Assembly (NCBI RefSeq): GCF_028736925.1
Contig: NZ_JAQZAT010000010.1
Span: 62,001-126,000, forward strand
Direction: 5' to 3'
Origin: Flavivirga sp. 57AJ16
Lineage (GTDB): Bacteria > Bacteroidota > Bacteroidia > Flavobacteriales > Flavobacteriaceae
Length of the DNA: 64,000 nucleotides
Under the pieces are notes generated by a model. That model saw only the letters and a list, made by a program, of their open reading frames with translations, was not told the origin of the DNA and searched no databases. This document shows positions 1 through 64,000 of this stretch, piece after piece (the first letter of the stretch is position 1; each line of letters starts with the position of its first letter). The position numbers and the translations under genes were made by a program.

Positions 1-545
1 GAAGTACTATTAATATAGGTGATTTCTTCACCATTACTGGTGGCATTTTGTGTTTGATAGGTTTTACCTTTCTCAAGTGCCACTATTTCTCCTGTCTCCA
101 GGGTTAACGTAGCTTTATCTGTACCAGTCTCTATGGTATTGTTTACTATGATAGGTTCAACAAATCCCTGTGGAGATGTGAAGATGTTATCCTTAAAAAT
201 GTAAGTTCCTGCCAAAATACCAACCAGAATGGCTGCTGCGGCATATCGCCAATACAACGGTCTTACTTTTGTTTTTGACTGGATTTGTTTCGGGGCTGGA
301 GTAGAAGTTCGTTTTTCGATGATGTGTTGCCACATCATGTCAAAATCGGATTCGGAAAGTTTTTCAGTGTCAAAGTCCAATAATAGAATCAATTGTTTTG
401 CTTCCTCTAATATGGATACCTTTTCAGGATGTTTAGCCATCCAACTGTTCCAAAACTTGGTGGTCATCGCATCGGAATCCAAAGCCCATTTTTGGAAATA
501 TTCGTCATTTACAAAGTCTTCTACGGTATAATGAATGTATTTCAT
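1..545 (-). CDS. FecR-family anti-sigma factor (3' end cut by window edge)
   Basis: The minus-strand frame opens at ATG 545 and runs off the left edge, giving about 181 residues. The N-terminal cytoplasmic part contains NDEYFQKWALD, typical of Bacteroidota FecR proteins that hold an ECF sigma factor. One membrane helix follows at about residues 98-112 (YAAAAILVGILAGTYIF). After it the periplasmic FecR region begins, with TGTDKATLTLETGE, a common FecR motif. The matching ECF sigma gene lies 313 bp upstream on the same strand. In this lineage such pairs usually control a SusC/SusD-type TonB outer membrane system, which would lie outside the window (inference). Confidence 0.85.
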   Translation of the reverse strand, partial: MKYIHYTVEDFVNDEYFQKWALDSDAMTTKFWNSWMAKHPEKVSILEEAKQLILLLDFDTEKLSESDFDMMWQHIIEKRTSTPAPKQIQSKTKVRPLYWRYAAAAILVGILAGTYIFKDNIFTSPQGFVEPIIVNNTIETGTDKATLTLETGEIVALEKGKTYQTQNATSNGEEITYINST

Positions 546-858
546 TTGTTCGTTTTATTGTTTTAGAGGTCAAATACAACACCTTCAATAATCATATTTG
601 TATTAAAGTTATTTGTCATGGGTGTTTCATCAGTTGCTATTTATCGCTTTTCAATTCAGAATCTGATACTACAATCAGGCTCTTTATAGTTAAGAGAAGA
701 AAATTTCATTTTTACTTCATAAAAACTTAACTTTTTTTTTAATAAAAATTTAAAAGCACTGTGCTTTAAGGTCTTAACCGTTGAAAAATTATTTTAAAAA
801 ATGGTGAATTGATTGGAAATAATAAAGATAAAGTGATTTAACTTTAGAAAAGTATAGC
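546..858. other. intergenic gap between ECF sigma and FecR genes
   Basis: This 313-bp AT-rich gap has no coding frame that resembles a protein and no strong hairpin. It is long enough that FecR probably has its own promoter or a long leader, but I could not pick a convincing TTTG/TAnnTTTG pair. Confidence 0.4.
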
Positions 859-1521
859 TTAAAGAACAGAGAACAATACGATTAACAACATGATGGAAAC
901 CAAATGGTCTTTTAAAATTTGAATGGTACGTGCCATTAAATTATAAGTGCCTTTTTTATCCAATGCCATGATTTCGGAAATCTCCAAATAGCTTAATCGC
1001 CCATAAAACTTTAAATGGATGATTTCGCGTTGCTTATTGGAAAGTGAAGCTATTGCTTTTTCCAAGGTTTTTCGCTTGGCATCAAATTGCTGTTTCTCGA
1101 TGAGACTAATTTCGGTGGAAGGTATTTCTGCATCCAAACTTGTCAAATCCTGGTTTTTATCAAATGTCTTTCTTTCCTTTATAACTTTCGAGATTAATTT
1201 ACGTCGTAATGATTTGTAAAGATATGCCTTTATGGATTTTACTTTTGACAATCTATCTTTGGAATCCCATAGTTCGATAAAGAGATCTTGTATGGCATCC
1301 TTTACCAATTCTTTATCATAAACCAGTTTCAGCCCATAGCTATACAACAGAGTTGCATGGGATTTATAAATATTGGCAAAGGCAGAGTCGCTACCGGATT
1401 GAAATTCCTGCCATATCTGTAAATCGGTCATATGCACGGCTTTTTCGTCAGAAACTGAAGCTTTATGATTTTGTTCATTTCCCTGAAAATCAAAGTGCTT
1501 ATATGTCGCTTTTTTTTCCAC
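859..1521 (-). CDS. ECF RNA polymerase sigma factor (sigma-70 family)
   Basis: The product has 220 residues. Region 2 is visible around residues 45-110 (FANIYKSHATLLYSYGLK, then DAIQDLFIELWDSKDRL). Region 4 lies around 150-205 (LSNKQREIIHLKFYGRLSY followed by an ISEIMALDKKGTYNLMARTI helix-turn-helix). The last 12 residues are strongly hydrophobic (SIMLLIVLFSVL), seen in some FecR-linked sigma factors. The first 30 residues are unusual for the family; an internal ATG at 1431 (MTDLQIWQEF) would give a more typical start. FecR lies downstream on the same strand, so this is a sigma/anti-sigma pair. Confidence 0.85.
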   Translation of the reverse strand: MEKKATYKHFDFQGNEQNHKASVSDEKAVHMTDLQIWQEFQSGSDSAFANIYKSHATLLYSYGLKLVYDKELVKDAIQDLFIELWDSKDRLSKVKSIKAYLYKSLRRKLISKVIKERKTFDKNQDLTSLDAEIPSTEISLIEKQQFDAKRKTLEKAIASLSNKQREIIHLKFYGRLSYLEISEIMALDKKGTYNLMARTIQILKDHLVSIMLLIVLFSVL

Positions 1522-1725
1522 AATTAAAATATGTAAAATGGGATGATTGTACCTTCAAAGGTATAATAAAAAAATTGAAACCTCCAAAAGTTGCTAAAAT
1601 CAGCACTACTTAAACAGACATTATTTAACTGAATTTGAATTAGTTACACCCCTTCCTTAAGCCATGAATAAAATACCTTTATTTTCCAAATATGGATTGG
1701 GCTTCACGATGGATGCACTTGAAGT

Positions 1726-2415
1726 TTATTTGGAGTTCATCTTTGGAAAACCGATATACTGGTTTGGGAATTTCTTTTTGAATTTCTGCAATTTAAATTG
1801 TAATTTTTCGTCTTTGCCGTCTGCAAATGTGATGAACTCGCCTAGTTTCGGTCTAAAAAACACATCCGCACGACGTTTGGAGACTTCTTTTTCACCTTAA
1901 GGGCTAGTTGCACTTTATTCGTAGGGATGTTCATCAAAGCTATATTTATGCCCGTTTTACTAATAAGCTTAAAGGTCAAGGCACGTTGATTGGTCGGCAA
2001 GCCCATGATACTGGTATAATAGGTCTTTGGGGCTTTAATGAACAACTTTCTCGCCTGATAGGTTTTCCACATAATTTCGTTTGTATGAAAACAAGCGATC
2101 AAAGGTTTTTTCGGATACCGAAAAGAAAACATCCCTATCAAATCCCCGTTTGACCATTTTTCCGTTCATCTCTACTTCAGAGACTTTGTGTTTACTTTCA
2201 GGGGACAAACTGTATTTATTGGAGGCATCCTTTCGGCTCACAATGATATGGATATGGGACTGCGAACCCGATTTTAACATAGTATTCATAAGTAAGTCTA
2301 ATTGCCTAACCAAACTTTTGAAAGTTTTGGGAAGCTCATTTTTAGTGTGAAAAATAGCACTAAGCAAATTGGATAATATAAAATCTCCTCCTTCGGATAT
2401 TCCAGGTAGTATCAA
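1726..2415 (-). pseudogene. degenerate Bacteroidota mobilization protein (MobB/DUF5712-like)
   Basis: Three minus-strand frames join into one protein. The first (from 2415) contains SHIHIIVSRKDASNKYSLSP and FDRLFSYKRNYVEN, which resemble mobilization proteins of Bacteroidota transferable elements. Near 2060 a one-base insertion shifts it to a second frame (YQARKLFIKAPKTYY). Near 1885 another shift leads to a third frame (VSKRRADVFFRPKLGEF), ending at TAA 1726-1728. The N-terminal part of the family is missing. At least two frameshifts plus truncation make this a dead remnant of a mobile element that lay next to the present island. The exact family name is less certain than its mobilization character. 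Confidence 0.55.
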
Positions 2416-2444
2416 ATAATCTCCTCCAAAAAAGGTAATTATTT

Positions 2445-2603
2445 TAACGTGAGTTCGATGTAAGCATAATATTATTTAGCTGACTATCAATAATTTAATC
2501 TAGGTTGTCAGGTTGAGTACTTCGTCTGCGCTCAAGGCGACAAATCGCTTTATTAGTGATTTTATTGTTAAAAACTCCCTTGTTTTTAATCGAACTCACG
2601 TTA
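2445..2603. repeat. 159-bp element with 15-bp perfect terminal inverted repeats
   Basis: The ends are TAACGTGAGTTCGAT (2445-2459) and its exact reverse complement (2589-2603). There is no coding potential. The interior holds TGTCAGGTTGAG, a 12-mer also found inside the long hairpins at 38.1 and 51.5 kb. It is best read as a MITE-like or fold-back dispersed repeat. Confidence 0.6.
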
Positions 2604-2660
2604 TTTTAGTAAATGGACTAACAGGCAGATCTTCTAAGTGATAATGAGCATTATAAGTGT

Positions 2661-2847
2661 TTAGAATTTCTTTCTATTCCTTAATATTTGCAGAGCCAGA
2701 ATCTTTTTTACCGTATAACAAACTCTCTCTCTCATTAATAATTCTAAACATTTCACATTACTAATTTTACCAATACAGCACTTTTTGTATTTTTTACCAC
2801 TACCTACCACAGGGACATTTATCATTACGGGCAACCTTATTGCCCAT
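2661..2847 (-). pseudogene. small SEC-C motif protein, frameshifted by a 4-bp duplication
   Basis: From ATG 2847 the frame reads MGNKVARNDKCPCG, then meets stops. Removing one copy of a duplicated GTAG near 2804 restores SGKKYKKCCIG and an open frame to TAA at 2661, giving 60 residues in all. KCPCGSGKKYKKCC is the zinc-binding SEC-C signature (CxC, then CC) found at the end of SecA and on many small proteins. The remainder of the protein is unrecognised. Whether this was a complete small gene or a C-terminal scrap cannot be told from the window. Confidence 0.6.
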
Positions 2848-3009
2848 AATTAATCTATAAAATATTGAAAAGATTATTTAACAAACAGAGAGACTTGTAA
2901 ATTTACAAATTATTGTAGGAATAAATTTTGAGAAAACCAACTGTTAATATTTAATTTCGAATGATATCAAAACATATTGAACCAATATTATAGGTTGGAA
3001 AATGGCAAA

Positions 3010-3055
3010 ATGTTGTACCCAAACAAAAAAACCTCTCAAAATTGAGAGGTTTTTT
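3010..3055. repeat. left 46-bp direct repeat (candidate attL)
   Basis: The 46 bases are identical to 10669-10714 in the same orientation. The repeat comprises ATGTTGTACCCAAAC followed by a hairpin (ACCTCTCAAAATTGAGAGGT) and a T-run. The other copy sits just beyond the 3' end of tRNA-Leu. Identity extends outside the hairpin, which argues for a recombination site rather than two unrelated terminators. Confidence 0.7.
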
Positions 3056-3102
3056 TCAAGAAATTAATCTGCGCTTTCTCAAAAGATTCAAAACTTATCT
3101 GA

Positions 3103-4108
3103 TGCTTAACGGAGACTTCTGCGCTCAATGTCATGGTATTGATTCGTTTGATTTACAATAGAGCAATTGCTGATAAAGTTGTAAGCAAAGATTTATACCC
3201 TTTCGGTAAAGGTAGTTTCAAAATCAAATTTCCACAAACCATTAAAATAGGACTTAACAAAAAGGAAATTATACCAATTATGACTCAAAACAACCCCTAT
3301 AATTTGTTTAGTTCACTATCTTTCATTTTAAAAATAGGTGTTCATGAATCTTCGATTTCTATTTTGCTCATATTTCAATATTAAACATGTGCTCAGCTTG
3401 ACTGGGTATAAAATCATAACTAAGGCTATGATTGAATTTTCTATCTTATCTGACCAAAATATAATTCAAATTATTTATAGCTCTTTTTAAATAATAATTG
3501 GTATTACACAACTTGAGAAAGTTCAAAACTTATCAGAAGTACAACGACACTCATTAAATGTTTGGCTTTTCAGTTTTTACTTTGCCGGGATGCGAGTTTC
3601 GGATATTCTTTTTACCAAATGGTCAATGGTTTATGATGGAAGATTGAACTACAGGATGAGCAAGAACACCAAAATTGTATCGTTCAAAATACCCCAAAAG
3701 GTATTGATAATAATGAAGTATTATGAGAAGAATAAAAATGGAGCTGATGATTTTATTTTTCCTGAAATGAAAAAGGCAGGTTTCTGTAATGCCAAAGACG
3801 TTTATAATAAAATTAAAGTAGCGACCAGTAAATTCAACAAGAACCTAAAATCAATTGTTAAAAAAGCTGGAATCAACAAAAAAGTGACAATGCATATTGC
3901 AAGGCACTCATTTGGAAACATTGCAGGTGATGCTATTCATCCTTTAATGTTACAAAAACTTTACCGACACAGCGATTTGAAAACCACCATAAATTATCAA
4001 GCGAATTTTATCCACAAAGATGCGGACGATGCCTTGGATAGCGTAATTAATTTTCAAGGTACAATAAATCATCTTTGCGATTTTTTTAGGGCTAAGCTTC
4101 TGCTTTAA
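3103..4108 (+). pseudogene. tyrosine recombinase (island integrase), N-truncated and split by an insertion
   Basis: The 5' segment (to 3271) encodes the integrase core-binding region with IRLIYNRAIADKVVSKDLY and PFGKGSFKIKFP. The 3' segment (from 3504) encodes the catalytic domain: Arg in GMRVSD, HIARH, His in YRHSD and the Tyr nucleophile in INYQ are all present. Between them lies a 232-bp insertion (3272-3503) flanked by TTA. Deleting the insert plus one TTA joins the halves exactly in frame through NKKEI-TQLEK. The N-terminus is also missing: an in-frame TGA lies at 3100 and the left att repeat lies just upstream. The catalytic fragment could still be translated from ATG 3590 but lacks the arm- and core-binding parts, so the integrase is very likely inactive. 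Confidence 0.85.
3272..3503. mobile_element. 232-bp MITE-like insertion in the integrase gene
   Basis: The ends are TACCAATTAT and ATAATTGGTA, flanked on both sides by TTA (3269-3271 and 3504-3506), consistent with a 3-bp target duplication. There is no transposase. Precise removal restores the integrase frame. A second copy with the same ends and the same TTA flanks lies at 30021-30181. Both interiors carry AGGCTATG. Confidence 0.8.
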
Positions 4109-4449
4109 TACACGTATCTTTACTACCGAATTTTGATTTATTATAATCAAATATGATTTACAGACTAAAAGCGTTTCTCATAATCTGCTTGTAAGCTTCA
4201 AACTTAAAGGAGCCATTTAACAAAGTAGAAGAAGCCTTCAAAATGGGTAAATATGATGATATGATTTTTATGAGATTGGTAAACTCACTTTCAATACTAT
4301 GTTTTGATTTCAAAGTTATTTTGAAAAGTAAATTATTGAACAACACAATCGGCTGATTCTACCTTTTTGGCTACAATAAGCTGAAATTTGGTTATTTCAG
4401 TAAAGACACTAATGCAGAACTTTGTCATATAATTTAAAATTAAAAAATT
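4109..4449. other. gap between integrase remnant and NmrA-like gene
   Basis: No recognisable gene is seen. A 62-residue minus-strand frame (4158-4346) has a plausible composition but no recognisable motif, and I do not call it a gene. The 100 bp before 4450 presumably hold the promoter of the NmrA-like gene. Confidence 0.4.
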
Positions 4450-5337
4450 ATGAAAATCACAGTAACGGGTTCATTAGGCCACATTGGAAGATCCTTGACC
4501 GAGATCCTTCTCGCAGCAAATAACGAGGTGAAGGTCATAAGTAGTTCTTCAGAAAGAATAAGCGATATCATAGCTCTTGGGGCAATCCCTGCCATTGGCA
4601 GCTTAGAGGATATTGACTTTTTAAAAACACATTTTAAAGATGCCGATGCTGTTTTTACAATGGTTCCGCCCAATAATTATTTTGATCACGATTTAGATCT
4701 AACAGGTTATTATAAACACCTTGGAGAAAACTATGCAAAAGCAATTTCCGGCACAGACATAAAAAGAGTGGTGAACCTAAGCACTTTTGGTGCCCATCTA
4801 GAAAAAGGAAACGGAATTCTTAAAGGTGCCCATTATGTTGAAAAAACACTTAACGCCCTGCCTTCAAACATTTCATTGACACATATGCGGCCTACTTCTT
4901 TCTACTACAATCTATACGGATATATTGAAAGCATCAAAGCACAGAACGCCATTTATGCAAATTACGGCACTCACGCTATTCCCTGGGTTGCGCCTGAAGA
5001 TATCGCCAAAGTAGTTGCAGAAGAACTAAGCTCCTTCGACAACAACGAAAAAATCCGTTATGTGGTAAGCGATGAACTTAACGGGGAAGAAACGGCGAAA
5101 ATATTGGGAAAAGCCATTGAAAAACCAAATTTAAAATGGCAGATAGTGGATGATGAAACTGTTATGAATGCACTTAAAAAAGCCGGAATGAACCCTGAAA
5201 TTGCAGAAGGCCTTATCGAAATGTATGCCGCATTGGAATCTGGATTGCTTAAAGAAGATTTTGAAAACAATAGACCCCATACCTTTGGGAACAAAAAGTT
5301 AAAGGACTTTGCCCAAGAATTTGCCAAAGAGTTTTAA
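4450..5337 (+). CDS. NmrA-family NAD(P)-binding protein
   Basis: The 295-residue protein has a Rossmann start with the glycine pattern of atypical SDR/NmrA proteins (VTGSLGHIGRSL, residues 4-15) and VVNLSTFGAH near residue 110. Members bind NAD(P) and act as redox sensors or quinone/azo reductase-like enzymes. The substrate here is unknown. The ATG is preceded by an AT-rich leader. An AraC regulator starts 20 bp downstream on the same strand, so the two probably form an operon. The pair belongs to the cargo of the 3.0-10.7 kb island. Confidence 0.85.
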   Translation: MKITVTGSLGHIGRSLTEILLAANNEVKVISSSSERISDIIALGAIPAIGSLEDIDFLKTHFKDADAVFTMVPPNNYFDHDLDLTGYYKHLGENYAKAISGTDIKRVVNLSTFGAHLEKGNGILKGAHYVEKTLNALPSNISLTHMRPTSFYYNLYGYIESIKAQNAIYANYGTHAIPWVAPEDIAKVVAEELSSFDNNEKIRYVVSDELNGEETAKILGKAIEKPNLKWQIVDDETVMNALKKAGMNPEIAEGLIEMYAALESGLLKEDFENNRPHTFGNKKLKDFAQEFAKEF

Positions 5338-5357
5338 TATAATGATTAATTTTAGCA

Positions 5358-6278
5358 ATGGTCAAAAAATCGCCACATCGATTTAACACTATCAGCGAAT
5401 ATCATACGTTCAGGGGATTACCCGCACCGGAACATCCCCTGATAAGTGTGATTAATTTTGATGACATTAAATTAAAGAAAAACGAACCCGATAGATTGGT
5501 TTCCGGCTTCTATACCATCGCCCTAAAAAGACACCCAGAAGCAAAATTAAAATACGGGCAACAGGAATATGATTTTGATGATGGTGTAATGCTTTTTATG
5601 GCCCCTGAACAAGTATTCGGCATAAAAAACGCTACCAAAGAAAAACCTACGGGCTGGATGTTGATGTTACATCCTGATTTTCTTTGGAAAACGAAATTGG
5701 CAAACAGCATACACAATTATGAATATTTTGATTATGCTATCAACGAGGCTTTATTTCTATCTAAAAAAGAAGAAGCTTCGATAACCAAAATCCTTAAAAT
5801 CATCCAACTGGAATATCACGGCAATATTGACCAATACAGTCATAAAATTATTATTGCACAATTAGATTTGCTTTTTTCCTATGCCGAGCGGTATTATAAC
5901 AGGCAGTTTCTCATCCGGCGAAAAACAAACCATCAAATACTTTCCAGGCTTGAAAATTTATTGAATCATTACTTTGCTGAAGATATATTATCTGTAGAAG
6001 GGCTCCCTACTGTTCAAAAGGTCGCCAATCAAATCAACTTATCTCCTAAGTATTTAACCGGCTTACTAAAGAATGTCACAGGAAAATCAACGCAGGAACA
6101 TATTCATCATAAACTAGTTGAAAAGGCCAAGGAGAAACTTTCTACGACTGAATTAAGCGTGAGCGAAGTTGCTTATGCACTTGGATTTGAACATCCGCAG
6201 TCCTTCAGCAAACTGTTTAAACAAAAAACAAAAATGTCCCCTTCAGGTTTCCGTGAAAGTTTTAGGAATTCAAATTGA
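5358..6278 (+). CDS. AraC-family transcriptional regulator
   Basis: The product has 306 residues. The N-terminal half is a cupin-like sensing domain (YTIALKRHPEAKLKYG, then DDGVMLFMAPEQVF). The C-terminal 100 residues form the paired helix-turn-helix region: VANQINLSPKYLTGLLKNVT, then VSEVAYALGFEHPQSFSKLF and the closing KMSPSGFR signature. It lies 20 bp after the NmrA-like gene and probably controls that gene or the island's redox genes (inference from position). A scrap of a second AraC C-terminus follows at 6371. Confidence 0.9.
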   Translation: MVKKSPHRFNTISEYHTFRGLPAPEHPLISVINFDDIKLKKNEPDRLVSGFYTIALKRHPEAKLKYGQQEYDFDDGVMLFMAPEQVFGIKNATKEKPTGWMLMLHPDFLWKTKLANSIHNYEYFDYAINEALFLSKKEEASITKILKIIQLEYHGNIDQYSHKIIIAQLDLLFSYAERYYNRQFLIRRKTNHQILSRLENLLNHYFAEDILSVEGLPTVQKVANQINLSPKYLTGLLKNVTGKSTQEHIHHKLVEKAKEKLSTTELSVSEVAYALGFEHPQSFSKLFKQKTKMSPSGFRESFRNSN

Positions 6279-6370
6279 CTACTTCCGAGCTTAAACCATA
6301 ATTATTTATAATGTAAAAGGGCTTTCTTGTTGCAAATGGTTCTTTATTTTTCCACATTTATCACTACACA

Positions 6371-6451
6371 CTAGGCGAAGTAGCATTTGAATTTGGGTCA
6401 AGATTTGACATTCTTACTCGGAAGTTTAAAAAAAATCTAAGAGTAAAGTAA
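6371..6451 (+). pseudogene. remnant of a second AraC-family C-terminus
   Basis: Plus-strand translation from 6371 gives LGEVAFEFGSRFDILTRKFK then KNLRVK and a stop. It matches the last helix-turn-helix of AraC proteins (compare SEVAYALGFEHPQSFSKLFK in the adjacent gene). Only about 26 residues survive and no start is present. Confidence 0.5.
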
Positions 6452-6468
6452 AGCTCGTTGAAGCAAAT

Positions 6469-6825
6469 TTAATTCCCAATAATCTTTTTTCTATGTCTAA
6501 TTCCCCAATCGGTCATATTATCTATTATTGTTCTTAGTGTTTTCCCATGCTCGGTAAGCTGGTAATGAATGGTTACAGGATGCGTATCTATAACTGTTCT
6601 TTTAATTAACTGATTTATTTCAAGCTCTTTTAATTCCTTGCTCAACATTTTGTTGGAAATGCCATTTATATCATTTAAAATATCTGAAAATCGTCTTTGA
6701 TTGTAAAAACATATAGATGATAGAATAATTATTTTCCATTTTCCTTTTAGTACATCCAAGGTGTCTTGCACCGCCATCATTTCCTTCTTGTACTCATCTT
6801 GCTTACGTTCTTTACACGCCATCAT
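6469..6825 (-). CDS. HxlR-family winged-helix regulator
   Basis: The product has 118 residues. The HxlR core is clear: DTLDVLKGKWKIIILSSI, RRFSDILNDINGISNKMLSK, LKELEINQLIKRTV and the wing VTIHYQLTEHGKTL. An early CK near the N-terminus (MMACKE) supplies the cysteine that HxlR members often use to sense electrophiles or oxidants. It is divergent from an SDR gene and the shared 104-bp region carries GTTAC repeats, so it probably regulates both genes. Confidence 0.92.
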   Translation of the reverse strand: MMACKERKQDEYKKEMMAVQDTLDVLKGKWKIIILSSICFYNQRRFSDILNDINGISNKMLSKELKELEINQLIKRTVIDTHPVTIHYQLTEHGKTLRTIIDNMTDWGIRHRKKIIGN

Positions 6826-6826
6826 A

Positions 6827-6875
6827 GGTTACTTTGTTACTTCAAGGTTACTGTTACTTTTTGTTACAAAGTAAC
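6827..6875. promoter_or_regulatory. GTTAC-repeat operator region between hxlR-like and SDR genes
   Basis: GTTACTTTGTTAC (6828-6840), GGTTACTGTTAC (6846-6857) and the palindrome GTTACAAAGTAAC (6863-6875) lie in the divergent promoter region. Clustered inverted and direct GTTAC half-sites are what a dimeric winged-helix repressor would bind. Assignment to the HxlR protein is inferred from position. Confidence 0.6.
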
Positions 6876-6929
6876 GAAAATAAATAAAACCAGTTTACAT
6901 TTGAAATCTAATTTAAAATATATTAAAAA

Positions 6930-7676
6930 ATGAATTTCGAAAACAAAAACGTAGTGATCACTGGCGGAAGTACCGGCATAGGATTCGCCACTGCAAAAGC
7001 CTTTATTAAAAACGGTGCCAATGTATGGATTACCGGAAGAAATGCTGATAATCTTCAAAAAGCTTCTTCTACTATTAATAGTTCAAAACTGACAACAGTA
7101 GTTTCAGACACCTCAAATTTAGCAGGGATTGAAGTGTTACAAAAAACCATTGAGGAGCATAAAATCAACATTGATGTTCTTTATTTAAATGCAGGAACAG
7201 CTGTTTTCAGCTCAATAGACCAGGTAACGGAAGCCGATTTTGACGCACAATTCAACACCAATGTAAAAGGAAGTTTTTTCACGTTGCAAAAATTGCTGCC
7301 CAACATTAAGAATGGGGGCTCTGTAATATTTACCTCATCAACAGTGGCAACAGCCGCACTACTGGGATCAACCGTTTATTCGGCTACCAAAGGAGCACTT
7401 AATAAAATTGCGCAGGTTGCATCAAACGAGTTGGCAGAAAGAAAAATTAGGGTCAATATTGTAAGCCCCGGTCCTATCCAAACCGAAGGCCTTGACAGCG
7501 TAATGCCTAGTGCAGATGCAAAAGATTATCTGGCTTCGGTAACGGCATTAAAAAGAATAGGAAATCCGGATGAAGTTGCGAATACGGTGTTGTTCCTGGC
7601 TTCTGATGAGGCAAGTTTTATTATGGGAACTGAATTATTAGTGGACGGTGGCTATACCACGTATGCCCGAAAATAA
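6930..7676 (+). CDS. SDR-family oxidoreductase
   Basis: The 248-residue protein is a classical short-chain dehydrogenase. It has the cofactor motif TGGSTGIG (residues 11-18), LNAGTA, and the catalytic Ser-Tyr-Lys set in FTSSTVA and YSATKGA. The C-terminal LVDGGYTT is typical. Length matches the family. The cofactor is probably NADP(H) and the substrate is unknown. Expression is likely repressed or activated by the divergent HxlR protein. Confidence 0.93.
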   Translation: MNFENKNVVITGGSTGIGFATAKAFIKNGANVWITGRNADNLQKASSTINSSKLTTVVSDTSNLAGIEVLQKTIEEHKINIDVLYLNAGTAVFSSIDQVTEADFDAQFNTNVKGSFFTLQKLLPNIKNGGSVIFTSSTVATAALLGSTVYSATKGALNKIAQVASNELAERKIRVNIVSPGPIQTEGLDSVMPSADAKDYLASVTALKRIGNPDEVANTVLFLASDEASFIMGTELLVDGGYTTYARK

Positions 7677-7830
7677 TTTTTTAAAACTTAGGTAGTTTGT
7701 AATGAATTAGGACTTCTTATTATCATCTATCACTCATTTATACTTTACTACTAAAATCTATTTTAATAAAGAGAGCGACCAAGCAAACAGGAAATTACTG
7801 GCAAATAAATTAGTGTTAGTGTTAAATGTA

Positions 7831-7866
7831 TTTTGAAACTCTTGACTTTTATCAAGAGTTTCAAAA
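7831..7866. terminator. perfect hairpin after the SDR gene
   Basis: Fifteen-base arms (TTTTGAAACTCTTGA and its exact complement) surround a 6-base loop. It probably ends the SDR transcript before the DUF4260 gene. Confidence 0.6.
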
Positions 7867-7911
7867 TTAAAGTTGAAGACCTTTGGTTCTCAATAATTAA
7901 ATTCAGAAATA

Positions 7912-8280
7912 ATGACAAAAGCGATGGGTACTCTTTTAAAACTTGAAGAGGTAGGGATGTTCCTTCTTTCTATTATTTTATTCAATCAACTGGACTATCC
8001 TTGGTGGGTTTTTCCTGCCTGTCTTCTACTACCCGATATTTCTATGATTGGTTATGTGATGAATCTAAGAATAGGTGCCTGGATCTATAATTTTTTTCAT
8101 CATAAACTGGCGGTCATTATTACTTTTATTATGGGGATATGGCTGAATGAATCAGTAATCACTTTGGCAGGGGTTATTTTATTGGGTCATTCAGCAATGG
8201 ACAGGATGTTTGGTATAGGTTTAAAGTACAAAGATCGTTTTACCCATACGCATTTAAGCCGGATTGATACAGAATTTTAG
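7912..8280 (+). CDS. DUF4260 membrane protein (island copy)
   Basis: The product has 122 residues with about four hydrophobic helices. Motifs YPWWVFPACLLLPD, GAWIYNFFHHK and GHSAMDRMFGIGLKY are the DUF4260 pattern. The function is unknown. A second, chromosomal DUF4260 gene lies at 19295-19645 with the same motifs (YSWWWFVALILVPD, GAIIYNVFHHK), so the island carries a paralogue of a resident gene. Confidence 0.88.
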   Translation: MTKAMGTLLKLEEVGMFLLSIILFNQLDYPWWVFPACLLLPDISMIGYVMNLRIGAWIYNFFHHKLAVIITFIMGIWLNESVITLAGVILLGHSAMDRMFGIGLKYKDRFTHTHLSRIDTEF

Positions 8281-8607
8281 CATTAGGAAGGTAGCTACTA
8301 ACAAAGCCTATTAGCAATAATAGTTAGTGGGAGTCACTACTTTTATTCAATTGGTTACCTTCCATATTCACAAGACGATGATTAATTACAAAGTTTTTGA
8401 TTGCTGGTACATTTTCAATATTTGGAATTGATAAGGACTTATAAAAGGGAGAGACAGTGAGGGTGCGGGAGTATGTCTAAAGGCTTTTGTGAAGTACCAA
8501 TACATAGGAAGCGGCACCAAATGAATAATGGAACTCCGATGGAGCGGACTTCGTTCACGATTTCGGATTGGGAATGCAGCCCTTCGACTCCGCTCAGGAC
8601 AGGTGTT

Positions 8608-8642
8608 CCTTCCCGTCCCGATAGTTATCGGGACGGGAAGGG
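8608..8642. repeat. GC-rich hairpin repeat
   Basis: Arms CCTTCCCGTCCCGATA and its reverse complement surround a short loop. It is embedded in GC-richer sequence with a CTTCGACTCCGCTCAGGACA phrase just before it. It could act as a terminator after the DUF4260 gene, but no T-run is present. Confidence 0.5.
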
Positions 8643-8776
8643 TTAACGGAATGAAAAGGAGAAATTGGGGATGGTGTCCAAGACTTTTTAGGGAAGTCCT
8701 TTGCCCGGAATGCAGCTTTTCGCGGAATGGAGGGGAATGTGCTGAACGGATTATGAAATTGAAAATTCAATAATTA

Positions 8777-8796
8777 CCACTATTGCAATAAAGTGG
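8777..8796. promoter_or_regulatory. candidate operator of the abiE locus
   Basis: The imperfect palindrome CCACTATTGCAATAAAGTGG lies about 45 bp before the first ATG of the abiE remnant. AbiEi-type antitoxins are known to autoregulate by binding inverted repeats, so this is a plausible site. Nothing else supports it. Confidence 0.35.
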
Positions 8797-8839
8797 CAAA
8801 TATTTGTATTTAGTTCGAAATATTTACTTAATTCGTACC

Positions 8840-9603
8840 ATGAGTACTAAAAAAGGATTTAAAATAAACCAATTGTTACAGTCCCAACCATCTGGAACAG
8901 TGTTCTTGTCCTCTTGGCTTGTTCAGCATGGTTATAGTCACGCGACCTGTTACGAAAGTACAGGGAAAGTAACTGGTTGACCCCATAGGCTCAGGGGCCA
9001 TGATAAGAATTGGCGAAGAAGTGGGGTATGAAGGCGCTCTATACACATTACAAGAACAATCAGGGCTGAGCGTACATCTTGGAGGAAGGACGGCCCTATC
9101 CCTGCTCGGAAGGGCACATTATTTGGACTTTAACGTGAAAAAAATATTCCTGTTCTGCAAAAGTGGCACTAAACTTCCCACATGGTTTTTAGAGTATGAT
9201 TGGGAAAATAAAATAGAGCAAATAAACACCTCTTTTCTTCCCTCTGATATAGATTTGTCCGCTATAGAGCAAAACATTTTCCATAAAAATATCAAACCCG
9301 GAAAGGGCTATCTTGGAATGTCTTTATTTAACCCCAAAAATCCATTCTTTTTTAGAATCCTACGAACTTATGGAGGGGTTGAACAACCTAAGACCAAACC
9401 ATGTACAAGCCTTGCTTGAACAGTGTAGTTCCGTCAAAGTAAAACGATTGTTTTTATATATGGCCGAAAAGACAGATCACAATTGGTTCAATTACATAAA
9501 AATAGAAAAAGTAGATTTGGGTAGCGGAAAACGGGCACTTTTGAATGATGGGGTCTATATACCTAAATACAATATAACCGTACCCAAAGAATTGGAAGCA
9601 TAA
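8840..9603 (+). pseudogene. abiEi-like antitoxin, three frameshifts
   Basis: Four consecutive segments rebuild one AbiEi-type protein. They are INQLLQSQPSGTVFLSSWLV from ATG 8840, DLLRKYRESNWLTP after a shift near 8943, IGSGAMIRIGEEVGYEGALY after a shift in the CCCC run near 8982, and FSIKISNPERAILECLYLTP after a shift near 9275. The last segment ends with GSGKRALLNDGVYIPKY and stop 9601-9603. The winged-helix N-terminal domain and the C-terminal AbiEi domain are both recognisable. The stop overlaps the toxin start (TAATG), the normal coupled arrangement. With three indels it cannot make antitoxin. Confidence 0.85.
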
Positions 9604-10504
9604 TGGAAATAAGAAATGTATATAAAGCCCAGGTATCACTTTTGTTAAGAGTGTTGCCAGAGGTAGCAAAGGAAAAATGTTTTGCTTTACATGGTTGTAA
9701 GCCATAAATTTATTCGTCAGGGAAATGCCCAGACTGTCTGTGGACGTCAATTTAACCTATGTATCCATAGAAGATAGGGATACTTCAATGAAAAATATCG
9801 TTGAAGCCCTAAAACGGATAAAATCAAGTATCGAAGCTGCCGTCCCCGAAATGCATATTTCCCTTCAGGAGAAAATACTCAAACTTCTTATTTCAATCCC
9901 GAAAGCACAAATAAAACTGGAAGTCAACCAAACCAACAGGGGTGTGATCGATGGCACTAAGGAAATGATGCTTTGTGAAAAAGCCCAAGATGAGTTTGCA
10001 GCATTCTGTGCTATTGATGTAGTCCCATTAAGCCTGCTTTATGGGGGTAAAATATGTGCTGCTTTGGACAGGCAACACCCAAGGGATTTGTTCGATATCA
10101 AATATCTAACACAGAACGAAGGTTTTACGGACGAAATAAAAAAAGGCTTTTTACTTTGTCTATTGGGCAGCAACCGTCCTTTGCACGAAATGCTCAGCCC
10201 AAACCTCACGGACCAAAGTCATGCTATGGAAAATCATTTTGATGGAATGAGCTATGTTCCGTTTTCCTATGAAGATTTTGAAGAAACCAGAAGTCAACTT
10301 ATAACGGCCGTCAAAGAGAGCCTAACAAAAAAAGATAAAGATTTTTTATTGAGCTTCAAGAGCCTTGCACCGGATTGGAGCGTTTACGATTTTGAAAGAT
10401 TCCCTGCTGTGCAATGGAAGCTACAAAATCTTATTAAACTTAAAAGCAATGACCTGTCAAAATACAATGAATTAGTTGGTGCTTTGAAAAATGCATTGCA
10501 TTAA
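9603..10504 (+). pseudogene. abiEii-like nucleotidyltransferase toxin, frameshifted, active site damaged
   Basis: From ATG 9603 the frame gives MEIRNVYKAQVSLLLRVLPE and FALHG, then hits TAA near 9707. A one-base correction continues with AINLFVREMPRLSVDVNLTY and the rest of the DUF1814/AbiEii protein to 10504, including the LDRQHPRDLFDIKY motif. In active AbiEii enzymes the core is GGTAxNLF...DxDLTY. Here the glycine stretch is destroyed at the frameshift and the second Asp is Asn (DVN). The toxin is therefore dead by two independent lesions, which would have permitted loss of the antitoxin. Confidence 0.88.
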
Positions 10505-10668
10505 CAGAAGATTTCCTGTCCCAAATTCATTCTATTTTTAGGACAAAGTGAATATGAAATTAAGATAGGTACTATTATAATTGATCCCTATAATATTCTT
10601 AAACCTCAAAAAATATCAATAGGCATCAAACCCTATTCTAACCGATAAAAAGTAAAAATGTTGTACCT

Positions 10669-10714
10669 ATGTTGTACCCAAACAAAAAAACCTCTCAAAA
10701 TTGAGAGGTTTTTT
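10669..10714. repeat. right 46-bp direct repeat (candidate attR) overlapping the tRNA-Leu terminator
   Basis: Identical to 3010-3055. A partial extra copy (ATGTTGTACCTATGTTGTACC) starts a few bases upstream. The hairpin part lies 28 bp past the 3' end of tRNA-Leu and has a T-run in that transcript's direction. Confidence 0.7.
10684..10714 (-). terminator. terminator of tRNA-Leu, inside the att repeat
   Basis: Stem ACCTCTC/GAGAGGT with a T-run on both strands. It reads as a bidirectional intrinsic terminator. Confidence 0.65.
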
Positions 10715-10741
10715 GACTGCAAATTTACAGTTGAAAAAAAG

Positions 10742-10823
10742 TGCGGGCGGAGAGACTCGAACTCTCACACCTCGCGGCACTAGATCCTAAGTCTAGCGTG
10801 TCTACCAATTCCACCACGCCCGC
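10742..10823 (-). tRNA. tRNA-Leu (anticodon UAG)
   Basis: On the minus strand the acceptor GCGGGCG pairs with CGCCCGC. The D arm is GTGGAATTGGTAGACAC. The anticodon stem CTAGA/TCTAG holds the 7-base loop CTTAGGA, so the anticodon is TAG. A long variable arm and a T arm (GAGAG TTCGAGT CTCTC) follow. The length of 82 nt and the class II shape fit leucine. CCA is not encoded. Its 3' flank is the attachment site of the 3.0-10.7 kb island. Confidence 0.95.
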
Positions 10824-10917
10824 AAAAGGACTGCAAATATAAACAAGATTTTTAAATTGCAAAGTTGATATGTCAAAATAATTCTAAAAATAAATCGATA
10901 AGTCGTTTTTATAATCG

Positions 10918-11112
10918 GAACTCATTTAAACTACCCCGTCTAGCTGAGCACATGTTTTTGGATGGTAGCGAAGATTAACAAATGCCAGCAGGCAGGTGTT
11001 TTCCATTTGAAGGCTTTTTAAATTACATAGTAGGGCTACGGAAGGAAAAAAAGATAAAAATAGGTGTAAAAGGGGACATTTTTTAGTCCATTGAAAAAGT
11101 TTAAATGAGTTC
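10918..11112. repeat. 195-bp MITE-like element with 15-bp perfect TIRs
   Basis: GAACTCATTTAAACT (10918-10932) and its exact reverse complement (11098-11112) bound a non-coding stretch. The interior includes AGCTGAGCACATGTTT, which also occurs in reverse orientation inside the insertion at 3272-3503. It fills most of the 345-bp gap between tRNA-Leu and the dipeptidase gene. Confidence 0.6.
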
Positions 11113-11168
11113 TCAAATAAATAAAGTATTCTTTTTTATATTTTTGAGCAAACTATATAATCACTTCA

Positions 11169-12557
11169 ATGAACAACATTCAATCTTATATAAAAGAAAA
11201 CAAAACCCGTTTTTTAAATGAATTAATAGAGCTACTTAAAATACCATCTATAAGTGCAGATTCTGCTTATAGAGATGATGTTTTAAAAACAGCCGAAGCC
11301 ATTAAGGTTAGTTTAGAAAAAGCTGGGTGCGATATTGTTGAAATTTGTAAAACAGATGGGTACCCTGTGGTTTATGGTGAAAAGATTATTGATAAAAATC
11401 TACCGACAGTATTGGTTTATGGCCATTACGATGTACAACCGCCAGATCCTTTAGACCTTTGGAACTCACCTCCTTTTGAACCCGTAATTAAAAAAACAGC
11501 GTTACACCCAGAAGGTGCCATTTATGCTCGCGGTGCTTGCGACGACAAGGGGCAGATGTACATGCACGTAAAAGCTATGGAATTTATGACATCCACAAAC
11601 CAATTACCGTGCAATGTGAAATTTATGATTGAAGGCGAAGAAGAAGTTGGTAGCGCTAATTTGGCAACGTTTGTAAAAAACAATCAAGACAAATTAAAAA
11701 ATGATGTCATTCTAATTTCAGATACTGGTATGATCGCTCAAGATATCCCTTCTATTACCACGGGTTTACGTGGATTAAGCTATGTAGAAGTTGAAGTTAC
11801 CGGGCCTAATCGCGATTTGCATTCTGGTCTTTATGGCGGTGCAGTGGCCAACCCGATAAACGTTTTAACCAAAATGATTGCGTCACTTCATGACGAAAAC
11901 AATCATATAACTATTCCAGGGTTTTATGATAAAGTAGAAGAACTATCCAAAGAAGAACGTGCAGAAATGGCAAAAGCGCCATTTAATTTAGATCATTATA
12001 AAAAAGCCCTAGATATAAATGATGTCTATGGCGAAACTGGGTATACCACCAACGAACGCAATGCCATTCGCCCTACTTTAGATGTTAATGGTATTTGGGG
12101 AGGTTATATAGGAGAAGGAGCCAAAACCGTCATTGCAAGTAAAGCTTATGCTAAAATCTCAATGCGGCTCGTTCCTCATCAGGATTGGGAAGAAATCACA
12201 CAGCTATTCAAAACACATTTCGAAAGTCTTGCCCCAAAAGGAGTAACCGTAAAAGTAACACCTCATCATGGCGGCCAAGGTTATGTAACGCCTATAAACA
12301 GTATTGGTTATCAAGCAGCTAGTAAAGCCTACCAGGAAACCTTTGGCAAAAGGCCTATTCCACAACGGAGTGGTGGCAGCATTCCTATTGTGTCTCTTTT
12401 TGAGCAAGAACTAAAAAGTAAAATCATACTTATGGGCTTTGGTTTAGATAGCGATGCCATTCATTCTCCAAACGAACATTTTGGGGTTTTTAATTATTTA
12501 AAGGGTATCGAAACCATTCCTTTATTCTATAAATATTTCACGGAATTATCTAACTGA
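11169..12557 (+). CDS. M20-family dipeptidase
   Basis: The 462-residue metallopeptidase hydrolyses dipeptides or short peptides in the cytoplasm using two metal ions (family knowledge). The metal and catalytic motifs are present: YGHYDVQPP near residue 85, ARGACDDKGQ near 120, EGEEEVGS near 155, SDTG near 180, and the late HSPNEHFG histidine. A dimerisation lid domain sits between. Length and order match M20 dipeptidases of Bacteroidota. No signal peptide is present. The gene stands alone. Confidence 0.93.
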   Translation: MNNIQSYIKENKTRFLNELIELLKIPSISADSAYRDDVLKTAEAIKVSLEKAGCDIVEICKTDGYPVVYGEKIIDKNLPTVLVYGHYDVQPPDPLDLWNSPPFEPVIKKTALHPEGAIYARGACDDKGQMYMHVKAMEFMTSTNQLPCNVKFMIEGEEEVGSANLATFVKNNQDKLKNDVILISDTGMIAQDIPSITTGLRGLSYVEVEVTGPNRDLHSGLYGGAVANPINVLTKMIASLHDENNHITIPGFYDKVEELSKEERAEMAKAPFNLDHYKKALDINDVYGETGYTTNERNAIRPTLDVNGIWGGYIGEGAKTVIASKAYAKISMRLVPHQDWEEITQLFKTHFESLAPKGVTVKVTPHHGGQGYVTPINSIGYQAASKAYQETFGKRPIPQRSGGSIPIVSLFEQELKSKIILMGFGLDSDAIHSPNEHFGVFNYLKGIETIPLFYKYFTELSN

Positions 12558-12690
12558 TTTTAGGGGATTCCTTACCTTTGGAACGAAAAGTAGCATGTGT
12601 TTTAAAGCGGTCTGTTTTGTCTAAAAAAAGGAATCAGGGAAATTTACGATATTACTATATGCAAATGAATTTAGAAGGTTGTAATGTGCT

Positions 12691-13557
12691 ATGAAAAACC
12701 AACACAACAAACACCTACTACTACTCTTATTAGCGACTCTTTTTATTAGTACTTCTGGTCCTTTAGGTAAATTTATAGAGCTGCCCATTCCAGTGATCAT
12801 TTGGTGGCGCTCTATACTGGCCTTTATATTATTATATGGTTTTTGTAGATATAAAAAAATAAGCTTAAGACCTAAATCTAGGAAAGACATCTTTCTTTTT
12901 ATAATAAGCGCTCTTTTTTTAGCAACACATTGGATTACCTATTTTTATGCCCTAAAGCTATCCAATGTCGCTATAGGCATGCTTTCTTTATTTGTATACC
13001 CTATCATCACAGCTTTTTTAGAACCTTTATTTTTTAAAGTAAAATTCGACCCTATTTACACCCTACTGGGGCTACAAGTTTTAATAGGCCTCTACATATT
13101 AGCCCCAGAATTTAATCTGGAAAGCTCTCATGTTAAAGGGCTTCTTTTTGGGCTCTCTTCTGCATTGTTCTATGCGCTGCGCAATATTATCTCAAAACAA
13201 TTAGTTAGCAGTTATAATGGAACCTCCATCATGTTATATCAAATAGGCATTATTAGCATTGTTCTATCTCCTGTTTTATTTTTCATGGATACCTCAGGAA
13301 TGTCCACTCAATTTCCTTATGTTATTATTTTAGCTGTTATCACTACAGCTATAGGACATACTATGTTAATAAATAGTCTAAAACATTTTACGGTAAGTAC
13401 CGCAAGTATTATTAGTAGTACACAGCCCATTTTAGGGATTATTATAGCCTTTATTTTTTTAAGCGAAATCCCAACCTGGAATACTTTTTTTGGAGGACTT
13501 ATTATTCTCTCTACAGTTATTATAGAAAGCATTCGATCAAAAAAGATCAGCTCTTAA
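12691..13557 (+). CDS. EamA/DMT-family membrane transporter
   Basis: The 288-residue protein has about ten hydrophobic helices arranged as two EamA repeats. FISTSGPLGKFIELPIPVII opens the first repeat and a second starts near LFGLSSALFYALRNIISKQL. Members export small metabolites. The substrate cannot be told from sequence. A basic tail (IRSKKISS) ends it. Confidence 0.9.
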   Translation: MKNQHNKHLLLLLLATLFISTSGPLGKFIELPIPVIIWWRSILAFILLYGFCRYKKISLRPKSRKDIFLFIISALFLATHWITYFYALKLSNVAIGMLSLFVYPIITAFLEPLFFKVKFDPIYTLLGLQVLIGLYILAPEFNLESSHVKGLLFGLSSALFYALRNIISKQLVSSYNGTSIMLYQIGIISIVLSPVLFFMDTSGMSTQFPYVIILAVITTAIGHTMLINSLKHFTVSTASIISSTQPILGIIIAFIFLSEIPTWNTFFGGLIILSTVIIESIRSKKISS

Positions 13558-13569
13558 ACATACTTTTGG

Positions 13570-13611
13570 TACTACATGTGTAGCATATAAATTTGTTCTA
13601 CATATGCAGAA
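13570..13611. promoter_or_regulatory. pair of BlaI/MecI-like dyads upstream of the DUF4407 gene
   Basis: TACTACATGTGTAGCA (13570-13585) and TTCTACATATGCAGAA (13596-13611) are near-palindromes with centres 26 bp apart. Both resemble the BlaI/MecI consensus dyad TACTACATATGTAGTA (established for staphylococcal regulators). They lie about 100 bp before the DUF4407 start. A BlaI-family gene occurs at 28505, but a link is only inferred. Confidence 0.45.
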
Positions 13612-13702
13612 TACATATTATTATCTACATTTATGGGAAAATCATGTAACAAATTGATAGGCTCAGCGTTCTAATAGTCAGTCAATCAAAATAAATCATA
13701 GT

Positions 13703-14803
13703 ATGTTAAAGCAATTTTTTATTACCTGCTCAGGTTCGGACACCGATATTTTAGATCAATGTTCCAAAGGCGAACAAAACAAATATGCCGGTATTGGCGC
13801 TACTGTTTTCTTTACCGCGGTTATGGCCTTTATTGCTGCCAGTTACGCGCTTTACACAGTTTTCGACAATCTATTTATTGCCATTGCTTTTGGCTTTATA
13901 TGGGGCTTGCTTATCTTTAATTTAGACAGATACATTGTTTCTACCATTAAAAAAACCGGAAATATTACGGACGAGCTCATGCAGGCTTCACCTAGAATAA
14001 TTTTAGCTATCATTATTGCCATTGTTATTTCCAAACCACTAGAGTTAAAGATTTTTGAAAAAGAAATCAATCAAGTACTGTTAGAACAGAAGAACGAACT
14101 AACATTAGCCAATAAAACCCAGATTGCAGAGCAATTCACACCTACCATCGCCACACTTCAAAACGACATAGTTGGTTTACAAAATGATATAGATAATAAA
14201 GAAGCCGAAGTAAACACTTTATACGATACTTATATTGCTGAAGCCGAAGGAACTGCTGGCACTAAATTATTGGGCAAAGGTCCTGTCTATAAAGAAAAAA
14301 GAGAGAAGCATGATGCGTTGTTGGCCGAACTGCAACTATTAAAAGCTGAAAATAAAGCCAAAATTACTGCTATTGAAACTCAAATAGCAACACTAAAAGG
14401 GGATTATGAAAAGCAAATTGTAACCACACAGCCCATTATCAATAATTTTGACGGTTTAATGGCCCGTGTGAATGCGCTAGGAAAGTTACCATGGCTCCCT
14501 TCCTTTTTTATATTCTTGCTGTTTTTAGCTATTGAAACGGCTCCTATTTTTGCAAAATTGTTATCTCCGAAAAGTGCTTACGACTTTAGGCTAGAAGATC
14601 AGGAAACAGCTATTAAAACGAATGTCCTTCAAAATAAAAATCAGAGAGCCGCTTTATTAAAAACGGACTATGCTATTAACGATCGTATTTATAGTGATAT
14701 AGAAAAAGAAGACGAATTATATACTTATAAGCGCAAAAAAGTGAGAGAGTTGATGCAACTTCAAGCTGATGCTTTTTTCAAACATCAAAAAAACGCCTTC
14801 TAA
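13703..14803 (+). CDS. DUF4407 membrane protein
   Basis: The product has 366 residues. It opens with FITCSGSDTDILDQCS, the usual DUF4407 start. Hydrophobic helices follow at about residues 33-50 and 58-75, then NLDRYIV, a helix near 95-110, a long coiled coil (about 120-250), a fourth helix near 265-285 (LPSFFIFLLFLAIETAP) and a basic tail. The function is unknown. The topology suggests an inner-membrane protein with a long soluble coiled coil. Two BlaI-like dyads lie upstream. Confidence 0.88.
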   Translation: MLKQFFITCSGSDTDILDQCSKGEQNKYAGIGATVFFTAVMAFIAASYALYTVFDNLFIAIAFGFIWGLLIFNLDRYIVSTIKKTGNITDELMQASPRIILAIIIAIVISKPLELKIFEKEINQVLLEQKNELTLANKTQIAEQFTPTIATLQNDIVGLQNDIDNKEAEVNTLYDTYIAEAEGTAGTKLLGKGPVYKEKREKHDALLAELQLLKAENKAKITAIETQIATLKGDYEKQIVTTQPIINNFDGLMARVNALGKLPWLPSFFIFLLFLAIETAPIFAKLLSPKSAYDFRLEDQETAIKTNVLQNKNQRAALLKTDYAINDRIYSDIEKEDELYTYKRKKVRELMQLQADAFFKHQKNAF

Positions 14804-14809
14804 TCCTAT

Positions 14810-15094
14810 TTACATCCTGTTTTCCGATTTAAAATGATTATATAAATCTTTACACCCTAAACCTATAATCGAGAAGCTTTTATTTTTTTTGACGGCCTCA
14901 TTATGAAGTGCCGCTAAGGCATTAACCCCATAGCGATCCATACTTTCAATATCTTGAATACTAATAGTAAGATTGTTTACTTTTTCAAAAATATTTTTGA
15001 ATTCATTTTGAAACACTTCTAAACTATGTCTGTTTAGAATGCCTTTAATTTTGAAAAAATTATTGCAGCTTGAAATTGTTAAATCCATAATCAT
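14810..15094 (-). CDS. STAS-domain protein (anti-sigma factor antagonist-like)
   Basis: The 94-residue protein is a single STAS fold: an N-terminal strand pair (FFKIKGILNRHSLEVFQNEF), a central LTISIQDIESMDRYGVNALA with the serine or threonine-type switch region, and a C-terminal helix. Partner-switch proteins of this kind bind anti-sigma kinases or transporters; no kinase lies nearby. It is convergent with the DUF4407 gene (6 bp between stops). Confidence 0.75.
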   Translation of the reverse strand: MIMDLTISSCNNFFKIKGILNRHSLEVFQNEFKNIFEKVNNLTISIQDIESMDRYGVNALAALHNEAVKKNKSFSIIGLGCKDLYNHFKSENRM

Positions 15095-15254
15095 AGTATT
15101 TTAAATTGTTTCAATGATAGATCCTAGGGCAATTAATCAACTGATAACGAAACAAATATACAGAAATTAAAAATTAAAAATATTATTTTTTCGATCAATA
15201 GATTCTAACTTTAGATGAAAAAATATTCTGTGTCAATTTCATCGTCAAGTAACC

Positions 15255-15293
15255 ATATTAATACCATTTCTAATTAGAATATGGTATTAATAT
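15255..15293. promoter_or_regulatory. 13-bp-arm palindrome before the SnoaL-like/GNAT operon
   Basis: ATATTAATACCAT (15255-15267) and its exact reverse complement (15281-15293) flank a 13-base spacer, 50 bp upstream of the start at 15343. No T-run follows and both flanking genes start away from it, so an operator is more likely than a terminator. Confidence 0.4.
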
Positions 15294-15342
15294 CAAGATT
15301 TCGTTACTTTTACTCCTACAAAACATTTTAATTATATCGATA

Positions 15343-15774
15343 ATGAAAAAATTTGTATTGCTACTTTGCCTAATATCTATTTTCACTAGTTATTCTCAAA
15401 CTTCTGAAGAGCATGACAAAAAAGCTATTCTTAAAGTATTAAAAAAGCAACGCCTTGCTTGGTCCGATAATAATATTGAAGAATTTATGGAAAGCTATTG
15501 GAAAAGTGATTCACTCAAATTTTATGGCAGTAATGGCATAACCTATGGTTGGGAAAACACTTTAGACAGATACAAAAAGGCCTATCCTACCAAGGATCAT
15601 ACAGGAAAATTAAATTTTAGAATAAATGCTATTACCAAAATAGCCGAAGGTGCTTATTATGTTATGGGGGAATATCATTTAAAACGTGAAGTTGGAAATG
15701 CCGATGGTATTTTTATGATTATTTTTAAAAAAATTAATGGTAAGTGGAAAATTATTGCCGACACCTCTAACTAA
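15343..15774 (+). CDS. secreted SnoaL/NTF2-like (DUF4440-type) protein
   Basis: The 143-residue protein has a signal peptide (MKKFVLLLCLISIFTSYS, cleavage near SQT). The mature part has the NTF2-like pattern: KAILKVLKKQRLAWSDNNIE, MESYWKSDSLKFYGSNGITY, and a closing strand ending GKWKIIADTS. Such proteins are periplasmic or lipid-side folds with varied roles, and no catalytic residues can be assigned. The GNAT gene starts 3 bp after its stop, so they share a transcript. Confidence 0.85.
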   Translation: MKKFVLLLCLISIFTSYSQTSEEHDKKAILKVLKKQRLAWSDNNIEEFMESYWKSDSLKFYGSNGITYGWENTLDRYKKAYPTKDHTGKLNFRINAITKIAEGAYYVMGEYHLKREVGNADGIFMIIFKKINGKWKIIADTSN

Positions 15775-15777
15775 ACC

Positions 15778-16254
15778 ATGTCCATAATTATTAGAAAAGC
15801 AACATTAAATGATGCTCCTGTTTTATTAGAGTTTGAACAGGGTGTTATTACTGCAGAACGCCCTTTCGATCCTACTATAAAAGAAGGCCCTATTAACTAT
15901 TATGATATTAACGAATTAATAACAAGCAGCGATTCTGATGTGTTCGTAGCAGAATCTGACGGTGAAATAGTGGCATCAGGTTATGCCAAGATTAAAACTG
16001 ACAGGCAGTATTTAAAACATGCTTATCAGGGTTACTTAGGTTTTATGTTTGTTTCTAAAAAGCATAGAGGCAAACGTCTAAACAAAATGATTATTGATGC
16101 TTTACTAAAGTGGTGCAAAGCACGGCATGTTTTTGAGATCAGACTGGATGTGTATGATGATAATATCCCGGCTATTAAAGCCTATGAAAAAGTAGGATTT
16201 AAAAAACATATGATTAATATGCGTCTGGATATTGAAAATTTAGATCTAGAGTGA
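15778..16254 (+). CDS. GNAT-family N-acetyltransferase
   Basis: The 158-residue acetyltransferase starts with IIIRKATLNDAPVLLEFEQG. The acetyl-CoA loop is SKKHRGKRLNKMI (residues about 99-111) and the end is AIKAYEKVGFKKH, typical of GNAT. The acceptor substrate is unknown. It follows the SnoaL-like gene by 3 bp. Confidence 0.9.
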   Translation: MSIIIRKATLNDAPVLLEFEQGVITAERPFDPTIKEGPINYYDINELITSSDSDVFVAESDGEIVASGYAKIKTDRQYLKHAYQGYLGFMFVSKKHRGKRLNKMIIDALLKWCKARHVFEIRLDVYDDNIPAIKAYEKVGFKKHMINMRLDIENLDLE

Positions 16255-16431
16255 ACAGCCTTCCCTTAGACTTGTTTCAGGGCCCCATAAATTAATTTAT
16301 TGGTTTTAATACTGAAACTAGTGCAGTATAACATCAAAACTACTTATTATTACTAATTACGGACGGACATTTAAAATTATTTTGTTGAATAGCAGAAAGC
16401 CTAACCGTAATGACATTTCAACACCCGAGTG

Positions 16432-17010
16432 CTATAATTTCTTTACGTATTTGGTAATAATTACAATTTGTTGTGCTCCTACTTTGCCCTCAATAAATTC
16501 TGCATTCTCACGATCTAAGCGGATATTTCTAACAGCTGTACCCTGTTTAGCGACCATACTAGAACCTTTAACTTTTAAATCTTTTACCAAAACTACAGCA
16601 TCTCCAGATTCTAAAATAACACCGTTTACATCCCTATGGATAATCTTGTTATCGGGATCTTCATGCTCGCCTGTTGCACGTGCCAAAGCTAAAGCTTCAT
16701 CATCTAAATACATCATGTCCAACAAATCTTTTGGCCAGCCTTCATTACGTAATCTTTGAAGCATCCTCCAAGCCATAATCTGTACGGCAACATGCTCGCT
16801 CCACATACTATCGTTTAAACATCTCCAATGATTAGCATCCATATCCTCTTTCCCTTCTATTTGATCTAAACAGGTTTTACAGACCAATACATCATTAGCC
16901 ACATTTTCGTTTAATGAAGGTGGGATGGTATATGACTTTAAACCTTCTGTAGAAGTACATAATTCACAGGTATTGTTGCTTCTTTCTTGTAATGTTTGTA
17001 ATACGCTCAT
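16432..17010 (-). CDS. PhnA-domain protein
   Basis: The 192-residue protein has a zinc ribbon at the N-terminus (CELC at about residues 15-18 and CKTC at 43-46). The C-terminal PhnA domain has SGDAVVLVKDLKVKGSSMVA and RNIRLDRENAEFIEGKV. PhnA proteins were named from the phosphonate operon, but most, like this one, sit outside it and their role is unclear. The gene follows a terminator hairpin, so it has its own promoter. Confidence 0.88.
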   Translation of the reverse strand: MSVLQTLQERSNNTCELCTSTEGLKSYTIPPSLNENVANDVLVCKTCLDQIEGKEDMDANHWRCLNDSMWSEHVAVQIMAWRMLQRLRNEGWPKDLLDMMYLDDEALALARATGEHEDPDNKIIHRDVNGVILESGDAVVLVKDLKVKGSSMVAKQGTAVRNIRLDRENAEFIEGKVGAQQIVIITKYVKKL

Positions 17011-17080
17011 GCTTTACTTTTAGTTTTTGCAATAATACGTTTTAATAAAAGGTTTTACAAGTTCCATTTTACAGATAAAC

Positions 17081-17130
17081 AAAAGAGCCTGAATTCTAAG
17101 TTAAAAACTTAAATAATTCAGCCTCTTTTT
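17081..17130. terminator. bidirectional hairpin between the secreted-protein gene and the PhnA-like gene
   Basis: AAAAGAGCCTGAATT pairs with AATTCAGCCTCTTTTT around a partly paired loop. It sits 20 bp past the stop of the 17150-17950 gene. Confidence 0.7.
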
Positions 17131-17149
17131 ACAAATAAAAATATAAGTT

Positions 17150-17950
17150 TTATAGTTTTATAGCCGAATAAACATAATCGCCATGTCCTTTAAAATACTT
17201 TTTTAATGTTTTTCCTTCTTCTTCTGTTAGCGCTTCTTTCATAAGCTCGGTATTTCTATCAAACATTTTTTCTAAATCGCCTAAAGCATCCATTAAAATA
17301 GCCTCATTAAAATCTCTTCTATCTGCACCCCAAGCATGTATACTGGGATAGTATGCTTTTATATATTCATTCTTATAGATAACATTTTCAAGTATTTTTT
17401 TACGTAACAACATAAACTCTTCCCTACTCCCGTCCTCTGGAAAAGCTAATTTACTTTGACGCAAATACATGACCATATCTTTAGTTTTTTCTCCTTCCAT
17501 TGGTTTTGCTCCTGGTAAGGTCGCATAAATTTCATCTGAATGAAAAATGGAATAAGCCGAATTTCTTTTCTTTAAAAAGGCTTTTCGGGCTTCTTCATCT
17601 GGCCAGGCTTCTTTTTCAAGTTCGCTATTTCTTTCTCCTGCTTTATCAATGGCCTCCCAATTTGGGTGAGATTGCACGTAAAGCACCTCGTTACTATGCT
17701 CTGTCATAAGATGTGAATAATATCCCGATCCTATAATATATTCGTTTTTTTTGGTAACCTTTTCTAGGTATTCCTTCTCTACGGCTTTCCATTCATCCAC
17801 AGTACTATCATTTTTACTATTCCAGTATGTTTTTGTAACCGTTATGTACTCTGGTCTTTTGGGGGCTTCTTCTTGGGCAGAAATAATGGCCGTGTTAAAC
17901 AATAGAAGCATCACTACAAGGGCCGATAAAAATTGATTGGTTGTTTTCAT
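17150..17950 (-). CDS. secreted protein of unknown function
   Basis: The 266-residue protein has a clear signal peptide (LSALVVMLLLFNTAIISAQ, cleavage after AQ). The mature protein is charged and largely helical, with two similar halves. Each half carries an EYI phrase (NEYIIGSGYYSHLMTEHSNE, then NEYIKAYYPSIHAWGADRRD) followed by acidic helices containing E-rich AxKxFxK pieces. This suggests an internal duplication. I do not recognise the family. It would be periplasmic or exported. Confidence 0.75.
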   Translation of the reverse strand: MKTTNQFLSALVVMLLLFNTAIISAQEEAPKRPEYITVTKTYWNSKNDSTVDEWKAVEKEYLEKVTKKNEYIIGSGYYSHLMTEHSNEVLYVQSHPNWEAIDKAGERNSELEKEAWPDEEARKAFLKKRNSAYSIFHSDEIYATLPGAKPMEGEKTKDMVMYLRQSKLAFPEDGSREEFMLLRKKILENVIYKNEYIKAYYPSIHAWGADRRDFNEAILMDALGDLEKMFDRNTELMKEALTEEEGKTLKKYFKGHGDYVYSAIKL

Positions 17951-18064
17951 AATCTGTTAAAATTTAAAGTTAATATATTTGAATTAGTCAATACAACTTT
18001 AAGATTATGGGGCAACAAAAAGATTTAGGACAACCTATTTATGCACTTTTAATAGATGAAGTGA

Positions 18065-18100
18065 TTTAAACTTTTTTTATTGCAATAAAAAAAGTTTAAA
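18065..18100. terminator. 36-bp perfect palindrome
   Basis: TTTAAACTTTTTTTATTG followed by its exact reverse complement, with centre TTGCAA. It lies downstream of the MmcQ/YjbR gene (minus strand). The T-tract in the stem fits a terminator for that gene. Confidence 0.5.
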
Positions 18101-18170
18101 AGCATTTTAATAAAATGGAAGATTGAGAGTATCTAAATATACAACAAAAAAACAATATTATATATTTAAT

Positions 18171-18539
18171 TTACATATTTGACAACTGATCCCTTACCTT
18201 TTTCGTCATCCCTTTTACAACCATGTCGTAAGAATGATCTATAAGATGAAACACTAACTTGGACTGGAGCTCACCTTCATGGATATATAAAGTGTTCCAA
18301 TGTTTTTTACTCATATGAAAACCTGGACGAATACTGTTGTATTCTGCTCGAAGTTCTTCAGAATATTCTGGATCCGCTTTTAAGTTTATGGCTGCTTCAC
18401 CACTTTCCCAGTACTTTAACGAAGCCAATGCAAACATTTTTCCAAGCACTTTAAAAACAAGTGTTTCTTCATCAAAAGGAAATTCTTCTGTAGTGCCTTT
18501 TTTACTTAAACAATATTCACGAAGTTGATCTATATACAT
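18171..18539 (-). CDS. MmcQ/YjbR-family protein
   Basis: The 122-residue cytosolic protein has the family signature: EFPFDEETLVFKVLGKMFAL, AINLKADPEYSEELRAEY, PGFHMSKKHWNTLYI and LIDHSYDMVVKGM. The fold is a CyaY-like double-wing DNA-binding domain by homology. Its biological role is unknown. It has its own downstream palindrome terminator. Confidence 0.92.
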   Translation of the reverse strand: MYIDQLREYCLSKKGTTEEFPFDEETLVFKVLGKMFALASLKYWESGEAAINLKADPEYSEELRAEYNSIRPGFHMSKKHWNTLYIHEGELQSKLVFHLIDHSYDMVVKGMTKKVRDQLSNM

Positions 18540-18554
18540 CTTTTTACTTTTTTA

Positions 18555-18650
18555 ATTCCTGCCTTTCGGCTTTACTCAAGATAAACTACAGCAGGAATCT
18601 GCCAACACATTCATTTTAATTTATAAGATTCCTGCCTTCGCAGGAATATA
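18555..18650. repeat. REP-like hairpins built on ATTCCTGC...GCAGGAAT
   Basis: ATTCCTGCC near 18557 pairs with AGCAGGAAT near 18596, and a second compact hairpin ATTCCTGCCTTCGCAGGAAT follows near 18628. The same hairpin type recurs at 30213 and, diverged, near 46350, 20891 and 51440, always between genes. Confidence 0.55.
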
Positions 18651-18680
18651 GTTCATTCTTACCCATTGAAATATTAACCG

Positions 18681-19289
18681 TCACAAAAGCTTTTCACCAG
18701 ATTTCTCTTCTATTTTTAATGCCGAATAATCTAATTTCCAACCTATGGTTTCTACTATCGTTTCCATTAATAAAACCGTTTCCAAAGCTTCTTTTTGAGC
18801 TATCTGAATGAGACCACTTGCTGGGATTTTATCTTGGATATGCAGTTTGGCTTCGTTATGTAAACCCGTTAAATCGGTCGCTTCAAACTTATTAAACAGA
18901 CCATCAGACTTGTCATAATAATTCAAGTTGGTTTCAATGGATAGCACTTCTGGCTGTGGAAAGTGTTTTAATAAAATTTTCTTTTTACCATTATCTGCTA
19001 TTAATTTGATTTTTGATAAATCGTATCCTACATAGGCTTTTGCATTTATGACAACCAAGGCTTTCTTTTTACTCGAAATCAATTTTAAAAAACGCTCTTT
19101 AACATCTTCGTAGTGATAGATCTCTGCAAAATCGCCTTCAACCGTTATAAACTTACAAACTGTTTTAATTTTATCTAAAAGTAATACGGATTGAGATTTA
19201 ACCAATTGTTTTCTTTTTAATGACTTAAAATAAGTAACCATACCTAAAGTCATTAAAACACCTATTATAATTCCTAAAAATGCCTCCAT
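18681..19289 (-). CDS. DUF4230 membrane-anchored protein
   Basis: The 202-residue protein has one N-terminal helix (FLGIIIGVLMTLGMVTYF, residues 4-21) and then a soluble domain. Conserved stretches include FITVEGDFAEIYHYED and ALVVINAKAYVGYDLSKIKL, and HFPQPEVLSIETNLNYYDK is the DUF4230 signature. The function is unknown. It lies 5 bp downstream of a DUF4260 gene and probably shares its transcript. Confidence 0.88.
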   Translation of the reverse strand: MEAFLGIIIGVLMTLGMVTYFKSLKRKQLVKSQSVLLLDKIKTVCKFITVEGDFAEIYHYEDVKERFLKLISSKKKALVVINAKAYVGYDLSKIKLIADNGKKKILLKHFPQPEVLSIETNLNYYDKSDGLFNKFEATDLTGLHNEAKLHIQDKIPASGLIQIAQKEALETVLLMETIVETIGWKLDYSALKIEEKSGEKLL

Positions 19290-19294
19290 AATCC

Positions 19295-19645
19295 TTATTT
19301 ACCTATTCGTCCTAAATGGGTATTCTTAAAGCTGTCAAAATATTTTAATCCATAACCACAAACCCTGTCGAAACAAGCATGGGAAAACAAAATAATCCCT
19401 GCTAGTTCCATGAGATCATTTTGAAAAATTATTCCTAAAAAATAGACACTTATAGCTATGGCCTTGTGATGAAAAACATTATATATAATAGCGCCTATCT
19501 TAGGGTTCCATAAATAGCCAAGCATCCCAATATCCGGAACTAAAATTAATGCCACAAACCACCACCAGCTATAATTTAATTCTGAAAAAAGATATATTCC
19601 AAAAATAAACATAAATAATTCTTCAATTTTCAACGACGCTTTCAT
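19295..19645 (-). CDS. DUF4260 membrane protein (chromosomal copy)
   Basis: The 116-residue protein has about four hydrophobic segments and the DUF4260 motifs YSWWWFVALILVPDIGM, GAIIYNVFHHK and HACFDRVCGYGLKYFD. It is a paralogue of the island gene at 7912. It is followed closely by a DUF4230 gene. Function unknown. Confidence 0.88.
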   Translation of the reverse strand: MKASLKIEELFMFIFGIYLFSELNYSWWWFVALILVPDIGMLGYLWNPKIGAIIYNVFHHKAIAISVYFLGIIFQNDLMELAGIILFSHACFDRVCGYGLKYFDSFKNTHLGRIGK

Positions 19646-19806
19646 ATGCTTGAATTTTTGTAGTAATTTATTAATGCTCGTTCATGTGTTCATTGTGTTT
19701 TATTTGTCGCATGTAACATCCATATAATCTTTGTCCTTGTATAGCGAACTTTTAGTTATGGATATCTCAATTGTCGTCAATCATCAAAGCAGTCCATGCC
19801 ATTTTA

Positions 19807-20556
19807 TTAATTTATAATTTTATATAAAATAGGCTTGCTAGGCGAGGCATCATTTTCGAAAGGAGCTATTTGAAGATTTAAAAAATACATCCCATCTTTA
19901 ACTGTATTTGGCACAAAAACAAGTTCTGTTATGGTAGCATCCAGTCTTATTTTGCCTTTGGTATTCCAAAAGGCGTTATGCGCCAACAGTGCACATTCAT
20001 CTTTTTCTTTATCTACACTGGGCAAATCAATTAATAAATGTTTTACCTCTTTTTCACATAAATAAGTAGCCGCATCTTCTAATAAATAAGGCGGATTGGT
20101 ATGCGAATATTGTGCTATCAATTTTTCTTTAGTATTAGGAATTGTTCTTATAACTATGGCCTCTCTTTTTTTATTCCCAATAGCAAATTTTAATTGCTTT
20201 TTAGAGATCACAAAATCACCATTTAATCTTTCCGGTGCCACGGTTACAACCTCAGCCAAAAAGAAAAATTGCTTTAAATTCTGGTTTATAGAATGTATAT
20301 TTTCAGTAATATGTCCCACGCATTCGGTATGCGTACCGTGTGCATGTGGATTAAAAAAAATATTATTGAAATTTACACAGGCGCCTTCTGCCACACTAAC
20401 AATCCGCTCGCCATCTTTTGCAGGTTCAATTGTAGGTGCATCTATATACCATGCATTTACGTTGTTTTTTGACGCTCTAAGCGGTATTGAAATATCAATG
20501 GGTAGCGATAAATCTATTTGAAGTTTTTTTGATTTGCACTGAATGGTTGCTAGCAT
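19807..20556 (-). CDS. cyclase-family hydrolase (kynurenine formamidase-like)
   Basis: The 249-residue protein carries the metal-binding motif in the form HAHGTHTECVGHI (residues about 72-84). In most family members this is HxGTHxDxPxH; here Glu replaces Asp and Cys-Val replace the usual residues. It ends with LNLQIAPFENDASPSKPIL. Family members hydrolyse N-formylkynurenine or open lactones and amides. The substrate here is not known. The gene stands alone. Confidence 0.82.
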   Translation of the reverse strand: MLATIQCKSKKLQIDLSLPIDISIPLRASKNNVNAWYIDAPTIEPAKDGERIVSVAEGACVNFNNIFFNPHAHGTHTECVGHITENIHSINQNLKQFFFLAEVVTVAPERLNGDFVISKKQLKFAIGNKKREAIVIRTIPNTKEKLIAQYSHTNPPYLLEDAATYLCEKEVKHLLIDLPSVDKEKDECALLAHNAFWNTKGKIRLDATITELVFVPNTVKDGMYFLNLQIAPFENDASPSKPILYKIIN

Positions 20557-20979
20557 TTATACCGAATTTGTTTCAGCATCTTTTAATTAAGATACTGTTT
20601 CAAATATAAGTTTTTTAATTCTGGATTTTGCCATTTATAGCTAAGTCGATATAAAATGGCATAGAATATTTAGATATAAAAAATTGAAGTTCAAGGCAAA
20701 AAGCATAGGCATAGCCTAGTTAAGGCGAGTATTTTTAACGAAGATATTCGGTTTTTTACTCTGAAGGTTCATGTTATTTTATATTGATTTAGCTATATGC
20801 CAGTTTGAGTGTAAAATATCTTAATAAAAAATTTCTTAAAACCGACGATCTCCAAGTCAAACCGTAGGGGTATTTCGCCGCTTTCGTACCCAGTTCCTGC
20901 CTCGCTGGCAGGCAGGAAATTGTCCGCAAGGTTTAGACCTTTGGGTCAAAAATCAAAATTCTGTATTCAGATTCTGAAA
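20557..20979. repeat. 423-bp gap with an inverted-repeat element
   Basis: Imperfect arms TATAGCTAAGTCGATATAAA (20637-20656) and the complementary TTATATTGATTTAGCTATAT side (20778-20797) bound a stem-like element. Its interior has GGCATAGCCTA, the reverse complement of the AGGCTATG core seen in the elements at 3272 and 30021. Downstream is a REP-like hairpin TTCCTGCC/GGCAGGAA near 20891-20918. No gene is present. Confidence 0.5.
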
Positions 20980-22272
20980 CTAGTTCAACATAAATAGTCC
21001 AGAAGCCATGCCATCGACCAAAAATTTACCTTTTTGTGTTGCTTTTAAGGTCTCAATACGATTTTGATGGGCATCAAAACCGCTCGAAATAACAAGCAAA
21101 CCGTTTTCTATAAATTTTTCTGAAGACGTTTTTAAATGCCTAATAAAGTGTTCTCCAAAATCGCTTTCTATTTTATTTAAAGACACGCCCCAAACTGTTC
21201 GCAATCCCGTCATAACATACTCATTATATCGGTCTTTCTCTGATAGCGTTTCTACAGTGTTTGGCAGTTCATTACTTTGAAGTGACCGTATATATTTTGA
21301 ATTGCTTGAGACATTCCAACTCCGTTGGTTTCCTTTAAATGAATGTGCCGAAGGCCCTATACCCATATAAGGCTTCCCTTGCCAGTAACTGGTATTATGT
21401 TTCGAAAAATAATTGGGCTTTCCAAAATTTGAGATTTCATAATGTACAAAACCTTGTGCTTTAGTTTTTTCAATTAAATGGTTGAAATGTTCTAACGCCA
21501 ACGTTTCGTCAATTGGAGGGTAATCGCCTTTTTTTATAAAAACATCAAGTGCTGTTTTGGGCTCAACGGTTAGTGCATAGCTAGAGATATGGTTAACGCC
21601 ATAATTAAAAGCTATCTCAAGGTTTTCATTCCATTTTTCCAAGCTCATATTAGGAATGCCATAAATAAGATCAATCGTTATATTATCAAAATATTGAGTT
21701 GCGAATTCTAGACAGGTTTTAGCTTCTTTAGAATTATGTGCTCGATTCATACTTTTTAAATCAGCTTCAAAAAAAGACTGAATGCCAATGCTGAGTCGGT
21801 TTATTCCAATAGTTCGATAACTTTCAAAAACCGTTTTATTTATAGAGGTTTTCGACGAATCTTGAGGTGACAGTGAGTTGCTAATTAAATCATCTGGGTT
21901 TGCCTCTAGCGTTATTTCAGGATGGTCTATAACCGAATAATTTTCATAGACCGTGTCGATCAAAAATTGTAATTCATCAATCGTCAATAACGAGGGCGTG
22001 CCCCCTCCAAAATAAATAGTTTCAATAGTTTGATGTTTGAGTTCTTCTTTTCTAAGCACCAACTCCTTGACTAAAGCCTGAATAAGTTCATCCTTCTTTT
22101 TTAAAGATGTTGAAAAATGAAAGTCACAATAATAACATGCTTGTTTACAAAATGGTATGTGGATGTAGAGAGCCCCTCCTATCCTCCCCAAAGGGGAGGA
22201 ATTATTAACATTAAAATTATAATTTCTTTTTGGCAAACTGAAACTAGTTTTTCTTTTTACGTAAGTTAACAA
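20980..22272 (-). CDS. hemW: radical SAM heme chaperone HemW
   Basis: The 430-residue radical SAM protein delivers heme to membrane proteins. The cluster motif is [16 protein letters not shown] (CxxxCxxC). [27 protein letters not shown] and GIGPSAHSF follow as in HemW. The annotated start adds about 34 residues before the usual ALYIHIPFC beginning. That stretch is coded partly by a CCCCAAAGGGG repeat (22172-22201) and overlaps the ruvC 3' end by 29 bp. No better in-frame ATG is visible. Confidence 0.9.
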
Positions 22273-22843
22273 CAGTTGTTTTTGTTCCCCCTTTGGGGGT
22301 TAGGGGGCTATTCTGTTTTACAAAAGCATCCCAACCGGAATAACTTTTACCAATATTCACTTTGCTCGAGTTATAAAAATGGCAAACTGCCGCTGCCAGA
22401 CCATCTGTAGCATCTAAATTTTTAGGCAAGGTTTTTAAACCCAGCATACTCTGCAACATCTTGGCTACTTGCTCCTTACTGGCATTTCCATTACCCGTTA
22501 TGGCCATCTTTATCTTTTTAGGAAGGTATTCCGTTATGGGTATTTCCCGACTCAAACCCGCAGCCATAGCTACCCCTTGAGCCCTACCAAGTTTTAGCAT
22601 ACTTTGTACATTTTTACCAAAAAAAGGTGCTTCAATAGCAATTTCGTCCGGATTGTAAGTATCAATAAGCTCAATAGTTCGTTCAAAAATGAGCTTTAGT
22701 TTTAGATAATGATCATCATATTTTTTTAAATTGAGTTCATTAAGCTGCATAAATTGCATGGTTTTACCCACTACTTTTATAAGCCCAAACCCCATAATAG
22801 TTGTACCTGGATCAATCCCTAAAATAATTCTTTCTTTAGTCAT
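22244..22843 (-). CDS. ruvC: Holliday junction resolvase RuvC
   Basis: The ruvC product cuts four-way DNA junctions with RuvAB. I choose ATG 22843 ([14 protein letters not shown]), just after the preceding gene's stop, rather than 22867, which overlaps that gene. Catalytic acidic residues are present in GIDPGT, EAPFFG and [12 protein letters not shown]. The last about 22 residues ([17 protein letters not shown] onward) go beyond the usual end and are coded by a short dispersed repeat (22284-22308). Neighbours are hemW downstream and an OMP gene upstream, all co-directional. Confidence 0.93.
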
Positions 22844-22844
22844 T

Positions 22845-23480
22845 CTATTCACAGTAATAACAGCCACTCAGCGATATGGAAGCCCCTACTGTTAGTGTTA
22901 AAAGGTTACCGTTAAATGCTCCAAATCCATCTGATATGGGTTCAAAATCTTTTGCAAATCCATGTATGTAAGATACATCTGTGTAAATAGAAAGTTTATC
23001 TGAAACCCCAAAATGGAGTTCTACCCCCGCCATGGCATTCATAAACGAGGTCTTATTTTGAGTAAAATTCCCCAAAGGTTTCACCGATGTCAACCCTGGT
23101 CCTGCATGAACAAATACCCCTTTATTTTGAGATAAGTTAAATATTCTATTGGCATTATAAACGGCCTGCAAATTGATACGGGAGTAATTAAGCTTAAATG
23201 GTTGTGTATCTTTTTGGTTCGATATTCTACTAAAGCCATAATCTAATTTTGCACCCAGCATGGGCTTGAACATATATTGAATCCCTAAATTTACTGTAGG
23301 AAAATTATATGTTTTCCCTTCAAAACCAGTAACAAATCCGTTTTTTGACGGACTGTTTAGCCCCAATGCAAATTGTGCCTTAAATGTACTTGTATCGCCT
23401 TGTGAAACCGATACAAAACTGCTCATGACAAGAACTATAGCACAAAGGGCTTTTTTATATATTTTAAAATTTGAGGTCAT
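22845..23480 (-). CDS. outer membrane beta-barrel protein
   Basis: The 211-residue protein has a signal peptide ([17 protein letters not shown]) and alternating beta strands such as [20 protein letters not shown] and [19 protein letters not shown]. This pattern matches small OmpA/OmpW-like barrels of Bacteroidota. The end CYYCE is unusual because it lacks the terminal aromatic residue. It immediately precedes ruvC. Confidence 0.8.
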
Positions 23481-23503
23481 AACGTAATAATGATTTAATT
23501 TTG
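23470..23503 (+). promoter_or_regulatory. Bacteroidota-type promoter for the flippase/GT2 operon
   Basis: TTTG (23470-23473) and TAATTTTG (23496-23503, matching TAnnTTTG) are separated by 22 bp. The implied transcription start near 23510 lies after the GTG at 23503 and before the ATG at 23530, supporting the latter as the start codon. Confidence 0.5.
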
Positions 23504-23529
23504 TGTTTAATTATAGGTATATCATTTAC

Positions 23530-24489
23530 ATGCTACCGTACAAAACTAAACAATTCTTTTTTGAGCTTATTAAATTAAGCATTGTTATTGGGGCTTTTTA
23601 TTTTATATACCAAAAACTAATAAACAATCCTGAATTAAATTTTAATGATTTTATTGGTTTTTTATCAAAAAAAGACGTTTTCTCACTCAAAAATACACTT
23701 CTATTACTTTTTTTGACGTCTTTCAATTGGTTTTTAGAAATTATAAAATGGCAAACATTAGTCGCTCCCATTAAAAAAATAAGCTTTAAAAATGCTTTCG
23801 AACAAAGCCTAGGTGCTTTAACAGCATCCTTATTTACACCTAATAGGATTGGCGAATATGGTGCTAAAGCTATTTATTATACTTCTAATTATAGAAAGCG
23901 TATTCTTTTAATCAATTTATTGGGTAATATATTGCAAATGCTTACTACCACTGTTTTTGGTGCTATTGGTTTTTGTCTCTTTGCTGCTAAATATCAAATT
24001 AATATCGATTATTATAAATTTGGCCAATTTCTTTTAATTGGTTTCTTTATTGTTGCCTTAATAGCTTTTGCAGCACTAAAAACAACATTTACCATTAAGG
24101 GCTTTCCTCTAGGAAAAATCAAACATTTCGTTTTAGAATTTCCCAAAAAGACAATGGTTTTTGCTTTGTTTTTATCCATGTTGCGCTATCTTGTTTTTTC
24201 GTTTCAATTTTACCTTTTGCTACAGTTTTTCGAAACCGACATATCATACTTCGATGCCATGACCGTTATTGCTTCCATGTATTTATTAGCTTCCATACTA
24301 CCTTCTATTTTTATATTGGACGTTATTGTAAAAGGGAGCATTGCTATTTATCTATTTGGTCTTATAGGTTTTAATGAAATGACTATCTTAAGCATTATTA
24401 CCATCATGTGGCTGTTCAACTTTGTTTTACCAAGTATTATTGGAAGCTACTATGTCATTAATTTTAATTTTCCTAAAGACACGCATTAA
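23530..24489 (+). CDS. flippase-like integral membrane protein (LPG synthase TM-type)
   Basis: The product has about 319 residues from ATG 23530, with eight or so hydrophobic helices. The conserved patch SLGALTASLFTPNRIGEYGAK is typical of this membrane family. Relatives are often next to glycosyltransferases and are thought to move lipid-linked substrates. The GT2 gene starts 2 bp after its stop, so a joint glycolipid or polysaccharide role is likely. An upstream GTG (23503) would add 9 residues but overlaps the promoter. Confidence 0.85.
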   Translation: MLPYKTKQFFFELIKLSIVIGAFYFIYQKLINNPELNFNDFIGFLSKKDVFSLKNTLLLLFLTSFNWFLEIIKWQTLVAPIKKISFKNAFEQSLGALTASLFTPNRIGEYGAKAIYYTSNYRKRILLINLLGNILQMLTTTVFGAIGFCLFAAKYQINIDYYKFGQFLLIGFFIVALIAFAALKTTFTIKGFPLGKIKHFVLEFPKKTMVFALFLSMLRYLVFSFQFYLLLQFFETDISYFDAMTVIASMYLLASILPSIFILDVIVKGSIAIYLFGLIGFNEMTILSIITIMWLFNFVLPSIIGSYYVINFNFPKDTH

Positions 24490-24491
24490 TC

Positions 24492-25625
24492 ATGGTTTTA
24501 ATAGGCATTATTATCACTTTAGTTTATCTATTTTTAATAGGATGTTTTGTTTTTGGTTTTGATAAAATCAAGCCGTTTAAATTAGGAAATACACCTCCAA
24601 AAAACACATTTTCGGTTATCGTTCCTTTTAGGAATGAAGCGGAAAATTTATCTGGTCTATTAGAATCTATAGACGCATTGGAATATCCGAATCCTTTATT
24701 TGAAATTATTTTTGTTGATGATGACTCTCATGATGATTCCCTTAACTTAATTATGGGATTTTCTGCTAATACTCAAGATAACATAAAGGTTATTAAGAAT
24801 GAAAGAACGTCTAATTCTCCAAAAAAGGATGCGATAACTACGGCTGTTAATCATTCTAAAAACAAATGGATCGTAACAACGGACGCAGATTGTATATTGC
24901 CAAAATATTGGCTAGATAGCTTTGATGCCTTTATTCAAAAAACAAATGCAAAATGCATTGCTGCGCCAATTGCCTATGCACATTCCAATCGTTTTTTAGA
25001 ACAGTTTCAATTATTGGATATTTTAAGTTTGCAAGGGGCTACAATAGGTGGCTTTGGCATAAAACAACCTTTTCTTTGCAATGGTGCTAATTTTGGATAC
25101 GAAAAGGCATTATTTCAGGAACTAAAGGGTTTTGAAGGCAATACGGACATTGCAAGTGGGGACGATATTTTTCTACTTGAAAAAGTGAACAAAGCATACC
25201 CCGAGCAACTTCATTATTTAAAATGCGAACATGCTATTGTAAAAACACAACCCCAGCCATCATGGAAAGATTTGATATCACAGCGTATTCGCTGGGCTGC
25301 AAAGACAAGTGCCTACCATAATTGGTTTGGAAAATTTACTGGACTTATTGTTTTACTAATGAACGGATTGGTTATTTTAACTTTATTGCTTTCGATCTTT
25401 AATGATTTTAATTTTAAAATCTGGGGTTATATTTTAACAATAAAATTTGGTATCGATTTTCTCCTAATCTATAAGGCAGCTTCTTTTTTTAATAAAAAGG
25501 CGGTCTTAGGACATTTTGTTTTCGGGTCTGTTATATATCCCTTTTTCAGTTTCTACGTCGCTTTTGTATCGCTTTTTAAAACTTATAAATGGAAGGGGAG
25601 AACATTTAAAAACGGCATCAGTTAA
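24492..25625 (+). CDS. membrane-bound family 2 glycosyltransferase
   Basis: The 377-residue protein has an N-terminal helix, then a GT-A domain: FSVIVPFRNEAENLSGLLES, the DxD-type IFVDDDSHDD and TTDADCILP, GDDIFLLEK and the QRIRWAAK motif of processive enzymes. Two or three C-terminal helices follow (LIVLLMNGLVILTLLL and later). It probably adds sugar to a lipid carrier with the adjacent flippase-like protein. Its 3' end overlaps the convergent lipoprotein gene by 8 bp. Confidence 0.92.
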   Translation: MVLIGIIITLVYLFLIGCFVFGFDKIKPFKLGNTPPKNTFSVIVPFRNEAENLSGLLESIDALEYPNPLFEIIFVDDDSHDDSLNLIMGFSANTQDNIKVIKNERTSNSPKKDAITTAVNHSKNKWIVTTDADCILPKYWLDSFDAFIQKTNAKCIAAPIAYAHSNRFLEQFQLLDILSLQGATIGGFGIKQPFLCNGANFGYEKALFQELKGFEGNTDIASGDDIFLLEKVNKAYPEQLHYLKCEHAIVKTQPQPSWKDLISQRIRWAAKTSAYHNWFGKFTGLIVLLMNGLVILTLLLSIFNDFNFKIWGYILTIKFGIDFLLIYKAASFFNKKAVLGHFVFGSVIYPFFSFYVAFVSLFKTYKWKGRTFKNGIS

Positions 25626-26094
25626 CACCTATAATTATAGGCAACTTAAATTCTGTAGTTACCTGTTGTCCACGTTTTATAGCTGGAAAAATTTTTGGTA
25701 AAGCATCTAAACTCTCCTCTAATAGATCATTAATGTTTGGTATTTCCCGTATGGTCAGACTATCTATTTTTGTTTCCAACAAAATGATTGTGCCAGTTTC
25801 CGACACTTGAAGTTTCAAATCTATAGTATCATTAATATCTTGGGTAACAACAATAATTTCTTTTTGTAGATGTGTAAATATATGCCCTGTTAAAACACTT
25901 GTAAAACACTGTTTTTTTTCTTGTTTGGTAGACAAGGAATCGCATAAAGAGAAGGTTGGATATTCATCGACATCATTCCATTTAAAAGTCTGCAACTCTT
26001 CATTTAAAAAAGTTTCAGAAGATGTTTTTTTCACATTAAAATACCCACAGGAAGCGAGCAATATGACTACTAGAAATGCACAAATCTGTCTCAT
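25618..26094 (-). CDS. small lipoprotein with a degenerate TonB-C-like domain
   Basis: The 158-residue protein has a lipobox (VVILLASCGYF, Cys 16). The rest parallels the repeated domains of the adjacent M56 protein: YPTFSLCDSLSTKQEKKQC at the front and LPKIFPAIKRGQQVTTEFKL then PIII at the back. The middle VFKI-type strand is diverged. It reads as a fourth, secreted version of the same domain. The gene lies on the same strand 270 bp after the M56 gene. Confidence 0.75.
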   Translation of the reverse strand: MRQICAFLVVILLASCGYFNVKKTSSETFLNEELQTFKWNDVDEYPTFSLCDSLSTKQEKKQCFTSVLTGHIFTHLQKEIIVVTQDINDTIDLKLQVSETGTIILLETKIDSLTIREIPNINDLLEESLDALPKIFPAIKRGQQVTTEFKLPIIIGVN

Positions 26095-26138
26095 GGATTA
26101 AAACTGAAACCGAAATGTACAATTTTTTTATATTTTAA

Positions 26139-26325
26139 TTACCTTTTAGCCCCCTCCTTCATTAATTTTTCTTTCTTTAACTCACTAATACGCTTATTAA
26201 TATATTCTATATGATAGCCTGATGGGTATTTTTTTAAAATTTTTATAAAGAACAAATTTAACATCTAAATTTGCATACAAACTATCCGCTTTATTTAAAA
26301 CCGAAACTTCTATTTCATGAAATGG
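26139..26325 (-). pseudogene. short coding remnant between M56 and lipoprotein genes
   Basis: Minus-strand translation gives NKADSLYANLDVKFVLYKNF, then after a one-base shift in a run of seven A/T bases GYHIEYINKRISELKKEKLM and a stop at 26139-26141. The composition resembles the end of a TPR-like or lipoprotein gene. No start is seen. The family is not recognised. Confidence 0.35.
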
Positions 26326-26363
26326 TCACAGCCAGTAAAAAAATAGAATTAGTCTAAACATAA

Positions 26364-28502
26364 TTAGTCCGCCACTTTAAAAATAATTGGCAAGGAATAT
26401 AGGGCATCTACTTTTTCTCCTTTATGTTCACCTGGAGTCATTTTAGGTAATGTTTTTATTACCCTAATGGCTTCTTCTTCCAATACTAGGTGAGGCGCTC
26501 TTGATTGTTCAATTTCTATATGCCCCTCTTTAGTGATTTTAAAAACAATATTGATACGTTGTTGTCCTTTTAAACCTAGGCTTTTAGCCAAATTTGTATT
26601 AAAATTTTGATTGACATGCTTTTGAATTTCATAAGACACACACGTTCTTTGTTCGTCTTGGGATACACTTTTACAAACTCCAAATGTTGGAACTTTATCT
26701 AAAGTTCCAAAAGGCACAGCCGATCCATTCAAAGTATCATCGGCATAACCAACAACAGCTACTTCATCCAGCATTTGTATATCATCTTCAACCTCAAAAA
26801 TAATGGGTAATGAATAAGGAACAGTTACTTTATTCCCTTTTTGTTTTCCTGGAATCATTTTGGGTAAGGCACTAATGACCCGAATAGCTTCTTCTTCCAA
26901 TTTAGGGTGGCTGGCCCTAGATCGAACACCTGTAATATGGCCCTCTGTATCAATCTTAAAAATAACATTAATACGCTGTCTACCAGTTAAGCCTAAATCA
27001 GTAGCCAATTTTGTATTAAAGTTTTTTGCTACAAATTCTTGAATGTTCCCAGACGTACAATTTCTTTTTTCAAACCTAGAAGACAAACTATCGCATCCCG
27101 GGAAAATGGGAACTTGGTCAATTACCCCAAAAGGAACTTCAATATTTTCTAACGGCTCATCTTTGGCAGAGACCTCTTTATGTGCAGCCACTAGCGTTTC
27201 ATCGACAACCGATCGATCTTGGACTTGAAAAATTATAGGTAACGAATAGGGCACAACAACTGTTTTTCCTTTCTGTTTGCCAGGTATCATTCTAGGTAGG
27301 GTTTTTATTACCCTAATGGCTTCTTCTTCTAACTTAGGATGTGGAGCTCGAGACCGAACTTCCCCTATATTTCCATCGGTATCAATTTTAAAGATGACAT
27401 TAATACGTTGCCTACCTATTAACCCTAATTGGGTGGCTAGCTCTGTATTAAAGTTTCTATTCACATGTTTTGCAATACTTTTGGATATGCAATCCTTTTG
27501 TTCTTCTCTAGACAGATCTTCACACCCGGGAAATACAGGAACTTGTTCTACTACCGCAAAAGGAACTTCTATATCAACTTCTTGTAAAGCAGTCCCATCT
27601 GAAACCTCAGTTTTGTTTTTATCTGATTTTTGTGCTTGTGTAGACGTATAAACCATCATAGCAAATATCGTTGGAATTAATAATACGTACTTTAAAAGAT
27701 TGATTTGTTTTGATTGTGATTTTTGTAACATAACGATTCGTTTTTTGATTAATGATTGTTTAAAAAATGGATTGATGAATGATATATTTTTTGTTTGAAA
27801 AACCTGCGATAACAAGTTTTCGTAATAGTCTGTTTTACTTTGATTTTTTGAAGCTTTCTTATCTGCGATAAACTCATGAAGCTGCATCATTCTATTTTGG
27901 TACATGTATACCAAAGGGCTAAACCAAAATAGAATCCGTAGGACTTCAAAAAACAATAAATCCAATGTGTGCTTTTGTTTAACATGCACCATTTCATGTT
28001 TTAAAATAGATGCTTTATCTTTTTCATTTATTTGTTCTCCTAAAAAGATATAGTGGAAACAAGAAAAAGCCGCATAACTATTTAGCAGCCTAACAATAAA
28101 CAGATGTCCCCTTTTCGTTTTTGGATTTTTAGAAACTATCAGGATTAATTTAGTGATCTTAAATAGCAATAAAAGAGCCGCTAATAACATCCCTATATAT
28201 AAAACCAATTCCCAAGACCACACAGGTTTTGTAGTTATTAAGACCGGATCTAATTGCAAAGTATTGGCGTCTGTTTGCGAAACATTACCAATAATAGCCT
28301 CAGGTAAACTTATTATATAACCGGGAGGAATGATCTCTTTAAAATGGTTTATCTCAATAAAGGGAATTACTAAAGACAATATAGATGTAACAAGAAGATA
28401 GGCTCGGTTCCAATTAAAGAACGTTTCTTTCTTTAAAAACAAATCATAAATAATTAGAAAGAATAACTGAAATGCGACTGTATTAATAATATAATGTACC
28501 AT
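26364..28502 (-). CDS. BlaR1-like M56 metallopeptidase with three TonB-C-like repeats
   Basis: The 712-residue protein has membrane helices near residues 5-22, 34-50, 96-116 and 269-288. The M56 zinc motif HEMVH is at 169-173, with a downstream LHEFIADKKA. After the last helix come three tandem domains of about 120 residues (about 305-425, 447-570, 590-712). Each has P-x-FPGC-type cysteine pairs, NFNTxLAxxLGLxGxQRIN, an H/APHPKLEEEAIRVIKTLP stretch and a closing YSLPIIF. That domain resembles the TonB C-terminal fold. A BlaI-family repressor gene precedes it by 2 bp, so this is a sensor-protease/repressor pair with an unusual sensing part. Confidence 0.85.
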   Translation of the reverse strand: MVHYIINTVAFQLFFLIIYDLFLKKETFFNWNRAYLLVTSILSLVIPFIEINHFKEIIPPGYIISLPEAIIGNVSQTDANTLQLDPVLITTKPVWSWELVLYIGMLLAALLLLFKITKLILIVSKNPKTKRGHLFIVRLLNSYAAFSCFHYIFLGEQINEKDKASILKHEMVHVKQKHTLDLLFFEVLRILFWFSPLVYMYQNRMMQLHEFIADKKASKNQSKTDYYENLLSQVFQTKNISFINPFFKQSLIKKRIVMLQKSQSKQINLLKYVLLIPTIFAMMVYTSTQAQKSDKNKTEVSDGTALQEVDIEVPFAVVEQVPVFPGCEDLSREEQKDCISKSIAKHVNRNFNTELATQLGLIGRQRINVIFKIDTDGNIGEVRSRAPHPKLEEEAIRVIKTLPRMIPGKQKGKTVVVPYSLPIIFQVQDRSVVDETLVAAHKEVSAKDEPLENIEVPFGVIDQVPIFPGCDSLSSRFEKRNCTSGNIQEFVAKNFNTKLATDLGLTGRQRINVIFKIDTEGHITGVRSRASHPKLEEEAIRVISALPKMIPGKQKGNKVTVPYSLPIIFEVEDDIQMLDEVAVVGYADDTLNGSAVPFGTLDKVPTFGVCKSVSQDEQRTCVSYEIQKHVNQNFNTNLAKSLGLKGQQRINIVFKITKEGHIEIEQSRAPHLVLEEEAIRVIKTLPKMTPGEHKGEKVDALYSLPIIFKVAD

Positions 28503-28504
28503 GG

Positions 28505-28867
28505 CTACCTATCTTTTTTATTAACCTCTTTCAAAATAGATTCTAAATCTTCAATATTCATATCATTTTTCTTCATAAAAAAGGATACCATACTTTTAAA
28601 AGATCCTTGAAAATAATTATCAACCAATTTATTTATAGACTGATTGCTATAGTCTTGTTTTGCCACTAATGGAAAATAGAGGTGTCCTTTTCCTTTTTTT
28701 TCGTAATCGACAAACTCTTTATTCTCCAAAATCCTAACTATGGTAGATACCGTATTATAAGCGGGCTTAGGCTCAGGAAATTGCTCAATTATAGCCTTAA
28801 CATTGGCTTTTTTTAATTTCCAAAGAATTTGCATGATGTCCTCTTCTGCTTTTGTTAGTTGTTTCAT
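28505..28867 (-). CDS. BlaI/MecI-family repressor
   Basis: The 120-residue winged-helix protein has LTKAEEDIMQILWKLKKANV, YNTVSTIVRILENKEFVDYE and the C-terminal dimerisation helix. In known systems the partner M56 protease causes cleavage of the repressor. The M56 gene follows after 2 bp. The upstream divergent region holds two stacked palindromes that may be its operators. Confidence 0.92.
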   Translation of the reverse strand: MKQLTKAEEDIMQILWKLKKANVKAIIEQFPEPKPAYNTVSTIVRILENKEFVDYEKKGKGHLYFPLVAKQDYSNQSINKLVDNYFQGSFKSMVSFFMKKNDMNIEDLESILKEVNKKDR

Positions 28868-28939
28868 GAATATTGAATTTATTTAAGTGTTTTTGGTGCT
28901 TTTTATTTAACTTAATAAGATGCTAAATCGAGTTCAGCA

Positions 28940-29007
28940 TAGCAAAATGAAATATTTCGTTTTGCTAATATAACTAAAAAATTAGTTTAAACTAATTTTT
29001 TAGTTAT
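28940..29007. promoter_or_regulatory. two stacked palindromes between blaI-like and DUF456 genes
   Basis: The first (28940-28967) has arms TAGCAAAA/TTTTGCTA around GAAATATTTC, with one mismatch. The second (28970-29007) is a perfect 38-bp palindrome with half ATAACTAAAAAATTAGTTT. Neither resembles the classic TACA/TGTA BlaI dyad. They could be operators for the BlaI-like protein or overlapping transcription signals. Confidence 0.5.
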
Positions 29008-29065
29008 AAAATGTAACATTTATCTGTTTCATACGTCTTACACCCGTAAAACTTAAATAGTATAA

Positions 29066-29548
29066 ATGGACATAGTCTTAATTATTATTGCTGCTTTATT
29101 TATGGTTCTAGGCATTATAGGCAGTTTTTTACCCGTATTGCCCGGTCCACTAACAAGTTGGGTTGGACTTTTAATACTTTACTTTACAGACGCCATCACA
29201 ATGAGCAAGTCGTTTATAATAACAACATTCATAATAGCAGCACTCATTTGGGTGCTAGATTATATTATTCCTGCCATGGGCACTAAACGATTTGGAGGCA
29301 CTAGATATGGTATGATAGGAACAACCATAGGTCTTATAGTAGGTCTTTTAAGCCCTGTCCCCGGCGGTATTATTATCGGTCCTTTTGTTGGCGCATTAAT
29401 AGGAGAACTTTTAAACAAAAGCGATACCAAATCGGCCGCAAAAGCTGCTTTTGGGTCTTTTATGGGCTTTATAGCATCTACATTTATAAAATTTATTGCG
29501 TCCATTATTTACTTAGGCTTTTTTATTGGGTTTCTTTTAGATGGTTAA
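29066..29548 (+). CDS. DUF456 membrane protein
   Basis: The 160-residue protein has hydrophobic segments, including DIVLIIIAALFMVLGIIGSF at the start, and the glycine-rich DUF456 stretch with LLSPVPGGIIIGPFVGALIG and SKSFIITTFI. Function unknown. It is divergent from the BlaI/M56 operon and shares its regulatory region. Confidence 0.88.
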   Translation: MDIVLIIIAALFMVLGIIGSFLPVLPGPLTSWVGLLILYFTDAITMSKSFIITTFIIAALIWVLDYIIPAMGTKRFGGTRYGMIGTTIGLIVGLLSPVPGGIIIGPFVGALIGELLNKSDTKSAAKAAFGSFMGFIASTFIKFIASIIYLGFFIGFLLDG

Positions 29549-30020
29549 ATACTATACCGAAGTGATATGCTTATTTAACCTGAGTTTCTATTTAGATCAT
29601 AAATGATTATAACTCTAATAAAGACAAATGTGCCCTGTGCCGAACTTGTAAAATTAGAATTCTTCTCCTCTTAAATTTAACTACTGTGTGTACACAAATA
29701 ATGCACAATAAAAAGGATTGGTCTCGAATGGCACAAATTTTCACTAATTATTCTGTCTATCGGCAGATTTCAAGTCTATATGGTCTAGGAATTCTTATTC
29801 ATGCTGTGTCCAATCTATTCCTTAATGTATTGGATTCGTGTGAGTTTGTGCCGTTCGTGTCTTTTAAAAATGTGTACTCACGGTAGTTTTCAAAAGGGAG
29901 GATAATTTCGACAAGGCCCAAATTTAGGAGGACTGAACCAGGATAGGTCAATGGGAGGCCTTTTTTCAGATCGACCAAAACTTTTACCTAAACACAACTT
30001 TTGTGCACGATCCCGATTTA

Positions 30021-30181
30021 TACCAATTATGAATTAAAATACGCTATTCAAACTCATTCATTAATTCGTTTTTTCTCTTTACTCATCATTTCCATAGCTT
30101 AGGCTATGCAAATAACTCGTAGCTGGCTAAAACAAATAAGCAATATCGTTTTCTGTAGCTCTTTTTAATTCATAATTGGTA
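30021..30181. mobile_element. 161-bp MITE-like element, second copy
   Basis: Perfect 19-bp inverted ends (TACCAATTATGAATTAAAA and its complement) are flanked on both sides by TTA (30018-30020, 30182-30184). The ends and target duplication equal those of the element that breaks the integrase at 3272-3503. The interior carries TTAGGCTATGC. Confidence 0.75.
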
Positions 30182-30212
30182 TTAGCTATATATCAGAAGA
30201 TATGATCTTGAG

Positions 30213-30232
30213 ATTCCTGCCTACGCAGGAAT
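30213..30232. repeat. REP-like hairpin ATTCCTGC...GCAGGAAT
   Basis: ATTCCTGCCTACGCAGGAAT is a compact hairpin of the type also found at 18.6 kb. Confidence 0.55.
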
Positions 30233-30245
30233 ATAAAAAGAAGAA

Positions 30246-30274
30246 ACCCTATGGGTCTCTCACCTCCATAGGGT
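30246..30274. terminator. hairpin ACCCTATGG/CCATAGGGT
   Basis: Nine-base perfect arms around an 11-base loop, without a strong T-run. Position is downstream of the response regulator gene (minus) and of the DUF456 gene (plus). Confidence 0.4.
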
Positions 30275-30375
30275 CTGTAAATTGCTATTATCAACAAAAA
30301 AATTGAGGGATTAATTAATTTTTTGAAGTGTTGATAGTGTAAAGATAATTATTAGTCTTGTATTTTAGCTGTGGA

Positions 30376-30400
30376 AAACCCGTAACATCTTTACGGGTTT
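30376..30400. terminator. hairpin after the response regulator gene
   Basis: AAACCCGTAA (30376-30385) and TTACGGGTTT (30391-30400) form a 10-bp stem with a 5-base loop, about 90 bp after the stop of the minus-strand regulator gene. Confidence 0.55.
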
Positions 30401-30488
30401 ATTGTACTATTGAGATATATCAGTGGTTTTCAGAACAAAAAAAGTAGGATTTTTTAGAAAAAAAACTAAACTAACATAAATTCCGATA

Positions 30489-31163
30489 CTAAACAAAGCC
30501 TTTTTTTCTTGCCTCATTTAATAAAGTCTCATCCTGTCCGTCACTAACTTCAAAAATATCCCTAAGATGTTTTTTTCTTTTTTCAACCGCACTTAAAGAA
30601 ATATCTAAGTGAGATGCCAAGTTTTTAGTTTTTACACCTTGAGATAATAAATGCAGTATTTTTCTGTTTTTAATATCAACAACAATATCGCTTGTAATGG
30701 TTTTTCTAATATGACTATTTACTGTACCACTGTAAAATGGCGGATTATTGAGGACCGCTTGAAATGCACTGGCAAGTTCGCTGGATGTTAAATCACTTTT
30801 AATTAAAAACCCTTCAGGATCTATCGTTTTGATAATATTATGAATTCTAAAAGATTCATTAAACATCGTTAATATAATAATTTTTGTATTTGGTAAAATT
30901 CGACGTGCATATTCTGCCAGGTCTTCACCAGAACTCATCACACCATCTTTTGAAGGTGGTAAACTAATGTCTACAAACAATACATTATACGGCAGCCCTT
31001 TTTGAATTGATTTATCCATATAGGCAATAGCCTCATCACAATTATTGGCGATATCGATTTCGAGTTCTTGGTTTTCTTTTTTAGTAAAAAGCAATGTATT
31101 TTGATACCCTTCTATAATTATAGGGTGATCATCAATCATTAGTATTTTTATTTTTTCAATCAT
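30489..31163 (-). CDS. NarL/LuxR-type response regulator
   Basis: The 224-residue protein has a receiver domain: IKILMIDDHPIIIEGYQN with the acidic pair, the phosphoacceptor Asp in NVLFVDISLPP and Lys in GFLIKSDL. A C-terminal helix-turn-helix follows with ILHLLSQGVKTKNLASHLDI and SAVEKRKKHLRDIF. Its histidine kinase ends 14 bp upstream on the same strand, so the two form a cognate pair. Confidence 0.92.
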   Translation of the reverse strand: MIEKIKILMIDDHPIIIEGYQNTLLFTKKENQELEIDIANNCDEAIAYMDKSIQKGLPYNVLFVDISLPPSKDGVMSSGEDLAEYARRILPNTKIIILTMFNESFRIHNIIKTIDPEGFLIKSDLTSSELASAFQAVLNNPPFYSGTVNSHIRKTITSDIVVDIKNRKILHLLSQGVKTKNLASHLDISLSAVEKRKKHLRDIFEVSDGQDETLLNEARKKGFV

Positions 31164-31177
31164 ATAATAAATTTTGT

Positions 31178-33013
31178 TTAGGTAATTGGGGCTTCGATAG
31201 TTACTGTAGTTCCTGCATCTTTTTCTGAGATTATATTTATACTTCCATTTATTTCATTTATTCTAGAGTTCATGTTCTTTAAACCTATACCGGACTTTAC
31301 TCTATTAACATCAAATCCAGAACCATTATCACTCATTTTTAAGCAAATTACATTATTTTTTAATTTAATACTAATATTTACCTGTGTTGCGCTGGCATGT
31401 TTATATATATTATGGAGGGATTCTTGAATAATCCGGTATATATGAATTTTAGTTTTATTAGAAACTTCATCCCAATGAATCGTATCATCATGTTCTAATT
31501 TGTAATCAAGTTCATAGGCTACTGTTTGTGTTTCTAAAAAGGTCTTTATAATATCTATAAATCCAGAACCTGAAACAAAATTGGTATTTAACTCATGCGA
31601 TACTTTCCTTATATCCTGCTCAATTGTTTTTAGTTCGTCTATATATTGACCTCTGGTTTTTATAGCTTCTGCACTATTACTCATGTTTAGACTGTCTAGA
31701 CTTAAACGTGTACCAAATAGGCGTCCTAAAACCCCGTCATGCAACTCTTCAGAAATACGTCTTTTCTCTAATGTTCTTGCTTCCTCAATACTTTCGTTTT
31801 GAGACAGCATTAAGTTGTAAATCTCTTCATTTGTTTCTTGTTGTTTCTGTATAAACTTTAATTCTTTATTTCTATTTCTTTGAGTTATGACCAGATATAA
31901 TAGAAAAGATGAAATGACGATGACTACAGAGATTATTAAAAGCCACATCCGTTCCCTTGCCATTTTTATATTTTCTTGCTCTATCTGGTTTGTTTCAAAA
32001 CGAATTCTGGCAAACTTATTTCTTATAGCACGTTCATTCTTTTGCAAGCTATCATTAAGCCTAATATATTCTTTTGAATACTTTGCGGCAACATCACCGT
32101 CTTCTATCTCAGAAAGTAATAAAAGAGATTTTAACAAATCATCATTGTAATATTTTTGAGAAATATCTTTAGCTTTATAAGCATAATATTTGGCTGAGTC
32201 CTTGTTATTTCTATCATCATAATATTCTGCTAAATGCTGGTTAATAATAATTGAATTATACCCTCCTGGATTAACACTATCTGTAATCTTTAAGGCCTTA
32301 AAATACAAATGTGGAAGCTTCTCGTAATTTTTAGACAAATACAAGGTATGAGCATAATTATCTAAAACTAAAGCATAAAAATCGGTCCGCTCATGGATTA
32401 AATTTTTGTTCTCTAAAATTTGATTATAATACCTTGAAGCTAATTCATATTCTCCTTTATTTTTATAAGCTAACGCTAAATTGTTCTTAGAATTATCAAT
32501 CCTAGCCTTATTATCCCCTTTCAAACTTTTTTTGATATCCAACGCTTTTACATGATATAAAATAGACTCATCATATTGTTCCAGCTGGTCAAACACTAAT
32601 CCAAGATTATTAAACAAAAATGATTTATACCGTCTACTGTTATTTGTTTCTCTTAGTCCGTCTAACAAAGACAGGGCCTCAATAGAAGTAAGTTCACTTC
32701 CTGTAAAATCTTTTTCGTCTTTTTGAATTACTGCTATACCATATAAAGCAAGTGCTCTTTTATAATCGTTGTTTAGGCTTTTAAAAATTTTTTCAGCTTT
32801 GTAATAATGATAATAAGCACTATCACCTCCCGAAAAACTGTATCTATATAATTCTCCTATTTTATAATGTGCATTAGCTACTAATGAAGAATCTTTAATT
32901 TTAGAGTTTAGAAAATTACTCTGTATAGAGTCAATTATATACTGGCTATCCTGCTGAGCAAAAGCAGAATTTATATAAAAGAAAACGACCACACTATATA
33001 AAATAAATTTCAA
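31178..33013 (-). CDS. TPR-containing sensor histidine kinase (HisKA_3 type)
   Basis: The 611-residue protein starts with a signal peptide (VVVFFYINSAFAQQ). Periplasmic TPR repeats follow (for example SLLDGLRETNNSRRYK, YDESILYHVKALDIKK, GEYELASRYYNQIL), then a coiled region, a membrane helix (MWLLIISVVIVISSFLLYLV, about residues 350-369), a coiled linker and the phosphoacceptor box RRISEELHDGVLG. The ATPase domain has IYRIIQESLHNIYKHA, NGSGFD and SGIGLKNMNSRI. It phosphorylates the downstream regulator. The signal is unknown. Confidence 0.92.
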   Translation of the reverse strand: MKFILYSVVVFFYINSAFAQQDSQYIIDSIQSNFLNSKIKDSSLVANAHYKIGELYRYSFSGGDSAYYHYYKAEKIFKSLNNDYKRALALYGIAVIQKDEKDFTGSELTSIEALSLLDGLRETNNSRRYKSFLFNNLGLVFDQLEQYDESILYHVKALDIKKSLKGDNKARIDNSKNNLALAYKNKGEYELASRYYNQILENKNLIHERTDFYALVLDNYAHTLYLSKNYEKLPHLYFKALKITDSVNPGGYNSIIINQHLAEYYDDRNNKDSAKYYAYKAKDISQKYYNDDLLKSLLLLSEIEDGDVAAKYSKEYIRLNDSLQKNERAIRNKFARIRFETNQIEQENIKMARERMWLLIISVVIVISSFLLYLVITQRNRNKELKFIQKQQETNEEIYNLMLSQNESIEEARTLEKRRISEELHDGVLGRLFGTRLSLDSLNMSNSAEAIKTRGQYIDELKTIEQDIRKVSHELNTNFVSGSGFIDIIKTFLETQTVAYELDYKLEHDDTIHWDEVSNKTKIHIYRIIQESLHNIYKHASATQVNISIKLKNNVICLKMSDNGSGFDVNRVKSGIGLKNMNSRINEINGSINIISEKDAGTTVTIEAPIT

Positions 33014-33057
33014 AAAATCAGAAAGTATTAGCTATTTCCTCAAATGTATTTATAATT

Positions 33058-33111
33058 ATTTAAATAATAAAAGACTCTTCACAAAAGTAAAGAGCCTTTT
33101 ATTATTTAAAT
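33058..33111. terminator. long hairpin between the small lipoprotein and kinase genes
   Basis: ATTTAAATAATAAAAG pairs with CTTTTATTATTTAAAT, continuing into ACTCTT/AAGAG. It lies 12 bp past the lipoprotein stop on the minus strand, so the lipoprotein gene is probably transcribed separately or attenuated ahead of the kinase. Confidence 0.7.
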
Positions 33112-33122
33112 AGATGCTAATA

Positions 33123-33275
33123 TTAGTCATTAACTCCACCTCCAGTAGGTGGTATTGGTATCTCAGTGTCATCACCAGCTCTTAATACATCATCCTCGTT
33201 TAAGTCTTGTTTTGTACAAGATACTAATGTTGCAAAAAATAGTGTTGCTAATAAAGTAATTTTTAGGGCTTTCAT
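33123..33275 (-). CDS. 50-residue lipoprotein
   Basis: This gene is too short for routine ORF lists. From ATG 33275 it encodes MKALKITLLATLFFATLVSC, a complete signal peptide with lipobox LVSC. A short acidic, proline-glycine-rich mature part follows (TKQDLNEDDVLRAGDD, then PIPPTGGG) and ends at TAA 33123. It lies directly upstream of the TPR kinase/regulator pair and is separated from it by a hairpin. Similar small lipoproteins occur before such kinases in flavobacteria (general impression, not checked). Function unknown. Confidence 0.7.
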   Translation of the reverse strand: MKALKITLLATLFFATLVSCTKQDLNEDDVLRAGDDTEIPIPPTGGGVND

Positions 33276-33615
33276 AATTTTCAATTTTAAGGTTATTATT
33301 AATTATTTTCTCTTTAATATTTATAATAAAAATTGTTGATTAAGACATACAAACATCTTAAACGAGGGAAAAAAATGGATAATTAACTTAAAATCGAATG
33401 CACAATAGCTTAACGATTCTATAAAATATTTTTTGAGGGAATACTAAATGAATTAATTTGTCTTTAAAGAACTTAGGGATATTTTGGGGCGCTCTTTTAA
33501 GACACAACAAAATTGGTCAAACTACATTTGCCGACGAAATATACTCGATGAAATGCACTATTTTAACGATGAAATGATAATTAACCAATAAAATCTGTTG
33601 ACAACTTGTTGAAAA
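33276..33615. other. gap between small lipoprotein and LacI-type genes
   Basis: A 340-bp AT-rich stretch. It must contain the promoter of the 50-residue lipoprotein. I see no repeat or further gene. Confidence 0.4.
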
Positions 33616-34623
33616 CTATTTTAGGGTAGATTGGCTTTTAACCAAACTTGTCTTTACAATTTTAGTTTTTACATCTTCATTTAAATGCATGTTTGCCAAC
33701 CTATTAATTAATAATTGTGCTGCATGAGCCCCAATAATTTTAGCATGTTGCCTAATGGTTGTTAATCTGGGAAGGGTATGATTGGAATCTGATTTGCTCG
33801 CAAAACCAATAACGGAAATATCTTTCGGCACTTTTAAGCCTAAATTGACAGCTGTATTAATAGCGATAATACCCGAAGAGCTATCTGCAGCAATTACGGC
33901 ATCGACCGTTTTGTTCTTTTTTAGGAAAGATTTTATTTTTTTTTGGTGGTCGTCCTGCTTTTCAATTTTTAAAACCAGAGGTTCTTGATTATTACTTTCT
34001 AATATCGCCTTGTTGTAACCTCTTTCTCTTAATTTACCAACGCTTAAGTCATTAATACTACTAATAAAAGCAATATTCTTACGCCGTTCGAGAAACAAGC
34101 CTTTGGTTGCATTATAAGTAGCATCAAAATCATCTACAATCACTTTATCACACAATACATCATGGGCCACTCTATCAAACATAACAATAGGCAAACCTTG
34201 GCTAATGGTTTTCTTAAAATGATCTATTTCGTTCTTAATTTGAGTTTCTTCTGCAACCGATAGTATAAATCCATCTACACTCCCATTTGCTAACAACTGC
34301 AAGCTTTTTTTTTCTTGCTCTAATGATTCGTTAGAGATGCAGGTAATTATATTATAACCTAATTCATTTGCCTCCCTTTCTATACCAAAGAGCACCTTGG
34401 CCAAAAAGTGATTAAGGATGTTAGGAATTATAACACCTATGGTTTTAGTCTTATTCTGCTTTAAACTTAGGGCTACTTTATTAGGTCTGTAGTTATACAA
34501 CTCTGCAAGTTCTTTAACTCGCCTCACTGTGTCTTCTCCAATTTCTTCACTATTATTCAATGCTTTCGAAACCGTAGAAATAGAAACATTTAACTCTCTT
34601 GCTAATTGTTTTAAAGTAACCAT
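33616..34623 (-). CDS. LacI/GalR-family transcriptional regulator
   Basis: The 335-residue protein has the N-terminal helix-turn-helix and hinge: LKQLARELNVSISTVSKALN, then ELAELYNYRPNKVALSLKQN. The periplasmic-binding-like effector domain follows (TIGVIIPNILNHFLAKVLFG, DGFILS, PIVMFDRV, ISVIGFASKSD, TTIRQHAKIIG). The effector is probably a sugar, but the target genes are not obvious because no transport or glycoside genes flank it. Confidence 0.93.
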   Translation of the reverse strand: MVTLKQLARELNVSISTVSKALNNSEEIGEDTVRRVKELAELYNYRPNKVALSLKQNKTKTIGVIIPNILNHFLAKVLFGIEREANELGYNIITCISNESLEQEKKSLQLLANGSVDGFILSVAEETQIKNEIDHFKKTISQGLPIVMFDRVAHDVLCDKVIVDDFDATYNATKGLFLERRKNIAFISSINDLSVGKLRERGYNKAILESNNQEPLVLKIEKQDDHQKKIKSFLKKNKTVDAVIAADSSSGIIAINTAVNLGLKVPKDISVIGFASKSDSNHTLPRLTTIRQHAKIIGAHAAQLLINRLANMHLNEDVKTKIVKTSLVKSQSTLK

Positions 34624-34950
34624 ACTTTTTTACTTAAAAATTATAAATATTGCAATTTACAAAATTACTCATTGCAAATAGTCTAATACTAATTTGAATG
34701 TAAAATACAGTATAATATATTCCTTAATTTATTTAAAATGATATAAGAGATCGGAAAGGTCTTAGTAGCGGTACCATTGAGCTTAAAAGCAAATGGCACT
34801 TTTAAAGTGAATGGCGTTTCAAAAAAGAAACACAAAAAGCAGCAAGCGTAACTAATATTTGACGAGCCAGATAAGCGTCAAATATGAGCTGAAAATTTTA
34901 TTTAAATTGATGGATTGTAAAAAACTAAAAAATTTTGTAAGCTAATACAA
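34624..34950. other. gap between the LacI-type and DUF5679 genes
   Basis: A 327-bp stretch. It holds the LacI-type gene's promoter side and one hairpin near 34857 (ATATTTGACG against CGTCAAATAT). No gene is seen. Confidence 0.4.
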
Positions 34951-35094
34951 TTAAGACTTTCCTAATATTCTAAACATACCTGTTCCACAAGTTGGGCAAC
35001 TTCCCTTCATTGCTTTTCTACCATTTTTCATAGTCACTTCATTAGCCCCTTTAATTTCTTTTTTGTCTTTACACTTTACACAATAACCTTCCAT
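34951..35094 (-). CDS. DUF5679 zinc-ribbon protein
   Basis: The 47-residue protein starts at ATG 35094 with MEGYCVKCKDKKEIKGANEV and continues TMKNGRKAMKGSCPTCGTGM, then FRILGKS and a stop. Two CxxC pairs (YCVKC, CPTC) and the KNGRxAxKGxCPxCGTxMFRI phrase are the DUF5679 signature. It is a stand-alone small zinc-ribbon protein of unknown function, also too short for routine ORF lists. Confidence 0.9.
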   Translation of the reverse strand: MEGYCVKCKDKKEIKGANEVTMKNGRKAMKGSCPTCGTGMFRILGKS

Positions 35095-35564
35095 AATTTA
35101 AGATTTTATTTTAATTAGACTTTATAATATTATAAATGTAGGTTTTATTCTTGGTGTTAGCAAATAAAAAGGTCTGGTAAACAATACTCTTTTTAAACAA
35201 AAAAAAGATTTATTTTTCTGTTTTACAATCGTTTATCATCAAACACATTTTATCCCAGTTCTAATTTAACATGGCTCAAATAAAAGGCATTAAAACTGAG
35301 ATTGCTGGATACTTGAAATACCAAAACTTGCTCTGCTCAGGCAAGTTCGGTACAGGCATGGGAATAAACCTTGCTTAAAAGCAACTATTTGTTCAGCTCG
35401 CTATTTTTTATTTTTAAAGTAGGGTTTCATAAATCTTCGATTTCAAATTAGCCATACATCATTTTGAAATTCAATTGATATTAGTAAAGTTTTAACATAA
35501 CATTCTTAAAGCTTTTTAGCTAAAAACGGTAATTTCGTTGGTCAAATACAACCAAAATAAACCT
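35095..35564. other. gap before the S9 peptidase gene
   Basis: A 470-bp AT-rich gap. It contains a hairpin AACTTGC/GCAAGTT near 35326-35348. Near 35430 a phrase (CATAAATCTTCGATTTC) matches part of the insertion at 3272-3503, suggesting a worn fragment of the same repeat. No gene is seen. Confidence 0.4.
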
Positions 35565-38081
35565 ATGATGAGACACATTACGTTATTGTTTATTCTTTTT
35601 TTAAGTATAAATTCAATTTCAGCCCAAGACACCCCCCCTTCAACAACACCGATGCCTAATTATCGCTTAGCATCACAATTTTCCCCAACCAACCTTGCAA
35701 AATTAGTACACTCTACAACAGTGAGACCTCATTGGTTGAAAAAAGGCAATCGTTTTTGGTACCAATATAAAACGACAGAAGGTTCCAACTACTACTTAGT
35801 AAACGCGGATACAAAATCGAAATCAAAATTATTTGACAATGAAAAAATGGCTAAGTGGTTAACAGAAATCACAAAAGACCCCTATGATGCACAACATTTG
35901 CCGCGTTTCAATTTTAAATTCGTTAAAAATGAAACTGCTATTCGCTTTAGAGTAACTTCTACAGAAGAAGTAGAGGTTTTAGAAGATGGGAAAACTACCG
36001 AAAAGGATTCTTCTGCCACAAAAAAAGAAAAAAAGAAGACCCCTAAAATGGAAAAAAAGGTGTATCATCTTGAATATAAATTAGGCGGTAATTCCTTAAC
36101 TATCGTAGACAACAAAAAGAAAGAGAATGAACCCTGGAAAAAATGGGCCACGATTTCTCCCGATAGCACCATTGTATTGTTCTCTAAGAATTATAATTTG
36201 TTTTGGATGGATAAAGCCAATTTTTTAAAAGCCGTAAAAGATGAAAAAGACTCAACAATCGTAGAGAACCAATGGACTACCGATGGCGTGGAACATTATG
36301 GCTATGGTGGCTCTGGACGTGGGGAAAATAATGAAACCAAGGAAAAAAAGAAAAACGATAGAAAAAAGATTCATGGTATTTGGTCCCATGATTCCAAAAA
36401 ATTTGTATTCACAAAAACTGACTCTAGACATATTAAGGATCTGTGGGTAATCAATTCTGTCGCGAAAAAACGCCCTACTCTGGAAACCTACAAATACCAT
36501 ATGCCAGGAGAAGCAGAATTCTACAAACGAGAATTATTGGTTTTTGATATGCCTTCAAAAGAGATTGTTAGTATTAAGTTAGACACAACAAAACAACAAA
36601 GTATCTCTGTTTTCAGGGCACCAAGAAAACAATCAGACAGAGATGATGATTTCCAACCGGCATTGTTACTTTCAAAAAAAGGTAAAATTTATTTTAACAC
36701 CATAAGCAGAGATAGAAAGAAACTGGATATATGTGTTGCAGATATTAATTCTGGAGATGTCACTGTTTTAATCAAAGAACGATTTAATACTTATATTGAA
36801 TCGAGACCTTTGGTCTTATTCAATAATGAACAAGAAATACTCCATTGGTCTGAACGTGACGGTTGGGCTCATTTTTACCTATATGATTCTAGTGGCAACT
36901 TGAAACGCCAGGTAACCTCGGGGTCTTATCATGTAAATGAATTCACTAATTTAGACGAGAAAGCGCGTGTTCTTTATTTTACAGCAAGTGGAGTCTCTAA
37001 AAATCAAGATCCTTACTACGAACATATATATCGTATTAACCTAGACGGCACTGGTTTACGAAATATCAATGCTGGAGATTATAATACAGCTACAAGTATG
37101 GCCGATTCCAATAAGTATTTTGTAAGTAATTGTTCCAGGGTTAATACCATCCCAAAATCTGAATTAAGAAATGCCAATGGTTCTATTATTATGACCTTGG
37201 AAGAAGCAGACCTGTCCCAGCTTTTTGCAACAGGATACAAATTCCCTGAGCCTTTTAAAGTAAAAGCAGATGACGGGATTACAGACATTTATGGTGTTAT
37301 GTACAAACCTTTTGATTTTGATGACACTAAAAGCTATCCTTTATTGGAATATGTATATCCCGGCCCTCAAACTGAAGCTGTAAATAAATCTTTTTCGGTT
37401 AGAATGGATAGATTAGATCGTATGGCACAAGTAGGGTTTATAGTCATTACACTGGGAAATAGAGGCGGACATCCTAACCGCTCAAAATGGTATCACAATT
37501 ATGGTTATGGAAACCTTAGGGATTATGGCATAGCCGATAAAAAATACGTAGCAGAGCAATTAGCAAAAACACATCCTTATATCAATATTGATAAAATTGG
37601 TATTTACGGACATTCTGGAGGCGGCTTTATGTCTACCGCCGCCATGCTAGTGTATCCAGACTTTTTTAAAGCAGCCGTTTCTTCTGCTGGAAACCACGAC
37701 AACTCGATATACAATAGTTGGTGGAGTGAAACCCATCATGGGATTAAAGAAAAAAAAGATGCAGATAATAATATTTCTTATGAGTATGCCATTGATAAAA
37801 ACCAGTCTTTAGCATCTAACTTAAAAGGCCATCTTATGCTAATTACTGGAGATATAGATAATAATGTACATCCTGGAGGCACTATTAGAATGGCAAATGC
37901 CTTAATTAAAGCTAATAAGCGATTTGATTTTATGATCATGCCAGGACAACGTCATGGTTTTGGAGATATGACAGAATATTCCTTTTGGCTTAGAGCAGAT
38001 CATTTTAGCAAGCATCTATTGGGTACCGAAACTACAAGCATCGATATTACAGAAATGAATAGGGATAAACCGAAAAAATAA
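35565..38081 (+). CDS. S9-family (dipeptidyl peptidase IV-like) serine peptidase
   Basis: I start the 838-residue protein at ATG 35565 (MMRHITLLFILFLSINSISA, signal peptide) because the longer frame would need a TTG. The N-terminal beta-propeller (DPPIV_N type) contains a lysine-rich insert near residue 150. The C-terminal alpha/beta-hydrolase domain has YGHSGGGFMS with Ser 684, the Asp in GDIDNNVHP (about 765) and His in GQRHGFGD (about 797). It is an exported exopeptidase that probably removes N-terminal dipeptides in the periplasm. Confidence 0.92.
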   Translation: MMRHITLLFILFLSINSISAQDTPPSTTPMPNYRLASQFSPTNLAKLVHSTTVRPHWLKKGNRFWYQYKTTEGSNYYLVNADTKSKSKLFDNEKMAKWLTEITKDPYDAQHLPRFNFKFVKNETAIRFRVTSTEEVEVLEDGKTTEKDSSATKKEKKKTPKMEKKVYHLEYKLGGNSLTIVDNKKKENEPWKKWATISPDSTIVLFSKNYNLFWMDKANFLKAVKDEKDSTIVENQWTTDGVEHYGYGGSGRGENNETKEKKKNDRKKIHGIWSHDSKKFVFTKTDSRHIKDLWVINSVAKKRPTLETYKYHMPGEAEFYKRELLVFDMPSKEIVSIKLDTTKQQSISVFRAPRKQSDRDDDFQPALLLSKKGKIYFNTISRDRKKLDICVADINSGDVTVLIKERFNTYIESRPLVLFNNEQEILHWSERDGWAHFYLYDSSGNLKRQVTSGSYHVNEFTNLDEKARVLYFTASGVSKNQDPYYEHIYRINLDGTGLRNINAGDYNTATSMADSNKYFVSNCSRVNTIPKSELRNANGSIIMTLEEADLSQLFATGYKFPEPFKVKADDGITDIYGVMYKPFDFDDTKSYPLLEYVYPGPQTEAVNKSFSVRMDRLDRMAQVGFIVITLGNRGGHPNRSKWYHNYGYGNLRDYGIADKKYVAEQLAKTHPYINIDKIGIYGHSGGGFMSTAAMLVYPDFFKAAVSSAGNHDNSIYNSWWSETHHGIKEKKDADNNISYEYAIDKNQSLASNLKGHLMLITGDIDNNVHPGGTIRMANALIKANKRFDFMIMPGQRHGFGDMTEYSFWLRADHFSKHLLGTETTSIDITEMNRDKPKK

Positions 38082-38096
38082 TGGGCTGAGTCGAAT

Positions 38097-38235
38097 AAAA
38101 AGAGGCTATCTAAAAAGTCTTTATAATTTGATTTGTCAGGTTGAGCTTGTCGAAACCGATATTGATTATCAGTAAGTTAAAAATATTTCGACAAGCTCAA
38201 TATGACATCGAACTTACTTTTTAGATAGCCTTTTT
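38097..38235. repeat. 139-bp long-hairpin repeat, copy 1
   Basis: Outer arms GGCTATCTAAAAAGT and ACTTTTTAGATAGCC, and inner arms GAGCTTGTCGAAA and TTTCGACAAGCTC, surround GATATTGATTATCAG. It is nearly identical to 51480-51616 except in the outer arms, which differ in a base-paired manner. T-runs flank both ends. It separates two convergent genes, so a bidirectional terminator is likely. Confidence 0.7.
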
Positions 38236-38263
38236 GTTATGGTTGGTTAAATGTTAGTTATTC

Positions 38264-40648
38264 TTAATTAAGGACCTTTTCTACTTCTATACCAGCTATT
38301 TTATCACTTCTTTTTAAAGCTTCAATATGGGCTTCTACTTCAGATGCACTTCCATTAAAAGTCTCGTAACTGGTCGATTCTTCTCCATTCTCAACAGTCA
38401 CTGTAGTTACTATCGCCTTAACAGTGCCATCATTATTATTAATCATTTCTACTTGAATGTCTTTAGAAATGGCTACATTTTCCACCTCATTTCCTTCCGA
38501 AACATAAGCCGTTACAACCTCTGAGGATAAAGCAATACTAGGCGCAATAACCAATGCTACAACCGACATTAATTTTAATAAGATATTTAAAGAAGGCCCT
38601 GAAGTATCTTTAAAGGGATCTCCAACGGTATCACCAACAACAGCTGCTTTATGGGCATCTGTTCCCTTCCTTCCTTGTTCTTCAATAGTTTTTTTGGCAT
38701 TATCCCATGCGCCACCAGCATTCGATTGGAAAATCGCCATAAGGACACCACAAGTAGTTACGCCCGCAAGCAAACCACCCAACATTTCCGCTCCTCCAAT
38801 AAATCCAACAGCTACAGGAACTGCAATGGCCAATAAGCCTGGAAGCACCATTTCTTTAATGGATGCTTTTGTAGAAATATCTACACATTTATCATACTCG
38901 GCATACCCATCGGCAGCATCAAATATTTTTCTATCTTCTTCATTAGCTTTAGACATATCAGAATCATATTTACGCATCACTTCAAGAGCCGCTTTTAACT
39001 GCGGAATATCCCTAAATTGACGGCGTACTTCTTCAATCATGGCCATTGCTGCACGACCAACCGCATTCATAGACAAGGCAGAAAACACAAAAGGCAACAT
39101 ACCTCCTACTAATAGTCCTGCCATAATTTGAGGTTGTGAAACATCAATAGCAATCACATTTGCTGTTTTCATAAAAGCTGCAAATAAAGCCAATGCCGTC
39201 AATGCCGCAGAAGCAATTGCAAATCCCTTCCCTATGGCAGCTGTTGTATTCCCTACAGCATCTAACTTATCGGTACGTTCACGAACTTCACTTGGTAGTT
39301 CCGCCATTTCAGCAATACCCCCGGCATTATCCGAAATTGGTCCATAAGCATCCACCGCTAATTGTATTCCCGTATTTGCCAGCATCCCTACCGCTGCAAT
39401 AGCGATACCATATAAACCGGCAAAATGATGTGACACCAAAATAGCTCCAGCAATTAATATAATAGGAATCGCAGTAGACATCATTCCAATACCCAAACCA
39501 GCAATAATATTTGTTGCAGCACCGGTTTCAGATTGTCTAACTATAGACGCTACAGGTCCTTTTCCTGTTCCCGTATAATATTCTGTTATTTTACCAACTG
39601 CTAAACCAGCAACTAAACCAGCAATCGTTGCCCAAAATACACCCATGGCTCCAAAAGGTAAACCATCAACAGTTTCAGGAATTAAAGCATTAATAATAAA
39701 ATAAGAAGCAACAACCATTAATCCTGCCGAACCAAATTCACCAATATTTAAAGCTGTTTGTGGGTTTCCACCATTTTTAACTCTTACAAAAAACGTTCCT
39801 ATAATAGACATAATAATACCAACGGCTGCTAATACCAACGGTAAATACACAGCTCCTAAACCATTAAAATCCGGTGTTAAAATAAAAGCACCTAATACCA
39901 TGGTACCAATAATAGACCCCACATAAGATTCAAATAAATCGGCTCCCATACCAGCTACATCACCTACATTATCACCTACATTATCTGCAATGGTCGCAGG
40001 GTTTAGAGGGTGATCCTCAGGAATTCCCGCTTCCACTTTACCAACTAAATCGGCTCCAACATCGGCTGCTTTGGTATAAATACCACCCCCAACACGTGCA
40101 AATAATGCTATAGATGACGCTCCCAATGAAAATCCAGAAAGCACATTTAATACCAATGATAAATTCTCAGGACCACTCCACATCTCCTGATAAATCATAA
40201 ACAAACCACTTAGCCCCAATACACCTAATCCAACAACACCTAATCCCATAACAGCACCACCGGCAAAAGCAACCTCTAATGCTTTCCCCAAAGACGTCCT
40301 TGCTGCACTTGTCGTTCTAACATTTGCCTTAGTAGCAACTTTCATCCCTATAAATCCAGCTAAGGCCGAACAAATAGCTCCAACAATAAATGATACGGCA
40401 ACCATACCATTAGACCCTTCCTCTGCATTTCCTTTAAAATATAATAGAACCGCCACAGCTATTACAAATACTGATAAAATTTTGTATTCTGCTTTAAGAA
40501 AAGACATAGCGCCATCGGCAATGTTTTTCGCAATTCTAATCATTTTTTCATCACCTTGATCCTGTTTGGACACCCACGCACTTTTTATAAAGACATAGAG
40601 CAATGCTAAAACACCAAATACTGGTAAAAATCTCACTATTAATTCCAT
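38264..40648 (-). CDS. hppA: membrane-bound ion-pumping pyrophosphatase (K+-dependent type)
   Basis: The 794-residue integral membrane enzyme hydrolyses PPi and pumps Na+ and/or H+ across the inner membrane. Substrate motifs [39 protein letters not shown] and the late [16 protein letters not shown] are present. The signature [15 protein letters not shown] carries Ala where K+-independent enzymes have Lys, indicating a K+-dependent, probably Na+-pumping member. The last about 70 residues form a hydrophilic tail with [16 protein letters not shown] soluble pyrophosphatase gene lies just upstream on the same strand. Confidence 0.95.
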
Positions 40649-40979
40649 ATTAATTAGTTATTTTATTGGTTATTATTATTTTAATGGAGCTAAAAATAGG
40701 AAAATATAAGTGATAAAAAAAGCCACCCTTAATTAAAGATGGCTCATTTTTTTTCGTGATATTTTATTAATCTTTCAATTATACCTGTCTGAAGGTAAAA
40801 TATCGTATTAAGCTGGTGCTTTTTTAAAATCCAAAAACACTGTGATTGGATGACATAGCATCGTTATAGATTTATGAACAGGATATTTAGTGTTTAAAAA
40901 GCCTGTACTCAACTTCTTGCCTACCGACAAAGATTAGGGAAACGAGTCGATATGTGGCATTTTACACTAAAATTGGTAT
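40649..40979. other. gap between ppa and hppA
   Basis: A 331-bp gap. A terminator hairpin for ppa lies at 40715-40744 (AGCCACC/GGTGGCT-like stem with T-run on the minus strand). The hppA promoter must be between it and 40648. Nothing else is seen. Confidence 0.5.
40715..40744 (-). terminator. terminator after ppa
   Basis: On the minus strand AGCCATCTTTAATTAAGGGT and GGCT form an imperfect stem followed by seven T. Confidence 0.55.
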
Positions 40980-41507
40980 TTAGATAGTAAAAGTTCTTTT
41001 TTTCTTGTGTTCGCTATTTTCATACCGCTTAATACATTCGTGATAAATTTTAACGGCCTCTTCTGCATTTCCCCATCCACCAGTATCTACTTTCTTTTTT
41101 TCCAAATCCTTATATACTTGGAAAAAATGTTCTATTTCTTTTAATCTATGCGGGTTTAAATCTAATATATCTTTGTTTTTACTCCAAATGGGATCCGAAA
41201 CGGGTACACAAATAATTTTTTCATCAGGTCCTTTTTCGTCAGTCATATGGAATACACCAATCGGCCTTACTTCCATAACTACCATAGGGTATGTTGGTTC
41301 TGTACCCATAACCAATACATCTAATGGGTCTTGATCTAAAGCCAAAGTTTCTGGGATAAACCCATAATCTCCTGGATACATCATTGATGAAAATAACATG
41401 CGGTCGAAACGTATTTTGTGTAGTGTAAAATCGTACTCATATTTATTTCTACTCCCTTTAGGTATTTCTATTAACACATCAAATGTTAAATCTTTTTTCT
41501 TACTCAT
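40980..41507 (-). CDS. ppa: soluble inorganic pyrophosphatase (family I)
   Basis: The 175-residue cytosolic enzyme splits PPi to phosphate using Mg2+. The active-site motif is YPGDYGFIPETLALDQDPLD (signature D-x-D-P-x-D). EIPKGSRNKYEYD near the start and KDLEKKKVDTGGWGN near the end also fit. Length matches bacterial family I. It adjoins hppA, so two different PPi-consuming enzymes are encoded side by side. Confidence 0.95.
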   Translation of the reverse strand: MSKKKDLTFDVLIEIPKGSRNKYEYDFTLHKIRFDRMLFSSMMYPGDYGFIPETLALDQDPLDVLVMGTEPTYPMVVMEVRPIGVFHMTDEKGPDEKIICVPVSDPIWSKNKDILDLNPHRLKEIEHFFQVYKDLEKKKVDTGGWGNAEEAVKIYHECIKRYENSEHKKKRTFTI

Positions 41508-41634
41508 AAATTATAAATATTTTAGGGACGCAAATGTACTGAACGCTTAGACTTTAAGCAACAAAAACTAAGGTTGTTTTACATTAATATTTCCTATCTT
41601 GTGCCTGACTAATTCAAATAATACACTAAAAACC

Positions 41635-43860
41635 ATGAGATTTTTCCTTTTTTTATTTTTGACTCTTTTTTCTTTAGCATTCATGAAGGCACAAACGCAA
41701 CCTTGGCAAGGCAAATTTGAGCCTATTGACCATATGATTAAACCTCCTAACACCTACAGAACTGCTAGTGGGGCTCCTGGAAGGGATTATTGGCAACAAC
41801 GTGCTAATTATAAAATAAAAGTGATCCTTGACGAAAGCAACAATACCATTTCTGGTGAAGAAACTATTACTTATTACAATAATTCTCCAGATGATCTGAG
41901 CTATTTATGGATCCAACTTGAACAAAACGTCAACAAAAAAGGAAACGAAGATTTTGGCAGTATAAATAATACTATAAAAAATGGTATGACCAGCAGGCAA
42001 ATGCAATTTCTTACTAGAGCCATAGATTTCCCTGCTGGCTATTCTATTAAATATGTAAAAGATGCCGATGGGAACCATATAAAAACCATGATTAACAATA
42101 CCATGATGAAGGTTAAATTGAACACCCTTCTTAAATCGGGTGAATCTACACGTTTTTCCATAGCATGGTCCTATCCCATTACCGACAGAAGCATGTATTT
42201 GTTATCTCGAGAAGGTTATGAGTATTTTCCATCCGATGATAATACTATTTACCTCATTGCCCACTGGTTTCCCAGAATGGCCGTTTATAACGATACAGAA
42301 GGTTGGCAGAATCAGCAATTTCAAAAGCTTGGGGAATTTGCTCTAGAGTTTGGTGATTATGATGTTGAAATCACGGTACCAGAAGACCATATTGTTGCCG
42401 CTACTGGCTTGCTTCAAAATAGTGAGTCCGTGCTATCAAAAACACAGCGCAAAAGACTAGATGACGCCCGGAAGTCTTTTGACAAACCCGTCATGATCAT
42501 TACACAAAAAGAAGCTGAAGCCCATGAAAAACAAAAATCAAAGAAGCAAAAAACCTGGAAGTTTAGTGCTAAAAATGTTCGTGATTTTGCCTTTGCATCC
42601 TCTCGTAAATTTATGTGGGATGCCCAAGCTGTAAAATTACCGACCAACACCGTTATGGCCATGTCTCTTTACCCAAAAGAAGGTTTGCCCGTCTGGCAAG
42701 AAGAATCTACTAAAGCGGTGAGGCAGGCTTTAGAGGTTTATTCTGAAGCGACTTTCGATTACCCTTATCCGGTAGCTATTTCTGTAAATACGTCTAATAT
42801 TGGTATGGAATTCCCTATGATCAGCTTTAATGGCGGACGACCAAAAAATGGCAAAATAAGTGATGGAGCCAAGCAAGGTATGATAGGCACTATTATTCAT
42901 GAGGTTGGCCATAACTGGTTTCCTATGATTGTGAGTTCGGACGAACGTAAATGGATGTGGATGGACGAAGGTTTAAATACTTTTTTACACCAAAGAACCC
43001 TTGCAGAACGCTACCCTGGTTTTAATAGTGTAACACCTAAAAGCATTGTACCTTTTATGAGTGGTGACAAAAATATTTTACGTCCAATTATGACAACTTC
43101 AGATAATGAGCTTATGTCTCAATTTGGGGCTAATTTTTATTTAAAACCAACTGTTGGCCTACAAATGCTTCGTAACTCCATTATTGGAAAAGAGCTATTT
43201 GATGAAGCTTTTAAAGAGTATGCCAATCGATGGAAATATAAACATCCAAATCCTGCCGACTTATTTAGAACCCTTGAAGATGCCACTGCTACCGATCTAG
43301 ATTGGTTTTATAGAGGTTGGTTTTTTACTACCGATCATGTAGATATGGAATTGAGCCAGGTAAAATGGTTTAAAGTGTATGAAGAAAATTCGAATATTGA
43401 AGATCAAAATAACAGCTCTAAAGTAAAAATTGATGCCTCCGGTAAAAATGTGCAAGTGCAAGCTAAAGACTTTTCTAGTGGTCCGGAAATGATTACCATG
43501 AATACAACTCCCGATGCTGCGTATGGCCAATTTTTATCAAGAATTGATGAACCCAAACTACGCAAACAACTTTCTGGTAAAAATATTTATGAAATCACTA
43601 TCAAAAATGTAGGGGGTCTTGTTATGCCCGTTACTATTGAATGGGCATTTACTGATGGTTCTAAAGAAATAGATATCATTCCTGCTGAAGTTTGGCGCAG
43701 AAACGAATACGAAATCCAAAAAACTTTTATAAAAGAAAAAAAGGTTAAGGAGGTGAATTTGGATCCTAATTTTGAATATGCCGATACCAATATGAAAAAC
43801 AACTCGTTTCCTAAAGTTGAAACGCCATCTCAATTTGATGCTTTTAAGAACACTAAATAA
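41635..43860 (+). CDS. M1-family zinc metallopeptidase (aminopeptidase)
   Basis: Started at ATG 41635, the protein has about 741 residues with a signal peptide (FFLFLFLTLFSLAFMKAQ). The N-terminal beta domain is followed by the exopeptidase motif NIGMEFP near residue 396, the zinc motif HEVGHN with His 422, Glu 423 and His 426, and Glu 445 in MDEGLNTF. A C-terminal helical region ends the protein. It is exported and probably an aminopeptidase working with the nearby S9 peptidase in peptide use. Confidence 0.92.
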   Translation: MRFFLFLFLTLFSLAFMKAQTQPWQGKFEPIDHMIKPPNTYRTASGAPGRDYWQQRANYKIKVILDESNNTISGEETITYYNNSPDDLSYLWIQLEQNVNKKGNEDFGSINNTIKNGMTSRQMQFLTRAIDFPAGYSIKYVKDADGNHIKTMINNTMMKVKLNTLLKSGESTRFSIAWSYPITDRSMYLLSREGYEYFPSDDNTIYLIAHWFPRMAVYNDTEGWQNQQFQKLGEFALEFGDYDVEITVPEDHIVAATGLLQNSESVLSKTQRKRLDDARKSFDKPVMIITQKEAEAHEKQKSKKQKTWKFSAKNVRDFAFASSRKFMWDAQAVKLPTNTVMAMSLYPKEGLPVWQEESTKAVRQALEVYSEATFDYPYPVAISVNTSNIGMEFPMISFNGGRPKNGKISDGAKQGMIGTIIHEVGHNWFPMIVSSDERKWMWMDEGLNTFLHQRTLAERYPGFNSVTPKSIVPFMSGDKNILRPIMTTSDNELMSQFGANFYLKPTVGLQMLRNSIIGKELFDEAFKEYANRWKYKHPNPADLFRTLEDATATDLDWFYRGWFFTTDHVDMELSQVKWFKVYEENSNIEDQNNSSKVKIDASGKNVQVQAKDFSSGPEMITMNTTPDAAYGQFLSRIDEPKLRKQLSGKNIYEITIKNVGGLVMPVTIEWAFTDGSKEIDIIPAEVWRRNEYEIQKTFIKEKKVKEVNLDPNFEYADTNMKNNSFPKVETPSQFDAFKNTK

Positions 43861-43961
43861 AGGAAGCTTATAATAGAAAATAAAGAATTTTGGTTTTTGA
43901 CACAAAAAGTAAAAACCCGATAGCACTCATACTGTCACGAGCGGGGGCTATATTACTGGAA

Positions 43962-44300
43962 GCAACGTTATTATTGTATCCTTTATGTTTCCCACCAAAG
44001 GGGGTAGTAGTCTATGCGTTTTTTTAACTACGGTCACCTTTTACAGCCTATTACTCCAAAGAGCAGCTACAAAATTTTTCTTTTTAAGAACGTATACTAA
44101 AACCACACTTTATCGCTAAAGCATGGCTTCTTATTTTTATTTATTTCCTACTCGACACGGCACTCGTCAAAGACGAAGCGCTAGCGCATACGAGGACTAG
44201 CAGGGGTTATAAACAAAAACCACACTACAACTATCTAATGTGCCTTGTGTTTTTTTCTTACTCGGTACGCCACTAGTTTTTAAAACTAGCGGTAGCGGGG
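43962..44300. repeat. 340-bp RHS-scrap repeat, copy 1
   Basis: Starts GCAACGTTATTATTGTATCC and ends ACTAGCGGTAGCGGGG. The minus strand of its left part encodes a frameshifted DYYPFG...HKGYNN fragment. The middle holds the palindrome AGCGCTAGCGC and the right end a hairpin CTAGTTTTTAAAACTAG. It is nearly identical to copy 3. Confidence 0.8.
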
Positions 44301-44479
44301 TCAATGTTCATCCATCTACCTAAACTTGCATCATAATTTCTGGCGTGGAAGTCGTGCCAGTTTAAACCTAACTCTTTTTGATTTTCTTTTCCTTGGAATG
44401 TGTGATGGTTATTTTCAGTACCATTCACAACATTATTGTATCCTTTATGTTCAAGTCCAAAGGGGTAGTAGTCTATGCG
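44301..44479 (-). pseudogene. RHS repeat-associated core fragment
   Basis: Minus-strand translation gives RIDYYPFGLEHKGYNN, then HHTFQGKENQKELGLNWHDF, HARNYDASLGRWMNID. This is the core just before the variable toxin tip in RHS/YD-repeat proteins. About 60 residues survive with no start and no toxin. Immediately after NID the sequence enters the neighbouring repeat and stops. Confidence 0.85.
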
Positions 44480-44760
44480 TTTTTTTCAACGACGGTCACC
44501 TTTTCAAGCCTACCTCTCCAAAGAGCAGCTACAAAAATTTTATTTTTAAGAACGTATACTAAAACCACACTTTATCGCTAAAGCGTGGCTTCTTATTTTT
44601 ATTTATTGCCTACTCGACACGGCACTCGTCAAAGACGAAGCGCTAGCGCATACGAGGACTAGCAGGGTTATAAACAAAAACCACACCACAACTATCTAAT
44701 GTGGCTTGTGTTTTTTTCTTACTCGGTACGCCACTAGTTTTTAAAACTAGCGGTAGCGGG
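44428..44760. repeat. 340-bp RHS-scrap repeat, copy 2 (most diverged)
   Basis: Begins CAACATTATTGTATCC and keeps an intact DYYPFGLEHKGYNN reading frame on the minus strand, which merges with the core fragment. The rest matches copies 1 and 3 with scattered changes. Confidence 0.8.
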
Positions 44761-45100
44761 GCAACGTTATTATTGTATCCTTTATGTTTCCCACCAAAGG
44801 GGGTAGTAGTCTATGCGTTTTTTTTAACTACGGTCACCTTTTACAGCCTATTACTCCAAAGAGTAGCTACAAAATTTTTCTTTTTAAGAACGTATACTAA
44901 AACCACACTTTATCGCTAAAGCATGGCTTCTTATTTTTATTTATTTCCTACTCGACACGGCACTCGTCAAAGACGAAGCGCTAGCGCATACGAGGACTAG
45001 CAGGGGTTATAAACAAAAACCACACTACAACTATCTAATGTGCCTTGTGTTTTTTTCTTACTCGGTACGCCACTAGTTTTTAAAACTAGCGGTAGCGGGG
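44761..45100. repeat. 340-bp RHS-scrap repeat, copy 3
   Basis: Starts GCAACGTTATTATTGTATCC directly after copy 2 and ends GGTAGCGGGG. Almost identical to copy 1, implying a recent duplication or gene conversion. Confidence 0.8.
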
Positions 45101-45204
45101 AAGCTTCGCAATGACAGTCAATTTGTTGTTTTTAAGTTAAAGAAAGTGATACCAATGCTCCTCACACATGGATAAAATACTTTACTTTTCAGACCTCTTT
45201 TATT

Positions 45205-46269
45205 TTAATCCACATCAAATCGAACTCCCAACGAGATATTATTCTGGTCGATGATCTGATCTTTAAAAATAGGTGATACATCATATTTAACATATAGGGC
45301 AACACTATCAAAAGCAATATAACCACTTAACCCATACACTAAATTACTGGTATTAAATCCACGTTTTTGTTTGTCTTTTATTTGCTCGCCATTCAATTTA
45401 TATTTTAGCTTTTGACGTGTGCCAATATTAAAACCAGCATATCCGCCCATTCCTATTTTAAATTGATTTCGTGTAGAGTACCTAAAATAAGTCTCTTTGT
45501 CAACCTTTTTTGAAGGTCCGAACTCAAAATGGACAGGAAACACCAAATTGGTAATCGACAGTTTAGACTTTTTAAGGTTTTCAGGGAATTCTTGCAATAT
45601 AGTTTGATTGCCTTGTTGAACAAAATACTTATTGTCATCAGGTTTTAACCCATTTATTTGAAAAGAATACCCGTATTTAAAGCGCAAAAAATTAGAGTTT
45701 TTAAACACCCTTGTTTTCCATGCCCAACCCAACTCTAAAAATCGGGATCCGCCAAACTTATACGGAGAGTCCTCAAGATTTTCGCCTTCAACAATAGCGT
45801 TATTTAAGCCAAAAGCCAATACAAAATCACTGGAAGTTCGCTTATCATATTTCTTTCGTTTGTCATCATTCTCCCTCACATAAAGCACTTCCTCTCCTCC
45901 TATAATAACGCCTAGTTTAGTTTCTTTCCCTCCTCTATTCAGTCCATAATCATTTCGTTCAAAAAGCGCTATCTTATTGTCTATAATCCCTATACGATTT
46001 TCAATATTCAGTGCTGCTAATTTTGCTGCCTTCATTTTTAGCTTTTGAGCTTCTTCACTTGTTATTTTGCCATTGTCCAAACGTTTATTAATAGCTTCTA
46101 CTTCTATTTTCAAAAATTCTTTTTCTTCCTTTTCAACAACTGTTTTTAAATGCCTAAGCATTTTAATATTCTTTTCATTTTTAATAGCTGGGATCGTGTC
46201 TTGTGCATTGATTAATTGCACGTTTACACATAGCACGACAAGTGCTAAATACTTGGTAATGGTTTGCAT
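45205..46269 (-). CDS. outer membrane beta-barrel protein of a sigma/anti-sigma operon
   Basis: The product has about 354 residues from ATG 46269 (MQTITKYLALVVLCVNVQLI, signal peptide). A helical coiled segment (about residues 30-110, rich in K and E) is followed by a beta-rich region with strands such as LRFKYGYSFQING, GMGGYAGFNIGTRQ, YGLSGYIAFDSVALYVKYDV and a final SLGVRFDVD. It is probably a periplasmic helix plus an outer membrane barrel. It follows a putative anti-sigma factor and an ECF sigma factor on the same strand. Confidence 0.75.
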   Translation of the reverse strand: MQTITKYLALVVLCVNVQLINAQDTIPAIKNEKNIKMLRHLKTVVEKEEKEFLKIEVEAINKRLDNGKITSEEAQKLKMKAAKLAALNIENRIGIIDNKIALFERNDYGLNRGGKETKLGVIIGGEEVLYVRENDDKRKKYDKRTSSDFVLAFGLNNAIVEGENLEDSPYKFGGSRFLELGWAWKTRVFKNSNFLRFKYGYSFQINGLKPDDNKYFVQQGNQTILQEFPENLKKSKLSITNLVFPVHFEFGPSKKVDKETYFRYSTRNQFKIGMGGYAGFNIGTRQKLKYKLNGEQIKDKQKRGFNTSNLVYGLSGYIAFDSVALYVKYDVSPIFKDQIIDQNNISLGVRFDVD

Positions 46270-46371
46270 AACTGTTCGTTTTTTTAATACTGAATTCATT
46301 TCAGTATCTCTTGATAATTGATGATGTTTATAGTTATAATTTGCGAGATTCCCGCTTTCGCGGAAATAAAA

Positions 46372-47133
46372 TTAATCATTACGTTGGGCTACTGCTGTTT
46401 TTACGGTGCCATAACTTGCCTTTATAGCCTCAAAAACTTTACTTCTAAAGGATGCATCTAATTCTGCTTCAACGTCTTTAAGTAATAAATTAGCATCGAC
46501 CACTCCTGTGGTTTCATTATATAATCGGTTTAATCTAATTTCTTTTTGGGCCTCCAATAACAAAGCGTCTATGGCATCATCCGTAACAGCATTATTATTT
46601 TTTAGTGCTTGTATTTTATGGGCGACTGCCTGAACCTTTTCTTCTTCAAACGATAAAGGATCGAGAGCAATTTTAACAGTATTAACAGTCTCTTTGTTTA
46701 TTTTCTTTACGCCGTTTTCCTGAACAATGACCGTTTGCCCTTTATTAAGTTCAGATTTAATTAGAACTGGCTTTTTTATTGGTTTTTTAACGATTTCCTT
46801 TGGATTGACTAGGGTCCTTTCTGAGGTATTTTCAGTATTAATGTATTCTTCAACGTCTATAACCTTACTTTCATTCTGCTCTACAATTTCTGGATTTACC
46901 ATCGTTTTAGGAACATCATTTGCAATGGTTTCATTATTAAAAAGCTGAGAAATTACTAATAAAATCCCAACGATACTTGCTGCTAAACCTAACCATAAGA
47001 TAGGCTTATTATTTCTCTTTTTTTCTTGATTATCTAAACGTTCCGAAAGTTTATCCCAAGCACTATGAGAAGGTTGCAACCTTCTCTTATCCAACTTATC
47101 CTTTATGCGTTCTTCAAATTTAATTGGTTCCAT
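46372..47133 (-). CDS. putative single-pass anti-sigma factor
   Basis: The 253-residue protein starts with a cytoplasmic segment (EERIKDKLDKRRLQPSHSAW, then DKLSERLDNQE), has one membrane helix (ILWLGLAASIVGILLVISQL, about residues 45-64) and a charged periplasmic part ending in TVKTAVAQ. Its gene overlaps the 3' end of an ECF sigma gene by 14 bp. This layout is typical of Bacteroidota anti-sigma factors that lack a FecR domain. The role is inferred from topology and position. Confidence 0.75.
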   Translation of the reverse strand: MEPIKFEERIKDKLDKRRLQPSHSAWDKLSERLDNQEKKRNNKPILWLGLAASIVGILLVISQLFNNETIANDVPKTMVNPEIVEQNESKVIDVEEYINTENTSERTLVNPKEIVKKPIKKPVLIKSELNKGQTVIVQENGVKKINKETVNTVKIALDPLSFEEEKVQAVAHKIQALKNNNAVTDDAIDALLLEAQKEIRLNRLYNETTGVVDANLLLKDVEAELDASFRSKVFEAIKASYGTVKTAVAQRND

Positions 47134-47698
47134 AGCTTGTTGTTTTGTTTAATTCCTTAATTTTCTCCTGAAGCCATTTTCGTGCCTTAAATAATTGCGA
47201 TTTTGATGTGCCCTCTGTTATATTTAGCATCTCTGCTATTTCGTAATGCTTATAGCCTTCAATAGCATACATAATAAATACCGCTCTATAGCCTTCGGGA
47301 AGCGCGTCGATAAGCTGTTGTATTTCGGCAACTTCTATGTTGGCACTAATATTATTAGCATAATCGTTCTTAGGGTCAAAATCCTCAACAGAAAATACTA
47401 CCTGCTTTTTCTGTCTTAAAAATGATAGAGCCTCTCTTATCATGATACGTCTAATCCATCCTTCAAAACTGCCTTTGCCCTTAAAACTTTTCAAATTGGA
47501 CAATACCTTAAAGAAGCCATTAAGCATGGCTTCTTCTGCTTGTTGTAAATCTTTTATATAATACCTACAAACACTTAGCATTTTTGGGGCATGTATTTCA
47601 AACAATACGTGCTGTGCCTCACGATTATTTTTAATCGCTTTTTTTATAAGTAACGATTCGTTTTTATGCAGTTGTATGACTTTCAAAAATGATTTCAT
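47120..47698 (-). CDS. ECF RNA polymerase sigma factor
   Basis: The 192-residue protein has region 2 (MLSVCRYYIKDLQQAEEAML, NGFFKVLSNLKSFKGKGSFE, GWIRRIMIREAL) and region 4 (LIDALPEGYRAVFIMYAIEG, HYEIAEMLNITEGTSKSQLF). It overlaps the downstream putative anti-sigma gene, which suggests translational coupling. Together with the barrel protein at 45205 it forms an envelope-response module. Confidence 0.92.
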   Translation of the reverse strand: MKSFLKVIQLHKNESLLIKKAIKNNREAQHVLFEIHAPKMLSVCRYYIKDLQQAEEAMLNGFFKVLSNLKSFKGKGSFEGWIRRIMIREALSFLRQKKQVVFSVEDFDPKNDYANNISANIEVAEIQQLIDALPEGYRAVFIMYAIEGYKHYEIAEMLNITEGTSKSQLFKARKWLQEKIKELNKTTSYGTN

Positions 47699-47921
47699 TA
47701 TAGCGCTCTATTTTTAAAGACGCAAATTTCATGCTAATGGTTGCCTGAAGAAAAACACACACATGCAATTTAAAAAGAAATAAAAGGTAATACATTAAAA
47801 TTGAGGTATTTGATTTTGTAAAAATTTTCAACTACCTTCGTTTAACTCCGAATATTTTTCATTAAAATGAAATCATATTCGTTACATATTGGTAATAGTT
47901 ATAGATAAAACAAAATTAGGA

Positions 47922-48683
47922 ATGTTTTATAATGGGGCAAATTGCGATATTTATATTGGTAAAGGAGCTGGGAAAAAACTCCTGAATGATATTCGTAATG
48001 CAAAAAAATCAATCAAAATAGTTTCTCCTTACCTTTCCCCTTTTTTAATTACCGAATTAATAAACTTTCGAAAAAGGAATCTAGAAGTTCAATTAATTAC
48101 GACCGATAATATTGAGGATTTTTATGGAAGCTATGAAAAGAATATTCATAAACTGATAATTCAAAACAAGAAAATTGACAAAGAAGCTGTTGAAAAGCGT
48201 GAAAAGTGGAAAGACCTAATAAAAATACTGACTTATATTGGATTTGGTCTTCTAGTCATTTTAATAGGAATCATTTATTATCTTAAAGATGTAAAATTAA
48301 TCTTAGGACTCACTCCTATTATCATTTTATTTCTAATTATTAAGCTATACAAAAACAAGATTAATAATAAAAGAATCTATTCATATTGGTATTCTCAACT
48401 ATTCCCTTTTAAAGTTTATATGTCACCAGATACGACTGATGAAAGTGACACATTTATTCATAGCAAAATCTATTTAATAGATGATCAAATAGCATATTTA
48501 GGCTCCTTGAATTTTACATCTAGCGGAACAAAACATAATTACGAAACTAGAATACGAACAAATGATCTAAATGCTATTAAAGAAATCAAAGATGAGATTT
48601 ATCAGTTAATGAATCATTCTTATTTGCCAGAAAGAGATATCCAATTATGGGGGAAACAATTATATCAAGAACCCATAAACTAA
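47922..48683 (+). CDS. phospholipase D-like protein with internal membrane helices
   Basis: About 253 residues from ATG 47922 (MFYNGANCDIYIGKGAGKKL); the longer frame needs a TTG. The first half has KKSIKIVSPYLSPFLITELI, a PLD-type strand without an HKD motif. Two adjacent hydrophobic helices follow (TYIGFGLLVILIGIIYYL and LGLTPIIILFLIIKLY). The second half has a full HKD motif: HSKIYLIDD then GSLNFTSSG. With only one HKD it would act as a dimer, as bacterial nuclease-type members do. Function unknown. Confidence 0.8.
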   Translation: MFYNGANCDIYIGKGAGKKLLNDIRNAKKSIKIVSPYLSPFLITELINFRKRNLEVQLITTDNIEDFYGSYEKNIHKLIIQNKKIDKEAVEKREKWKDLIKILTYIGFGLLVILIGIIYYLKDVKLILGLTPIIILFLIIKLYKNKINNKRIYSYWYSQLFPFKVYMSPDTTDESDTFIHSKIYLIDDQIAYLGSLNFTSSGTKHNYETRIRTNDLNAIKEIKDEIYQLMNHSYLPERDIQLWGKQLYQEPIN

Positions 48684-48966
48684 AAATACTATTATCAATC
48701 ATTAGTGTCCGACTAAAGACGTAAGACCACTTCGCTATTGGAACCAAGAACAAAGACTTGATTGTAACTAACAGACAAACAGAGACTCCTCTATTGTTTT
48801 ACTTCCTGAAAACTAAATATTTCTTGTTTGTTTTTACTTGTATTTAAAGCAAGGTGTCTAATCTGTAATGCTTTTACTTTTACTATTATTGATGGACTTC
48901 TAATTATAGTCAATAGTTTTTATCGGACAACAATAATTATCAATAATAAATGAGTTAAAAAACAAC

Positions 48967-49944
48967 CTATTTTTTCCTATCAATCACATAATTCACCATA
49001 AGTTCCAATGAATTCTTATAATCTGATTCTGGATATGTTTGAAGTATTTGCAAAGCTTCTTCCCGAAAGGCTTTCATCTTTTTTATAGCGTAATCTAAAC
49101 CGCCATTGTTTTTCACAAAAGCAATAACTTCTTTAACGCGCTTAGTATCCTTATTATGGTTTTTTATGGAATTAATAAGCCAGTTTTTATCTTTTTTTGA
49201 AGCTTGGTTAAGCACGTAGATTAAAGGCAAGGTCATTTTCTGCTCTTTAATATCTATCCCTGTAGGCTTGCCAATTTGAGTATCGCCATAATCAAATAAA
49301 TCATCTTTTATTTGAAACGCCATGCCTATAAGTTCACCAAACTTTCTCATAGACTCCACATGCTGCGATTCTGGTTTTACAGAGGCTGCTCCCAAACTAC
49401 AGCAAGCCGCAATTAAAGTTGCTGTTTTCTGACGGATAATTTCATAGTAAACAGCTTCTGTAATATCAAGTTTTCGTGCTTTCTCAATTTGAAGCAACTC
49501 ACCTTCGCTCATTTCGCGAACTGCAATAGAAATAATCTTAAGTAAATCAAAATCATTATTATCAATACTTAAAAGCAATCCTTTAGACAATAAATAATCA
49601 CCAATTAAAACAGCTATCTTATTTTTCCAAAGCGCATTTACAGAGAAAAATCCACGTCGGCGATTACTATCATCAACCACATCATCATGTACTAAAGTCG
49701 CCGTATGGATAAGCTCAATGACCGAAGCGCCCCTGTAGGTACGCTCACTAACCTCACCATTGGATACCATTTTAGAAACTAAAAACACGAACATGGGACG
49801 CATTTGTTTCCCTTTTCTGTTTACAATATAATGAGTAATCCTATTTAGCAGGGCAACTTTACTAGACATGGAAAGTTGGAACTTCTGTTCAAAAAGATCC
49901 ATCTCATAAGCTATAGGTTGTTTTATTTGCTCTACTATTTTCAA
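48967..49944 (-). CDS. polyprenyl diphosphate synthase
   Basis: The 325-residue trans-prenyltransferase extends isoprenoid chains, probably for quinone side chains. The first Asp-rich motif is LVHDDVVDDSNRRRG and the second is FQIKDDLFDYGD. GKQMRPMFVF and TATLIAACCSLGAA are typical. The chain length cannot be assigned with certainty. The neighbour downstream is rlmN (on the same strand but 390 bp upstream in gene order). Confidence 0.93.
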   Translation of the reverse strand: MKIVEQIKQPIAYEMDLFEQKFQLSMSSKVALLNRITHYIVNRKGKQMRPMFVFLVSKMVSNGEVSERTYRGASVIELIHTATLVHDDVVDDSNRRRGFFSVNALWKNKIAVLIGDYLLSKGLLLSIDNNDFDLLKIISIAVREMSEGELLQIEKARKLDITEAVYYEIIRQKTATLIAACCSLGAASVKPESQHVESMRKFGELIGMAFQIKDDLFDYGDTQIGKPTGIDIKEQKMTLPLIYVLNQASKKDKNWLINSIKNHNKDTKRVKEVIAFVKNNGGLDYAIKKMKAFREEALQILQTYPESDYKNSLELMVNYVIDRKK

Positions 49945-50336
49945 TATTCAAACTTAATCTCAGCGAAATTACTAATAATGTTAAAATATTACTACTATAG
50001 ATTCTCGAAAGTTTATTTTAAACATTTTTTACTATTTATCTTACAAAAAAAACATTTGATCGATAAAATGTTCATTCATAAAAAAGATTTTCTATCTTAC
50101 ATATAGAATAACTAGGCATTAAACCTAGAATCCCACTGGATACTGAAACATTTATCCTGAATTTATTTCAAAAACGGGATTAGCATGCCACGTCTTAGGC
50201 GTGGTTATATTACCCATTTTGAATGTATTGCTTCGCAATTTTTCACAAGCAATAAGCGTAAATTAAATAAAAGAATAATGCTATTCTAACAAAGAAGATG
50301 AAAAAAGAACTTTGACTAAAGATCTTTTTTCATTTT
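49945..50336. other. gap between polyprenyl synthase and rlmN
   Basis: A 392-bp gap. It holds a small hairpin CCACGTCTTAGGCGTGG (50187-50203) and the rlmN terminator (50298-50333). The polyprenyl synthase promoter is upstream of 49944. No gene is supported. Confidence 0.5.
50298..50333 (-). terminator. terminator after rlmN
   Basis: ATGAAAAAAGA and TCTTTTTTCAT form the outer stem and CTTTG/CTAAAG the inner part, 4 bp past the rlmN stop, with T-runs on both strands. Confidence 0.7.
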
Positions 50337-51377
50337 TCATTTTTTATTTGCTAATTGTCCGCAAGCAGCATCTATATCTTTTCCTCTACTGCGGCGTACA
50401 TTTACGACAATTCCATTTTTCTGCAAGGTATTAATATAGTTTTCTAAGGCTTCATTCGTTGCTTGCTGAAAAGCGCCATCATCAATAGGATTATATTCAA
50501 TTATATTTACTTTGCATGGTACATACTTACAGAACCTCACAAAAGCATCGATATCTTTTTGAGTATCGTTTATCCCTTTCCAAACCACATACTCATAACT
50601 TATTTTTCTGCTTGTTTTTTCGTACCAATATTCTAATGCTTCTTTTAAATCTACTAAAGGAAAGGTTTCATTAAAGGGCATGATGGATGTACGAACAGCA
50701 TCAATAGCCGAGTGCAAAGACACTGCCAAATTGAACTTCACCCCATCATCTGCCATCTTTTTTATCATTTTCGGCACGCCCGATGTTGACACCGTAATTC
50801 GCTTTGCAGACATCCCCAATCCTTCTGGGGATGTAATTTTATCGATAGCCTTAATAACATTGTTGTAATTCATAAGAGGTTCCCCCATGCCCATAAACAC
50901 AATATTGCTTAATGGGCGGTTATGATATAAACGGCTTTCTTTATCGATAGCGACAACCTGATCGTAAATCTCATCCGGATTTAAGTTACGCATACGCTTT
51001 AAACGTGCTGTTGCGCAAAACTTACAGTCTAAACTACACCCTACCTGACTGGACACACAGGCTGTTGTTCTTGTGGCTGTTGGAATTAAAACCGACTCTA
51101 CTATGAGACCATCGTGCAATCTAACCGCATTTTTTACGGTACCATCTTTACTACGTTGCATCGTATCAACTTCGATATGGTTAATAACAAAGTTATCTTC
51201 CAGCATTTGGCGTGTTTCTTTTGAAACATTGGTCATATCCTTAAAAGTATGTGCCGATTTTTGCCAAAGCCATTCATAAACCTGGTTACCTCGAAAGGCT
51301 TTATCTCCTTGTTTTTCAAAGAATGCTCTTAGATCTTCCTTGGTTAATGCCCGAATGTCTTTTTTACCCGTTGCCAT
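50337..51377 (-). CDS. rlmN: 23S rRNA (adenine-2503-C2)-methyltransferase RlmN
   Basis: The 346-residue radical SAM enzyme methylates A2503 of 23S rRNA and A37 of some tRNAs. The cluster motif is CSLDCKFCATARL (CxxxCxxC), preceded by TACVSSQVG whose Cys is one of the two catalytic cysteines. MGMGEPLMNY and the late SRGKDIDAACGQL with the second catalytic Cys complete the pattern. A long-hairpin repeat separates it from queA upstream. Confidence 0.96.
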   Translation of the reverse strand: MATGKKDIRALTKEDLRAFFEKQGDKAFRGNQVYEWLWQKSAHTFKDMTNVSKETRQMLEDNFVINHIEVDTMQRSKDGTVKNAVRLHDGLIVESVLIPTATRTTACVSSQVGCSLDCKFCATARLKRMRNLNPDEIYDQVVAIDKESRLYHNRPLSNIVFMGMGEPLMNYNNVIKAIDKITSPEGLGMSAKRITVSTSGVPKMIKKMADDGVKFNLAVSLHSAIDAVRTSIMPFNETFPLVDLKEALEYWYEKTSRKISYEYVVWKGINDTQKDIDAFVRFCKYVPCKVNIIEYNPIDDGAFQQATNEALENYINTLQKNGIVVNVRRSRGKDIDAACGQLANKK

Positions 51378-51479
51378 AAGTGTTTCAAAAGTAGTGAAAG
51401 GTTTTTCGAATTTTGGTATTTAATCTATCCATTTTGTTATTCCTGCTCTCCTGCCTGCCAACAAGACAGGTACAGGAAA

Positions 51480-51616
51480 GATGAGGGTGTCTAAAAAGTC
51501 TTTATAATTTGATTTGTCAGGTTGAGCCTGTCGAAACCGATATTGATTATCAGTAAGTTAAAAATATTTCGACAAGCTCAATATGACATCGAACTTACTT
51601 TTTAGACACCCTCATC
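51480..51616. repeat. 137-bp long-hairpin repeat, copy 2
   Basis: Outer arms GATGAGGGTGTCTAAAAAGT and ACTTTTTAGACACCCTCATC. The inner sequence is the same as at 38097-38235 (TGTCAGGTTGAG, GATATTGATTATCAG). It lies between the queA and rlmN genes. Confidence 0.7.
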
Positions 51617-51651
51617 TTTTTATTTCAAAAGATCCTGAAACGAGTTCAGGA

Positions 51652-52701
51652 TTAAATGATCAACATGGCATCGCCATAACTGTAAAATTTGTATTTTTCC
51701 TTTACAGCTTCTTCGTATGCTCTTTTAATAAAGTCGTGTCCTGCAAATGCCGAAACCATCATTAACAATGTTGACTTTGGGGTATGAAAATTAGTAATCA
51801 TACAATTAGCAATACTAAAGTCGTACGGAGGGAAAATAAATTTATTGGTCCATCCATCAATTTCATTTAGCATGCCATTTGAAGACACAGAACTTTCTAT
51901 AGCACGCATGGCAGTAGTACCCACAGCACAAATACGTCTTTTGTTATCAATACCTTTGTTTACAACGCTTACTGCTTTTTCATCAATTTTTAACTCTTCA
52001 CTATCCATTTTGTGTTTCGACAAATCTTCTACCTCAACCGGGTTAAAAGTACCTAACCCTACATGTAAAGTTACTTCTGCAAAATTAACCCCTTTAATTT
52101 CTAATCTTTTCAGTAAATGCTTAGAAAAGTGAAGTCCAGCAGTTGGAGCTGCTACAGCGCCTTCGTTTTTTGCATATATAGTTTGGTAACGGTCTTCATC
52201 GTCTGGCTCTACATCTCTTTTTATATACTTTGGAAGCGGTGTTTCACCAAGTTCATTTAATTTTCTACGGAACTCAGAATATGATCCATCATATAAAAAA
52301 CGTAATGTACGTCCTCTGGATGTCGTATTGTCTATAACCTCTGCAACCAAGGTATCATCATCACCAAAGTATAATTTATTACCAATTCTTATTTTACGAG
52401 CTGGATCTACCAAAACATCCCAAAGACGTTGTTCTTCGTTTAATTCTCTTAATAAGAATACCTCTATCCTAGCTCCTGTTTTTTCTTTATTACCATATAA
52501 TCTTGCAGGAAACACTTTAGTATTATTAAGTATTAATACATCTTCTTCTTCAAAATAGTCTATTAAATCCTTAAACATTTTATGTTCAATGGTTTGCTCT
52601 TTTCTATTTAAAACCATTAAACGCGACTCATCTCTGTTTTCCGCTGGGTATTCTGCTAATAATTCTTCTGGGAGATTGAAACCAAAGTGTGATAATTTCA
52701 T
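51652..52701 (-). CDS. queA: S-adenosylmethionine:tRNA ribosyltransferase-isomerase QueA
   Basis: The 349-residue enzyme makes epoxyqueuosine in tRNA. Conserved blocks are [20 protein letters not shown] at the start, [48 protein letters not shown] and the end with [18 protein letters not shown]. Length matches the family. A long hairpin lies in its 5' region. Confidence 0.96.
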
Positions 52702-52738
52702 TTGTTAGTTTTTATTGTTCTTAATAAGCCAAAGAGTG

Positions 52739-52789
52739 CTTTCAATAGCACAAATATTAGGTTAACACGTAACCTAATAGTATTGAAAG
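52739..52789. promoter_or_regulatory. long two-part hairpin upstream of queA
   Basis: CTTTCAATA and TATTGAAAG form an outer stem, ATTAGGTTA and TAACCTAAT an inner stem. It sits between aroA (stop 52876) and queA (start 52701) on the minus strand. It could be an aroA terminator or a leader structure. No queuosine riboswitch pattern is evident. Confidence 0.45.
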
Positions 52790-52875
52790 GTTTATTTAGC
52801 TAGCTGTTTAGTTATTTTTTGAAAGCTGCAAATATACAATCTGCAAGTAGGGGTTGTCAAGTAAATAGGTGATTA

Positions 52876-54099
52876 TTATTTAGTTATTTTAAATCCAATA
52901 GATTTAAGGTCATCCCAAAAACTTGGATAAGATTTTGAAACAACGTCTGCATCTTCAATAACAACAGCTGTTTTAAGCGCTATAGGAGCAAATGCCATTG
53001 CCATTCTATGATCGTGATATGTCTCAATTGACACCAGTTCGTTCATTGTATTTGAAGCCGATAAATGTAGGGACCTGTCTGTAATTTTAACCTGACCTCC
53101 TAGTTTTTCGATTTCATTTTTTAAAGCAACCAACCTATCCGTTTCTTTAATTTTAAGTGTATGAAGCCCTGTTAAATCACAAGACATACCTAAAGCAAAA
53201 CAGGTTACCGTAATCGTTTGGGCAATATCGGGAGCATTTTTTAAATTTAAAGCTAATGGCTCTAGGTTTGAAAATGCTTTCTTTAAGGTCACTTTATTAC
53301 CACTAAAGACCGTACTTACTCCAAAATGTTTATAGACTTCAACTAAAACAGAATCACCTTGTAAGGAGTTTTTTTTGTATGAGGATAATGTGATTTCTGT
53401 TCCAATGTCACTAATAGCTGCCATACTAAAAAAATAGGATGCCGATGACCAATCTGATTCTACAGTTAATCTTTTGGGTTGTGGGTTGTTGGTTATTGGC
53501 TTTACTGTAATGACATTTCCTTTAAATGAAGATACTACTCCAATTTCGTCTAACAAACTAAGTGTCATCTTTATGTATGGGACCGATGTTATTTCACCTT
53601 CCAAGGTTAACTCCAATCCATTTTCAAGTTTAGAAGCGATCAGTAATAATGCAGAAATATATTGACTGCTTACATTTGCTTTTAATGACACTTTATGCTT
53701 GGTTAATTTTTTCCCTTTTATTTTTATGGGCGGGAATCCTTCATTTTCAACATAACTAATATCCGCTCCAAGCTCTTGAAGTGCTTCTACTAAAACTTCA
53801 ATAGGGCGCTCTTTCATGCGCTTAGATCCCGTAAGTGTCACTTCCCTTCCCTCTTGAACAGAAAAATAAGCCGTTAAAAAACGCATCGCCGTTCCTGCAT
53901 GGTGAATATCAATCAAATCCAAATCTGTACGCAATGCCTCGGTCATTAAGTTACTGTCATCAGAATTTGATACATTATCAAGGCTGATTTCAGGATATAG
54001 TGCCTTTAAAAGTAATAATCTATTGGATTCACTTTTAGACCCCGTTATTTGAATTGAAGATTGCTTAGCTATTTTAGATTTTTGAAGTGTAATATGCAT
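52876..54099 (-). CDS. aroA: 3-phosphoshikimate 1-carboxyvinyltransferase (EPSP synthase)
   Basis: The 407-residue protein joins PEP to shikimate 3-phosphate in the aromatic pathway. KSESNRLLLLKALYPEI, HHAGTAMRFLTAYFS, LTGSKRMKERPIEVL, VSSQYISALLLIAS and ETDRLVALKNEIEKLG, DHRMAMAFAPIAL are family blocks. It is slightly short at the N-terminus compared with enterobacterial enzymes, as usual in this phylum. A MazG-like gene precedes it by 33 bp. Confidence 0.95.
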   Translation of the reverse strand: MHITLQKSKIAKQSSIQITGSKSESNRLLLLKALYPEISLDNVSNSDDSNLMTEALRTDLDLIDIHHAGTAMRFLTAYFSVQEGREVTLTGSKRMKERPIEVLVEALQELGADISYVENEGFPPIKIKGKKLTKHKVSLKANVSSQYISALLLIASKLENGLELTLEGEITSVPYIKMTLSLLDEIGVVSSFKGNVITVKPITNNPQPKRLTVESDWSSASYFFSMAAISDIGTEITLSSYKKNSLQGDSVLVEVYKHFGVSTVFSGNKVTLKKAFSNLEPLALNLKNAPDIAQTITVTCFALGMSCDLTGLHTLKIKETDRLVALKNEIEKLGGQVKITDRSLHLSASNTMNELVSIETYHDHRMAMAFAPIALKTAVVIEDADVVSKSYPSFWDDLKSIGFKITK

Positions 54100-54132
54100 G
54101 CTTATAAATTCTCTTTAATAGAAGCTGCAAAT

Positions 54133-54459
54133 TTACTTTAATTTTTCGTTATTATGGTGCCTATTATGATCGCGTTTTGCTTTCTTATCCATTCTTTTAT
54201 CAAAAGCTTTTTGCAGATCGACACCTGTTTGGTTTGCCAAACATAATACCACAAATAAAACATCTGCCAATTCTTCCCCAAGGTCTTTTCCTTTATCGCT
54301 TTCTTTTTCGCTTTGTTCGCCATAGCGCCTTGCTATGATACGGGCTACTTCGCCTACTTCTTCTGTAAGCTGGGCCATATTGGTAAGCTCGTTAAAATAA
54401 CGAACACCATGTTCATTTATCCAATCGTCAACTATTTTTTGTGCGTTTTTAATATCCAT
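54133..54459 (-). CDS. MazG-like nucleotide pyrophosphohydrolase
   Basis: The 108-residue all-alpha hydrolase has the metal-binding pattern MAQLTEEVGEVARIIAR and DLGEELADVLFVVLCLANQ. Such proteins remove pyrophosphate from (d)NTPs. Length fits the short MazG-like class. Its ATG (54457-54459) abuts the TAG of a truncated DUF3857 gene. Confidence 0.9.
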   Translation of the reverse strand: MDIKNAQKIVDDWINEHGVRYFNELTNMAQLTEEVGEVARIIARRYGEQSEKESDKGKDLGEELADVLFVVLCLANQTGVDLQKAFDKRMDKKAKRDHNRHHNNEKLK

Positions 54460-54702
54460 CTATACTTTAGTTAATACTATTTGTTCGTTTTCTTTTTCTA
54501 TCGTTACCAAATTAAAGCCTTCTCCTTGTTGATATTCAAAATAAGTTCTTCTGTGCTTATATAAACACGTTGCCCTTGCAGATGAATCCAGCAGATTAAA
54601 TGTTTCTTGTAGTTCCTCTTTTGATATTTTTCCAAATTTGTAATCTTGAGCAAATGCTGTTAGCGTAAAGCATAAGCTAAATAAAACCATTGTGATTCTC
54701 AT
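54460..54702 (-). pseudogene. truncated DUF3857-family protein (N-terminal 80 residues only)
   Basis: The product has a signal peptide (MRITMVLFSLCFTLTAFAQ) and then DYKFGKISKEELQETFNLLD and ARATCLYKHRRTYFEYQQGE GFNL. This is the typical beginning of a second class of DUF3857 proteins, which normally run for about 650 residues. Here it stops after 80. The full-length relative lies 4 bp upstream, so a tandem pair has lost most of one member. It may still be translated as a short secreted peptide. Confidence 0.65.
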
Positions 54703-54706
54703 TTTT

Positions 54707-56617
54707 TTATTTTTTAATTAGGGCTACTTTTGCATTGTCTTGTTTATTCACTTCTTTGTAAAAGTTTCTAAATGATTCGTAATCTTCTTTTGGAAACTCA
54801 CCATCTTTTATTACAAATGCTCGTTTATAAATAAGGGTGTTCTCATCCTTAACGATCACCTCGGTTTTATAACTGCCAAATTTATTTTCAATGGTTTTAT
54901 TGTCGGGTTTGGATTCTACATTATAGTCCTGTGGTAATTTAATTTCGACTTCGTCTATATCTGTAAACCCTCTTTTAATTTTAAGAGGAAGCTTTCTATT
55001 TCTATAACGATCCGGGATCTCTGTATTTCTATTTAAAGCATTTAACGTAAGCAGCATTCTATTTCCTATTTTTTTAGAATAATTAGTTGCCTGAAAACTA
55101 ACATCTTCAATAAACTCAACAGTTTCTTTATTATTTGTGATATGCATATTATTGATGTTGACCGTATTTATATATTTCCATCGTTTTTTATAATGCTTAT
55201 CAAGGTCTCTCTCTGTTTCGGTTTCTAACCAATATTTATCATCATATTGGATCCCTTTGGAATTAACATTTACATGGGCATCAATAGCCCCATCATTCGA
55301 AATCGTATAATTCCCTTTAATTAGTTGTACACTCTCTTCTGCCCTGTACTTTTTTGTATGCTGAATTTTACCCCCTTCTGGAGTGATGACCAATACATCT
55401 CTATCGTCGGTGAAGTCCCCAATAAAACCAAAGGGGAATTTTTGGTTTGTACATTCTAGCCATATATCTTCTTTATCTTCTTGTGGAATGTTAAGGATAA
55501 CATGGTTACCTTGCATAGCTGCAAAGTCTTTCTCTAAACTTCTTTGAGATTTGCCTGCATATACAACGGTATAATTAGACTTAACTCCTGCAGCTTTTAA
55601 AAGTGACATGGTATAATTTGTTAAAGCCTTACAATCTCCATAACCTAATTTATCTACCTCTGAAGCGTTAAAAGGTTTCCAGCCTCCAATACCTACTTGC
55701 ACGCTTATATAGCGTGTTTTACCTTGTACGTATTCATATATTTTCTTTGCCTTTTCCACATCATTTGGAGCATCTTTCACCAAACTTTGTATCATACTAA
55801 TGGTACTTGCTGGCAAATCATAAGTATCTTTTATTAAATCATGGTACATCCATTTTCCGAACTCGCTCCAATTTTCAACTTGTGTATGCACCCCTTCTAG
55901 TGTAAATTGTTTCGAAGCGACTAAAACTTTTGGGTACAAACTAGAAGATGTGGGACTATATGCCTCAGGTTTAATAGCTTCAATATTTTTTACTTCATAT
56001 TTAATTTTTCCTGAAAGGGCTTCTTTTTCTAAACCTAAAGCCTCAAAATTCTTTTCTTTTGTTCTAATAGTAATATCTTCTGGAAAATCTATAGTATAAG
56101 TACTTTTCTCTGCACTTAAAAAATAATCATTTATAGGTATAAAAGGTTGTATAAATGCCGTATTGTTATTTACAATTTCACTAGTAAATTCGATGGTATA
56201 TGGATACTCAATGGGCGTATATTCTAAATATTTAACTCTGGAATCCGAATATAGTGTGCCACCGTCCACAGCACTAACGTCTTTAAAATCGTTTTTCTTG
56301 ATTTTTTTAATTTCTTTACCGAAATTATCAAAAACCAAAACTTCTAAACTCTTGATTTTTACATTATCATCATAGTACGCATAGGCACCTACATGATCAT
56401 CTCCTTCTTTATTTAAGACAGTAATAACTTTTTTCTTGGTAACATACATTTCGCTGGACGATCTTAACGAAATATGTATATCATTAGATCGAATAACCGC
56501 ATTAGCTTTTTCTTTAAGATTTGCTGGAATGGTATAGCTGGTATATAAATTTTCTTGTGAAGAAACAGATAAACTTATGAGCATAATAACTATGCTCACA
56601 ATTTTTTTTACTATCAT
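54707..56617 (-). CDS. DUF3857 and transglutaminase-like secreted protein
   Basis: The 636-residue protein has a signal peptide (VSIVIMLISLSVSSQ). The DUF3857 domain occupies about residues 55-215. The transglutaminase-like core has the Cys in KLGYGDCKALTNYTMSLLKA (about 330), the His in MQGNHVILNI and Asp/Glu in DIWLECTNQ. A beta-rich C-terminal part follows. It is exported, and the exact role is unknown; family members are thought to process cell-wall or protein substrates. Minus-strand neighbours are a truncated homologue and the MazG-like gene. Confidence 0.9.
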   Translation of the reverse strand: MIVKKIVSIVIMLISLSVSSQENLYTSYTIPANLKEKANAVIRSNDIHISLRSSSEMYVTKKKVITVLNKEGDDHVGAYAYYDDNVKIKSLEVLVFDNFGKEIKKIKKNDFKDVSAVDGGTLYSDSRVKYLEYTPIEYPYTIEFTSEIVNNNTAFIQPFIPINDYFLSAEKSTYTIDFPEDITIRTKEKNFEALGLEKEALSGKIKYEVKNIEAIKPEAYSPTSSSLYPKVLVASKQFTLEGVHTQVENWSEFGKWMYHDLIKDTYDLPASTISMIQSLVKDAPNDVEKAKKIYEYVQGKTRYISVQVGIGGWKPFNASEVDKLGYGDCKALTNYTMSLLKAAGVKSNYTVVYAGKSQRSLEKDFAAMQGNHVILNIPQEDKEDIWLECTNQKFPFGFIGDFTDDRDVLVITPEGGKIQHTKKYRAEESVQLIKGNYTISNDGAIDAHVNVNSKGIQYDDKYWLETETERDLDKHYKKRWKYINTVNINNMHITNNKETVEFIEDVSFQATNYSKKIGNRMLLTLNALNRNTEIPDRYRNRKLPLKIKRGFTDIDEVEIKLPQDYNVESKPDNKTIENKFGSYKTEVIVKDENTLIYKRAFVIKDGEFPKEDYESFRNFYKEVNKQDNAKVALIKK

Positions 56618-56675
56618 ATATTTACAACTTTAAACTTCAAAAGATATTTGTATCTGACCGATCATTGTTATGAAC

Positions 56676-57212
56676 TCAGTTTTTTCCATAAAAGATCCTT
56701 TTTGTCCGGAAAAATAAAATTCTCACAAACAATACAAGAAAAGATGGGATAAAAATATATTTAAACTCGCTAAATAACACTTTCATTCCCCATTCTGAAA
56801 AAAAATCCTTTATCCCAATTGGCGACACCTGTATCCCTCGAAAAGGGAAGAAAAAACGACCGTTATTAAAAGGGATAAAAAAACCAACACCTTTCCCTCC
56901 AGATGTCATAGCATCTAAAATACCGTGTGAAAGCGTTGATAAAAAAATAACTAAAAACCAGATCCCTTTATTTTTTCTACCTAAGCTAATCATCAAAACA
57001 AAAGCCCATAAAACGGAAAACAATATAGAATGGGAAAAACCCCGATGTCCCAAGGGGTGGCCGTAGGGTATACCAAATTTAAAGGCTATAACATCAAAAT
57101 CTGGAAGTATTGTTGAAAATATAGCAAATACCATGAGCCATTTGGCATGATGCTTATCAATAACTTTAGCTAAGGTAAAACCAACCACTGCATGCCCAAA
57201 TATAGATGCCAT
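56676..57212 (-). CDS. YdjM-type membrane metal-dependent hydrolase
   Basis: The 178-residue protein has four or five hydrophobic segments. Conserved metal-binding positions are SIFGHAVVGFTLAKV, ILPDFDVIAFKFGIPYGHPL, GHRGFSHSILF and LSHGILDAMTSGGKGVGFF. The family is also called DUF457/LexA-binding inner-membrane hydrolase. The natural substrate is unknown. Its start overlaps the dtd stop by one base. Confidence 0.9.
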   Translation of the reverse strand: MASIFGHAVVGFTLAKVIDKHHAKWLMVFAIFSTILPDFDVIAFKFGIPYGHPLGHRGFSHSILFSVLWAFVLMISLGRKNKGIWFLVIFLSTLSHGILDAMTSGGKGVGFFIPFNNGRFFFPFRGIQVSPIGIKDFFSEWGMKVLFSEFKYIFIPSFLVLFVRILFFRTKRIFYGKN

Positions 57213-57664
57213 TACGTTTTATTTTTTGAATCGATTATTATGGTTACCGGCCCGTCGTTAAGCAGCTCTACTTTCATATCGGCCCCAAATTGTCCTGTCT
57301 GCACTTTTTTACCTAAATCAACTTCTAATTGTTCTATAAAATTTTCATAAAGTGGCACAGCAATATCTGGTTTTGCTGCTTTAATATAACTTGGCCTATG
57401 TCCTTTTTTTGTTGAAGCATGTAAAGTAAACTGACTTACCACCAGAGCGTCGCCATTGGTATCTAACAAGGCTTTATTCATGATGTTATTTTCATCGCCA
57501 AAAACACGAAGGTTTACTATCTTATTGGTTAACCATTTAATATCCTCTAACGTATCTTCATTAACAATGCCTAAAAAGACTAAAAGCCCCTTAGAAATGG
57601 ATGCTACTTTTACCCCATCAATAGTGACACTTGCTTTTGATACTCTTTGAATAACAACTTTCAT
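57212..57664 (-). CDS. dtd: D-aminoacyl-tRNA deacylase
   Basis: The 150-residue enzyme removes D-amino acids from tRNA. It starts MKVVIQRVSKASVTIDG and contains VSQFTLHASTKKGHRPSY (SQFTLH motif) and the C-terminal LLNDGPVTIIIDS (Gly-cisPro motif). It is complete. A 22-unit ATT microsatellite lies just 20 bp upstream of the start. Confidence 0.95.
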   Translation of the reverse strand: MKVVIQRVSKASVTIDGVKVASISKGLLVFLGIVNEDTLEDIKWLTNKIVNLRVFGDENNIMNKALLDTNGDALVVSQFTLHASTKKGHRPSYIKAAKPDIAVPLYENFIEQLEVDLGKKVQTGQFGADMKVELLNDGPVTIIIDSKNKT

Positions 57665-57683
57665 TTTTCCTAAATCCCCAAAA

Positions 57684-57749
<66 letters not shown>

Positions 57750-57858
57750 GATCACTGCCACTGCAAACTGCTCACTGATTACTGCCACTGCAAACTGCAA
57801 ACTGCAAACTGCTCACTGATTACTGCCACTGCAAACTGCTTACTGATTACTGATTACT
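57750..57858. repeat. tandem ACTGCAAACTGC/ACTGATT minisatellite
   Basis: Repeated short units CTGCCACTGCAAACTG and CTCACTGATTA alternate several times, ending at the stop region of rsgA. Confidence 0.75.
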
Positions 57859-58804
57859 AATTCTCCCAATGATCTGTTCTGTAATGTTCATTTTCGTCTT
57901 CAATAATTTGTAAATAGCTTCTGTAACGCGAAAACGCTATCTCATCATTATCCAGTGCCTTTTTAACAGCACATTTAGGCTCCTGGATGTGTAAGCAATT
58001 ATTAAACTTACAATCTTGTTTCAATTGAAATATTTCCGGAAAATAATCACCAACTTCCTCTTTGTCCATATCGACCACCCCAAAACCTTTTATTCCAGGC
58101 GTATCAATAATTTTTGCACCAAAGCTTAAATCGAACATTTCTGCAAAGGTTGTTGTATGCTGCCCTTGCATATGCTGTGTTGAAATTTCTTTTGTCTTAA
58201 TATTTAAAGTTGGTTCAATAGCATTTACAAGTGTAGATTTCCCCACTCCAGAATGTCCCGAAAACATACTAACCTTATCACGCATCAAAGCCTTTACTTT
58301 ATCTACATTTTTGCCAGTTTTAGCAGAAACCCCTATACATTCATACCCTATTTTTCTATAAATATGGGCCAGGTATTTAACCTCTAAAAGCGTTTCATCA
58401 TCATAAGTATCTACTTTATTAAATAGTAATATTGTTTTAATGGAATAGGCATTGGCTGTTACTAAAAATCGATCTATAAAACTGGTTAACGTTGGTGGGT
58501 TATTAATAGTGATCATTAAAAAAACCTGATCCAAATTGGCAGCAATAATATGTGTTTGCTTAGATAGATTAACCGATTTTCTAACAATGTAATTTGTTCT
58601 ATCATGAATCTTGTGTATGATACCTGATTCTTGGTTATTATTGGTTTCGAGTTCAAAATCTACCATATCACCAACAGCAATGGGATTTGTACTTTTAATG
58701 CCTTTTATACGGAATTTCCCTTTTATTCGACATTCATAAACATGGCCCAAATCGGTTTTTACCGTGTACCAACTTCCAGTAGATTTATAAACAAGTCCTG
58801 TCAT
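57857..58804 (-). CDS. rsgA: ribosome small-subunit-dependent GTPase A
   Basis: The 315-residue circularly permuted GTPase matures the 30S subunit. OB-fold start MTGLVYKSTGSWYTVKTD, then G4 LFNKVD, G1 GHSGVGKSTLVNA and G3 IDTPGIKGFG in permuted order. The zinc knuckle is CKFNNCLHIQEPKCAVKKAL. Complete and typical length. Confidence 0.96.
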   Translation of the reverse strand: MTGLVYKSTGSWYTVKTDLGHVYECRIKGKFRIKGIKSTNPIAVGDMVDFELETNNNQESGIIHKIHDRTNYIVRKSVNLSKQTHIIAANLDQVFLMITINNPPTLTSFIDRFLVTANAYSIKTILLFNKVDTYDDETLLEVKYLAHIYRKIGYECIGVSAKTGKNVDKVKALMRDKVSMFSGHSGVGKSTLVNAIEPTLNIKTKEISTQHMQGQHTTTFAEMFDLSFGAKIIDTPGIKGFGVVDMDKEEVGDYFPEIFQLKQDCKFNNCLHIQEPKCAVKKALDNDEIAFSRYRSYLQIIEDENEHYRTDHWEN

Positions 58805-58893
58805 ATTTTTTCAAAAGTAAAGTTAAAAAATCTTTTTTTTGGTATGGATATTGTTTAATCTTGTCATTATTAATTTAAAAAAACTCTAATAAC

Positions 58894-59343
58894 ATGAAAA
58901 AACTACTTATTGTTTTTACTATTGCTTTATTTTCTTTTATCGACGCCAGTGCTCAAGTAGAGTATAAAGTTATTACTAGTATAGAATCTATTGTTCCTAA
59001 TGGTTTAGGGCGTTCTAGGCTTATTAGCGCTAACGAAGAAAAAGATTATAAAGAATTTACTAGCACACAAACCGAAGAAGACAACACCCGCAACAAATCT
59101 AAACGTGGAGAAATAAGAGTGAAAGGTTTTGATGAAACAAAATTATTAAACTTTTATAATATAGGTGGTATCCGTTTTCAAAACATTGCCGCTAATGATG
59201 CCATAATTACTTCAAAAATCAATACGATGATAGAAGAAGGATGGGAGCTGGCTTTTGTGACTAGTGCTGTTGAAAGTGATAGTGGTAAAGGAGATGGTAA
59301 AGGTATTTTTATTACCCGTTATATTTTTAAAAGAAATAAGTAA
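58894..59343 (+). CDS. secreted protein of unknown function
   Basis: The 149-residue protein has a signal peptide (LLIVFTIALFSFIDASAQ, cleavage after AQ). The mature part ends with EEGWELAFVTSAVES and FITRYIFKR, a pattern like DUF4177 short proteins. No catalytic residues are evident. It is on the plus strand between minus-strand operons and shares a bidirectional terminator with the DAHP synthase operon. Confidence 0.75.
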   Translation: MKKLLIVFTIALFSFIDASAQVEYKVITSIESIVPNGLGRSRLISANEEKDYKEFTSTQTEEDNTRNKSKRGEIRVKGFDETKLLNFYNIGGIRFQNIAANDAIITSKINTMIEEGWELAFVTSAVESDSGKGDGKGIFITRYIFKRNK

Positions 59344-59361
59344 TAACCTTACTTACCAAAT

Positions 59362-59391
59362 AAAAAAACCTCGCAATTGCGAGGTTTTTTT
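59362..59391. terminator. bidirectional terminator
   Basis: AAAAAAACCTCGCAATTGCG pairs with its own continuation; an 8-bp GC-containing stem is flanked by A and T runs. It ends both the plus-strand gene at 58894 and the minus-strand aromatic operon. Confidence 0.85.
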
Positions 59392-59408
59392 ATAAAGTTC
59401 ATTATCAT

Positions 59409-60491
59409 TTAACCATTAATGATCTTCTCTTGATGGTTAATAGACTCTTGGTGAATGGCTTTAAACATTCTTAGAATGAACTCCTCACTCAATCCGTGCT
59501 CTTCTCCTTCTAAAACCATTTTTCCTAAAATCTCATTCCAACGTTTAGATTGTAATACGGCTACGTTCTTCTGCTTTTTAAGAGATCCAATACCATCAGC
59601 AGCTTCCATACGTTTTCCTAATAAAGTGATAATTTGGTTATCTACAACATCTATTTGCGCTCTTAAATTATTTAAGGCACTGTTGTACTCTGCTTCAGCA
59701 TCCGTCTCTTTTCTAATTTTAAGGTCTTTCATAATTTGCACTAAGGTAGCAGGTGTTACTTGCTGTGCAGCATCACTCCATGCATTTTCAGGATCGTAAT
59801 GAGTTTCAATCATTAACCCATCAAAATTTAAATCTAAAGCTGTTTGAGACACATCAAAAATCATATCCCGATTACCTGTTATATGGGATGGATCATTAAT
59901 TAAAGGAATATCTGGAAATTTATTTTGAAACTCGATAGCCAATTGCCATTCTGGAATATTTCTATATTTGGTTTTTTGATATGTTGAAAACCCTCTATGA
60001 ATAGCGCCTATATTTTTAACGCCTGCTTTGTATATTCTTTCAATGCCCCCTAGCCATAAAGACAAATCTGGATTTACAGGATTTTTTATCAGCACGGGCT
60101 TATCCGTTCCTTGTAAAGCATCTGCAATCTCTTGCATGATGAACGGGCTCACTGTAGAACGTGCGCCAATCCATAATAAATCTACATCATGCTCTAAAGC
60201 CAATTTTACATGAGCAGCATTAGCTACTTCTGTACAGATTTTCATTCCTGTTTCCGCTTTTACCTTTTGTAGCCACTTTAAACCCAATGCACCAACACCT
60301 TCAAACATGCCTGGTCTTGTTCTTGGTTTCCAAATACCTGCTCTAAAATAGTTAACGTCTGTATCTTTTAACTCATGAGCTATTTTTAATACTTGCTCTT
60401 CTGTTTCGGCACTGCAAGGTCCTGCAATAACCAAAGGATGATCTAAATTCAATGCATCCAACCAGTTTCTCATTTCTTTTTTATTTTCCAT
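59409..60491 (-). CDS. bifunctional DAHP synthase / chorismate mutase (type II, AroQ)
   Basis: The 360-residue fusion catalyses the first shikimate-pathway step and chorismate to prephenate. The DAHP synthase part (about 1-265) has HPLVIAGPCSAETEEQ, FRAGIWKPRTRPGMFEGVG, LIKNPVNPDLSLWLGGIE and DPSHITGNRDMI. The C-terminal chorismate mutase (about 270-360) has LNNLRAQIDVVDNQIITLLG and KRMEAADGIG, KKQKNVAVLQSKRWNEIL. tyrA is 20 bp upstream in the operon, so the mutase feeds it and the prephenate dehydratase. Confidence 0.95.
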   Translation of the reverse strand: MENKKEMRNWLDALNLDHPLVIAGPCSAETEEQVLKIAHELKDTDVNYFRAGIWKPRTRPGMFEGVGALGLKWLQKVKAETGMKICTEVANAAHVKLALEHDVDLLWIGARSTVSPFIMQEIADALQGTDKPVLIKNPVNPDLSLWLGGIERIYKAGVKNIGAIHRGFSTYQKTKYRNIPEWQLAIEFQNKFPDIPLINDPSHITGNRDMIFDVSQTALDLNFDGLMIETHYDPENAWSDAAQQVTPATLVQIMKDLKIRKETDAEAEYNSALNNLRAQIDVVDNQIITLLGKRMEAADGIGSLKKQKNVAVLQSKRWNEILGKMVLEGEEHGLSEEFILRMFKAIHQESINHQEKIING

Positions 60492-60511
60492 TTTACTTAA
60501 TATTCAGCCGA

Positions 60512-61363
60512 CTAAGCTATTCCGTTTAAAATTTGTTTTATATAATTCGTATTTTTCATTTCGTTATAAATGGCTTCGAAGTCATCTTTTTCCATAAGCT
60601 CTTTAAAATTCTTTAGATTATGGATGTATTCTTCTAAGGTCTCAATGACATTGGCTTTATTTTGTTTAAAAATAGGCGTCCACATTTCTGGGGAGCTCTT
60701 TGCCAGACGAACTGTAGAAGCAAATCCACTACCTGCCATATCGAAAATATCACGTTCATTTTTTTCCTTTTCTATCACTGTTTTGCCTAACATAAATGAA
60801 CTTATATGCGATAAATGCGACATATAAGCAATGTGTTTATCGTGTGCTTCTGGATTCATATAACGAATACGCATCCCTATATCCACAAAAAGTTTTAACG
60901 CCTTTTCTTGAAGCTTGAATGCCGTTTTTTCAACTTCACAAACAATATTTGTTTTTCCCTTAAACAGGCCGCTAATAGCTGCACTGGGACCTGAATGTTC
61001 AGTTCCCGCTATAGGGTGCATGGCTAAAAAATTTCTACGCTTGGGATGATTTTCAATGACCTTGCATATGTCTAATTTGGTAGACCCCGCATCCACAACC
61101 AATCCTGAATCGGGTATCCTATCCAAAACAGTTGGCAATAACTTTACTGTAGCATCCACAGGAATGGATACAATAACTAAATCGGCATTAACAATATCCT
61201 CTAAGGTTGCTTTTTTATCAATTAAATGAAGCGACAAAGCTTCTTTGAGTGTTGCTTCCTTCCTGCTAATACCGTGAATAACCACTCCAGGGTTATTCTT
61301 TTTAATATCTATAGCAAGGCTACCTCCTATTAATCCAATTCCTATGATGTATATGTTTTCCAT
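60512..61363 (-). CDS. tyrA: prephenate dehydrogenase
   Basis: The 283-residue NAD-dependent enzyme (start ATG 61363, MENIYIIGIGLIGGSLAIDI) makes 4-hydroxyphenylpyruvate for tyrosine. The Rossmann GxGLIGGS motif is at the N-terminus. DLVIVSIPVDAT, DAGSTKLDICKVIE, HPIAGTEHSGPSAA and FDMAGSGFASTVRLA are family blocks. A longer frame (61387) only adds residues coded by a CCTCTCC repeat. The first about 60 bases are repeated twice more in tandem upstream. Confidence 0.94.
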   Translation of the reverse strand: MENIYIIGIGLIGGSLAIDIKKNNPGVVIHGISRKEATLKEALSLHLIDKKATLEDIVNADLVIVSIPVDATVKLLPTVLDRIPDSGLVVDAGSTKLDICKVIENHPKRRNFLAMHPIAGTEHSGPSAAISGLFKGKTNIVCEVEKTAFKLQEKALKLFVDIGMRIRYMNPEAHDKHIAYMSHLSHISSFMLGKTVIEKEKNERDIFDMAGSGFASTVRLAKSSPEMWTPIFKQNKANVIETLEEYIHNLKNFKELMEKDDFEAIYNEMKNTNYIKQILNGIA

Positions 61364-61925
61364 TTTCCTCTCCCTAACCCTCTCCAAAGGAGAGGGAATT
61401 ATTATGGCGTTTATTTAGTTATTTTGTTCTCTGTTTTTTACTCATAATAAATTTAATCACAGACTTCTAACTTCTAACTTCTGTCTTCTGTCTTCAAACT
61501 ACCTAACCCTTTTTATAGTAAGGCTACCTTCTATTAATCCAATTCCTATGATCTATATGTTTTCCATTTTCCTCTCCCTAACCCTCTCCAAAGGAGAGGG
61601 AATTATTATGGCGTTTATTTAGTTATTTTGTTCTCTGTTTTTTACTCATAATAAATTTAATCACAGACTTCAAACTTCTAACTACCTAACCCTTTTTATA
61701 GCAAGGCTACCTTCTATTAATCCAATTCCTATGATGTATATGTTTTCCATTTTCCTCTCCCTAACCCTCTCCAAAGGAGAGGGAATTATTATGGCGTTTA
61801 TTTAGTTATTTTGTTCTCTGTTTTTTACTCATAATAAATTTAATCACAGACTTCAAACTTCAAACTTCTAACTTCTAACTTCTGTTTTCTGTTTTCTGTC
61901 TTCAAACTACCTAACCCTTTTTATA
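61309..61925. repeat. tandem triplication of the tyrA 5' end and upstream spacer
   Basis: Three units begin with GCAAGGCTACC (near 61314, 61519 and 61701, the second with one change) and each runs through TATGTTTTCCATTTTCC, the hairpin CCCTCTCCAAAGGAGAGGG, GGCGTTTATTTAGTTATTTT, and a variable ACTTCTAACTTCTG minirepeat to CTACCTAACCCTTTTTATAG. The final junction equals the aminotransferase 3' end. Each extra unit encodes a 22-codon peptide beginning MENIYIIGIGLIEGSLAIKR. Confidence 0.85.
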
Positions 61926-63052
61926 GCCTCCTCTAAAACTTCGTTAGATGCACATAAAGAAAATCGAATATATCCTTCACCTTTACTTCCAAAAATAGTT
62001 CCTGGGGTAATGAATATGTGATTGTTTTTAAGTACTGAATCTATATAGGCTTCTGCATTTTCGGATCCTGGTAGCTTAGCCCAAACAAAAAGTCCTACGG
62101 CATTTTTATCGTACGTACAATTTAAAGCGTCTGCTAATTGCCAAACTAAATCGCGACGCTGTTTATAGACACTATTAAGCGTAACAAACCACATGTCTGA
62201 ACATTTTAAAGCTTCAATAGCCCCTTTTTGAATACCATAAAACATGCCTGAATCCATGTTACTCTTCACCTTTAAAATATTGCTTATATGCTCACTATCT
62301 CCCACAACCATTCCTACACGCCATCCTGCCATATTAAAAGTCTTACTTAACGAATTAAGTTCCAAACACACCTCTTTTGCTCCTGCAACACTAAGTATAC
62401 TTTTTGGCGCATCATTCAATATAAAACTATACGGATTGTCATTAACTATTAAAATTCCGTGACGCTTCGCAAATGCCACTAATTCTTCAAACAAGTATGT
62501 GTTTGGCAGAGCGCCTGTTGGCATATGTGGATAGTTTACCCACATGAGCTTCACCTTGCTCAAATCCAATTGCTCTAAAGCTTCAAAATCCGGCAACCAA
62601 TTATTTGCTGCATCCAATTCGTAAAAAACAGGTTTTGCTCCTACTAATTTAGTAACGGATTGATACGTTGGATATCCAGGGTTTGGAATCAGCACGGCAT
62701 CACCTTCATTTAAATATGCCATTGAAATGTGCATGATCCCTTCTTTACTTCCCATGAGCGGTAAAACCTCGGAGGTAGCACTTAAAGAAACCGAAAAATG
62801 TTCTTCGTAAAACCTCGCCATAGCGTCTCTTAGCTCTGGCAATCCCTGATAACTTTGATACTTATGTGCATTAGGAGCCAACAACCCTTCTTTTATGGCC
62901 TCTACCACTCTTTGCGGTGGCTGTAAATCCGGACTCCCAATACCTAAATTAATGATAGGTTTTCCACTGGTTATAAGAAAGTTTACCTCTCTTAATTTTT
63001 TAGAAAAGTAATATTCTTCTACCGTTAGCAATCTGTTAGCAGCTTCAATCAT
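61907..63052 (-). CDS. PLP-dependent class I/II aminotransferase
   Basis: The 381-residue aminotransferase probably transaminates prephenate, phenylpyruvate or hydroxyphenylpyruvate. Motifs: NLGIGSPDLQPPQRVVEAIK, YQSYQGLPELRDAMARFY, LIPNPGYPTYQ, NYPHMPTGALP and the PLP lysine in NSLSKTFNMAGWRVGMVVG. It overlaps the prephenate dehydratase gene by 4 bp (ATGA). Its 3' end took part in the neighbouring tandem duplication. Confidence 0.93.
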   Translation of the reverse strand: MIEAANRLLTVEEYYFSKKLREVNFLITSGKPIINLGIGSPDLQPPQRVVEAIKEGLLAPNAHKYQSYQGLPELRDAMARFYEEHFSVSLSATSEVLPLMGSKEGIMHISMAYLNEGDAVLIPNPGYPTYQSVTKLVGAKPVFYELDAANNWLPDFEALEQLDLSKVKLMWVNYPHMPTGALPNTYLFEELVAFAKRHGILIVNDNPYSFILNDAPKSILSVAGAKEVCLELNSLSKTFNMAGWRVGMVVGDSEHISNILKVKSNMDSGMFYGIQKGAIEALKCSDMWFVTLNSVYKQRRDLVWQLADALNCTYDKNAVGLFVWAKLPGSENAEAYIDSVLKNNHIFITPGTIFGSKGEGYIRFSLCASNEVLEEAIKRVR

Positions 63053-63876
63053 AACTTAGCTTTTTTATATTCACCGAGCACTTTAAGTCCTTTTCCCATA
63101 ATATTAATTATAGATTTTGCTTTTTTAAAATCCTCATATTGTTCAAAAGTAACATCAACAAAAAAAGCATATTTCCAAGGTGTTTCAATTATTGGTAATG
63201 ATTGAATTTTAGTTAAATTCAATTTACAGTCGCTCATCACATTAAGAATGGCTGCCAAACTGCCTCTTTTATGGTCGCTTTCAAACTTAACCGAAGCTTT
63301 ATTGATTTCATTTTCAGGCACTTCAGAATTCGTTCGTTTTATAATAACAAAACGCGTTTCGTTGTGCTTTATAGTTTGAATACTAGACGCCAGAATATCC
63401 AGCGCAAATATATCGGCAGCCAAAGTACTTGCAATAGCACCTATTCCTTTAAGCTTTTTTTCACGTATCCGTTGGGCAACCTCTGCCGTATCCTTATCTT
63501 CTACTAATTTGATATGAGGATATTGCTTAAAAAACTCTTTACACTGCAACAACGCCATAGGATGTGAATAGACTTCTTTTATATCTTCTATGCGTTGACC
63601 CGGCCATGCCATTAAGTTATGCTGAACATCTATATAATACTCCCCGACTATATGTAAACCATATGTATCAATTAAAGCATAATTAGGGATAATGGAGCCT
63701 ACTATAGAATTTTCTAAGGCCATAATAGCCGCATCACATTCTTTAGTAATTAAAGAATCGACCACCCTATCGAATGTCAAACATTCAATGACATCAACTG
63801 GCTTATCAAAAAATTGTTTTGACACAATGTGATGAAAAGACCCTTTTACTCCCTGTATAGCTACCGTTTTAATCAA
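63049..63876 (-). CDS. pheA: prephenate dehydratase
   Basis: The 275-residue enzyme converts prephenate to phenylpyruvate. The catalytic domain has IQGVKGSFHHIVSKQFF, MALENSIVGSIIPNYALID, GAIASTLAADIF and HNETRFVII with the catalytic Thr. The C-terminal ACT domain (HKRGSLAAILNVMSDCKLNL, LPIIETPWKYAFFVDVTF) would bind phenylalanine for feedback inhibition. It is the first gene of the aromatic operon and has no chorismate mutase domain; that activity is on the DAHP synthase fusion. Confidence 0.95.
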   Translation of the reverse strand: MIKTVAIQGVKGSFHHIVSKQFFDKPVDVIECLTFDRVVDSLITKECDAAIMALENSIVGSIIPNYALIDTYGLHIVGEYYIDVQHNLMAWPGQRIEDIKEVYSHPMALLQCKEFFKQYPHIKLVEDKDTAEVAQRIREKKLKGIGAIASTLAADIFALDILASSIQTIKHNETRFVIIKRTNSEVPENEINKASVKFESDHKRGSLAAILNVMSDCKLNLTKIQSLPIIETPWKYAFFVDVTFEQYEDFKKAKSIINIMGKGLKVLGEYKKAKL

Positions 63877-63939
63877 AACTTCGTTTTATTTTATTAAGAC
63901 CTCAATCTTCATTGCGGTTGTTTAATTAAAAAGTTGAAC

Positions 63940-63968
63940 AAAAAAAAGTCCCGATTTTCATCGAGACT
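63940..63968 (-). terminator. terminator of an upstream gene beyond the right edge
   Basis: Minus-strand AGTCTCGATGAAAATCGGGA then CT and eight T. It ends a transcript coming from beyond 64000 and separates it from the pheA operon. Confidence 0.7.
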
Positions 63969-64000
63969 CATATCTAAAATTTATAGTTATAAATTATACA

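Follow-up and report, generated by a model that had tools for sequence, protein, structure and literature searches.

Short mobile elements with inverted ends and without a transposase, among them MITE239, MITE464 and BrickBuilt, are described from P. gingivalis in PMC4596501. There the ends of the P. gingivalis MITEs read GAGAC... or ACGTGAGTTCGA... and match IS elements of that species, and BrickBuilt (19 segments) is described as intergenic, as are nearly all copies of the MITE parsed in this work. PIF/Harbinger elements duplicate 3 bp of TWA at the target and bacterial IS5 elements duplicate ANT, as given in PMC4482050; the two are grouped as PHIS transposons (PMC4482050 and PMC12730594), and members of the IS1031 group of IS5 commonly insert at three nucleotides (PMC2516522). 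The broader Bacteroidetes literature on MITEs includes papers on P. gingivalis and Cardinium; none was found for Flavobacteriaceae, where the Flavobacterium matches concerned a bioreactor, Acinetobacter and an Aeromonas plasmid by title. Unlike the P. gingivalis MITEs, the element analyzed here has TACCAAWT ends and a TWA duplication, and no partner element was found for it. It has the 3-bp TWA duplication in common with PIF/Harbinger, whereas the ANT of bacterial IS5 in PMC4482050 differs from it, and the loci examined include no IS5-type transposase flanked by such ends.

The window, a stretch of 64,000 nucleotides from the draft genome of Flavivirga sp. 57AJ16, carries near its left end a tyrosine integrase gene in pieces. 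Local assembly errors are possible at this locus. The features of the integrase region are as follows.

3054..3271, + strand: 5' remnant of the tyrosine integrase, starting at about codon 146 of its relative, with an 11-bp deletion near 3105
3269..3271: TTA, left copy of the 3-bp target duplication (from the sequence and the family pattern)
3272..3503: MITE of 232 bp with the ends TACCAATTAT.../...ATAATTGGTA (from the inverted repeat and the genome copies)
3504..3506: TTA, right copy of the 3-bp target duplication (from the sequence)
3507..4054, + strand: 3' remnant with the integrase catalytic domain (89% DNA identity to the Galbibacter relative L107; PF00589, 3e-14)
4055..4108, + strand: read-through past the lost stop codon (from the ends of homologues)

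The initial annotation described an integrase split by a MITE, and the element has the properties of one. Its inverted arms (I1, 3271-3290 and 3485-3504) are 20 nt long and 85% complementary, and together with the duplicated TTA it adds 235 bp (1 mod 3) and shifts the integrase frame, the left part of which is closed by a stop at 3382-3384 inside the MITE. The longest listed ORF wholly within the 232 bp has 50 aa, there is no transposase gene, and the fold of the element is nothing special (z -0.79). Terminal inverted repeats, a duplication of fixed length, short size without a transposase and many copies in the genome are all found, so that 3272-3503 is a true MITE, ordinary and well defined.

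It was also claimed that removal of the MITE with one TTA restores the frame. The translation then reads ...LNKKEI-TQLEKVQ... (full reading: LNKKEITQLEKVQ), and the DNA alignment to the integrase of Galbibacter sp. EGI 63066 (L107) breaks off at the left flank and is taken up again at the right one with no base extra or missing. The element ends and the 3-bp duplication are as proposed, in agreement with the flanks of the family. Homologues were taken as the best 80 of 264 relatives from a genome scan. The nearest named relative among these 80 is L107, which is 92% identical over the compared part and has the predicted uninterrupted junction as NKKEITKLEK. Homologues with extra residues at the junction, named beforehand as counter-evidence, were not seen: all 80 cover it, and none has a gap or an insertion there (three of them differ by a single residue at a point 7-10 residues downstream). 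The named homologues are nearly all flavobacterial by title. Integrase matches were found in 4 of 11 congeners, at 36-63% identity, and eight phage records carry integrases, all below 30% identity. No empty site of the locus was found in close relatives. The joined translation contains GMRVSD, HIARH, YRHSD and NYQ, identical or alike in L107, which we take to be the stretches with the catalytic residues of tyrosine integrases; in this respect too the proposed catalytic domain with all residues stands.

The L107 integrase is a complete frame of 404 residues, without a MITE, and has arm-binding, SAM-like and catalytic domains (Arm-DNA-bind_5 at residues 7-93, Phage_int_SAM_5 at 104-199, and Phage_integrase). 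By comparison the window integrase lacks the first ~145 of 404 codons, which encode the whole arm-binding domain and some of the SAM-like one. The 5' remnant is 89% identical to positions 3770-3996 of L107, with an 11-base gap that breaks the frame apart from the MITE. Against three further relatives with intact integrases (L108, L088 and L089) the length difference is the same, and the missing stretch is present in all four, while 8 of the 78 homologues covering this site have a protein gap there, so some homologues do differ. At the other end, 75 of the 80 homologues stop within two residues of INF, which lies at 4054 in the window. The limits of the span 3103-4108 given in the initial annotation need correction: homology starts at about 3054, the conserved end is at 4054 and the remainder is read-through. 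The MITE is one of four integrase lesions, the others being the 5' deletion, the 11-bp deletion and the stop loss. These further lesions stay after the MITE is removed, and they make it extremely improbable that the element is a reversible switch whose precise excision reactivates the integrase; the local restoration of the frame, which could be quoted for such a switch, is expected of any insertion with a duplication, and excision itself is hypothetical.

The integrase belongs to a larger locus with the following features.

3010..3055: terminator and TTGTACCC motif copy, putative deletion scar that meets the integrase within a stretch of Ts (46/46 bases identical to 10669-10714)
4450..10504: island cargo, with an NmrA-type reductase, AraC and HxlR regulators, an SDR, DUF4260, a broken AbiEi and AbiEii (Pfam)
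10669..10714: second copy of the 46-bp repeat, adjoining tRNA-Leu (46/46 identity to 3010-3055)
10741..10823, - strand: complete tRNA-Leu, probable attachment site of the island (ARAGORN, Rfam RF00005)

Directly before the intact integrase of all four relatives lies a 3' piece of tRNA-Leu, and ARAGORN detected no complete tRNA gene at that position in any of them. The window integrase is oriented as in L107, with the complete tRNA-Leu at the opposite end of the putative island; the left tRNA piece is missing and the putative scar stands in its place. The 46-bp repeat consists of a terminator-like hairpin and the TTGTACCC motif beside the complete tRNA-Leu. Its left copy joins the integrase within a T run, the T being common to both parent sequences, and we read this join as a probable scar of a deletion. 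The cargo resembles that of the L107 island, where NmrA-like and AraC-like ORFs follow the integrase (by eye from the ORF list). The AbiEi antitoxin-type gene, beside AbiEii (8804-10504), is split over three frames. The locus at about 3054-10741 looks like a decaying tRNA-Leu island, with these limits as its putative extent. Among the congeners, tRNA-Leu and a peptidase gene are kept in 10 of the 11 compared and the DNA beyond them mostly differs, the picture expected of an insertion hotspot. Compared as DNA, the 19-kb regions at tRNA-Leu of all congeners but G003 (10 of the 11) gave no match to the integrase. Two congener regions (L202 and L204) match at ~70% around and left of the window start. 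To the left of the island, in and before the window, are a fragment of a DUF5712 protein (2035-2412) and a FecR/SusCD cluster. DUF5712 is presumably a mobilisation-type family, and the fragment may have been left behind by an older element nearby.

The state of the island bears on whether the integrase was already dead, with the 5' deletion coming first and the MITE insertion being neutral, a reading to which we give a little less than an even chance. The 5' deletion takes away the start and the arm-binding domain, another island gene (AbiEi) is broken as well, and copies of the MITE are rare in open frames (see below), but the sequence evidence puts the events in no order.

Next, we examined the MITE family in the genome. 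At least 53 stretches match the MITE, some of them being two pieces of one copy; the count is a lower bound from 40 scored of 203 first-look candidates. Nine copies including that of the window are full-length or nearly so, and the eight others are 91-99% identical to it, the closest of these eight with 2 differences in 232 bases. The end motif TWATACCAAWTN7AAAA has 240 sites in the genome vs 2 for the reversed motif. When neighbouring ends less than 1 kb apart were paired among the first 100 of the 240 sites, 37 pairs were obtained and 26 sites stayed unpaired. The 3-bp flanks are identical at 36 of the 37 pairs, a figure in which only the middle, free base counts as a test because the pairing pattern required TWA; the sole unlike pair is an 874-bp form. 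Both ends could be aligned in 16 copies, and in 14 of these the flanks are equal and read TAA or TTA. Of the two exceptions, L036 has differing flanks, and the span of L024 enters a neighbouring element, while the right end that belongs to L024 itself gives unlike flanks. We further examined 39 copies (38 loci and the window's), of which 34 could be parsed after four without the TACC left end and one without a right end were dropped. On the left side, where no pattern was demanded, the flank is TWA in 33 of the 34 and GTA in one; the flanks are equal in 27 of the 34, with some right ends uncertain as the script favoured ends followed by TWA.

The smallest element measures 52 bp and the largest 874 bp; 161 bp is the commonest size (12 of the 37 pairs), and longer forms (377-423 and 782 bp) have the same ends and different interiors; segments appear to have been swapped between copies. 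Some long forms (L066 at 610-1483; also L038 and L050) contain a G+C-rich inner segment shared by several copies, which looks as though another repeat had been taken up by the MITE. The window itself holds a second MITE with the same type of ends (30018-30184, 161 bp, TTA flanks). Another small inverted-repeat element lies at 2445-2603 with perfect 15-nt arms, TAACGTGAGTTCGAT; its ends resemble those of P. gingivalis MITE239.

The motif counts in the 11 congeners are 2-54 vs 240 here, which indicates that amplification took place mainly in this lineage, with the reserve that the motif was derived from this genome and that assembly quality varies among the congeners compared. No match to the MITE was found in plasmids, nor in viral contigs by the exact end pattern. 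Among the 34 parsed copies that of the window alone is flanked by long open frames left and right, of 56 and at least 198 codons; elsewhere the open frame on the shorter side is at most 38 codons, and 33 of the 34 lie outside long open frames. Persistence may favour copies located in expendable DNA, and a mobility integrase is expendable alive or dead.

The family would have been moved by a transposase supplied in trans, and we looked for it by its ends. In this genome, five PF01609 loci were scanned and two IS982-type regions read; none of the seven is flanked by MITE ends left and right, and one contains a single inner site. PF13586 gave three loci, in 2 of 12 genomes, one with a single end site and two with none, so that none is flanked on both sides. 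PF13359 had no matches in the 12 genomes, and the PF13612 loci inspected include no partner with MITE ends. The IS4/IS5-type loci (PF01609, PF13586) were therefore set aside as partners; IS982 was likewise rejected, its relics here ending by eye in CTGAGTTCGA-type sequence and not in TACCAA. End pairs 0.7-5 kb apart delimit nine spans among the first 100 of the 240 sites: two correspond to the 782-bp and 874-bp MITEs, five take in the ends of neighbouring elements, and two contain, on reading, ordinary genes with no transposase seen. No such pair was found in congeners G001-G007 and G011 (G008-G010 were counted without being listed). This partial search of a draft genome, 14 small contigs (0.6-2.7 kb) of which are all N, yielded no transposase with MITE ends. 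The 3-bp TWA duplication used to recognize Tourist-like elements of the IS5/PIF-Harbinger kind is present and would place the putative transposase near that kind, the duplication being the basis of this placement. It is conceivable, if unlikely, that a modular TWA-target family underwent a very recent burst in this genome and left the integrase insert among its young products, the transposase behind it either escaping the common IS4/IS5 profiles or having since been lost.

For the age of the lesions we compared the remaining coding sequence. Over 234 codons, 27 silent and 9 replacement changes fall on the window branch, and 21 and 9 on that of intact L107 (changes polarised by the majority of six outgroups, which assigned 66 of 70 differences). 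Replacements are not in excess, so selection probably acted on the gene during most of the time since its divergence. The pattern suggests that the integrase died recently, and its lesions are probably recent as well. It could be taken, together with the young MITE copy and its 2 differences from the nearest sister compared, to mean that the MITE landed in a complete and working integrase and immobilised the island, the deletions coming later. We consider this rather unlikely: the 27:9 pattern equally fits any recent first lesion, the other lesions would disable the gene too (one of them removes ~145 codons and the adjoining attachment region), and the location of 33 of 34 parsed copies outside long open frames fits survival in expendable or dead DNA. 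Two claims of the initial annotation are accordingly not upheld. Exact removal yields the pre-insertion sequence whether the gene worked or not, and does not argue for insertion into a functional integrase. Because the lesion order is not given by the sequence, the MITE does not date the immobilisation of the island; with three other integrase lesions and a broken AbiEi, any of them may have come first.

Leaving the order of lesions aside, we are highly confident that the locus represents a MITE insertion at TTA in the integrase of what looks like a multiply decaying tRNA-Leu island. A non-autonomous DDE-type transposon, from a family amplified in this genome, would have inserted at a TTA and duplicated it, and the island would be decaying by several routes: the integrase lost its 5' part together with the adjoining attachment region, a few further bases and its stop codon, and it received the MITE. 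One visible insertion is a poor basis for dating the loss of mobility, and the locus calls for caution in this respect. As a clean insertion it serves as a reference for the ends and the duplication of a highly amplified MITE family in a bacterium with flavobacterial integrase relatives, and it is an example of an island that loses its mobility through several independent lesions.
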